Source of the DNA: Polyangiaceae bacterium
GTDB lineage: Bacteria; Myxococcota_A; Polyangia; Polyangiales; Polyangiaceae
Reading direction: 5' to 3'
DNA length: 36,974 nucleotides
Assembly (NCBI GenBank): GCA_020849655.1
Contig: JADLFU010000177.1
Coordinates: 1 to 36,974, forward strand
Shown: positions 1 to 36,974 of the stretch, in pieces
Layout: each line of letters starts with the position of its first letter
Numbering within the stretch: position 1 is the stretch's first letter
Made by a program: the position numbers and the translations under genes
The notes under the pieces: generated by a model
What the model was told of the DNA's origin: nothing
Databases searched by the model: none
The model's input: only the letters and a program-made list of their open reading frames with translations

Positions 1-1989
1 CCTCGCGGCGGGCGGGGGGGCCGCGTGACGGGCGGCGGCGCGGCGCTTTCCGCCTGTCAGCGCCGACGCGACGATCCAAACAAAACCAACTACAGCCGCG
101 ACGGCCCCTACCGCGCCGACGCCGACGACGGCGCCGATCTTCCGCCACGGGATCTCGAACGACGGGCCGTCGTCGACGGGCGTCGGGGCGGGCGCGCCGG
201 GGACGGGCGTCGGAGGGGGCGCGCCGGGGACGGGCGGCGCGGCGGGCGGGACGGTGACGACGGCGGGCTTCGGCTCGGCGACGGTCGCGGGATCGCCGAG
301 GTCGAGGCGCCCCGCGCCGAACATCGTGTCGTGCCCCGCGGGGCCGAGATCCTTCGCGCGGGACAGGAGCACGCTCACGATCTCGCTGCGCGTGTACTGT
401 GGGAACCTCCCCCACAGGAGCGCCGCCGCGCCCGCCACGTGCGGCGCCGCCGCGCTCGTGCCGCTGAACGTCCCCTTGAACACGAGGCTGGAGACGCTCG
501 ACGGCGCGGAGATCTCGGGCTTCGCGCGGCCGTCCTCCGTCGGCCCGAGCGAGCTGTACGACGCGAGCTTGTCGGTGCTCCAGTCGACGGCGCCGACCGC
601 GACCGCGCCGACCGCGTCGCTCGGCGACGAGAGGCTGCCGACCGGCGTCGGGTAGTCTATTTTCGCGGCGCCCCGCACGTCGAGGATGAACGTCGCCGGC
701 GCGGCGCCGGCCTTCGCCATCAGCCCGACGTAGTACGTCCCGCCCGCCTGCACACGCGTCGTCAGCACCTCCTGCGGCTGGCGGAAGACGAGGTTGTTGT
801 TCTCGCTGCGGGCGAGCTCGTTCATCCGCGCGTCGAACAGGTAGAGATCGTAGTTGGAGACCCGGCTCGCGCCCCACTCGCCCCACGTGAACGTGATCTT
901 GAGGTCGGGGTCGTCCTCCTGGGTGAAGCGCATCGCGGTCTTGCCGGGCGCGAACTCGTGCCACCCGGCCTTGCCGGTCAGCTTGCCGCGGTGGAACCGC
1001 AGCGCCTCGTTGCCCGCCGAGTTGACCCACAGGATGCCCTGCTTCGCGAGCTGATCGATGCGCTGCTGCTGCCTGCCCTTGCCGTTGCGCGGGCCCGTGA
1101 GCGTCCCGGCGGAGTGGCTGATGACGCGGACGCCCTGCCCGACGAGCCAGTTGACGGCGGCGTCCCAGTCCTCGGCGCCGCACGCGATGAACAGCTGCGC
1201 GTCGGGCGCCATCTCGTGGATGATCTCGGCGGCCGCGACGCCGTGCAGGCCGTCGCCGTCGAGGCTCCTGCCGCCCGCGCCGACGCAGCCCTTCATCCAC
1301 AGCGAGGTGTTCGCCGGGAGCGCGGTGCCGACGAAGCGCGACGCCTGCGAGACGACCGGATCGAGGACGCCCACCTTCACGCCGGCGCCGCGGAACCCGG
1401 CCTTCTGCCAGTCGGCCGCGCGGGTCTTCTTCACGCCCTCGGTCGAGCCCGTCCTGTAGGCCTGGGGGCGCTCGGTGGGCACGATGCCGCGCACCTCATC
1501 GAGCTGCGTGAAGCCGGTGAGCAGCTCGTCGGGGCTCTTGCCCGCGGCGACCTCCTCCTCGATCTTCGACCACGGCACCGCGACGTTCAGCTGGTGGTCG
1601 TCGCGCCCGGTCACGCGCCCGCCGCGCCGCTCGATCTCCGCCTCCAGCTCCTTCGGCTCGTCGCTCTCTGTCAGGATCGTGAAGATCAGCTCGTCGCCGG
1701 AATTGAGCAGCCCGCGGGTCCTGGCGAGCTCCTTCGCGCGGGGCAGCCCGCCCACCGTGTACGCGACCGCGAACTCCTTCAGCAGGCTGCCGAGCTTGGG
1801 GTCCCTCGAGAGCTTCTCGAGCTTCGGGTGCTTGCGCGCGAGCTCGTCGATGCTCGTGGTGAGCGCCGGCGCGGGCGACAGGGGCGCGGCCGACTGTCGT
1901 CGCGCGACGATCGCCGCGCCGACCGCCGTCGCCGCGCCGAGGCCGACGAGGGCAGAGGCGAGGACCGTCCGGCGACGCTCCGGCGTCAC
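1..1989 (-). CDS. Subtilisin-like (S8) serine protease, membrane anchored, C-terminus cut by window edge
   Basis: Secreted serine endopeptidase with 663 residues visible and no stop before base 1. The catalytic triad is seen as Asp210 (VGVLDPVV), His249 (GLHGVAA) and Ser512 (SGTSAAAPHVAG), with the oxyanion Asn327 in SAGNEA. An arginine-led hydrophobic N-terminus (ERRRTVLASALVGLG) is a signal anchor or Tat-like signal. Residues about 30-190 look like a propeptide. The gap between Asn327 and Ser512 is 185 residues, far above the roughly 66 of subtilisin; it holds a beta-rich insert with YDLYLFDA and TYYVGLMA, like a PPC or jelly-roll domain. After the catalytic domain come a Pro-rich linker, a transmembrane helix (about 76-140 on the + strand) and a basic tail. 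The start is GTG with GAGG six bases upstream; a stop codon in frame further upstream excludes a longer N-terminus. The natural substrate is unknown. Confidence 0.9.
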   Translation of the reverse strand, partial: MTPERRRTVLASALVGLGAATAVGAAIVARRQSAAPLSPAPALTTSIDELARKHPKLEKLSRDPKLGSLLKEFAVAYTVGGLPRAKELARTRGLLNSGDELIFTILTESDEPKELEAEIERRGGRVTGRDDHQLNVAVPWSKIEEEVAAGKSPDELLTGFTQLDEVRGIVPTERPQAYRTGSTEGVKKTRAADWQKAGFRGAGVKVGVLDPVVSQASRFVGTALPANTSLWMKGCVGAGGRSLDGDGLHGVAAAEIIHEMAPDAQLFIACGAEDWDAAVNWLVGQGVRVISHSAGTLTGPRNGKGRQQQRIDQLAKQGILWVNSAGNEALRFHRGKLTGKAGWHEFAPGKTAMRFTQEDDPDLKITFTWGEWGASRVSNYDLYLFDARMNELARSENNNLVFRQPQEVLTTRVQAGGTYYVGLMAKAGAAPATFILDVRGAAKIDYPTPVGSLSSPSDAVGAVAVGAVDWSTDKLASYSSLGPTEDGRAKPEISAPSSVSSLVFKGTFSGTSAAAPHVAGAAALLWGRFPQYTRSEIVSVLLSRAKDLGPAGHDTMFGAGRLDLGDPATVAEPKPAVVTVPPAAPPVPGAPPPTPVPGAPAPTPVDDGPSFEIPWRKIGAVVGVGAVGAVAAVVGFVWIVASALTGGKRRAAARHAAPPPAAR

Positions 1990-2100
1990 GGCGCACCTCG
2001 CGCGAGCGCCGTGGCCGAGGCGACCTGCTCACGCGGAGGCGGCGCCCACGTCGTCGACGCGCACGACCACACGAGGCACGCGACGGCTGGGCGCATCTGG

Positions 2101-2832
2101 TCAGAAGTAGCCCGCGACGCCGAGCGTGCCCATCACCTGGTACTGAAACTTCGTGTCGAACGCGGAGATCGTGTTGCCCGCGATGCGCACGCGGTCCTCG
2201 AGCTTGTCGGAGATGCTCGGGTTGAACGATCCGCGCGCGCTGATGGGGATGCGCAGATCGAACCCCGGGATGGGCAGCTTGACCTCCGCGCCGACGCCGA
2301 ACGTCCAGTACGAGTAGTTGTCGACGTAGCCGCCGACGGGGGCGAGCTGACCTCGCCCGTCCTTCGAGGAGTAGGTCGCGGCCGCGCCGCTCGCGCGGAT
2401 GAACTCCTTGCCGACGAGCACGTACGGCGCGAACAGCGGCACCGGCATCACGCCCTTCAGGAGCACCGGGATCTGCGTCGCGTCGTGCTGGATCTCGACC
2501 TCGAACGGGTAGACCACGCCGTTGACCGTGAGATCGATGTCGCCCTTGCCGCGCGACGTGCGCTTGATGAAGTCGACCTCGAGCCCGAGGAACTTGATGA
2601 CGCGCACGTCGAGCATCAGCCCGTAGCCGAAGCTCGTGCCGCCGAACCCGGGGTACACGTCGCCGGCGGGCTTGCCGCCGATCGTCTTGTCGCCCGGTTT
2701 GCCCAGGAAATTGGCGCCGTACGCGACCATCGGCCCGACGCCGAACTCGACGAGATCGAGCGCGTGGCTCTCGGTCGGGGTGAGCCAGGCGAGGGCGCAA
2801 GCGGCGACGGCGGCGACGGAGCGGAGGCGCAT
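2101..2832 (-). CDS. Putative outer-membrane beta-barrel protein
   Basis: 243-residue exported protein. The N-terminus (MRLRSVAAVAACALAWL, then ESHA) is a signal peptide with cleavage expected near SHA-LD. The mature part alternates hydrophobic and polar residues with Gly and aromatic turns (VEFGVGPMVAYGANFLG, GFGGTSFGYGLML) and ends in VMGTLGVAGYF. A terminal Phe after an aromatic/Gly strand is typical of proteins assembled in the outer membrane by BAM. The frame stays open upstream to 3018, but that part is Arg-rich and overlaps prfC. The ATG at 2832 is preceded by TAAGGT about eight bases away and starts a clean signal peptide. It is divergent from prfC (100 bp apart) and lies 111 bp upstream of the protease on the same strand. 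The family is not recognised more precisely. Confidence 0.75.
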   Translation of the reverse strand: MRLRSVAAVAACALAWLTPTESHALDLVEFGVGPMVAYGANFLGKPGDKTIGGKPAGDVYPGFGGTSFGYGLMLDVRVIKFLGLEVDFIKRTSRGKGDIDLTVNGVVYPFEVEIQHDATQIPVLLKGVMPVPLFAPYVLVGKEFIRASGAAATYSSKDGRGQLAPVGGYVDNYSYWTFGVGAEVKLPIPGFDLRIPISARGSFNPSISDKLEDRVRIAGNTISAFDTKFQYQVMGTLGVAGYF

Positions 2833-2932
2833 GGCGGCGACCTTACGGCAGGCCCGACGCTCGGTCGAGGGGCGAGCGCGCCGCCGCGCGCGCTTGCGTC
2901 CCCGCCGCGCGAGAGTGTAAGCGGGCGCGGCC

Positions 2933-4567
2933 ATGTCGACCGAGCTCGCGCGGGAGGTCCGTCGTCGCAAGACGTTCGCGATCATCAGCCACCCCGACGC
3001 GGGCAAGACGACGCTCACCGAGAAGCTGCTGCTCTACGGGGGCGCCATCCACCTCGCCGGCGCGGTGAAGGCGAAGAAGGGCCGCGCGGGCACCGTCTCC
3101 GACTGGATGGACATGGAGCGCGAGCGCGGCATCTCGATCACGTCGAGCGTGCTGCAGTTTCCTTACAAGGGGTTCTCGATGAACCTCCTCGACACGCCCG
3201 GCCACGCCGACTTCAGCGAGGACACCTACCGCACGCTGCACGCCGCCGACTCGGCCGTGATGCTGCTCGACTGCGCGAAGGGCGTCGAGGCGCAGACGAA
3301 GAAGCTGTTCCGCGTCTGCCACCGGCGGCGCATGCCGATCTTCACGTTCGTCAACAAGCTCGACAGGCCGGGGCGCGATCCGTTCGATCTCGTCGGCGAG
3401 GTCGAGAGCGTGCTCGGGATAGGCTGCTACCCGGTGACGTGGCCGGTCTACGCGGGCGCCGAGTTTCGCGGGGTGTACAACCGGCTGGAGCGGCGGGTCA
3501 TCCTGTTCCGCGCGGGCGACGGCGCGACGGGCGCGTCCGAGGTCGCGATGGCGGTCGCGGGGATCGACGATCCGAAGATCGCGGCCGAGATCGGCGACGC
3601 CGCGCACCGCGAGCTCTGCGACCAGCTCGAGCTGCTCGACGCCGCCGGCGACGGGTTCGACCGCGAGCGCTTCGCGCGGGGCGAGGTCTCGCCGATGTTC
3701 TTCGGCAGCGCGTACAACAACTTCGGCGTCGAGCCGTTCCTCGACGCGTTCCTCGAGATGATCCCGCCGCCGCTCGGGCGCCGCACGTCGAGGGGAGAGC
3801 TCGCGCCGGACGCCGACGAGTTCTCCGCGTTCGTCTTCAAGATCCAAGCGAACATGGACAAGGCCCACCGCGATCGCATGGCGTTCCTGCGGGTCTGCTC
3901 GGGCAAGTTCGAGCGCGGGATGAAGGTGCGCCACGTCCGCACCGGGCGCGACATGCGCCTCGCGAACCCCACGCAGTTCATGGCGCAGGAGCGCACGATC
4001 GTCGAGGAGGGCTACGCGGGCGACGTGCTCGGCATCTACGATCCCGGCGTGTTCGAGATCGGCGACACGCTGACCTCTGGCGCGAGCTTCACGTTCGACG
4101 AGATCCCGTCGTTCGCGCCCGAGCGGTTCACGCGGGTCGTGCTCGTCGATCCGATGAAGCGCAAGCAGCTGAAGAAGGGCCTCGACGAGCTCGCGCAGGA
4201 GGGCAGCGTGCAGCTGTTCCGGCCGCCCGAGGGGCGCGACGGCGACGCGGTGATCGGCGCGGTCGGCGAGCTGCAGTTCGAGGTGACGAAGCACCGGCTC
4301 GAGACCGAGTACAAGGTCGACGTGCGCCTCGAGGATCTCCCGTTCGAGTTCGCCCGGTGGGTCGAGCGCGTCGACGCGAAGAGCAAGGAGCCGATCGAGC
4401 TCCTGCGGTTCGAGCGCGAGCGCGCGGGCTCCGGGTTCCTCGACGTGCGCGGCCGGCCGGTGGTGCTGTTCAAGGGAGACTGGCAGCTCGAGATCGCGAC
4501 GCGCGAGTTCAAGGAGCTGGTGTTCAAGGAGACGGTGTCCGGCGTCGCCGCGGCGCTGGAGGGCTGA
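2933..4567 (+). CDS. prfC: Peptide chain release factor 3 (RF3)
   Basis: Class II release factor, a translational GTPase that recycles RF1/RF2 from the ribosome after peptide release. The 544 residues compare with 529 in E. coli. GTPase motifs are visible: G1 SHPDAGKTT (residues 19-27), a switch I region ending in RGISITSS, G3 DTPGHADF and G4 NKLD. The loop AKKGRAGTVSDWMDMERERG is the RF3 form, which separates it from EF-G, EF-Tu and TypA. Domains II and III follow (FKIQANMDKAHRDRMAF; VGELQFEV). The ATG at 2933 gives the expected N-terminus with TELAREVRRRKTFAIISHPD. Its stop TGA overlaps the ATG of the next lipoprotein gene by one base, so the two are likely cotranslated, although no functional link is known. 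Confidence 0.97.
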   Translation: MSTELAREVRRRKTFAIISHPDAGKTTLTEKLLLYGGAIHLAGAVKAKKGRAGTVSDWMDMERERGISITSSVLQFPYKGFSMNLLDTPGHADFSEDTYRTLHAADSAVMLLDCAKGVEAQTKKLFRVCHRRRMPIFTFVNKLDRPGRDPFDLVGEVESVLGIGCYPVTWPVYAGAEFRGVYNRLERRVILFRAGDGATGASEVAMAVAGIDDPKIAAEIGDAAHRELCDQLELLDAAGDGFDRERFARGEVSPMFFGSAYNNFGVEPFLDAFLEMIPPPLGRRTSRGELAPDADEFSAFVFKIQANMDKAHRDRMAFLRVCSGKFERGMKVRHVRTGRDMRLANPTQFMAQERTIVEEGYAGDVLGIYDPGVFEIGDTLTSGASFTFDEIPSFAPERFTRVVLVDPMKRKQLKKGLDELAQEGSVQLFRPPEGRDGDAVIGAVGELQFEVTKHRLETEYKVDVRLEDLPFEFARWVERVDAKSKEPIELLRFERERAGSGFLDVRGRPVVLFKGDWQLEIATREFKELVFKETVSGVAAALEG

Positions 4568-5034
4568 TGCGGCGGGCGCACGGAGCGCTGTTGCTGGCGG
4601 GCGCGGCGGTGGTGGGGCCGGGCTGCAAGTCATCCTCCGAGGCGACGACCACGAGCGCGCCCGCCGCGTCGTCGAGCGCGCCCGCCGCGTCGTCGAGCGC
4701 GCCCGCCGCGTCGTCGAGCGCGCCCGCCGCGTCGTCGAGCGCGTCCGCGGAGGCGACGGCGTCCGCGGCGCCGAGCGCGAGCCAGTCATCGGCGCCCCGC
4801 GCGCCGATGAAGGCGTGCAAGACGGACGACGACTGCGTCCCCAAGACCTGCTGTCACGCGACCGAGTGCACGCTCGCCGACAGGGCGCCGAGCTGCGAGA
4901 AGGCGCGCTGCGGCAAGAAGCGAGACAAGACCCTCGACCACGGGGGCAAGTGTGTGTGCACCGACGGCACCTGCCGCGCGTTCACCGCCCGGCTCCCGCG
5001 GGGGATCCGCGACATGGGGCGAGACCCCTTCTGA
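4567..5034 (+). CDS. Small Cys-rich lipoprotein with Ser/Ala/Pro repeat linker
   Basis: 155-residue predicted lipoprotein. A short signal (MRRAHGALLLAGAAVVGPGC) ends in the lipobox cysteine, Cys20. Then comes a low-complexity Ser/Ala/Pro/Thr linker made by a tandem DNA repeat (4657-4740). The C-terminal 70 residues hold eleven cysteines in a compact pattern (KACKTDDDC, KTCCHATEC, CEKARC, KCVCTDGTCR), which suggests a small disulfide-rich domain exposed in the periplasm or at the surface. Similar Cys-rich modules are frequent on myxobacterial lipoproteins; no function is assigned. The start ATG shares one base with the prfC stop (TGATG). The gene converges on the VWA lipoprotein with 18 bp between stop codons. 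Confidence 0.8.
   Translation: MRRAHGALLLAGAAVVGPGCKSSSEATTTSAPAASSSAPAASSSAPAASSSAPAASSSASAEATASAAPSASQSSAPRAPMKACKTDDDCVPKTCCHATECTLADRAPSCEKARCGKKRDKTLDHGGKCVCTDGTCRAFTARLPRGIRDMGRDPF
4657..4740 (+). repeat. Tandem repeat, 21 bp x 4, in frame
   Basis: Four exact copies of a 21-base unit beginning gcgcccgccgcgtcg, encoding Ala-Pro-Ala-Ala-Ser-Ser-Ser. A partial fifth copy starts at 4741 (gcgtccgcgg). Perfect identity between copies suggests recent slippage or ongoing length variation in the lipoprotein linker. Confidence 0.95.
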
Positions 5035-5052
5035 CGCTCCCCGCGGACGGTG

Positions 5053-6261
5053 TCACTCGGGCTGGACGATCTTCGTCTCGCAGCCGAACTCTACGTTCAC
5101 CGCCGCGGACGGATCGGCCTGGATCTTCGCGCAGGTGGCGCCGCAGAGCAGGATCTTCGACTTGTCATCGTTGTACTGCCAGCCGTTGGCGCCGCCCGCG
5201 CAGGGCTTCGTGGCGTCCTGCAGGATCGTCTCCTCCGCACCGCCCGCGCCCGGCGTGTAAACGACGTTGACCTTGTTAGGATCGAGCGTCGAGCCCGACG
5301 GCGGCTTCGGCACGCCGAGCTCGCACGCCACCTTCGAGGCCGCGGTCTTCGCGATCTCCTCGAACACGGGGCCGAAGTCCGTCAGGCAGATGGGGAACCA
5401 CTTGCCGCCGGTGAGCTTCGCGGTCGCGATGTGCTCGGCGCCGGTGTTGACCGCGTTCTTGCCGCACTTGGGGGTCTCCGTCGGGAAGGCGGGCGCGCCC
5501 ATCACCGGGTAGACGACGTAGTTGCGCTTCGCCGCCGTGCCGAACTGCCCGCCGGGCTTCGCGAGCAGCTGCTTGTCGAAGTCGGCGGCCTTCAGCGCCG
5601 AGTTGTCGTCGGTGATCGGGATGAACACCTTCAGCGCGTCCTTGCGCAGGAAATCCGCCCACTGCTTGTCGCCGCTCGTCACGCTGTACGTCGAGAGGAA
5701 GAGCGACAGCACGTTCGTCGACGCGACGAGCTGGTTCGACGTGCGGAACGTGGGCGGCTTCGACGCGCAGGACGCCCCGCCGAGCGGCGCCGGCACGCAG
5801 ACGTCGTACTTGCCGGTGCCGACCTTCGCCATCATCACGACGCGGTAGTCGAGCTTCGTCTTGTCGAGGAACCCCGAGAGCTTGTTGACGTTCGCCTTCA
5901 CGTTGGCGATGTCGTCGCTCATGCTGCCCGACTGATCGACGCCGATGATGACGTCGATGGGCACCTTCGTCGCGGCGGCCTGGGTCTTCGCGCACGCGGC
6001 CTGCCCGCCGGCCCCCGCCTCGCCCGCGCCGCCGCCGGTCGCGACGAAGCCGCCGCCCTTGCCCGACTTGCCCGCGGCTCCTGCGGTCGCGGTCGCGCCC
6101 CCGGCCCCGCCCGCCACGGCGCCCCCCGCCCCGCCGCCGGCGCTCGCGCCCGCGCTCGCGCCGGGATCGTTCGTCGCGGAGTCTTCGAGCTCGGCGCCCG
6201 CGCTCCCGCAGGCGAGCAGCGTGAGGATCGAACCGGCGAAACCTAGGCGGAGGTACGTCAT
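5053..6261 (-). CDS. von Willebrand factor A domain lipoprotein
   Basis: 402-residue lipoprotein. The signal peptide ends at lipobox LLAC (Cys18). Residues 30-85 form a Gly/Ala-rich linker (GGAGG-type). The VWA domain starts near residue 100 with PIDVIIGVDQSGSM, whose Asp109-x-Ser111-x-Ser113 is the MIDAS metal-binding motif. A later PITDDNS is in the position of the MIDAS Asp strand. The C-terminal part has several cysteine pairs (CELGVP, KPCAG, LLCGATC) and probably an extra disulfide-bonded module. VWA domains bind protein ligands through the metal; in myxobacteria they are common on surface lipoproteins. The ATG at 6261 was chosen because the signal peptide begins there and GGTGGGG lies just upstream. 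The longer reading to 6351 is Arg-rich and overlaps the divergent hemerythrin gene. Confidence 0.9.
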   Translation of the reverse strand: MTYLRLGFAGSILTLLACGSAGAELEDSATNDPGASAGASAGGGAGGAVAGGAGGATATAGAAGKSGKGGGFVATGGGAGEAGAGGQAACAKTQAAATKVPIDVIIGVDQSGSMSDDIANVKANVNKLSGFLDKTKLDYRVVMMAKVGTGKYDVCVPAPLGGASCASKPPTFRTSNQLVASTNVLSLFLSTYSVTSGDKQWADFLRKDALKVFIPITDDNSALKAADFDKQLLAKPGGQFGTAAKRNYVVYPVMGAPAFPTETPKCGKNAVNTGAEHIATAKLTGGKWFPICLTDFGPVFEEIAKTAASKVACELGVPKPPSGSTLDPNKVNVVYTPGAGGAEETILQDATKPCAGGANGWQYNDDKSKILLCGATCAKIQADPSAAVNVEFGCETKIVQPE

Positions 6262-6328
6262 GCCCCCACCATACCGGAGCCCGCGGCCGTGTCGATCGCG
6301 ACGCCGAGTTGGGCTAGGGTCGGGCAGA

Positions 6329-6814
6329 GTGGCCGAGCCGACCGACGACACCCTCCTCTCGCTCGAGCACGATCACGCGGAGCTGCACCGCTCGGTCGTC
6401 GAGCTCGGTTCGCTCGCGCGCGCGCTGCGCGCCGGGCAGGGCTCGGTCGACGACGCGCGCGCCCAGCTGATCGATCTCGTCGCCGTCCTCTCCGAGGATC
6501 TCTTCGGGCACTTCTCGCGCGAGGAGGAGGTGCTCTTCCCCTACGTGCAGGCCGCGGTGCCGGAGCTCTCGGGCGAGGTGCAGGCGCTGGTCACCGGGCA
6601 CGACGCGGTCTGCGGGGCGCTCGCGCGGCTCGCGCGGCTCGCCCAGTCGGACGCGGTCGCGTCGCAGATCTCGCTCGTGTGCGCCGCGGCCGACCGGGTC
6701 GCGGAGGGGTACACGGCCCACGCCCGCGACGAGCGGGCGCTGCTCTCCTCCCTGGCGACGAGGCTGACGCCCGCCCAGCGCGCCGAGCTCACGGAGCGCG
6801 CGAGGGGCCTGTGA
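6329..6814 (+). CDS. Hemerythrin HHE-domain protein
   Basis: 161-residue four-helix-bundle protein of the hemerythrin/HHE family, which binds a di-iron centre and serves in O2 or NO sensing, iron storage or oxidative-stress protection. Putative iron ligands are seen in order: His in LEHDHAELHRS, His and Glu in FGHFSREEEVLFPY, His in VTGHDAV, and His with Glu in YTAHARDERA. No other domain is attached, and without a signal peptide it should be cytoplasmic. The start is GTG at 6329 (VAEPTDDTLL). The TGA stop overlaps the GTG start of the RCC1 lipoprotein (GTGA, 6811-6814), so translation is coupled. It is divergent from the VWA lipoprotein with 67 bp between starts. Confidence 0.88.
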   Translation: MAEPTDDTLLSLEHDHAELHRSVVELGSLARALRAGQGSVDDARAQLIDLVAVLSEDLFGHFSREEEVLFPYVQAAVPELSGEVQALVTGHDAVCGALARLARLAQSDAVASQISLVCAAADRVAEGYTAHARDERALLSSLATRLTPAQRAELTERARGL

Positions 6815-9800
6815 TCCGCGCCCGCCTGAGAGGGGCGGTCCTCTCTCTCCTCCTGCTCGCGTCGGCGTGCGCCGAGCGCCCCGCGACGGCGATCGTGTTC
6901 GGCCTGAGCGCGGAGCCTCGTGTCCCGGAGGAGCTCGACGAGGTGACGGTGTCGCTCGGTCGAGGCGACGTGGCGACGTTCGGGAAGACGTACTCGCTGC
7001 CGAGCCAGAGCGCGCCGCTCCCGGGGACGATCACCGCCGACGCGAGCGACGATCCCGGCGGGCCGCCCGTGCGGATCGTCGTGCGGGCGCGCAGCACGAA
7101 GACGGGCGACTTCATCGAGAAGAGCGCCCGCGTGCGCGCCACGGCGGAGAAGACCAAGCTCCTGCGCGTCCGGCTGCAGTACGCGTGTCTCGGCAAGCTG
7201 TGTGAGCCCGGCAGCACCTGCTTCGACGGCGCGTGCCGCTCCGACGAGGTCGACGGCGCGTCGCTGCCCGAGTTCGAGTCGAGCGCCGCAGCCGGCGAGC
7301 CCGCCGGCTGCTTCGACGAGGCGCGCTGCCTCGCGGGCGGCGTGCCCCAGGCGCTCGTCGACTGCTCGTTCGAGACGACCCTCGCGCCCGGCAGCTACAA
7401 CGTGGGGATCTGGTGGGCGGGCGCGGCCGTCCCGGTCGTCCTGGAACCAGACAAAGCTTACACTGTCAGCGGCAAGAAGGTCACCCTCTCCGACGCGCTC
7501 TGCGCCTCCACGGCCGTCGATAGAGTGGTGCTCTCTCCCGCGTGCCCTACCAAGTCGGCGCCCGTCTGCGCGAGCTCGAGCGCCCACGGAGGCGCGCCCG
7601 GAGCCGCCGGGAGCGCGGGCAGGGGAGGCGCGGGAGGCGCCGGCAGCGGAGGTGCTGGCAACGGAGGGGCTGGCAACGGAGGGGCTGGCAGCGGAGGGGC
7701 TGGCAACGGAGGGGCTGGCAACGGAGGCGCAGGCAGCGGAGGCGCCGGCAGCGGAGGTGCTGGCAACGGAGGCGCCGGCAGCGGAGGCGCCGGCAACGGA
7801 GGCGCTGGCAACGGAGGCGCTGGCGCAGGCAGCGGAGGCGCAGGAAGCGGAGGAGCTGGCGCAGGCGGCGCAGGCAACGGAGGCGCCGGCAACGGAGGCG
7901 CCGGCAACGGTGGCGCCGGCAACGGTGGCGCTGGCGCAGGCGGCGCAGGCACCGGCGGCGCAGGCAACGGTGGCGCTGGCAACGGTGGCACGGGGGGCGC
8001 CGGTGGCGCAGGCAACGGCGGTGCCGGCGGGGGCGGGCTCGTGACCCAGCCGAAGCAGGGGTTCCGCGTGCTCGACGCGGGGCCGTACGCCGTGTGCGTC
8101 GTGAAGGCGAGCGGCGAGCTGTATTGCTGGGGCACCGACAGTTATCTCACGAAGTTCTACCCGGTGGGCACTCCCCCAGGCCCCGGGAACGTGGCGACGC
8201 CGATCAAGCTGGCGGGCGTGCCTCTCCTCGCCGCGGTCTCCGTCGGCGACGCCTTCCTCTGCGGCGTGGACCTCGTCGGGGGCGTACCGTGCTGGGGTGC
8301 CAACTGGGCAGGGCAGCTCGGCCGCGTCGACTCCTCGGCCGCGCTCGGCGAAGTGCCCCTACCGTCCGCCGCGGTGGACGTCCGCGCCGTCGAGCAATCG
8401 GGCGCCTGCGCGCTCTTGCAGACGGGCGACGTGTACTGTTGGGGCACGGACAGCGGGGGCGGCGAGCTCGGGCAGGGAGCGGGCGCCGGACGGTTGCTGC
8501 CCACCCGGGTGGCGCTCCCGCCGGGCGACCCCGTGGTGCAGCTCGCCGGTCAGGGCCCGATCTGCGCGCTGACGGGCGGCGGAGACGTTCACTGCTGGGG
8601 CCGCGGGATCTTCTCCCCGACCAAGCTCGCGAGCGGCGTGGACGAGGTCGTGGTGCAGCCCGGCGTCGCCGTCTTCACGCGCGCGGGGAGCGACGTCACG
8701 ATGTTCCCCCTCTCGAACCTGCAACCTGGCGTCCCGGTGCCCCATGGCGCCATCGTCGACGGGATGGTGGCCCGCTTCGACTCGCTGTGCCTCCACGACG
8801 TGGGCAAGGCCAGGCTGCGCTGCTCCTCGTCGCCCCTCACGCCCGGCACCTTCACCACGGATCCGGGCGTCGCCGGGGACATGCCAGTCGCCGCGAGCGG
8901 CTTCGCGTCGGCGCACTACGCGACGGGCGGCGCCACCTGCGCGCGCACGTCGTCCGGGGAGGTGCTCTGCTGGGGCGACGACTACACGGGCATGCTCGGC
9001 GTCGATCGACCCGAGGATCGCCCCGCGCCGGTGTCCGTGCCCTCGTTCACGGCGAAGTCGCTCGGCGCCGACGTCACGAGGACGCTGGCCATCTCGTCGT
9101 CCGGGGGCCTCGCGCGCTGGGGCCTCATCGCCGACACCTCGCCGCTCTCGCCCAGCCCGTCGACCTTCACTGGGAGCGGAGGGGTGCGCGTCCAGCCTGG
9201 CCCCGAGTACGACGTCGTGCTCTCGAGCGACGGGACGCTCAGCGCCATCCGTTACAACTCGAGCATGGCCGCGCCGATGGGGACCTGGCTCCACCAGCAG
9301 GGCCCAGGGTTCGTCGGCGTGACCGGGTCGTACACTTTCAAGGCAGGCGTCACCGGCTCCACGCTGTGGGGATACTCCGACAACGGATCGTCCTTCCTCG
9401 AGTTCGGAGACCCGTCGAAGGTGTGGGCCTCGGGGGAGACCGCCTCCCGCGCGCTGCCCGAGGTGATGACCTCGTTCGTCGGCGGCGGGGACGGCGCCTG
9501 CGCCATCGGGGCGAGCGGGGAGCTCTACTGCTGGGGCTGCAACGACAGCTGCAGCGATCGCTTCGGAGCGGTGGGGGATCTGGAGGTCCCCACGAAGGTC
9601 TCCAAGCCCAGCGCGGAGGCCGTCGCCTCGGTGTGCCTGGGCTTCGACTACATGTGCGCGCGCACCTCTCCGTCGGGGCTCGTCGCCTGCCGCGGGCGCA
9701 ACACCTACGGCGCCCTCGGGGACGGCACCACCATCGACAGCTCGGACTACAAGACGGTCGCGGTGCCGCCCTCGGCGGGCCTCGCGTGCGGCCCCTTGTT

Positions 9801-10080
9801 CGCCTGCTCGTGGAGCCAGGCGGGCGAGGTGTCGTGCTGGGGGACGAACACCGTCGGGGAGCTCGGGCGCGGCGCGCTCTCGCAGGGGGTCCACGCGCCC
9901 GGCGATCTCGGGTTGAGCGGCGTCGTCGAGGTCGTGGCGGGCGATCAGCACGCGTGCGCGCGCGACGGCTCGGGCGCAGTGAAATGCTGGGGCATCAACA
10001 CGTACGGCCAGCTGGGTATCGGCGTCACGGGGCAGTACGACGTCGCGCAGCCCGTCATCGCCTTGCCCCCTGGGCTGTAG
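6811..10080 (+). CDS. RCC1-repeat lipoprotein with long Gly-rich linker
   Basis: 1089-residue predicted surface lipoprotein. The signal VIRARLRGAVLSLLLLASAC ends at lipobox Cys20. Residues about 25-260 form an N-terminal beta-rich region with Cys pairs (CLGKLCEPGSTCFDGACR), reminiscent of myxococcal surface proteins. Residues about 272-409 are a repeated Gly/Ala/Asn/Ser linker. From about 417 to the end there are roughly eleven or twelve RCC1-type repeats (YCWGTDS, PCWGANWAGQLG, LCWGDDYTGMLG, SCWGTNTVGELG, KCWGINTYGQLG), enough for one seven-bladed propeller plus a further partial or second propeller. RCC1 repeats make protein-interaction propellers; the ligand here is unknown. The start overlaps the hemerythrin stop (GTGA). 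After the stop there is no confident gene for nearly 600 bases. Confidence 0.9.
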   Translation: MIRARLRGAVLSLLLLASACAERPATAIVFGLSAEPRVPEELDEVTVSLGRGDVATFGKTYSLPSQSAPLPGTITADASDDPGGPPVRIVVRARSTKTGDFIEKSARVRATAEKTKLLRVRLQYACLGKLCEPGSTCFDGACRSDEVDGASLPEFESSAAAGEPAGCFDEARCLAGGVPQALVDCSFETTLAPGSYNVGIWWAGAAVPVVLEPDKAYTVSGKKVTLSDALCASTAVDRVVLSPACPTKSAPVCASSSAHGGAPGAAGSAGRGGAGGAGSGGAGNGGAGNGGAGSGGAGNGGAGNGGAGSGGAGSGGAGNGGAGSGGAGNGGAGNGGAGAGSGGAGSGGAGAGGAGNGGAGNGGAGNGGAGNGGAGAGGAGTGGAGNGGAGNGGTGGAGGAGNGGAGGGGLVTQPKQGFRVLDAGPYAVCVVKASGELYCWGTDSYLTKFYPVGTPPGPGNVATPIKLAGVPLLAAVSVGDAFLCGVDLVGGVPCWGANWAGQLGRVDSSAALGEVPLPSAAVDVRAVEQSGACALLQTGDVYCWGTDSGGGELGQGAGAGRLLPTRVALPPGDPVVQLAGQGPICALTGGGDVHCWGRGIFSPTKLASGVDEVVVQPGVAVFTRAGSDVTMFPLSNLQPGVPVPHGAIVDGMVARFDSLCLHDVGKARLRCSSSPLTPGTFTTDPGVAGDMPVAASGFASAHYATGGATCARTSSGEVLCWGDDYTGMLGVDRPEDRPAPVSVPSFTAKSLGADVTRTLAISSSGGLARWGLIADTSPLSPSPSTFTGSGGVRVQPGPEYDVVLSSDGTLSAIRYNSSMAAPMGTWLHQQGPGFVGVTGSYTFKAGVTGSTLWGYSDNGSSFLEFGDPSKVWASGETASRALPEVMTSFVGGGDGACAIGASGELYCWGCNDSCSDRFGAVGDLEVPTKVSKPSAEAVASVCLGFDYMCARTSPSGLVACRGRNTYGALGDGTTIDSSDYKTVAVPPSAGLACGPLFACSWSQAGEVSCWGTNTVGELGRGALSQGVHAPGDLGLSGVVEVVAGDQHACARDGSGAVKCWGINTYGQLGIGVTGQYDVAQPVIALPPGL
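7624..8037 (+). repeat. Coding minisatellite, Gly-rich linker of the RCC1 lipoprotein
   Basis: About 410 bases of degenerate 15-base units (ggaggcgctggcaac and variants) encoding Gly-Ala-Gly-Asn-Gly or Gly-Ala-Gly-Ser-Gly pentapeptides. Variation lies at the third base of Ala (gca, gct, gcc), at Gly and at Asn/Ser. Blocks of neighbouring units share the same variants, as expected from slippage and unequal exchange. The reverse strand reads as a Pro/Ala/Leu repeat, which is a shadow. Confidence 0.95.
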
Positions 10081-10672
10081 CGCGGCCGTCCCCCGGCCCT
10101 CCGAGGCAGTCTTCACGGGTACCTCGCCGCGCGTCGACTCTTGAGGGCCGCGATCGATCGGCGTACCGTGCGCGGGTGAACCGTGGTCCCAAGCTGGCTG
10201 GAGCAGACTCGCGATGACAGCAGCGCCTTGGGTCTCGGAAGCGGCCGGCCGACGCAGGCCGCGCCTCACCGAGCCCAAGCAGGCCACGTGGGGGCGCCAC
10301 TGCGGTCGCCTGTCCAGTGTCGATCTCGCCTCGATCCTCCTCGAGGACGCCGCAGTCCCTCGGCGCGTGCGCTTTGATCCGGAGGCGCTCGGCGGCGCGC
10401 TGCGCCCGATCCGCATGCCCGAAGCTCACGGCCACGCCGGCAACGTGATCGTGGTGGGCGACACCGCGCAGTTCGGCTCGTGCCAGGCGCTCGATCTCCC
10501 GCGTCGCCTCTGCGACGAGTCGGTTGAAGGCGGCCGGGCCTCCTGGATGCTCGCGGTTCTGGGCGCCCTCCACGACCGCCAGCCGCGCTTCTACGAGGGT
10601 GGTCCGCGCGGCACCTCGAAGGCGCGCCGGCGCCCCGCTTGAACCCCTCGCCGGCCACCCAAGGATCAACGA
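10081..10672. other. 592 bp without a confident gene, between RCC1 lipoprotein and AAA ATPase
   Basis: No recognisable protein family, RNA gene or inverted repeat with a T-tract is visible here. Both strands have open frames. The + frame from 10214 has the higher GC3 and is listed separately at low confidence; the opposite frames read as His/Arg-rich text typical of antisense shadows. The promoter of the 10673-12768 pair should lie here unless the pair is transcribed from the lipoprotein gene. Confidence 0.5.
10214..10642 (+). CDS. Possible hypothetical protein (weak)
   Basis: 142-codon open frame ending 30 bp before the AAA ATPase gene. Third-position G+C is high over its second half (for example the stretch coding VRFDPEALGGALRPIRMPEA), as in real genes of this window. 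However, the first third is Arg/Pro-rich, the start has only a distant GGAG, and no domain, signal or membrane segment is seen. It may be a real small gene, a decayed remnant or chance. If real, its spacing would make it the first gene of the AAA/TOPRIM-like operon. Confidence 0.25.
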   Translation: MTAAPWVSEAAGRRRPRLTEPKQATWGRHCGRLSSVDLASILLEDAAVPRRVRFDPEALGGALRPIRMPEAHGHAGNVIVVGDTAQFGSCQALDLPRRLCDESVEGGRASWMLAVLGALHDRQPRFYEGGPRGTSKARRRPA

Positions 10673-12127
10673 ATGCTCACGCGCCTCAAGGTCACCGGCT
10701 TCAAGAACCTCGTCGACACGGAGGTGCGCTTCGGCCCGTTCACCTGCATCGCGGGCACCAACGGCGTCGGCAAGTCCAACGTGTTCGACGCCATTCGGTT
10801 TCTCGCGCTCCTCGCGGACCACACGTTCGTCGACGCCGCACGGCAGGTGCGAGGCGGCGCAGATCCGGCGAGCCTCTTCACGGCGTGGGGTGACGGACTC
10901 ATGCGCTTCGAGTGCGACGTCGTCGTCCCGGCCCACGGGAAGGACGACTTTCATCAGGCGGCCGAGGCTAGCCACACGTACCTCACCTACTCCCTCGCGC
11001 TACAGCTGAACCGAGCGCCGTCCGGCGCTGAGCGGATCGAGCTGCAGCACGAAGCGCTGACGTACATCCCTCTCGGCGGCGCCCCCGCGCGACTCGGGTT
11101 CGAGTGCTCGCAGGCCTGGCTGACGTCGGCGATCCGGAAGTCTCACCGCCGCGCCAAGTACATCGAGACCATGGATGTCGAGGGGCAGCGGCGGGTCCGG
11201 CTCAGCGCGGACAAGATGCGCGACGAGGACAAGAGCAAGCGCGGCGGAGGGAAGCCCACGGACTTTCTCGCGAGCACGCTGCCGCGCACTGTGCTGTCCG
11301 CCGCGAGCCACGCCGAGGAGGCGCGCACGGCCGTCCTGGTCCGCGCCGAGATGCGCTCGTGGCGCGTTCTCCAGCTCGAGCCCTCGTCGCTCCGCGTGCC
11401 CGATGAACTCCACGCCCCCTCGACGCTCACAGTCGAAGGCAGACACCTCCCAGCGACGCTCTACCGCCTGGCCTCTGGCCCGGACGGAGACCGGATCGTC
11501 GCGGACATCTCCAACAGGCTCGCGCAGCTCGTGAGCGACGTTCGCGAGCTACGCGTGGTTCGCGACGACACGCGCCGGGCGCTCCAGCTGGTGCTCACCA
11601 AGACCGCTGGACAGGAGTTTCCCGCGGCGCTGCTCTCGGACGGGACGCTCCGCTTCGTCGCGCTCAGCGTGCTCGAGCGCGATCGCGAGGCGTCGGGGCT
11701 CTTCTGCCTCGAGGAGCCCGAGAACGGCATTCACCCGGAGCGGATGGGCGCGATGATGCGGCTGCTCACGGACATGGCCACGGACCCCACCGCCGCGGTG
11801 GACGATGACAACCTGCTCCAGCAAGTGATCATCAGCACTCACTCGCCGATCGTCGTCTCGCACACCCGCCCCGACGACCTGCTCTTCGCTGATCACCGCG
11901 ACCCGCCCGGACGTCCTCCGTCCAGGCATCACGCGCTCGTACTCAGGTCCTGTGGAGAGACCTGGCGAGCTGCGGAGGGGGCCCCCGAGACGGTCGGCAA
12001 GGGGACCATCCTCGAGTATCTCGGAGCGCTCGCGCCCGGCGACTACGAGGGCCTCGGACCCCTCGGACCAACGATCTTCAGCAAGTTTGGCCCTCAACTC
12101 GCTCTTCGGTTCGAGGCGGAGACGTGA
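10673..12127 (+). CDS. AAA/OLD-type ATPase (RecF/SMC-like), candidate defence ATPase
   Basis: 484-residue ABC/SMC-like ATPase of the AAA_15/AAA_21 group. The N-terminus MLTRLKVTGFKNLVDTEVRF is the usual opening of this family. Walker A is GTNGVGKS (residues 28-35). The signature-like motif is LLSDGTLRFVAL, Walker B is LFCLEEPENGIHP with Glu347-Glu348, and the H-loop is ISTHSP with His390. Between Walker A and the signature lies a coiled or variable region of about 280 residues. Such ATPases form the sensor or motor of many two-gene antiphage systems (OLD, Gabija, PARIS, RloA/AbiL type). It is followed, with a GTGA overlap, by a small TOPRIM/DUF4276-like protein, which supports that reading. 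ATG at 10673. It uses more A- and T-ending codons than the flanking genes, consistent with lateral acquisition. The defence role is inferred from context. Confidence 0.88.
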   Translation: MLTRLKVTGFKNLVDTEVRFGPFTCIAGTNGVGKSNVFDAIRFLALLADHTFVDAARQVRGGADPASLFTAWGDGLMRFECDVVVPAHGKDDFHQAAEASHTYLTYSLALQLNRAPSGAERIELQHEALTYIPLGGAPARLGFECSQAWLTSAIRKSHRRAKYIETMDVEGQRRVRLSADKMRDEDKSKRGGGKPTDFLASTLPRTVLSAASHAEEARTAVLVRAEMRSWRVLQLEPSSLRVPDELHAPSTLTVEGRHLPATLYRLASGPDGDRIVADISNRLAQLVSDVRELRVVRDDTRRALQLVLTKTAGQEFPAALLSDGTLRFVALSVLERDREASGLFCLEEPENGIHPERMGAMMRLLTDMATDPTAAVDDDNLLQQVIISTHSPIVVSHTRPDDLLFADHRDPPGRPPSRHHALVLRSCGETWRAAEGAPETVGKGTILEYLGALAPGDYEGLGPLGPTIFSKFGPQLALRFEAET

Positions 12128-12768
12128 GCGGATTGACCTACACGCTCCTCGGCGACGGATCCTCGGACCGCCTGCTCGACTTCCCCATCCAATGGGCGCT
12201 GCGCACCCTCGGCATAGCCGTCGAGAGCACGCAGTGGGCAGACCTCGGCAACGTGAAACCGAGGCCTTCGACCCTGACGGAGCGCGCCCGCGTGGCGCTC
12301 GAACTCTACCCCGCCGAGCTGTTGGTGGTCCATCGCGATGCGGAGAGTAGCTCGCTCGAGGAGCGGCTCGAAGAGGTGCGGATCGCGACGCAAGGCCTCG
12401 CGGGTCGGCATGTCGCGGTCGTCCCGGTTCGGATGACGGAGGCCTGGCTGCTCCACGATGAGCAGGCGATCCGTCGCGCGAGCGGCAACCCGAACGGCAC
12501 CGTCGCGCTCTCGCTACCCTCTGCCGCTCGGGTCGAGTCGGACGTCAATCCCAAGGCGACGCTCGAGACCGCGCTCCTCACTGCCTCCGAGCTGAAAGGG
12601 AGGAGGCGGCAGCGGCGCAAGGCGGAGTTCTCTCAGATGCGCGCGCGCACCGCGGGGCTCATCAGGGACTTCACGCCCCTCGAAGCCACGCCGTCGTTTG
12701 CAGCCTTCTTGTCGGCGCTGAGGGCTGCGCTCGTCGCTCTCGGACGCCTCGAGCGGGGCGAACGATGA
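12124..12768 (+). CDS. DUF4276/TOPRIM-like partner of the AAA ATPase
   Basis: 214-residue protein coupled to the ATPase by GTGA (12124-12127). The N-terminal strand-loop (YTLLGDGSSDRLLDFPI) and the later LLVVHRDAESSS resemble the two acidic motifs of TOPRIM-like nuclease folds, with Asp in place of the first Glu. The block VPVRMTEAWLLHDEQAIR followed by GNPNG and NPKATLETALL resembles small proteins found beside AAA ATPases and annotated as DUF4276-like; I make this assignment from pattern memory only. The C-terminus is basic and helical. A plausible job is the effector nuclease of a two-component defence system whose activity the ATPase controls. It converges on the DUF2505-like gene with 78 bp between; a short G+C hairpin (GGCCC/GGGCC, 12813-12831) is present there without a T-tract. 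Confidence 0.7.
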   Translation: MSGLTYTLLGDGSSDRLLDFPIQWALRTLGIAVESTQWADLGNVKPRPSTLTERARVALELYPAELLVVHRDAESSSLEERLEEVRIATQGLAGRHVAVVPVRMTEAWLLHDEQAIRRASGNPNGTVALSLPSAARVESDVNPKATLETALLTASELKGRRRQRRKAEFSQMRARTAGLIRDFTPLEATPSFAAFLSALRAALVALGRLERGER

Positions 12769-12846
12769 CGCGATGACCCACCGGCCGTCCTCCTCGACCG
12801 CCCGCTGACGCCGGCCCTCGATCCTCGGGCCGCCCGGTGCCACCGC

Positions 12847-13353
12847 TCACCCCGCGCGCTTCTCCGCGAGGTACCGCCGCGTGAACGCGTGATCGGCCGC
12901 GAGCGCGGCCTGCACCTGATCGGCGAAGATCTGCGCGATCTTGCCGCCGATGAGCGGGACGTCCGACGTCACCTCGAGCTCGAACGTCAGGCGCGCGCCG
13001 TCCCCCTCGGCGCTGACGCTCGCGGTGCCCCCGATCTTCACCGGCCGCCCGACGGGCGTGATGACGAGGGTCGCCGTGATCGCGCCCGCGCTGCGCCGCC
13101 ACCGGGTCTCGTGGCGCATCGTCTGCTCGTCGCCGACGAGCTTCCGCGCGAAGCCTGGGATCTTCGCGAGATCGACGGGGATCGTGCGGGAGAGGTCGAC
13201 GCAGATCTCGTCGTCGGTCGCGGTGAAGCGCGGCATCTCGAAGCGCGTCGCGCCGAGCGCCCGGTACTTGGCGCCGGGGTACTCCCGATCGGAGAACACC
13301 GACCAGAGCACGTCGGGGGGCGCGGGGAACTCCTGGTGGACGGTCAGTCGCAT
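12847..13353 (-). CDS. DUF2505-like SRPBCC (START-fold) protein
   Basis: 168-residue cytoplasmic protein of the polyketide-cyclase/START-like (SRPBCC) fold, closest in pattern to DUF2505. Visible are the opening strand RLTVHQEFPAPPDVLWSVFSD, the segment YRALGATRFEM, and the closing helix GKIAQIFADQVQAALAADHAF, which would line a hydrophobic cavity. The ligand is unknown. The ATG at 13353 is preceded by AGGTG at a suitable distance; a GTG at 13365 would add four residues and cannot be excluded. It lies 17 bp downstream of the MopE-like gene on the same strand, so the two are probably cotranscribed. Confidence 0.8.
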   Translation of the reverse strand: MRLTVHQEFPAPPDVLWSVFSDREYPGAKYRALGATRFEMPRFTATDDEICVDLSRTIPVDLAKIPGFARKLVGDEQTMRHETRWRRSAGAITATLVITPVGRPVKIGGTASVSAEGDGARLTFELEVTSDVPLIGGKIAQIFADQVQAALAADHAFTRRYLAEKRAG

Positions 13354-13370
13354 CGGCGCGTGCACCTACC

Positions 13371-15287
13371 TCAGAGCGGCGCGGGCAGGTAGGGCAACAG
13401 CTTGACGCGGAGCTTGCCGGAGTACGAGAAGTCACATGAGTTGCACTGTGTGATCCCGCCGGTGCACACGCCACCCTTGCCGCTGCCCGTCGTCTGGTGG
13501 ATGCACTTGTAGAGCAGCCTGTAGTCCTCTCCCCCGGGGTAGTAGGAGAGCCCCGTCGGGTTGCCGATCTGCCCCGGGGAGGCGAACTCGTTGATCTTCG
13601 CCAGCGGGCTGGAGGTGCCCACCGTCAGGGTGCAGTCGGAGCCGGACCCGCTCAGCACCTCGGAGATCGGCTTGTCGACCGTGAAGAGCTTCGTCTTGGA
13701 GCCGCTGCCGACCGTCGAGTCGCCGCCGCTCGTCGTCTTCGCCTCCACGAGCGCCTGGGCGAGCCTCACGGTGCTGGCGTCGATGACGGTCCACGTCTGG
13801 CGAACGTAGATCCCGAGCGGCTCGTCGTCGAAGTACGGATCGACCCCGCCGCCCGTCTTCGACACCGCCAGGGTCAGCTCGACCCGGAGGTCACCCGCGA
13901 CGACCGGCTTGATCGTCACCTCCCCCTCGCACGCCGTCCCCTCGTCGACGGCGCCCGAGCAATCGTTGTCGAAGCCGTCGCACACCTCGACGCCGAGCGG
14001 GCTCACGGTCTTGCGCGCGTCATCGCAGTCGGTGGCGGGAATCCCGGAGCGCCACGCAGGGTTGGAGTCGGGCGGCGCGCAGCTCGGCGCCGAGCTCGAG
14101 CCCAGCGCGCCGAAGCCGTCGCCGTCCGCGTCGAGCACCCAGACCACGCTCGTGACGCTCTCGTCGATCGCGCCGTTGCAGTTGTTGTCCTTGCCGTCGC
14201 AGGCCTCGGTGTTGCCGGGGAACACCGTCCCGTCCTTGTCATCGCAGTCGTCGGCGAGCCCGGTCAGCACCCATACCCCGTCGCACACCGCGCCCGCGGG
14301 CCCCACTGGCACTCCCACGGCCGGAGTCGCGCACGACTTGTGCTCCAGGGGCGGCGCCTTGGCGTCGAGGTGGCCGTCCGCGTCGGGGTCGCAGCGCCAG
14401 GTCTTCTGATCGAAGGCGTCCTCGTCCGCCGTCCCGTCGCAGTCGTCGTCGAGGCCGTTGCACGTCTCGACCTGGGGCCCGATCGCCCCTACGCACGGGC
14501 CGAACGTCGCGGCGCCCCCCGACTGCACGGCGCAGGTGCGCGCGCCGTACTTGCAAGCGCCCTTCGGCGAGCCGCCTGGGTACGTGATCGGCTTGCCCGA
14601 CGCGTCGGTGGCGCACGTCCCGTCGACGTCCCCGACCGCGCAGGCGCAGCTCGTGCCGTTGGTCAGAGTGTTGTCACCCTCCGAGCCGGAGCAGTCCTGG
14701 TCGACCCCGTCGTTGCAAGCGTCGCTGTGTCCCTCGCCGGCGGGCCCGTCCCAGCCCTTCGGGTTGGCCTTCGGGTTGGTGTCGTCGCAGTCGTTGCCCA
14801 GCTGGATGGCGACGGGGGTGTCGGACACGACCTTGCATTTGTTGCGTCGGTACCCGTCACCGTCAGAGTCCTTCGCGGCGTAGGCGCAGGCGCCCGCCGT
14901 GCAGCTCGCCTCGGCGCAGTCGGCCGGCTGCGTCTCGGGGAGGGGACAGTCCTTGGAGGTGGCGCAGCCCCCCGACGTGCCGGCCTGACCGGCGGCGCCC
15001 GCCTGCCCCGCCGCGCCGCCGCTGGCCTTGCCGGCCGCGCCCGCCTGCCCTGCCACGCCGGCGGCGCCCGCTTGGCCGGCCTTGCCTGCCGTGCCCGCCT
15101 GCCCAGCGGTGCCTGCCACGCCGCCGCGTCCCGCTTGCGTCGCTCCCGAGGCGCCCGCCTTTCCCCCTCCGGCGCCGCTCGCCCCTCCGGCGGAGGGCGC
15201 GCCGCTCGCGGCGTCGTCGCCCCCGCACCCGAGCCAGAGGATCGCGGAGGTCAAGGCAAGGATGGCCGTCGAAAGAACGCTCTTCAT
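13371..15287 (-). CDS. MopE-like lipoprotein with DCDD metal-binding motifs
   Basis: 638-residue surface lipoprotein. The signal MKSVLSTAILALTSAILWLGC ends at lipobox Cys21. Residues about 29-107 are Gly/Ala/Gln-rich repeats (GQAGAAG). The central 300 residues carry repeated acidic Cys motifs: GNDCDDTNP, LDDDCDGTADE, ADDCDDKDG, DNNCNGAIDE, TDCDDARK and DNDCSGAVDE. These alternate a long DCDD form and a short DxDC(D/N/S)G form, as in the putative metal-binding motif family PF11617 named after the copper-regulated MopE. Several DxDGDG loops (DSDGDGY, DADGDGF) suggest calcium binding. The C-terminal 200 residues are beta-rich with CTGGITQCNSC and have no recognised family. The stop is 17 bp from the downstream DUF2505-like gene. 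Confidence 0.9.
   Translation of the reverse strand: MKSVLSTAILALTSAILWLGCGGDDAASGAPSAGGASGAGGGKAGASGATQAGRGGVAGTAGQAGTAGKAGQAGAAGVAGQAGAAGKASGGAAGQAGAAGQAGTSGGCATSKDCPLPETQPADCAEASCTAGACAYAAKDSDGDGYRRNKCKVVSDTPVAIQLGNDCDDTNPKANPKGWDGPAGEGHSDACNDGVDQDCSGSEGDNTLTNGTSCACAVGDVDGTCATDASGKPITYPGGSPKGACKYGARTCAVQSGGAATFGPCVGAIGPQVETCNGLDDDCDGTADEDAFDQKTWRCDPDADGHLDAKAPPLEHKSCATPAVGVPVGPAGAVCDGVWVLTGLADDCDDKDGTVFPGNTEACDGKDNNCNGAIDESVTSVVWVLDADGDGFGALGSSSAPSCAPPDSNPAWRSGIPATDCDDARKTVSPLGVEVCDGFDNDCSGAVDEGTACEGEVTIKPVVAGDLRVELTLAVSKTGGGVDPYFDDEPLGIYVRQTWTVIDASTVRLAQALVEAKTTSGGDSTVGSGSKTKLFTVDKPISEVLSGSGSDCTLTVGTSSPLAKINEFASPGQIGNPTGLSYYPGGEDYRLLYKCIHQTTGSGKGGVCTGGITQCNSCDFSYSGKLRVKLLPYLPAPL
14967..15203 (-). 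repeat. Gly/Ala/Gln repeat region in MopE-like lipoprotein
   Basis: Degenerate short coding repeats giving GQAGAAG, GKAGQAG and GTAGQAG motifs. They have the same architectural position (directly behind the lipobox) as the Gly-rich linkers of the VWA and RCC1 lipoproteins but a different unit, so they arose independently or diverged strongly. Confidence 0.85.
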
Positions 15288-15319
15288 GCGGGCACGCTAC
15301 CACACTGTAGAATCCCGCC

Positions 15320-15352
15320 ATGTCCCCCGCCGCTCGGCCGCGCCCCGCATGA
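15320..15352 (+). other. Ten-codon leader frame overlapping the amidohydrolase start
   Basis: ATG at 15320 opens a ten-codon frame (MSPAARPRPA) whose TGA at 15350-15352 overlaps the ATG of the amidohydrolase gene (ATGA at 15349). That gene has no visible ribosome-binding site of its own. Translation of the leader could deliver ribosomes to it by termination-reinitiation. It could equally be chance. Confidence 0.3.
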
Positions 15353-16164
15353 TCATCGACGCCTGGATCCAGCACCCCACCGGAGACTTCCTGCGCCGGC
15401 CGATGTTCGAGAGCCTGCTGCGCTGGCGGGGCGTCGACCCGGCGGCGCTCCCGGCCGACATCCCGCCCGCGTTCACGATGTCCGCGCTCGACGCGGCGTC
15501 GGTCTCGAAGGCCGTCGTCTCGGCGTGGTGGGGGCCAGAGGGGCCGCTCCTGTCGAACGATCACGTGGCCGAGATCGTGCGCGCGCACCCCGAGCGCCTG
15601 GTCGGCGTCGCCGCCGTCGATCTGTCGAGGCCGATGGACGGCGTGCGCGAGCTGCGCCGCGCGGTGCGGCAGCTCGGGTTCCGTGGGCTGCGCATGCTGC
15701 CTTGGCTGTGGCGCCTGCCGCCCAGCGATCGCCGGTACTACCCGCTCTACGCCGAGTGCGTGGAGCTAGGCGTTCCGTTCTGCCTGCAGGTCGGGCACGC
15801 CGGGCCGCTCGCGCCGTCGGAGCCGGGCCGACCCATCCCGTACCTGGACGAGGTCGCGCTGGAGTTCCCCGAGCTCACCATCGTCGCCGGGCACATCGGC
15901 TACCCGTGGACGACCGAGATGATCGCGCTCGCGACGAAGTACCCCAATGTCTACATCGACACCTCGGCGTACAAGGCCGCGCGCTACCCGCGCGAGCTCG
16001 TCGAGTACCTGCGCGGTCACGGGCGGAGGAAGGTGCTCTTCGGCAGCAACTTCCCGATGCTCACGCCGGCGGAGGCGCTCGCCGGGCTCGACGCGCTCGG
16101 GCTCGACGACGACGCGCGGGCGCGGTTCCTCCACGGCAACGCGGCGGGCGTGTTCCACCTGTGA
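15349..16164 (+). CDS. Amidohydrolase-2 family (TIM-barrel) protein
   Basis: 271-residue protein of the amidohydrolase_2 group (ACMSD-like decarboxylases and hydrolases). Recognisable blocks are MIIDAWIQHPTGDF at the first strand, AVDLSRPMDGVRELRR, GFRGLRMLPWLWRLPPSDRRYYPLY, FCLQVGHAGP, IVAGHIGYPWTTEMIAL, NVYIDTSAY and VLFGSNFPM. The usual HxH metal pair after strand 1 is reduced to DAWIQH, and the final Asp is Asn (GSNFP), so metal binding may be altered. His residues of QVGH and AGHIGYPW are kept. The ATG at 15349 starts exactly at the family N-terminus; the frame stays open upstream into the antisense of the neighbouring signal peptide, which I reject. It is divergent from the MopE-like gene and 34 bp upstream of the TerB-like gene. 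Confidence 0.85.
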   Translation: MIIDAWIQHPTGDFLRRPMFESLLRWRGVDPAALPADIPPAFTMSALDAASVSKAVVSAWWGPEGPLLSNDHVAEIVRAHPERLVGVAAVDLSRPMDGVRELRRAVRQLGFRGLRMLPWLWRLPPSDRRYYPLYAECVELGVPFCLQVGHAGPLAPSEPGRPIPYLDEVALEFPELTIVAGHIGYPWTTEMIALATKYPNVYIDTSAYKAARYPRELVEYLRGHGRRKVLFGSNFPMLTPAEALAGLDALGLDDDARARFLHGNAAGVFHL

Positions 16165-16198
16165 ACGCCTCGGCGGGCGGCGGTGGTACAAGCGTCGG

Positions 16199-16699
16199 AT
16201 GCTGCGCCTGCGCACCGAGACGCTGGTCGATCTCCGAGACAAGCTCCGCGACCGCGGGTCGCCGCCGACCCTCGCGCGGCCGGGCGCCGGCGGGCTCGAT
16301 CCCGAGGCGGCGTTCCTGATCGGAGAGTACGGGCCGCTCGTCGAGCTGATGTTCCTCGTGATGAGCGCGGACGGCGAGGTCGCGCAGGCCGAGCGTGACG
16401 TGCTGCGGGGCGCGCTCCGCGAGCTCGACCCGCGGGTCCGCTCGACCCATTTCGGCGCGATGCTCTCGGCCGCCGAGCAGGCGCGTGAGCGGCACGGCGC
16501 GTCGACCCGGCTCCTCGACGTCGGCCGCGACCTGCGCGACGATCCCGTGCGCGCGGAGGTGGCGTTCGTGCTCGCCGCCGCGATCGCGTTCGCCGACGAT
16601 CGCATCACGACCGACGAGAACTCCCTGCTGAACGATCTCGCGGACGCGCTCGGCATCGACGAGGCGAAGAGCGAGGAGCTGATGCGCGCGCTCGTGTGA
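16199..16699 (+). CDS. TerB-like (tellurite-resistance fold) protein
   Basis: 166-residue all-helical cytoplasmic protein with two acidic helix-turn segments, FLVMSADGEVAQAERDVLRGAL and AFADDRITTDENSLLNDLADALGI, typical of the TerB fold in which Asp and Glu line a possible metal site. TerB-like domains occur in tellurite and stress response proteins and as accessory domains in DnaJ-like proteins; no tellurite cluster is present here. ATG at 16199. It is on the same strand as the amidohydrolase (34 bp gap) and converges on the spermidine-synthase-like gene. Confidence 0.75.
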   Translation: MLRLRTETLVDLRDKLRDRGSPPTLARPGAGGLDPEAAFLIGEYGPLVELMFLVMSADGEVAQAERDVLRGALRELDPRVRSTHFGAMLSAAEQARERHGASTRLLDVGRDLRDDPVRAEVAFVLAAAIAFADDRITTDENSLLNDLADALGIDEAKSEELMRALV

Positions 16700-16700
16700 G

Positions 16701-16744
16701 GCCCCCGGCCGGGGAGACGCGAGCGCGCGACGTGGACCGGGGGC
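16701..16744. terminator. Candidate bidirectional terminator between convergent genes
   Basis: An exact 8-base inverted repeat, gcccccgg (16701-16708) and ccgggggc (16737-16744), fills the 49-bp gap between the stop codons of the TerB-like and spermidine-synthase-like genes. An internal palindrome ccccggccgggg (16703-16714) offers an alternative stem. There is no T-tract, as is common in very G+C-rich genomes. Confidence 0.4.
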
Positions 16745-16748
16745 GCGT

Positions 16749-19187
16749 TCAGCCCGCGACGGCCCCCGCGCCCGCGCCTCGCCTCGCGGCGCCGCCCCCG
16801 AGCGCAGGCGACAGGACCGCTGCCAGCAGGTACGCGCCGATCGCGAGCCAGGCGACGCTCGTGTAGCCGAGCCGCAGGCAGAGCGGGCTGACGAGCACCG
16901 AGGCGAGCACCGACGCGAAGGAGTTGATGCCGATGCACCAGGGCAGCGCCACCGGGTGGGCGCGCTGTATCCAGGCGAGCCCGGCAGGGAAGGGGAGGCC
17001 CATCAACAGCCCGAGCCCCCCGCACGCCGCCGCCACCACCGCCCCGCGCGCCGCGAACGGCAGCCCACCGAGCGCCCGCAGCGCCGGACCGAGCCCGACC
17101 GTCAGGGCGGCGACCACGCAGGCGACGGCGACGCTCGCCGCGGCGGCGCGGACCCTCCCGCTCGGGTGCCAGCGCTCGCCCCACGCCGCGCCGAGCCCCG
17201 TGCCCAGCAACAACGACGCGAGCACCACGCACAGCGCGTACGTCTGGTGCCCGAGGAACATCCCGAACCTGTGCAGCAGCCACACCTCTACGAACAGGTA
17301 CCCGAGCCCCACCGCGCCGAAGTACAGCGGCGCCACCGCCGGCGCCCCGCCGCGCTTGCGCAGCGGCCACACTGGCAACAAGACAAACACGACCGCCAGC
17401 AGCGCCACCGTCGAGACGAGCAGCCACAGGAGCCGGTGCGCAGCGGCGTGGGGCGACGTCGGGACGAGCGGGTACAGATCGAAGAAGAACGGCCTGTCGT
17501 CGTCGGTGGGGCTGAGGCGCGAAGGGAAGGTCGCCTCGAACGCGCGGTCCGTGCCCGCGTCCACCGCGCCGAGGTACCGGTGCAGGGCGTCGTCGCCCCG
17601 GGAGCCCGGCGTCCACCCGACGCGCGGCGGCTCGCGGAGCGCGGTCGTCAGGACCTCGTAGAAGAACGGCGTCACCCCGCCCCCGAACGGGCGCGTCGCG
17701 GGATCGTAGCGCGCGACGAACGCGGCGACGTCCGCGTCGCGGAGCGGCGCGCGCGAGACGAGCAGCCCCACGATGGGATCGTTGCGCAGGACGAGCAGGT
17801 GCCGCGTCGGGTGCGCGACGCCCGCGCGACGGAGCGCGTCGACCGCGGTGCTGACGAGGCGCATCAGCTCGGGCTCGCCGAACCGGAGGATCGACAGCAC
17901 ACCCGTGTCGGAGAGGCTCGCCAGGTAGTCGTCGAACGCCTCGCGCGTGTAGAGGTGGTTCTCGCTCAGCGAGAGCGCGCCCGTCGCCAGCAGCTGCTTC
18001 GTGTCGACGCCGCTCAGCTGCACGAGATCGTAGCCCGCGCCGCGGCTCGCCCGGGCGAACGAGCGCCCGTCGCGCGCGTGGTAGCGCACGCGCCGGTCGC
18101 GGCCGATGCCGCCGAGGAACGCGTCGAACGGGCCCGTCATCGCGGCGATCGTGGTCGGGTTGATCTCGACGACGTCGACCGAGCGCGCGCCGAGGAAGAG
18201 CGCGCACTGCACGTCCGGGCCGCCGCCGAGGCCGATGATGAGCACGCGCGGCCGATCGCGGAGGTAGCCCTGCGCGTACGCCGTCTCGGTGCAGAGGCGC
18301 GAGACCTCGGTCGAACCGTCGGGGGTCTCTTCGCGCGGCTTGCCGTCCCAGCGCACGAGCATCGAGGTCGCCGAGCCGTCCTGCGCGTACGAGCGGAACG
18401 GGTACGGCTCGCGCGCGCCCGGCACGCCGCGGTACTCGACGACGCCGATGTGCCCGATCGCGCCCCAGCGATCGAAGAGCCGCCGGGTCTTCACGCCCTT
18501 CTCGGCCGCGGCGCGCAGGTACAGCGCCTCCTGCCCGCCCGGCTCGGGGCGGATCGGGAACACCCAGCGCGGCAGCGAGAGCGCCGCCGCCAGCGTGAGC
18601 GCCGAGGCGATCAGCACCGCGGCCTCGCCCGAGCGCCAGCCCGCGCGCGCCTGCCGCGCGTACGCGAGCGCGGCCACCCACGCGAGCGCCGAGAGCAGGC
18701 AGAGGAACCTCGCGGCGTCGAGCGGGCCGAGCGCGACGAGCGGCAGGAAGCACCCGAGCGCCGCGCCGCACAGATCCCACGCGTACGCCCGCGGCAGCTC
18801 GTCCCGCGCCGTCGAGAGCGCGGTCGCGACGACGACGCCCGCCGCGAGGAAGGGCAGCGCCATCAGCCCCGCGAGCACGAGGCCGCCGCGCGGATCGGAC
18901 GTCGCGACGAGGGGAGAGTTTCGAGCGTAGAGCGCCGGCGCGACGACGAGCGAGAGCGAGAACCACGCGGCCGCGCGCGCGACGACGCGGGGCGCGCGCG
19001 CCTCGTCGAGCCACCCGCGCCGCACCGCGACGAGGCTGCCCGCCGCGCCCGAGCCCAGCATCGCCACGCCGAGCACGACGTAGATCAGCATCGTGTCGAC
19101 GGTGTACGAGACGAGCTTCGTCAAGAAGACCTCGAACGCGAGGACCACGGCGCTGACGAGCGCGAGCGGGGCGAAGCGGCGAGGCAT
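16749..19187 (-). CDS. Polytopic membrane protein with spermidine/spermine-synthase-like methyltransferase fold
   Basis: 812-residue fusion of two hydrophobic blocks around a Rossmann domain. The N-terminal half has about seven transmembrane helices (from PLALVSAVVLAFEVFLTKLV). The middle (about residues 280-480) has the SAM/aminopropyl-binding core VLIIGLGGGPDVQCAL followed by VDVVEINPTTIAAM, and a later GYDLVQLSG. The C-terminal third has further transmembrane helices (LLWLLVSTVALLAVVFVLLP and following). This is the architecture of the spermidine-synthase-like transporter-type proteins common in Myxococcota and other environmental bacteria. Polyamine synthesis is not demonstrated for them. 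The start ATG at 19187 has AAGGAG eight bases upstream, which decides against GTG at 19220. It lies 53 bp downstream of the Ser/Thr kinase gene on the same strand. Confidence 0.85.
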   Translation of the reverse strand: MPRRFAPLALVSAVVLAFEVFLTKLVSYTVDTMLIYVVLGVAMLGSGAAGSLVAVRRGWLDEARAPRVVARAAAWFSLSLVVAPALYARNSPLVATSDPRGGLVLAGLMALPFLAAGVVVATALSTARDELPRAYAWDLCGAALGCFLPLVALGPLDAARFLCLLSALAWVAALAYARQARAGWRSGEAAVLIASALTLAAALSLPRWVFPIRPEPGGQEALYLRAAAEKGVKTRRLFDRWGAIGHIGVVEYRGVPGAREPYPFRSYAQDGSATSMLVRWDGKPREETPDGSTEVSRLCTETAYAQGYLRDRPRVLIIGLGGGPDVQCALFLGARSVDVVEINPTTIAAMTGPFDAFLGGIGRDRRVRYHARDGRSFARASRGAGYDLVQLSGVDTKQLLATGALSLSENHLYTREAFDDYLASLSDTGVLSILRFGEPELMRLVSTAVDALRRAGVAHPTRHLLVLRNDPIVGLLVSRAPLRDADVAAFVARYDPATRPFGGGVTPFFYEVLTTALREPPRVGWTPGSRGDDALHRYLGAVDAGTDRAFEATFPSRLSPTDDDRPFFFDLYPLVPTSPHAAAHRLLWLLVSTVALLAVVFVLLPVWPLRKRGGAPAVAPLYFGAVGLGYLFVEVWLLHRFGMFLGHQTYALCVVLASLLLGTGLGAAWGERWHPSGRVRAAAASVAVACVVAALTVGLGPALRALGGLPFAARGAVVAAACGGLGLLMGLPFPAGLAWIQRAHPVALPWCIGINSFASVLASVLVSPLCLRLGYTSVAWLAIGAYLLAAVLSPALGGGAARRGAGAGAVAG

Positions 19188-19240
19188 CCGCCCCGCTCCT
19201 TCCGCCGGGCGCGTCACCACGGCAAGCGCGGCGCGCAGCG

Positions 19241-20290
19241 CTAGAACGGCGGCGAGAGGCCGAGCCGCGTGTAGAAGTACGCGGCCGCGATCTTCCCCGT
19301 CTGCGTGCGCGGCACGTACACGTCCCCGAGCGCGCCGAGCAGGTGCGCGCCGGAGAGGCGCCCCCCGCGCTCGAGCCGCGCGAGATCGTCCGCGAGCGCG
19401 CGCATCGAGCGGTACCTGTGCCCCGGCACCTTGCGCAGCGCCGCCTGCAGCACCGCGTCGAACCCGTCGAGGTCCGGCGTGATCGACGACGCGCGCGGCG
19501 CGTGCTCCACGATCTGGCGCGCCATCGTCGTCACCTGGTCGGGCGACGAGAACGGCCGCCGCCCCGTCAGCGCGGCGAACATCGTCAGGCCGAGCGCGTA
19601 CACGTCCGTGCGCGCGTCGACCGGATCGGAGAGCGCCTGCTCCGGCGCCATGAAATCACAGGTGCCGGCGACGATCCCCGCGGCGAGGTCGTCCGTCGAG
19701 CCGTCGAGCTTCGCCAGTCCAAAATCAACTACTCTAACATCCACGGGGGCGCCCGGAGGCCCGACGAGGAACAGGTTGTCGGGCTTGACGTCGCGGTGCA
19801 CGACGCCCGCCGCGTGCGCCGCCGCGAGCGCCGACGCCACCTGGCGGAACAGCGGCAAGGCGACCTCGCGCGGCAGCGTCCCCACGCGGCGCAGGCGCTC
19901 GCCGAGCGACTCGCCGACGAGCAGCTCGACGACGACGAAGGGCGCGCCCCCGGCGGTCTCGCCCGCGTCGAGGTAGCGGAGCACGTGCGGGTGGCGGACG
20001 CGCGCGCCGACGACGGCCTCGGCGCGGAGCCTGGCGCGCTCGTCCTCCGACCGGTCGTCGTCGAGCATCTTCACGGCGACCCACGGATCGTCTCCGCGCG
20101 CGTCGGACGCGAGGTAGACGGTGCCCATCGCGCCTCGCCCGAGCACGCCTCGGATGACGTAGCGATCGGCGAGCGTGACGCCCGCGAGCGGCGTCGCGTC
20201 GACCGGCGGCAGCGTGGCGCGCTCGGCGTCGTCGACACCGTGCACCGGGCAGGCGGGATCGTAGTCCCGCCCGCATCGCTCGCATCGCAT
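19241..20290 (-). CDS. Hanks-type Ser/Thr protein kinase
   Basis: 349-residue soluble kinase. It opens with a small Cys cluster (MRCERCGRDYDPAC), possibly a zinc ribbon. Kinase motifs: Gly loop GRGAMGTVY (residues 51-59), VAVK Lys74, catalytic loop VHRDVKPDN with Asp167, DFG with Asp189, and the activation segment GTCDFMAPEQ followed by DARTDVYALG. No transmembrane segment follows, so it is cytoplasmic, unlike PASTA-type PknB. The DFG region is coded by a run of A+T-rich codons unlike the rest of the gene (19715-19741). A GTG at 20308 would add six residues and has GGAGG directly before it; ATG at 20290 is preferred because the Cys cluster begins there. It is upstream of the spermidine-synthase-like gene and divergent from the sulfatase-like gene (103 bp). 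Confidence 0.93.
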   Translation of the reverse strand: MRCERCGRDYDPACPVHGVDDAERATLPPVDATPLAGVTLADRYVIRGVLGRGAMGTVYLASDARGDDPWVAVKMLDDDRSEDERARLRAEAVVGARVRHPHVLRYLDAGETAGGAPFVVVELLVGESLGERLRRVGTLPREVALPLFRQVASALAAAHAAGVVHRDVKPDNLFLVGPPGAPVDVRVVDFGLAKLDGSTDDLAAGIVAGTCDFMAPEQALSDPVDARTDVYALGLTMFAALTGRRPFSSPDQVTTMARQIVEHAPRASSITPDLDGFDAVLQAALRKVPGHRYRSMRALADDLARLERGGRLSGAHLLGALGDVYVPRTQTGKIAAAYFYTRLGLSPPF

Positions 20291-20393
20291 GACCGCGCAC
20301 CCTACCACCCTCCGGCCGCGCGCGCGGAGGCAGCTCGCGCCTCGGGCACGATCCTCGCCGGTCGAGGCCGATCTGCGCTAACCAGCGCTCACG

Positions 20394-22328
20394 GTGGCCG
20401 ACCGACAGCCGAAGGAGCCGAAGCCGTCGCTCGGCGAGCGCGCGCGCCACGCGTACCATGCGGCGCTCGGTGAGCGGCCCGTCCTCGTCTGGTGGCTCGT
20501 GTCGCCGACGCTCGTCGGCACCGCGCTCGACGTGTGGCTGCGCCACGGCACGCTCCGGTATTTCCCGCCGCGCCAGTGGCTCAACTACTTCGGCTCGTCG
20601 CTCGTCTCGGCCGGGTTCTGGGGGGGCGCGCTGTGGATGTTCGCGGTGTGGCTGCCGACCGGAGGCCGCCGCGCGAAGGCCGCGTTCGCGGCGTACTTCG
20701 CGCTGTTCGTGCTGCCGTTCTCGTTCTTCGCCTACGGCGGCCAGGCGGTGTATTTTCGCGTGTTCGACTCGTACGTCGCGCGCGACACCATCCGCCTCGG
20801 CCTCGAGCTGCGCGGCACCGTCGGCGCGTGGATGTCGCAGTGGGCGACGAAGCTCTGGCCCGCGGCGCTGTCGGCCGCGCTCGTCTCCGCGCTCGTCCTG
20901 GTCGCCGTGCGGCGCGCGGGCCCGTCGCTCCGGCGCGCGGTGCCGCTCGTGCCGATGGTCTCGTTTCTCGGCAGCTCGGTCGCGCTCTGGCAGGACTTCG
21001 TCGAGACGAAGGGGCTGCAGGCCGCGCCGCCGGACTCGTGCTTCCTGCACGGCGTCGTCGGGCTCGTCCACGAGCGGATCGTCAGCCGCGCGCCGCCGAA
21101 GGGCCTCAGCATCCGCCGCCCGGCGCCGCTGCCCGCCCTCGTCCGCCCCGAGCACCGGCCGAGCGTGGTGCTCGTCATCACCGAGAGCGTGCGCCGCGAC
21201 GTCCTCTGCTCGACGCCGGGGGCGTGCGAGGCGCGGTTCCTCGACGCGGTCGCGCCCGAGCGCGTCGGGTTCGGGCGGATGACCACGCAGGCGTCCGGCA
21301 CGTTCAGCGCGTGCATGATCCTCTGGACGGGGCTCGGCCCGGACGCCGATTTCCAGGCGGTGCACGAGGCGCCGTTCCTCTGGGAGATCGCGAAGGCGCA
21401 GGGGTACCGCACCGGCTACTTCTCGTCGCAGAACCTCCGCTACCGCGATCTCGGCGTGTACCTGCGCGTCGGCGGCATCGACACGCTCGTGTCGGCGACC
21501 GAGCTCGGCGACACGGAGGATCCCCACCTCGGCGCGCCCGACGAGCGCGCGATGGAGCGCATGCTCGAGTGGGTCGGCGCGTCGACCGAGCCGTACTTCG
21601 CGGTCCTGCACCTGTCGAACACGCACTGGCCGTACCGCGTGGATCCCGCGCTCCAGCCGTTCGAGCCGCACGACGCCGATCCGATGAAGGGCGACGTGCG
21701 GCTGCTCTTCAACCACTACCGCAACTCGGTGCTGCTGCAGGAGCGCTCGCTCTCGAGCTTCCTCCGCGAGCTGAAGTCACGCCCCTCGTGGGCCGACACC
21801 GCGCTGTTCTTCGTCTCCGATCACGGCGAGCAGTTCCGCGAGCACGGGCGGCTCTACCACCTCAACAACCTGTTCGAGGAGGAGATCCACGTGCCGGGCT
21901 TCGCGCTCTTCGGCGAGCGCGCGATCGACGAGCGCGGGGCGGCGCAGCTGCGCAAGTACGCCGATCGCCGCGTCTACGGCGACGATCTGAACGCGACGAT
22001 CGTCGATCTGCTCGGCGCGTGGGACGCGAGGCTCGGCTTCGCGCACGCGTCGCGGCTCGGCGGGCGCTCGCTCCTGCGCCCGCGGCTCGTCCGCGGCGAG
22101 CCCGTCGTCGCGGCCTCGACGACCAGCGGCGTCTGGGTCGACAACGATCCCGTGTACGGCGTCATCTGGGGCGACTGGAAGGCCGTCGGCGACGACGCGA
22201 CGCCCTGGGCGTGCTTAAACCTCTCGCGCGATCCGGCCGAGCGCCTCCCGATCCCCGCCGCCGAGTGCCCGTCGCTCGTGCGCGAGGCGGCGCGGCGGTT
22301 CCCGAACGTGCCCACGTCGAAAAAATGA
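20394..22328 (+). CDS. Membrane sulfatase-fold protein (phosphoethanolamine transferase/LTA synthase-like)
   Basis: 644-residue inner-membrane protein. About five transmembrane helices lie in residues 28-205 (VLVWWLVSPTLVGTALDVWL; AFAAYFALFVLPFSFFAYGG; LWPAALSAALVSALVLVAV). A periplasmic sulfatase/alkaline-phosphatase-fold domain starts near residue 255. Metal and catalytic signatures: Glu264 in VVLVITESVRRD, a likely nucleophile Thr303 in SGTFSA, NTHWPY, and Asp476-His477 in VSDHGEQF. This layout is that of phosphoethanolamine or phosphoglycerol transferases acting on lipid A, LPS core or glycans; the substrate cannot be told. The start is GTG at 20394 with a weak ribosome-binding site. A DsbD-like gene follows 25 bp downstream and could supply reductant for disulfides in exported partners. 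Confidence 0.88.
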   Translation: MADRQPKEPKPSLGERARHAYHAALGERPVLVWWLVSPTLVGTALDVWLRHGTLRYFPPRQWLNYFGSSLVSAGFWGGALWMFAVWLPTGGRRAKAAFAAYFALFVLPFSFFAYGGQAVYFRVFDSYVARDTIRLGLELRGTVGAWMSQWATKLWPAALSAALVSALVLVAVRRAGPSLRRAVPLVPMVSFLGSSVALWQDFVETKGLQAAPPDSCFLHGVVGLVHERIVSRAPPKGLSIRRPAPLPALVRPEHRPSVVLVITESVRRDVLCSTPGACEARFLDAVAPERVGFGRMTTQASGTFSACMILWTGLGPDADFQAVHEAPFLWEIAKAQGYRTGYFSSQNLRYRDLGVYLRVGGIDTLVSATELGDTEDPHLGAPDERAMERMLEWVGASTEPYFAVLHLSNTHWPYRVDPALQPFEPHDADPMKGDVRLLFNHYRNSVLLQERSLSSFLRELKSRPSWADTALFFVSDHGEQFREHGRLYHLNNLFEEEIHVPGFALFGERAIDERGAAQLRKYADRRVYGDDLNATIVDLLGAWDARLGFAHASRLGGRSLLRPRLVRGEPVVAASTTSGVWVDNDPVYGVIWGDWKAVGDDATPWACLNLSRDPAERLPIPAAECPSLVREAARRFPNVPTSKK

Positions 22329-22353
22329 CTATGACTCCTCCCGTCCAGCGGCG

Positions 22354-23589
22354 ATGACCCTGCTCACCTACCTCGCGTTCGCGCTGCTCGGCGGCCTCGT
22401 GCTCAACGTCATGCCGTGCGTGCTGCCGGTGCTGACGCTGAAGGCGTTCACGGTGTTCGAGCACTCCACGCGCGACGCGAGATCGCAGCGCGTCGCCGGC
22501 GTCGGCTACGCGGTCGGCACGGTGACGGCGCTCGGGGCGCTCGGCGTCGTCGTCGTCGCCATCCGCGCGTCCGGCAAGCTGCTCGGCTGGGGGATGCAGT
22601 TCCAGCACCCCGGGTTCGTCGCGGCGCTGATCGCGGTGATCGTCGCGTTCGCGCTGAACGCGCTCGGCGTGTTCGAGCTCGAGGTGGGCGGCTCGCACGA
22701 GGAGCGGGGCGGCTTCCTCGGCTCGGTGGCGAACGGCTGGTTCGCCGCGGTGATGGCGACGCCGTGCTCGGCGCCCTTCCTCGGCTCCGCGGCGGCGTTC
22801 GCGCTCGCCGCCGAGACGCCCGCGTGGGTCACGATGTCCATCTTCGCGACGATCGGGCTCGGCCTCGCGCTGCCGTTCACGCTCCTCACGTTCCTCCCGG
22901 CGCTGTCCCAGCGGCTGCCGAGGCCCGGCCCGTGGATGGACGTGTTCAAGAAGGTGATGGGCTTCTCCTTGCTCGCGACGGCGGTGTGGCTGCTCGGCGC
23001 GTTCCTCCGTCAGGTGACGCCCGAGAGCGCGCGCGCGTTCCTCGCCTTCTTGCTGGCGATGTCGTTCAGCCTGTGGCTGCTCGGCGCGTTCGCCGGGCTC
23101 GACGCGGGCGCTGGGCGGCGCTGGTCGCTGCGGGCGCTGGCCGTGGCGGTCACCGTGGGAGGTTTGTTCGCGCGGCCGCTCGAGCGCGCGCGCGCGGGCT
23201 CTCCGGCGGCGTCCTCGGGGGACGCGATCTCGTGGGCCGCCGTCGATCCGGCGCAGATCGCGCGCGCGCTCGCGGCCGGCCGCCCCGTGTTCCTCGATTT
23301 CACGGCCGACTGGTGCGCGTCGTGCAAGACGAACGACAAGCTCTTCGTCGAGACCGAGAAGGTGCGCGAGTCGCTCGCGCGCACCCGCGTCCTGCCGATG
23401 AAGGTCGATCTCACCAACGAGGACGACGTGAAGGAGGCCTGGCTGAAGAAGACGGGCCGCAACGATCTGCCCGTCTACGTGGTGTTCCTGCCGGACGGGA
23501 CGCACGACCTCTTGCCGGTCGTGATCACCTCGGAGACGCTCACCGACGCGTTCGAGCGGGCGGCGAAGCGGTTCCCGCCGCGCCCGTGA
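22354..23589 (+). CDS. Thiol:disulfide interchange protein, DsbD type without the N-terminal domain
   Basis: 411-residue inner-membrane reductant conductor. The transmembrane beta domain (about residues 1-285, eight helices) has its two redox cysteines in VMPCVLP (Cys22) and MATPCSAPF (Cys138). The periplasmic thioredoxin-like gamma domain follows with FTADWCASCKTN (Cys321, Cys324) and a cis-Pro region NDLPVYVVF. E. coli DsbD (about 565 residues) also has an N-terminal alpha domain; here the protein starts directly at the membrane domain, so the downstream acceptor must be reduced by the gamma domain or by a separate partner. It sits between the sulfatase-like gene and the HExxH gene with gaps of 25 and 10 bp, an apparent operon. 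Confidence 0.93.
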   Translation: MTLLTYLAFALLGGLVLNVMPCVLPVLTLKAFTVFEHSTRDARSQRVAGVGYAVGTVTALGALGVVVVAIRASGKLLGWGMQFQHPGFVAALIAVIVAFALNALGVFELEVGGSHEERGGFLGSVANGWFAAVMATPCSAPFLGSAAAFALAAETPAWVTMSIFATIGLGLALPFTLLTFLPALSQRLPRPGPWMDVFKKVMGFSLLATAVWLLGAFLRQVTPESARAFLAFLLAMSFSLWLLGAFAGLDAGAGRRWSLRALAVAVTVGGLFARPLERARAGSPAASSGDAISWAAVDPAQIARALAAGRPVFLDFTADWCASCKTNDKLFVETEKVRESLARTRVLPMKVDLTNEDDVKEAWLKKTGRNDLPVYVVFLPDGTHDLLPVVITSETLTDAFERAAKRFPPRP

Positions 23590-23599
23590 GGAGGCCGGC

Positions 23600-24415
23600 T
23601 TGTCGGGCGACGGGGACCGCGGCCGATGGAGGTGGGTGGCGGGGGCGCTCGCGCTCGCGGTGGCGCTCGGCCTCGTGGCGCTCGGTCGCGTCGTGCGCGC
23701 GCCCGTCGCGCCCGCGCCAGGCGAGGCGCGGCTCGGCGCGGGCTGGGCGCCGCCCGCGGGTCGAGACCCGGCGAGCGTCGCCGCGCTGCTCGAGCAGGAC
23801 CTGGGCGTGACCGTGCTCTACGCGCGCCAGCCCGTGCGCGAGCCGCAGTTCTCCGCGAGCCCCATCTCCGCGAAGGACGGCGACCGCGCGCTGTACTTCC
23901 TGCTGCCCGAGCTGCGCCGGCACTCGCGCGCGTTCCTGGCGGCGGCGCGCCTGCGGCACGTGCTGCTCGCGGCGTCGCTGTCGGCGACGGGCGCGCCGAG
24001 CGGCGTGGTCGGCCTCACGGTCGCGGGCCAGACGTTCTTCGCCGCCGACGCGCGCGCGACCGAGCCCGTGCTGCAGCACGTGTTTCACCACGAGCTGTTC
24101 CACCTCGTCGACGCGCAGCTCGCGTCCGATCCCGAGTGGGACGCCACGAACCCCGCGGGCTTCGCCTACGATCGTCGCGACGCCGTGAAGGTCGACCCGT
24201 CGGGCTCGATGATCGACCGCACGCGCTTCGGGTTCATCTCCCGCTACGCGACGTTCAGCGCGAGCGAGGACAAGGCCGAGCTCTTCGCGTTCCTCGTCAC
24301 CGACGCGCGCCAGGTGCGCGAGCTCGCCGCGCGCGACTCGGTGCTTCGACGCAAGATCGCGCTGCTCGAGGCCCGCGTCGCCGCGCTCGCAGGCGCGCCG
24401 CCGTGGCCGCGCTGA
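23600..24415 (+). CDS. Putative membrane-anchored zinc metallopeptidase-like protein (HExxH)
   Basis: 271-residue protein with one N-terminal transmembrane segment (VAGALALAVALGLVALGRVV) and a periplasmic domain. The motif HHELFHLVD supplies His164-Glu165-x-x-His168, the gluzincin-type zinc site; the Glu of ASEDKAELFAF about 80 residues later could be the third ligand. It resembles putative zinc-binding metallopeptidases of uncertain activity. The start is TTG at 23600, chosen because GAGGAGG lies five bases upstream and no ATG or GTG in this frame precedes the membrane segment. It is the last gene of the sulfatase-dsbD set, converging on the aldehyde dehydrogenase gene with only 10 bp between stop codons. 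Confidence 0.8.
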   Translation: MSGDGDRGRWRWVAGALALAVALGLVALGRVVRAPVAPAPGEARLGAGWAPPAGRDPASVAALLEQDLGVTVLYARQPVREPQFSASPISAKDGDRALYFLLPELRRHSRAFLAAARLRHVLLAASLSATGAPSGVVGLTVAGQTFFAADARATEPVLQHVFHHELFHLVDAQLASDPEWDATNPAGFAYDRRDAVKVDPSGSMIDRTRFGFISRYATFSASEDKAELFAFLVTDARQVRELAARDSVLRRKIALLEARVAALAGAPPWPR

Positions 24416-24425
24416 AGCGCAGAGG

Positions 24426-25895
24426 TCAGCCCCCGGAGAGGCGCCGCACGAAGGCGCCGACGAGCGAGAACAGCGCCGCCACGCGGCCGACCAGCCCCGC
24501 GCCGCCGCGCGCCTTCGCCATCGCGCGCGCGACCGCGTCGAGCGCGGGCGTGTACGGGTACCACCACAGCTCCCGCCGCGCGCGGTTGGCGTCGGTGAGC
24601 ACCACCCGCGGTCGCGTGAGCTCCGCGAGGGCGTGGGGCGAGTTCGTGATGCCCGTCCCCGTCTCGCCCGTGCCCGTCCACGGCAAGGCCGGCACGGCCG
24701 CCGTGAACCCGTGGTTGTTGATCGTGACGACGCCGACGCGGAGCCTCCGCGCGAGCTGCTCCGCCTTGCCGAGGTGCTTGCTCCAGATGCTGCCCGTCAG
24801 GCCGAAGCGGCAGGCGTTCGCCCGCTCGATGGCCTCGCCCGCGCTCTTGACGACGACGATCGGCAGCACCGGCCCGAACGTCTCGTCCTGCATCAGCGGC
24901 GTGGCCTCGTCGGTGATCTTCACGACCGTGGGCGCGACCGCGCGCGGGCCCGCGTCGGCGGGGAGCGTCGCCTCGGCGACGATCTCGGCGCCGCTCGCGC
25001 GCGCCTCGTCGAGGTGCGCGCGCACGAGCGTGGCCTGCGCGTCGGTGGTCAGCGGGCCGAAGTCGACGCCGAACCGCAGCCCCGCGACGATCTCGCCGAC
25101 GCGCCTCGTGAAGGCGTCCGCGACGGCGCTCTCGACGTACACGCGCTCGATCGACGCGCAGTTCTGGCCCGCGTTCGTGAGCGCGCCCCACGCGACCCCG
25201 TGCGCCGCGCGCTCGACGTCCGCGTCGGCGAGCACGATCGCGGCGTCCTTGCCGCCGAGCTCGAGCGAGCACGCGACGAGCCGCTCGGCGCACGTGACCG
25301 CGATCCGCTTGCCCGTGCGCACGCTGCCGGTGAAGACCACGAGATCGACGTCGCCGCCGACGAGCGCCGCGCCGACGTCGCCCCCGCCCTGCACGAGCGA
25401 CAAGACGCCGTGCGGCAAGAGGCCGTCGAACAGGGAGGCGACCAGCGCGCCCGCGCGCGGCGTGATCTCGCTCGGCTTGAACACGACCGCGTTGCCGGCG
25501 AGGAGCGCGGGCACGAGCGTGCGCAGCGGGATGGCGACGGGGAAGTTCCACGGCGTGACGAGCGCCACCACGCCCCGCGCGACGCGCTCGACCACGGCGC
25601 CCTTCGACGGGTACGAGAGCAGATCGAGCGGCACCTCCTCGGGCTCGAACACCCGCGGCGCCTCGTCGAGCCAGTACGCGACGAGGTCCGCGTTCGGCAG
25701 CACCTCCGCGAGCCGCGCCTCGACGCGGGGCTTGCCCGTCTCCTCGTGCAGGACCTCCGCGATCTCGTCGGCGCGCGAGAGGATGCGCGACGCGAGCGGC
25801 CGGAGCGCCCTCACCCGCGCGGACAGCGGCAGCTCGGCGAACGCAGGCTGGGCGGCGCGGGCCTGCGCGAGCGCCTGGGTGACCTCTTGGGACAT
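24426..25895 (-). CDS. NAD(P)-dependent aldehyde dehydrogenase family protein
   Basis: 489-residue soluble enzyme of the aldehyde dehydrogenase superfamily, oxidising an aldehyde to an acid with NAD(P)+. Seen are TPWNFPVAIPLR (the catalytic Asn region), FKPSEITP with the cofactor-binding Lys, VFTGSVRTGKR, the general base Glu212 in SLELGGKD, and the nucleophile Cys246 in GQNCAS. The 34-residue spacing is the usual one. DETFGPVLPIV and NNHGFTAAVPALPWTG follow. The C-terminus has an unusual helical extension (about 50 residues, ending FSLVGAFVRRLSGG) that could touch the membrane. The substrate is unknown. ATG at 25895 with AGAGG upstream. It is divergent from yajQ with 37 bp between starts. 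Confidence 0.92.
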   Translation of the reverse strand: MSQEVTQALAQARAAQPAFAELPLSARVRALRPLASRILSRADEIAEVLHEETGKPRVEARLAEVLPNADLVAYWLDEAPRVFEPEEVPLDLLSYPSKGAVVERVARGVVALVTPWNFPVAIPLRTLVPALLAGNAVVFKPSEITPRAGALVASLFDGLLPHGVLSLVQGGGDVGAALVGGDVDLVVFTGSVRTGKRIAVTCAERLVACSLELGGKDAAIVLADADVERAAHGVAWGALTNAGQNCASIERVYVESAVADAFTRRVGEIVAGLRFGVDFGPLTTDAQATLVRAHLDEARASGAEIVAEATLPADAGPRAVAPTVVKITDEATPLMQDETFGPVLPIVVVKSAGEAIERANACRFGLTGSIWSKHLGKAEQLARRLRVGVVTINNHGFTAAVPALPWTGTGETGTGITNSPHALAELTRPRVVLTDANRARRELWWYPYTPALDAVARAMAKARGGAGLVGRVAALFSLVGAFVRRLSGG

Positions 25896-25932
25896 GCGCT
25901 CGCACCTCTACCTTTGCTATGAGTGGGGGACC

Positions 25933-26418
25933 ATGCCGTCGTTCGACGTCGTCTCCAAGGTCGAGAACCACGAGGTCGAGAACGCGCTGCAGCAGGCCCA
26001 GAAGGAGGTCGCGCAGCGGTTCGACTTTCGCGACACCGACACCTCGCTCGAGCGCAAGGACGCCGAGATCGTCGTGCAGTCCTCTACGGAGGACAGGGCG
26101 CGCGCCGCGCTCACCGTGCTCCAGGAGAAGCTCGCGAAGCGCAAGGTGTCGCTGAAGTTCTTCGACGTCGGCAAGCCCGAGCCCACGTCGAAGGGCGGCG
26201 CGCGCATCACGCTGAAGATCAAGAACGGCGTCGAGGGCGACAAGGCGAAGGAGATCGTCGCTTCCATCAAGGCGTCCAAGATCAAGGTCCAGGGTTCCAT
26301 CCAGGCCGATCAGGTGCGGGTCACGGGCAAGAACCGCGACGATCTGCAGGCGTGCATCCGCCACCTGCGCGACGCCGACTTCGGGATCGTCCTCGGCTTC
26401 ACCAATTTTCGAGAGTGA
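25933..26418 (+). CDS. yajQ: YajQ family (DUF520) nucleotide-binding protein
   Basis: 161 residues, the usual length for the family. The N-terminus MPSFDVVSKVENHEVENALQ and the following RFDFRDTDTSLE are diagnostic, as is the end ADFGIVLGFTNFRE. The protein has two RRM-like ferredoxin folds. Homologues bind nucleotides and RNA, and some bind cyclic di-GMP and act as a transcriptional co-regulator; which applies here is not visible. ATG at 25933 with GGGGGA just upstream. A hairpin follows the stop codon. Confidence 0.95.
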   Translation: MPSFDVVSKVENHEVENALQQAQKEVAQRFDFRDTDTSLERKDAEIVVQSSTEDRARAALTVLQEKLAKRKVSLKFFDVGKPEPTSKGGARITLKIKNGVEGDKAKEIVASIKASKIKVQGSIQADQVRVTGKNRDDLQACIRHLRDADFGIVLGFTNFRE

Positions 26419-26423
26419 CGTCG

Positions 26424-26448
26424 CCGGGTGGGTTGACAGCCTGCCCGG
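26424..26448 (+). terminator. Hairpin after yajQ
   Basis: Stem ccgggtgg (26424-26431) against ctgcccgg (26441-26448), eight pairs with two G-U wobbles and a nine-base loop, six bases after the yajQ stop. No T-tract follows, so termination is likely but unproven. Confidence 0.4.
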
Positions 26449-26461
26449 GATCACGCACAAG

Positions 26462-26803
26462 TTGCGCGTGCTCCGACGCTTCTGGCTCCTGGCGGGCTCT
26501 CTCGCCCTGCTACTGGCAGCCTGCTTCGTCGCGCCCCCCGCGCCTCCCTCCGACGTCGCGCGGTCGATGACCACCGCGCGCGCGCCCGCGCCCTGCGTGG
26601 ACGGCTCCGACGAGGAGGAGGAGGGGCAGGAGGAGGAGGGGGAGGAAGAGGGCGCTCAAGCAGAGGAGGTCGCGCACCTCGGTCGGGTCGCCCCCGACGC
26701 GGGGACTGTGCAGAGCTCCAGGCGACTGTGGTTGCCGTGTGACCGGCGCGACGGCCAGGGCTCGTGCCCGCCCGACGTGCCCCCTCCCCGCGCCGGCGTC
26801 TAG
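26462..26803 (+). CDS. Small acidic lipoprotein, hypothetical
   Basis: Up to 113 residues. A clean lipoprotein signal (RRFWLLAGSLALLLAAC) ends in LAAC. The mature part has a Pro-rich stretch, a Glu cluster coded by a nearly pure purine tract (26612-26653) and four cysteines. No family is recognised. The start may be TTG at 26462 or GTG at 26468; neither has a strong ribosome-binding site. The lipobox makes it likely to be a real gene. Confidence 0.55.
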   Translation: MRVLRRFWLLAGSLALLLAACFVAPPAPPSDVARSMTTARAPAPCVDGSDEEEEGQEEEGEEEGAQAEEVAHLGRVAPDAGTVQSSRRLWLPCDRRDGQGSCPPDVPPPRAGV

Positions 26804-27037
26804 CGCGAGGCTCGAGACCCGACGTGGCGTGTGAGCGCCGCGCCGCTCGACCCCTACGGAGTCCTGGCGCGCTCGCGCCGCGATTCCGCAGGGTGAGCGC
26901 CGCGGTGACGACAGCGCGCCATGGGGCCGAGGGCGCCGCGCAGACCTCCGCGCGTGCCCCGTCGCCGGGGTGCGCAGTCACCCCCTCCAGTCGAGCGCCC
27001 CGCGGCACCAGCCGCGCCGGGCGGTGGAGCTTCGTCG

Positions 27038-29140
27038 ATGAGTCACGACATGGATGCAGAGGCCAGCGGTGTCCCCGCTGGCGCTCACAAGGATGAGTTG
27101 CGCGCGACAGCCGCGCGGTTTCTGGGATCGTGGAGGTACACCTGGCAGGCGAGGGCGCCGGGGCCCGATCTCCTCGCTGGCCTCACGGTGGCGGCGGTGG
27201 CGCTGCCGCTCAACGTCGGCCTCGCGATCGCGAGCGGGATGCCGCCCTCCGCGGGCCTCGTAGCAGGCGCTGTGGGCGGGCTCGTCGCGGCCCTCGCGGG
27301 CGGATCGCAGCACCAGGTGACGGGGCCCGCCGCGGCGATCAGCGTGATGGTGCTGGCGCTCGCGACGAAGTTCGGCCTGGTCGGGGTCGCCGCCGCGACA
27401 GTGTACATCGGCTTCGTGGAGATCGCGCTCGCCGCCGCCCTCGCGGGGCGCGTCGTGCGGTTCGTGCCCGAGTCCGTGCTCGCGGGCTTCACCACGGGGG
27501 TCGGCATCAAGCTGCTCGACCAGCAGTTCCCGGTGCTGCTCGGGTTCCCGAAGCTGGTCGACTGGGCGTCTGGCGGTAAGGTCGATCTCATCGACATGGT
27601 GTCGATGATGCACCAGCCGCGCTGGCTCCGCGACGTCTCGTGGCTGGCGGTCGTCTGCGGGGTCGTCGTCATCTTCTTCGTGACGGCGACCGCGCAGTTC
27701 AAGCGGTTTCCGGCGGCCATCCTCGCGATCGGCGCCGTCACGTTCGTCTCGGTGTACCTCGGCTGGAGGGTCGAGCGCGTCGCGGGCCTCGGCGACATCC
27801 CGTCGACGCTTCCGTTGCCCAGCTTCCCGCTGCTCCCCGAGGAGCGCTGGCTGGATCTCGTGATCACCGCCACGCCGCTCGCGCTCCTGGCGGCGGCGGA
27901 GTCGCTGCTGTCCGCGCGGGCGATCGACCGCATGGCGAACGCCAAGCATCCACACGATCCTAACGTCGAACTCGCCGGCCAGGGGCTCGCCAACCTCGCC
28001 GCGGGGCTGTTCTCGGGCATGCCGGTCACGGGCGTCGTCGCCCGGAGCGGTGTCAACGTGCAAAGCGGCAACCGGACCCGGCTCTCCGCTGCGACCCACG
28101 CCGTGTGCCTCATCGCCGCGGTGATGTTCCTGTCGCGGTACATCGTGCAGGTGCCGCTCGCGGCGCTGGCGGGGCTGTTGTGTGTGATCGGCTGGCGCCT
28201 GATCGAGCTCCGCACGCTCGCGCACGTGTACAAGGAGAGCAAGCTCGACGGCCTGGCGTTCGTCATCGCCGCCGTGGGGACGGTCTCCGGGAGGCTGATG
28301 GTCGGCCTCGCGCTCGGCCTCGCGGTGCATTTCGTCGACCGATGGCTGAGGCGCCACGAGCTGCGCGAGAAGGGGGGGATCTCCGGGCAGCGTCCGGGGG
28401 TGCGCGCCGTCCTCGCGAAGGAGCGCGCCGAGGCGCGCAGGCCTGCGCATTTCGACCACCTGCCCGTCGAGTACCGCAAGTGGCTCGGGCAGCTGCGCGA
28501 GGCGCCCCTCGTCGCGCCCTCCGCGTACGTGCACCCGGCCGCGACCCTCATCGGGCGCGTCGTCGTGGGCGACCGCGCGCACATCGCCGCCGACACCTGC
28601 GTGCGCGCCGACGAGGGCTCGCCGTTCTTCATCGGCCCGAACACCAACCTGCAAGACGGCGTCGTGTTGCACGCGCTGAAGGACAAGCGCGTGATGGTCG
28701 GCGGCGAGGGCTGGGCCATCTACGTGGGGCAGAACGTCTCGGTCGCGCACGACGCGCTCGTGCACGGCCCCTGCTACATCGGCGACGACACGTTCGTCGG
28801 GTTCAAGGCCGTGGTGCACGACTCGGTGGTCGGCGAGCGGTGCTTCATCGGCATCGGCGCGGTCGTGGTCGGCGTCGAGATCCCGAGCGATCGCTTCGTC
28901 CCCCACGGCCGCATCGTCGACTCCGCGGACGCGGTCGACGCGCTGCCCCACCGCAGCCACGCGCACGCCGAGTTCAACGAGGACGTCGTCGAGGTCAACC
29001 GCGGCCTCGCCGTCGCCTACCACGCCCGCGACCGCGAGCGCGCAGCCGCCACGGAGCTGAGCCGCGCCGAGCGCGAGCACGCCCCGCCTCCCACCTGGGA
29101 CGTCGCGTGGGCCCCCGCCCCCACCAAGGAGATCTTCTGA
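27038..29140 (+). CDS. SulP anion transporter fused to a gamma-carbonic anhydrase
   Basis: 700-residue fusion. Residues about 28-440 are a SulP (SLC26/BicA-like) carrier with about eleven to twelve transmembrane helices: LLAGLTVAAVALPLNVGLAI, the GSQHQVTGPAAAISVMV core and RSGVNVQSGNRTRLSA. The STAS domain that normally ends SulP proteins is absent. After a charged linker (about 445-485), residues 486-665 form a left-handed beta-helix of the gamma-carbonic anhydrase family. Zinc ligands are His545 (VVLHAL), His571 (VAHDAL) and His576 (VHGPCY); VRADEGSPF and NTNLQDG give the catalytic Arg, Asp/Glu, Asn and Gln. The pattern is nearest to CcmM/CamH. The predicted role is uptake of bicarbonate (or another anion) coupled to CO2/HCO3- interconversion on the cytoplasmic face. 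The ATG at 27038 has GGTGGAG upstream; an earlier ATG at 26921 only adds 39 Pro/Arg-rich residues. The stop overlaps the next start (TGATG). Confidence 0.93.
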   Translation: MSHDMDAEASGVPAGAHKDELRATAARFLGSWRYTWQARAPGPDLLAGLTVAAVALPLNVGLAIASGMPPSAGLVAGAVGGLVAALAGGSQHQVTGPAAAISVMVLALATKFGLVGVAAATVYIGFVEIALAAALAGRVVRFVPESVLAGFTTGVGIKLLDQQFPVLLGFPKLVDWASGGKVDLIDMVSMMHQPRWLRDVSWLAVVCGVVVIFFVTATAQFKRFPAAILAIGAVTFVSVYLGWRVERVAGLGDIPSTLPLPSFPLLPEERWLDLVITATPLALLAAAESLLSARAIDRMANAKHPHDPNVELAGQGLANLAAGLFSGMPVTGVVARSGVNVQSGNRTRLSAATHAVCLIAAVMFLSRYIVQVPLAALAGLLCVIGWRLIELRTLAHVYKESKLDGLAFVIAAVGTVSGRLMVGLALGLAVHFVDRWLRRHELREKGGISGQRPGVRAVLAKERAEARRPAHFDHLPVEYRKWLGQLREAPLVAPSAYVHPAATLIGRVVVGDRAHIAADTCVRADEGSPFFIGPNTNLQDGVVLHALKDKRVMVGGEGWAIYVGQNVSVAHDALVHGPCYIGDDTFVGFKAVVHDSVVGERCFIGIGAVVVGVEIPSDRFVPHGRIVDSADAVDALPHRSHAHAEFNEDVVEVNRGLAVAYHARDRERAAATELSRAEREHAPPPTWDVAWAPAPTKEIF

Positions 29141-30027
29141 TGTTGATGATAGGATTGTTTGTTGGCATCGCGCTCTACGCGCTCGTCGTGCTGTCCCGCT
29201 CGGTGTTCAAGGTGGAGGAGGGGCACGTCGCCGTCCTCGTCACGTTCGGCCGCGCCGAGACGCGCGCCGACGGCTCGCTGCTCACGCACCGCCCCGGGCT
29301 CCACTGGAAGAAGCCCTGGCAGCACGTGATCGTCGTCTCGACGATGGAACAGACGCTCGACCTCGGCTGCGAGACGGGCGGCAGCACGGCGATGGCGGAC
29401 GACGGCACGATCCTGCGGCTCGACTCGTTCATCCGCTACGTGCCGGTCGAGGCCGAGCTGCACGAGTACCTGTTCGGGCTCGCGCGGCCGCTGCCGCACA
29501 TCACGGGGCTCTTCACCTGCCTGCTCCGCAACGAGATCGCGAACTTCCGGGGTCGCGGCGACGGCGCGGCGGCGAGCCTGGCGACGCGCTTCGACTTCTC
29601 GCGGCAGGCGGGCTCGTACTCGCTCATCCGGCGGGAGCGGAAGCTGCTCAATGACCGCATCCACGAGTTCTGTCGAGAGAAGATCGACGATCGCTACGGC
29701 GTCAGGTTCAACGCCGTCGATCTCGCGGACATCCTGCCGCCCGACGAGCTCGCCGACGCGCTGAACGCGGTCATCCAGGCGCAGACGGAGGCCGAGGGGC
29801 GCCTGTTCCGCGCGGAGGGCGAGTGCCAGCAGCGGCTCCTGTCGGCCGAGCGGGGCGTCGAGATCGCGCGCGCGCGCGCGGGCGCCGTCGAGCTCGAGAT
29901 CGCCAAGCTCGCCTCGTACCTGGACGATCTCGACGCGACGGGCGTGCTCGCGGACTACGTCGCGCGGAGGCGCCGCGAGGTGCTCGGCGAGGCGCGCGTG
30001 ACGTACGTGAAGGAGGTGGCGGCATGA
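29140..30027 (+). CDS. SPFH/band-7 domain protein (HflK/stomatin-like), first of a pair
   Basis: 295-residue membrane protein with one N-terminal helix (residues 1-20) and a band-7/SPFH domain: FKVEEGHVAVLVTFGRAE, RPGLHWKKPWQHVIVVSTME, then a coiled, Ala/Glu-rich C-terminal region (AQTEAEGRLFRAEGECQQRLL, ERGVEIARARAG). SPFH proteins assemble into large membrane microdomain scaffolds and, as HflK/HflC, cage the FtsH protease. ATG at 29140 shares one base with the SulP-CA stop. The first nine codons (ATG TTG ATG ATA GGA TTG TTT GTT GGC) are strikingly A+T-rich for this genome, probably to keep the coupled start unstructured. The end overlaps the next SPFH gene (ATGA). Confidence 0.9.
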   Translation: MLMIGLFVGIALYALVVLSRSVFKVEEGHVAVLVTFGRAETRADGSLLTHRPGLHWKKPWQHVIVVSTMEQTLDLGCETGGSTAMADDGTILRLDSFIRYVPVEAELHEYLFGLARPLPHITGLFTCLLRNEIANFRGRGDGAAASLATRFDFSRQAGSYSLIRRERKLLNDRIHEFCREKIDDRYGVRFNAVDLADILPPDELADALNAVIQAQTEAEGRLFRAEGECQQRLLSAERGVEIARARAGAVELEIAKLASYLDDLDATGVLADYVARRRREVLGEARVTYVKEVAA

Positions 30028-30905
30028 CGACCCAGGACTGGCTCCAGCTCGCGCTCGGCGCGGCGGCGGGCCTCGCGCTCCTCCCGGCGCTCGCGCTCCT
30101 CTTTCGCGCGGTGACCCTCGAGGTGGACGACGAGGAGGCCGTGCTGGTCACGCGCTTCGGCAAGCTCGCCCACACCTTCACGAAGCCGGGCCTCGAGTGG
30201 TTGCCCGAGAAGCTCCTGCCGTGGGTGAAGCACACCCGCGTCTCGTTGCGCCGAGACTTTCGGCACTTCAAGGACGTGCACGTCAACGACGCGCGCGGCA
30301 CGACCGTGATCGTCGATCTGTGGGTCGAGTTCCGCGTCGCCGATCCGGCGAAGGCCATCTTCTCGGTGACGAGCTGGGACTCGTCGCTGCAGAACCTCGT
30401 CTCGCACGCCGCGACGTCCATCCTCGGCAGCAGGGAATTCCAGGAGATCCTCTGCGACCGCACCGATCTCGGCGCGGAGCTCCGCGACGACATCGCGACG
30501 GAGACCGCGGCGTGGGGGGTGGCGATCGAGTTCGTGTTCATCCGCAACGTGAGCCTCCTCCCGGAGGTCTCGCGCCAGATGTTCGAGACGATCGCGGCGC
30601 GGCTCGAGCGCACGAAGGCGCACATCGAGGAGGCGGGGAGGCTCGAGGTGGCGAAGCTCGAGGCCGACACCGCGATGCGCACGGCCGAGCTGGTCGCGGA
30701 GGCGAAGGGGCAGTACCCGGCCGCCGTGGGCCGCGCGCTCGGCGCGCTCCGCGACCGACCCCGCGTGTACGCGGCCTACAACGAGCTGTACGAGCTGTCG
30801 CTCGTGCGGCCGCACAGGACCGTGTCGTTCGTCGGGTTCGACGCGGGAGAGCTGAAGGCCGTGGAGGCCGCGATGGTGACGGCGCCGCCCACCGAGGCGA
30901 GGTAG
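30024..30905 (+). CDS. SPFH/band-7 domain protein (HflC/stomatin-like), second of the pair
   Basis: 293-residue partner of the preceding gene. An N-terminal helix (LALGAAAGLALLPALALLF) is followed by VDDEEAVLVTRFGKLAHTFTKPGLEW and IVDLWVEFRVADPAKAIFSV of the SPFH domain, then the coiled segment RLERTKAHIEEAGRLEVAKLEADTAMRTAELVAEAKG interrupted by a short turn (AEAKGQYPAAVGRAL). Sequence and arrangement resemble HflK/HflC or prohibitin pairs; the partner protease FtsH is not in the window. ATG at 30024 overlaps the previous stop by four bases. It converges on the ABC transporter operon with 13 bp between stop codons. Confidence 0.9.
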   Translation: MTTQDWLQLALGAAAGLALLPALALLFRAVTLEVDDEEAVLVTRFGKLAHTFTKPGLEWLPEKLLPWVKHTRVSLRRDFRHFKDVHVNDARGTTVIVDLWVEFRVADPAKAIFSVTSWDSSLQNLVSHAATSILGSREFQEILCDRTDLGAELRDDIATETAAWGVAIEFVFIRNVSLLPEVSRQMFETIAARLERTKAHIEEAGRLEVAKLEADTAMRTAELVAEAKGQYPAAVGRALGALRDRPRVYAAYNELYELSLVRPHRTVSFVGFDAGELKAVEAAMVTAPPTEAR

Positions 30906-30918
30906 CGCCGAGGCCGAG

Positions 30919-31893
30919 TCAGCCGAGGAGCGGCGTCGCGCGCGTGACGGAGAGCCGGACGGTCTCTCCCCGCGCGGGCGGCGCCAGCCCTGGCCCGAGC
31001 GCCCACAGCTCGACGCCGCGCGCGCGGACGAGCACGGACGACGAGGCCCCCGCGTAGGTGACGTCGAGCACCTCGCCCTCGAGGGGGCCGGCGCCGAGGG
31101 TGACGTCCTCGCGACGCACGGCGATCGGGCCGTCGGCGTCGAGCCCGAGCGCGGCGGCGCCAAGGCGCTCGAGGACGTTCGCGCCGCCGAGGAACCGCGC
31201 GACGAACCGCGTCCGGGGTCGAGAGTAGACCTCGCGCGCCGGGCCGACCTGCTCGACGCGCCCTTCGCGCAGCACCGCGAGGCGATCGGCCATCGCGAGG
31301 GCCTCGTCCTGATCGTGGGTGACCAGCACGAACGTCGTCCCGAGGCGTCGCTGCAGCGCCCGCAGCTCCTCGCGCACGGAGAGGCGCAGCGCGGCGTCGA
31401 GCGCGGAGAGCGGCTCGTCGAGCAAGAGCAGCCGCGGCCGGCACGCGAGCGCGCGCGCGAGCGCCACCCGCTGCTTCTCGCCCCCCGAGAGCCCGGCGGG
31501 CCGCCGGCCCTCCTTGCCGGTCATCGAGACGAGCAGGAGCGCCTCCTCCACGCGCGCCGCCTGCTCGGCGCGGCTCGCGCCCCTCATCCTCGGTCCGAAG
31601 GCGACGTTCTCGGCCACGGTCATGTGAGGAAACAGCGCATAGGACTGGAACACCTGGTTCACGTCGCGCTCGTACGGCGGCACGTGGGAGACGTCCGCGC
31701 CGTCGAGGAGGAACGCCCCGCGCGTCGGCGGCAGGAGGCCCGACATCACCCGCAAGAGCGTCGATTTTCCGCAGCCGGAGGGGCCGACCAGGACGAACAG
31801 CTCGCCCTCCTCGACGTCGAGGCTGACCTCGTCGACGGCCCAGGTGTCGCCCAGCCGCACGCCGACGCCCTGGAGCGACGCCACGACCGTCAC
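30919..31893 (-). CDS. potA: ABC transporter ATP-binding protein, PotA type
   Basis: 324-residue ATPase of a spermidine/putrescine-type importer. Walker A is GPSGCGKST (residues 37-45); the Q-loop is VNQVFQSYALFPHMTV, the signature LSGGEKQRVALARAL, Walker B LLLLDEPLSALD and the H-loop LVTHDQDEAL. After residue 230 there is a TOBE_2-type regulatory domain (FLGGANVLERL, IAVRREDVTLG). The start is GTG at 31893, overlapping the stop of the preceding permease (GTGA). It is the last gene of the transporter operon. The gene symbol is by similarity; substrate specificity is inferred from the binding protein. Confidence 0.93.
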   Translation of the reverse strand: MTVVASLQGVGVRLGDTWAVDEVSLDVEEGELFVLVGPSGCGKSTLLRVMSGLLPPTRGAFLLDGADVSHVPPYERDVNQVFQSYALFPHMTVAENVAFGPRMRGASRAEQAARVEEALLLVSMTGKEGRRPAGLSGGEKQRVALARALACRPRLLLLDEPLSALDAALRLSVREELRALQRRLGTTFVLVTHDQDEALAMADRLAVLREGRVEQVGPAREVYSRPRTRFVARFLGGANVLERLGAAALGLDADGPIAVRREDVTLGAGPLEGEVLDVTYAGASSSVLVRARGVELWALGPGLAPPARGETVRLSVTRATPLLG

Positions 31894-32759
31894 GACGCCT
31901 CCGCCCGGCCCGCGACGGCGCGCGCGGCCGCGGTGAAGGTGAACAGCGCGAACAGTGTGACGAGCACGGCGCCCAGCGCGGCGCCGAACGGCCAGTCACG
32001 CCCGCCGCCGAGCGCGCTCGCGATCACGCTCCCGACGAGCGGCGCGCGCCCCCCGCCGAGGAGATCGACGACCGCGAACATGCCGATCGCGGGGAGGAAG
32101 GTGAGCGTGATCGCCGCGACGACGCCCGGGCGGAGCGCAGGCAAGGCGACGTGCACGAACGCGCGGACAGGCGTCGCGCCGAGGTCGAGCGCGGCGTCGA
32201 GCAGGCCAGGATCGAGGCGCGCGAGCGACGCCTGGATGGGAATGACGGCCATCGGAAAGTAGACGAACACGAGCCCTGTCATCGCCGCGCCCGGCGTGTA
32301 CAGCAGCCCCAGCGAGTCGCCCCCGAGGCCGAGCGCTCGCAGCAGCGCCGCCACCCAGCCGTCCGCCGCGAGCAGCGTCATCAGCGCGTAGGCGCGCACG
32401 AGCACGCCCGTGAAGAACGGCACGATGACCAGCAGCGAGAGCCGTCGCCCCCAGCGCGGAGGGGCCGCCGCGATCGTCCACGCGACGGGGATCGCGAAGG
32501 CGACGCAGACGGCGGTCACCGCGGCCGCCGCGCCGAGCGAGCGCGCGAGGACGCCGAGGTAGAGCGGTGACAGCGCGCGCCGTACGGCCTCCGTCGAGGG
32601 GCGGGCGATGACGTCCCCCAGCTCGTCGCGGTCGGCGAACGCGTACGCGAAGAGCACGACGAGCGGCAGCGCTACGAGCACGGCGGCGTGCAGCGACAAG
32701 AGGGAGAGCACCACGCGCGACGCCGCGCCCGCGCCCCACGACCGCGCCCCGGCGCTCAC
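31890..32759 (-). CDS. potB: ABC transporter permease, PotB type
   Basis: 289-residue inner-membrane permease with six predicted helices (VVLSLLSLHAAVLVALPLVVLFAYAFADRD; FFTGVLVRAYALMTLLAADG). The EAA loop that docks the ATPase is seen as LLDAALDLGATPVRAFVHVALPALRPGV. The family motif with VIVPFFTGVLVRAYAL matches PotB/PotH-like permeases. The start is GTG at 32759 overlapping the stop of the binding-protein gene (GTGA); the frame upstream of it is antisense-like. Both ends overlap neighbours, so translation is coupled. Confidence 0.93.
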   Translation of the reverse strand: MSAGARSWGAGAASRVVLSLLSLHAAVLVALPLVVLFAYAFADRDELGDVIARPSTEAVRRALSPLYLGVLARSLGAAAAVTAVCVAFAIPVAWTIAAAPPRWGRRLSLLVIVPFFTGVLVRAYALMTLLAADGWVAALLRALGLGGDSLGLLYTPGAAMTGLVFVYFPMAVIPIQASLARLDPGLLDAALDLGATPVRAFVHVALPALRPGVVAAITLTFLPAIGMFAVVDLLGGGRAPLVGSVIASALGGGRDWPFGAALGAVLVTLFALFTFTAAARAVAGRAEAS

Positions 32760-33844
32760 CGGAGCTTCGCGCGGAGCTCGGTGACGAGCCGGTCGACGTC
32801 GGCGGCCGCCTTGCCGATGTCCCGAAACGTGCCGAGCTTGCCGGGGCTCTTGGGGTAGCTGGCGGGGTTGTCCAGCGCCTCCTTCGAGAGCAGCTTGCGC
32901 GCGTCCGCGTTGGGGTTCGTGTACGGGAACTTGTCGGAGATGAGCCTCGACACCTCCGGTCGCAGCACGTGGTCGATGAAGGCGTGCGCGGCGTCGGGGT
33001 TCTTCGCCCCCGCGGGGATGCACAGGTAGTCGACGAAGCGGTGCGCGCCCTCTGACGGCAACACATAGCTGTATTTCTTGTCGGCCTGGATGAGCGCGGC
33101 CGCCTCGCCGCTGAACACCACGCCGAGATCACAGTCTCCGTTGAGCATCGCGGACTTCGGGCTGTCGGAGTCGAACACCTTGACGAGCGGCAGCCACCGC
33201 TCGAGCACGGGCTTGACCTTCGCCAGCGTCTGGGCGCTGACGTCGTTGGCGTCGATGCCCAGGGTCGCCATCGCCCACGAGACGATCTCGCGGGCGTCCG
33301 AGACGACCACGATCCGGCCCTTGTGCTTCGGCGTGAACACGTCGTTGAACCCCGCGATCGGCTGCTTGACCTTCTCGGTGTTCACCGCGATCCCGACCGT
33401 GCCGGCCATGTACGGCACGCCCCACTCGTCCCTGGGGTCGTGCGGCAGGCCCAGGTACTCGGGGAGCAGGTGCCGGCGGTTGGGGATCCTGGCGGCGTCG
33501 ATCCGCGCGAGCTTGCCCTTCTTCGACAGCGCCTCGACCATGTACTCGGACGGCTGGAGCAGATCGTACGCGGCGCCGCCGGCGAGCAGCTTCGTCAGCA
33601 TCTCCTCGTTCGAGGAGTAGGCCTCGTACTTCACCTTGACGCCGGTCTCGCGCGTGAAGCCGTCGATGACCTCGGCCGGGACGTACTCGCTCCACGCGAA
33701 CAGCACGAGCTCCCCGCTCGGACGCCGCGGCGTCGCCGGGGAGGACGAGGCCGCCGCGGGCGCGCCGCTCGCCGAGGGCTTCTTGTCGCACGCCGCGAGC
33801 GAGAGGGCGGCGAGCTGTCCGAGGAAGAGGCGACGAGCGCGCAT
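32756..33844 (-). CDS. potD: Polyamine-type ABC transporter substrate-binding lipoprotein, PotD/PotF type
   Basis: 362-residue periplasmic binding protein. The signal MRARRLFLGQLAALSLAAC ends in a lipobox (LAAC), followed by a Ser/Ala/Pro linker. The mature N-terminus has LVLFAWSEYVPAEVIDGFTRETGVKVKYEAYSSNEEMLTKL, the usual opening of PotD/PotF-like proteins. YDLLQPSEYMVEAL, VPYMAGTVGIAVNTEKV and CDLGVVFSGEAAAL line the ligand cleft, and YLCIPAGAKNPDAAHAFIDH near the C-terminus is also typical. Ligand is most likely spermidine or putrescine by family; exact specificity cannot be read. ATG at 33844, 53 bp after the preceding permease stop. Confidence 0.93.
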   Translation of the reverse strand: MRARRLFLGQLAALSLAACDKKPSASGAPAAASSSPATPRRPSGELVLFAWSEYVPAEVIDGFTRETGVKVKYEAYSSNEEMLTKLLAGGAAYDLLQPSEYMVEALSKKGKLARIDAARIPNRRHLLPEYLGLPHDPRDEWGVPYMAGTVGIAVNTEKVKQPIAGFNDVFTPKHKGRIVVVSDAREIVSWAMATLGIDANDVSAQTLAKVKPVLERWLPLVKVFDSDSPKSAMLNGDCDLGVVFSGEAAALIQADKKYSYVLPSEGAHRFVDYLCIPAGAKNPDAAHAFIDHVLRPEVSRLISDKFPYTNPNADARKLLSKEALDNPASYPKSPGKLGTFRDIGKAAADVDRLVTELRAKLR

Positions 33845-33897
33845 GGCGGGCGGCGACGGTACCCGCAATCCACCAGCTTGGGGGAGCCGTTCTCTCG

Positions 33898-34713
33898 TCA
33901 CTGGCGTGTGGCGAGGCGATCCGCGCCGACCACCATCACCGCCGTCACCCCCAGCAACACCGTAGACGCCGCGTGCAAGAGCGGGCTGACGCCGACGCGC
34001 GCCATGCCGTACATCACCACCGGCAGCGTGGCGGTGCCGGGCCCCCTCGTGAAGTAGGTGACCACCAGCTCGTCCAGCGACAGCGCGAAGGTCAAGAGCG
34101 CGGCGCCGGCCACGGCTGGCGAGAGGGCGGGGAGGATGACAGTGAAGAAGGCGCGCGCGGGCGTCGCGCCGAGGTCGAGCGCGGCCGCCTCGAGCGACGG
34201 ATCGAGCAGCTCGATCTGCGCGCCCACCGTCGCCAGCACGAACGGCAGACAGAACGACAGGTGGCCGAGCACCACTGTCGACAGCCCGAGCTCCAGGCCC
34301 AGCGCGCGGAACGTCACGAGCAGCGACACGCCCAGCAACAAGTCCGGCAGGACCAGAGGCACGCCGAGCGCCGCGTGGAGCGTCGCCGCGAACCGCCGGC
34401 GCGGGCGCCGCAGCACCCAGGCGCCCGGCGCCCCCAGGCCGACGGCGAGGACCGTCACCGCCAGGGCCACGACGAGGCTGGTCGACGCCGCGTCGAGCAG
34501 CGGCATCGCGCGGACGCCGCGCAAGTGGTCCGCCGCCTGCGCGCCGAGCGCCCGGTACCACCCGAGCGTGAGGCCTCCCCACGCGGGCCCGAGGCGCGTC
34601 GCGTTGAACGACGACACCGCCATCACCACGATGGGGATCCACAGCGCGAGCACCGTCGGCGCCGCGATCGCCGCGAAGCCCCACGACAGGCCACGAAACC
34701 ACCGACCGCGCAT
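33898..34713 (-). CDS. potC: ABC transporter permease, PotC type
   Basis: 271-residue permease, first gene of the transporter operon. Six helices are predicted (AAIAAPTVLALWIPIVVMAV; TSLVVALAVTVLAVGLGAPG; LPLVLPDLLLGVSLLV-like segments). The EAA loop is LEAAALDLGATPARAFFTVILPALSPAV, and LSLDELVVTYFTRGPG near the end is typical of PotC. ATG at 34713; a GTG at 34731 would add six residues. Operon order is permease C, binding protein, permease B, ATPase. Confidence 0.92.
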   Translation of the reverse strand: MRGRWFRGLSWGFAAIAAPTVLALWIPIVVMAVSSFNATRLGPAWGGLTLGWYRALGAQAADHLRGVRAMPLLDAASTSLVVALAVTVLAVGLGAPGAWVLRRPRRRFAATLHAALGVPLVLPDLLLGVSLLVTFRALGLELGLSTVVLGHLSFCLPFVLATVGAQIELLDPSLEAAALDLGATPARAFFTVILPALSPAVAGAALLTFALSLDELVVTYFTRGPGTATLPVVMYGMARVGVSPLLHAASTVLLGVTAVMVVGADRLATRQ

Positions 34714-34729
34714 CGCCGCCTGGCCTACC

Positions 34730-34789
34730 ACGGGGGCGGCGGCGCGCGGAGTGACGCGCGGGTCGGCTGGCCGGGGAGCGCGCCCCCGT
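34730..34789 (-). terminator. Inverted repeat between the DUF2330-like gene and the potC-type gene
   Basis: Exact nine-base inverted repeat: cgcccccgt (34781-34789) and acgggggcg (34730-34738), seven bases after the stop of the DUF2330-like gene and running up to potC. The loop is 42 bases and there is no T-tract. It may terminate the upstream transcript or set the level of read-through into the transporter operon. Confidence 0.35.
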
Positions 34790-34795
34790 CAGTTG

Positions 34796-36974
34796 TCACA
34801 AACCACACAGTGGATCGCCGGGCCTGCAGCCGGCGGGCGGCGGCGGGCGCGGAGGCAGCGCCGCGAGCGTGACGCGCAGGTCGAGGTGCCCCGAGCGCGC
34901 CCCGGGCCACGGTGCCACCGTGACGAGCCGCTGCACGCAGGCCGCGGCGCGGCGCCAGGCGTCGTCCGGGCCGGTCGAGGCGGCGACCACGCGTGGCGGT
35001 GTGCGGGCGTCGAGCGCGACGGCGATCGTCGCCCAGGGCGTCTTCGTCGACGCGGCCTCGGGGCGGCAGCCGTCGGTCCACCTCAGGCGGCCGCGCAGCG
35101 TCCTTCGGAGCGCGAGCGACGCGGGCGCGCCGTCCGACGAGTCGGCGACGACGGACCACGAGACCCCCGTGAGCGACGGCGCGACCGGCCACGCGTGGTG
35201 CCCCCCGCCGAGCCTGAGCGAGAACGTCGCCTGGTCCGCCAGCTGCTGGCCGTGGAGGGCGGCGTCGAGGAACCGGGCCGCACACCTCGAAAAGTCTCGC
35301 GTGAACGGGCCGGACAGCCACGCGACCCGGGGCGGCGCGCTCGCCTCGATCACGAGGTCGAGCGCGCCCGCGCGACCCTGGCCGTGCCCGCAGTCGCGCA
35401 GGAGCGCGGCCATCCAGCCGAGGTCGGGCTCGCTCGGCGCGGCGTCGGGCGCGACCTCGGGCACGCCCCCGACCGGCAGCGCGCCGGCCAGCAGCTCCCC
35501 CCAGCGCGCGCGCCGCGCGGCGACGTCGTCGGGCAGCGTCGGCGGGGGCGAGTCGAGCGCCAGGTCGTCGGTGTCGAGCGCCTGCGGCGCGGTCAGCCGG
35601 GCGAGCGGGCCGCCCGTCAACGCGTCGACCTTTCGGAGCTCCTCGGAGCGCCGGCGCTGATGGAGCGCGCGCTGCTCGGCTCGAGACGCCGCGAGCGCCG
35701 CGTCGCGCAGCGCCCGCTGCTGCTCCAGCCGCCGCGATCTCCCAGCGAGCGCGAGCGCGACGCCGACGAGCGCCGCGGCCAGCGCCCACGCGTCGCGACG
35801 CCGCTCGCGCCACGCGACCAGCGCCGTGAGCGTCGCGGCGACCAGCGTCAGGAGCGCCGCGTGGGCCCCGCGTCGCGCGCCGTCCTCGACGGGCCACCAG
35901 GAGGCGGCGGGGGGCGCGTCGGGATCGAGCGCGGGCGGCGCGACGCTCGACACGGGAGCAGGCGGTCGGCCTCCCTCGGGGTACGTCCCGTGCGCGTCCG
36001 TCGCGCCCGAGGGGGGCGTCGCACCCTCCTCGCCGAGCGTCGGGTCGGCGAGCGCGGCGAGCGTCCTCGATCCTTGCCTGCACGCCGGGTCGCAACTCGC
36101 GCCCGCCGCCGGCACCAGCACCACGTCGCCCCAGCTCTCGCGCGTCGTGTTGTGATCGACGAACGCGGTCACCACCGCGCGCGGGGGCACGGCCGCGCCG
36201 ATCACGCCGGCGAGCCACGACACGTCGGCCTCGCGTCGCCGCGCGCGCTCGGCCGAGGGGCGCCCCAGCTCGGGCGGCGCGCCCGTCTTCGTCTCCGGCG
36301 TCCACGTCGAGATCGCCGCGTGCGCCCACGGCGAGACGAGCCACACGTCGAGCTCGCGCGCGGCGCGATCGGGCGCGTCGTCCGGCTCACGGTACGGGAA
36401 GAACGGGAGCGACGCCGCGAACGTCAGCCGGAGCACGCGGCTGACCACGGTCCCCGGCTGCGTCGGCGCGGCGTAGCGCAGCGCGACCATGTGGAACCCT
36501 GGCCGCCCGTACCGCGCCACCCACGCCGCGCCGGCGGCTCCGACGACGAACCCGCGCGCGTCGAGCCACTCGGTGACGAGCGCCGGGTCGTGCGCGTCGA
36601 GCACCGCGGCGTCGAAGCCCGCGACCTGCTTCTGCTCCACCACGATCGATCCCGCGCCCGCCGAGGCGGCGCCGAGCGCGGCCTCCGCTCGATCCGCCGC
36701 GAGCGGGTGCTCCAGCGCGAGCCGCTCGAACGGGCTCGTCGCGACCTCGGCGAGCTCTGGCCGCGCGGGCACGGGGATCACGAACGCGAACGGCTCGGCG
36801 CCCGCGCGGAACGTCACCTCGCGCACGAGGTGCTCCACGCGCGCGACCGGATCGAACACGACGAGGACGCGCTCGCGCTCCGGGCTCGGCGTCGCGGCCG
36901 CCGCGCGCGCGCGAAACGTCCCGCACGCGGCGGCGGGGGGCGACGCCCCGGCCGCGATCAGCGACGCGAGGACG
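34796..36974 (-). CDS. DUF2330-like membrane protein, N-terminus cut by window edge
   Basis: At least 725 residues; the frame is open to the right edge, where VLASLIAAGASPPAAACG looks like the end of a signal peptide, so the start lies beyond the window. The next segment, ERVLVVFDPVARVEHLVREVTF and FAFVIPVPARPELAEVATSPFERL, matches the opening of DUF2330 proteins (secreted or membrane proteins of unknown function, frequent in Myxococcota). Near the middle are a Pro/Ala/Ser-rich stretch and two transmembrane helices (HAALLTLVAATLTALVAW; AWALAAALVGVALALAG). An Ala/Arg-rich coil follows, then a C-terminal domain of about 300 residues with paired cysteines (LRDCGHG, FSRCAARF, TDGCRPE, AACVQRL, GCRPGDPLC). 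The C-terminal domain resembles myxococcal AgmX/TonB-type C-terminal regions only loosely. No function is assigned. Confidence 0.8.
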   Translation of the reverse strand, partial: VLASLIAAGASPPAAACGTFRARAAAATPSPERERVLVVFDPVARVEHLVREVTFRAGAEPFAFVIPVPARPELAEVATSPFERLALEHPLAADRAEAALGAASAGAGSIVVEQKQVAGFDAAVLDAHDPALVTEWLDARGFVVGAAGAAWVARYGRPGFHMVALRYAAPTQPGTVVSRVLRLTFAASLPFFPYREPDDAPDRAARELDVWLVSPWAHAAISTWTPETKTGAPPELGRPSAERARRREADVSWLAGVIGAAVPPRAVVTAFVDHNTTRESWGDVVLVPAAGASCDPACRQGSRTLAALADPTLGEEGATPPSGATDAHGTYPEGGRPPAPVSSVAPPALDPDAPPAASWWPVEDGARRGAHAALLTLVAATLTALVAWRERRRDAWALAAALVGVALALAGRSRRLEQQRALRDAALAASRAEQRALHQRRRSEELRKVDALTGGPLARLTAPQALDTDDLALDSPPPTLPDDVAARRARWGELLAGALPVGGVPEVAPDAAPSEPDLGWMAALLRDCGHGQGRAGALDLVIEASAPPRVAWLSGPFTRDFSRCAARFLDAALHGQQLADQATFSLRLGGGHHAWPVAPSLTGVSWSVVADSSDGAPASLALRRTLRGRLRWTDGCRPEAASTKTPWATIAVALDARTPPRVVAASTGPDDAWRRAAACVQRLVTVAPWPGARSGHLDLRVTLAALPPRPPPPAGCRPGDPLCGL

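Follow-up and report, generated by a model that had tools for sequence, protein, structure and literature searches.

Three genes lie start-to-stop in the window, as the whole 36,974-nucleotide stretch of DNA that was analysed is called here: one encodes a SulP (SLC26) carrier fused to a gamma-carbonic anhydrase (CA), and the two behind it encode SPFH proteins, SPFH1 and SPFH2 (Table 1). The stop codon of the fusion shares a base with the start codon of SPFH1 in TGATG (TGA 29138-29140, ATG 29140-29142), SPFH1 and SPFH2 overlap in ATGA (30024-30027), and the gene positions and overlaps given by an earlier sequence-only reading of this DNA proved exact to the base. The ribosome-binding site of SPFH1 is set within the end of the fusion, a layout also present in relatives. 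Between a YajQ-like gene and these three is a short lipoprotein-like ORF with a Glu/Gly-rich stretch (26462-26803, plus strand), which may be spurious. Directly 3′ and convergent are PotABCD-like polyamine ABC transporter genes (30919-34702, minus strand; the Pfam check covered the ATPase only), an adjacency that is not kept at other fusion loci. A protein with MopE-type putative metal-binding repeats (PF11617) is encoded at 13371-15287 on the minus strand.

Table 1. Features of the three-gene locus, in window coordinates
Feature	Position	Strand	Basis
SulP (SLC26)-gamma-carbonic anhydrase fusion gene, 700 aa	27038-29140	+	
SulP transmembrane domain, residues 44-410, without STAS; closest solved structures SLC26Dg and BicA	27167-28267	+	Foldseek
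Linker joining the carrier to the enzyme, disordered, residues 445-476	28370-28465	+	AlphaFold2 pLDDT < 50
Gamma-CA left-handed beta-helix domain, residues 482-665	28481-29032	+	
Conserved C-terminal tail of the fusion, here WDVAWAPAPTKEIF; candidate docking peptide	29096-29137	+	
SPFH1 ribosome-binding site AAGGAG, within Lys-Glu codons of the fusion, 8 nt 5′ of the ATG	29126-29131	+	
SPFH1, HflC-like, with a single TM helix at the N-terminus, a pair of SPFH subdomains and a long coiled coil	29140-30027	+	
SPFH2, HflK/stomatin-like	30024-30905	+	

In the AlphaFold2 model of the fusion, a SulP fold is followed by the disordered linker, a left-handed beta-helix with a C-terminal helix and a disordered end (residues 691-700). 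The carrier half matches PF00916 (Sulfate_transp) with an E-value of 3.7e-62 (210.7 bits, against a cut-off of 23.2), and Foldseek places its transmembrane fold with those of SLC26Dg (5iof, TMt 0.89) and BicA (6ki1, TMt 0.85). A C-terminal STAS domain is usual, though not universal, in SulP/SLC26 transporters. There is no Pfam match to STAS in the fusion, and the gamma-CA stands where that domain is usual, so that its replacement, as first read from the sequence, is upheld; this, and the drawing of the carrier from two separate SulP clades (see below), sets the fusion apart from both solved relatives. From BicA it also differs in having Glu rather than Asp in TM8 (by alignment), and against the NCBIfam BicA equivalog it scores 142.8 bits, under the cut-off of 880. 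SulP carriers also transport sulfate, chloride and dicarboxylates, and none of the residues examined singles out bicarbonate, which would be the probable substrate here.

For the enzyme half the best solved relatives are CcmM (3kwc, 7e-45) and Cam of Methanosarcina thermophila (3e-40), and the CA domain of the AlphaFold2 model superposes on Cam at 1.3-1.6 Å. With Cam and the N-terminal domain of CcmM it shares the left-handed beta-helix and nine catalytic and zinc residues: R523, D525, E526, Q539, D540, H545, H571, H576 and N654 in the window correspond to R59, D61, E62, Q75, D76, H81, H117, H122 and N202 of Cam, in its established numbering. All nine, the three zinc histidines included, are invariant in 49 of 49 non-redundant fusions. 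The position of the Cam proton shuttle, E84, is occupied by lysine in the same 49 (K548 in the window), and the acid loop is shortened as it is in CcmM, whose solved structure carries the title ‘active’. Differences from both proteins are the tethering to a membrane carrier through a disordered linker and the extra C-terminal tail; in contrast to CcmM there are no RbcS-like repeats and no carboxysome, and the fusion scores 184.5 bits against NCBIfam CcmM, under the cut-off of 550. On its residues and predicted fold, the fused gamma-CA can be expected with good confidence to be active.

Scanning 84,980 species genomes with two CA peptide patterns, which divergent fusions may escape, gave 43 fusion loci. 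Their hosts are soil and water bacteria, namely Myxococcota and two Bdellovibrionota-type MAGs (one Oligoflexia, one Bdellovibrionaceae, the distribution in that group being based on these two loci), and the sole named isolate is Citreicoccus inhibens M34. That the SPFH genes stay beside the fusion in relatives, a point on which the sequence-only reading had staked its proposal, is borne out: SPFH1 is directly behind the fusion at each of the 41 loci whose contig is long enough, and SPFH2 follows at 39 of 39. In the reverse direction, a search from SPFH1 of 379 Myxococcota genomes (the whole-genome searches being of this Myxococcota sample only) gave 17 close relatives, spread over 15 genomes and scoring 234 bits or more, all of which immediately follow a fusion; after them the scores of Myxococcota SPFH proteins fall to at most 142 bits, and none of these is behind a fusion. 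All-against-all comparison of the flanking ORFs found no further conserved neighbour, save within small sets of near relatives. The two-way linkage, together with the lack of any other kept neighbour, indicates that the unit is the three genes, moved and retained together. The three-gene set is a real, obligate module, and one that is almost certainly functional. Chance adjacency, or hitch-hiking synteny, has next to no probability and is ruled out by the recurrence of the three-gene order at every fusion locus with sufficient contig and by the absence of another conserved neighbour; across Myxococcota and the Bdellovibrionota-type MAGs, at 38-85% identity, the linkage persists while the other neighbours all change. 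Separately, five near relatives (L028, L029, L033, L053 and L061) have a flotillin-like SPFH gene roughly 1 kb 5′ of the fusion on the opposite strand; it is confined to these five, in which the module may have a scaffold of a third type linked to it.

Both SPFH proteins match PF01145 (Band_7; 6e-17 for SPFH1, 9e-24 for SPFH2). The AlphaFold2 model of SPFH1 has E. coli HflC as nearest fold, then HflK, prohibitin, stomatin and QmcA; a single TM helix at the N-terminus, a pair of SPFH subdomains and a coiled coil are shared with HflK-HflC, stomatin and QmcA, and the pairing with HflK/HflC. Of the description ‘HflK/HflC-like SPFH proteins’ offered from the sequence, the kinship stands in that HflK and HflC are the closest named relatives, but the pair is below the curated NCBIfam HflC/HflK equivalog cut-offs (34 bits vs 134 for SPFH1, 66.5 vs 159 for SPFH2) and its predicted topology is reversed. 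In SPFH1 no Lys or Arg precedes the TM helix and at least one follows it in 47 of 47 members, and SPFH2 has a bias in the same direction in 34 members and in the opposite direction in none (the HflC and QmcA sequences used for comparison having been entered by hand). By the positive-inside rule these flanking charges predict that the SPFH domains face the cytoplasm, the side on which a CA attached to a SulP carrier would be expected. The domains are therefore probably cytoplasmic, opposite to HflC, with the rule being a weak one for a single TM helix; HflK and HflC of E. coli face the periplasm (PMC12005517). A further difference from HflK-HflC is the dedication of this pair to one operon partner. 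An ordinary HflKC was considered and rejected, both on the curated cut-offs and because the Myxococcota SPFH genes that come next in similarity have no fusion ahead of them. The window genome has two further Band_7 genes, which are not adjacent and not evidently an HflK/HflC pair.

The fusion ends, after a variable linker, in a tail that in relatives follows the pattern W(D/E)xxW...(E/D)RF-COOH. Phe is terminal in 47 of 48 complete fusions and is preceded by Arg in 39, mostly with an acidic residue ahead, and one or two Trp stand further upstream in most; the very end of the tail is the segment predicted to be disordered. The terminal Phe is not explained by the TTCTGATG overlap of the genes, since it is also the last residue in 21 of 21 loci at which more than 15 nt separate the fusion from SPFH1. 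No comparable conservation was found at the C-termini of SPFH1 and SPFH2. The natural reading of such a tail is as a candidate docking peptide, for which the putative SPFH ring would be the obvious partner; that it docks there is a tentative suggestion, held on the low side of even. A different role for both tail and pair would be quality control, with SPFH1 and SPFH2 as a dedicated FtsH-adaptor complex for the fusion and the tail as a degron or protease tag instead of a dock. The nearest named relatives being modulators of FtsH is in keeping with this, but the scores under the HflK/HflC cut-offs, the predicted topology opposite to that of HflC and the lack of an FtsH gene in the conserved neighbourhood make it quite improbable.

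The three parts have not kept the same company. Six fusions, here type B (L057-L060, L115 and L130), have SulP halves with 26-30% identity to that of the window, and CA halves 63-80% identical to the window CA. In the SulP tree, the 40 halves of type A and the 6 of type B form two distinct clades (support 99*/100*) with unfused Myxococcota SulPs falling between them, and in their own trees the CA and SPFH1 of type B nest within type A. A single type B clade is rejected for SPFH1 (p 2.5e-6), marginally so for CA (p 0.039), and is not rejected for SPFH2 (p 0.276). Over all members the correlation of distances is 0.76-0.78 for CA with SPFH vs 0.42-0.46 for SulP with SPFH. L130 has a type B carrier, yet its CA and SPFH1 are nearest to those of L106 and the window. 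Trees and distance correlations point to the enzyme and scaffold as the constant chassis and to the carrier as the exchangeable part; on this phylogenetic reading, the carrier half is drawn from two separate SulP clades and has been swapped onto the chassis at least two times. The genome of L130, G375, has two copies of the module, L136 (C13) and L137 (C3), one per carrier type, and the CA and SPFH1 of its type B copy are close to type A copies.

That the carrier changes while the chassis stays the same suggests bicarbonate as the common currency, with the SulP half setting the counter-anion or coupling ion. This could be taken further, to an antiporter for anion uptake in which the CA and SPFH chassis would convert respiratory CO2 to bicarbonate next to the carrier, as export currency, and the SulP half would select the anion imported. 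Two unrelated SulP clades on a single chassis, the nearest relatives of the enzyme and scaffold of L130, and the presence of both types in G375 speak for such a system. Carrier exchange may equally reflect different coupling ions, however, and the antiporter is viewed as possible but rather doubtful.

What the hosts do with inorganic carbon is also pertinent. RuBisCO was not found in the window genome, which agrees with the statement in the sequence-only reading that there is no sign of autotrophy here, nor in 17 of the 19 other carrier genomes. Of the 20 carrier genomes 19 have a beta-CA, as non-carriers do, and alpha-CA was found in none of seven genomes tested. In most carriers the module is thus not a CO2-concentrating mechanism feeding RuBisCO, and it is not usually the only CA; a role in autotrophy and one as sole housekeeping CA were each considered and, the former for most carriers and the latter in general, rejected on these counts. 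Two carrier genomes, G125 and G163 (L132 and L133), have a match to the RuBisCO large family. In G379, 91% complete, neither beta- nor alpha-CA was found, and there the fusion may be the main carbonic anhydrase.

The original proposal was of bicarbonate uptake with hydration or dehydration at the membrane, clustered or protected by the SPFH pair. Worked out further, SulP would import bicarbonate and the CA would equilibrate it at the membrane for anaplerotic carboxylases or proton consumption. BicA-type carriers do import bicarbonate, the gamma-CA is of the CcmM/Cam class, and a can2-sulP cluster in Acidithiobacillus has been proposed to serve uptake (PMC6458275). Against this, a CA fused to an importer would turn bicarbonate into freely diffusing CO2, useful only with CO2 fixation or proton consumption, and the findings on RuBisCO (not found in 18 of 20 carrier genomes) and on separate beta-CA do not fit well. 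As a whole this proposal now seems rather unlikely, and the sequence-only reading is upheld in part. The failure of the SPFH pair at the curated cut-offs, its reversed predicted topology and the exchangeability of the carrier move the weight to a transport metabolon centred on the CA.

The reading that we favour, and consider fairly likely, is that the three genes make up a metabolon for bicarbonate transport that is complete in itself and held together by an SPFH ring, in analogy to the red-cell set of AE1, CA and stomatin. The SulP half would move an anion, most likely bicarbonate, either by itself, together with a cation or against another anion, and the fused gamma-CA, on the cytoplasmic face, would produce or remove bicarbonate at the mouth of the carrier. 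SPFH1 and SPFH2 would assemble together in the membrane as a ring or dome, in the manner of HflK and HflC, with SPFH domains that are probably cytoplasmic, and would gather or enclose the fusion, perhaps through its C-terminal (E/D)RF tail; physical assembly of the SPFH proteins with the fusion is proposed with moderate confidence. In hosts that mostly show no sign of fixing CO2, the module may serve CA-fed exchange or export of bicarbonate and the handling of pH and CO2, which is the most economical account when set beside CO2 concentration for RuBisCO. On direction, exchange or export and net uptake are evenly balanced. A stronger version has a dedicated SPFH hetero-ring or dome on the cytoplasmic face enclosing fusions by way of the (E/D)RF peptide and so confining CO2 and bicarbonate beside interchangeable carriers, as a membrane-attached compartment. 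This is speculative and on present indications rather unlikely, but if true would be a new type of bacterial inorganic-carbon compartment, without carboxysome or CO2 fixation.

Carbonic anhydrases are thought to act in ‘transport metabolons’ with bicarbonate carriers, though the physical link in animals is disputed, and the effects of SPFH scaffolds on transporters are largely open. Here enzyme and carrier are on one chain with an SPFH pair locked on across many genera, in a compact system whose parts (scaffold, enzyme, carrier, candidate docking peptide) are genetically separable and can be taken away singly. It would add an inorganic-carbon system to bacteria that mostly have no sign of CO2 fixation. 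The picture of a CA at the carrier mouth with an SPFH scaffold has two published precedents. In red cells, which have AE1, CA and stomatin together (PMC5383999, PMC8714990), stomatin raises the bicarbonate flux of AE1; it binds this Cl-/HCO3- exchanger, and its loss lowers bicarbonate permeability by 47% (PMC5383999). Stomatin domes also enclose AQP1 and UT-B (PMC12407830). The likeness lies in the combination of a bicarbonate-type anion carrier, a CA and a stomatin-family scaffold, but there the proteins are separate while those of the module are fused and co-encoded, with an unrelated class of CA and a carrier of SLC26 rather than SLC4, so the two are convergent at most.

In the open-access literature no description was found of a SulP-gamma-CA-SPFH system, nor of its tail or the swapping of its carrier, in line with the earlier suggestion that a gamma-class fusion with an SPFH pair is undescribed as a system. 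SPFH scaffolds and, separately, SulP-CA fusions of the beta class were already known; new are the invariant nine residues, the two-clade carrier exchange, the conserved Phe tail and the SPFH charges that predict a cytoplasmic face. Fusions of the Rv3273 type, which also join a SulP carrier and a CA, have been proposed as bicarbonate transporters (Felce & Saier 2004, as cited in PMC6458275); the module differs from them in the gamma class of its CA (CcmM/Cam type), the lack of STAS and the constant presence of the SPFH pair. L016, in a relative, is by eye from its translation a SulP-STAS-beta-CA fusion of Rv3273-like form, which suggests that Myxococcota have at least two independent types of SulP-CA fusion.
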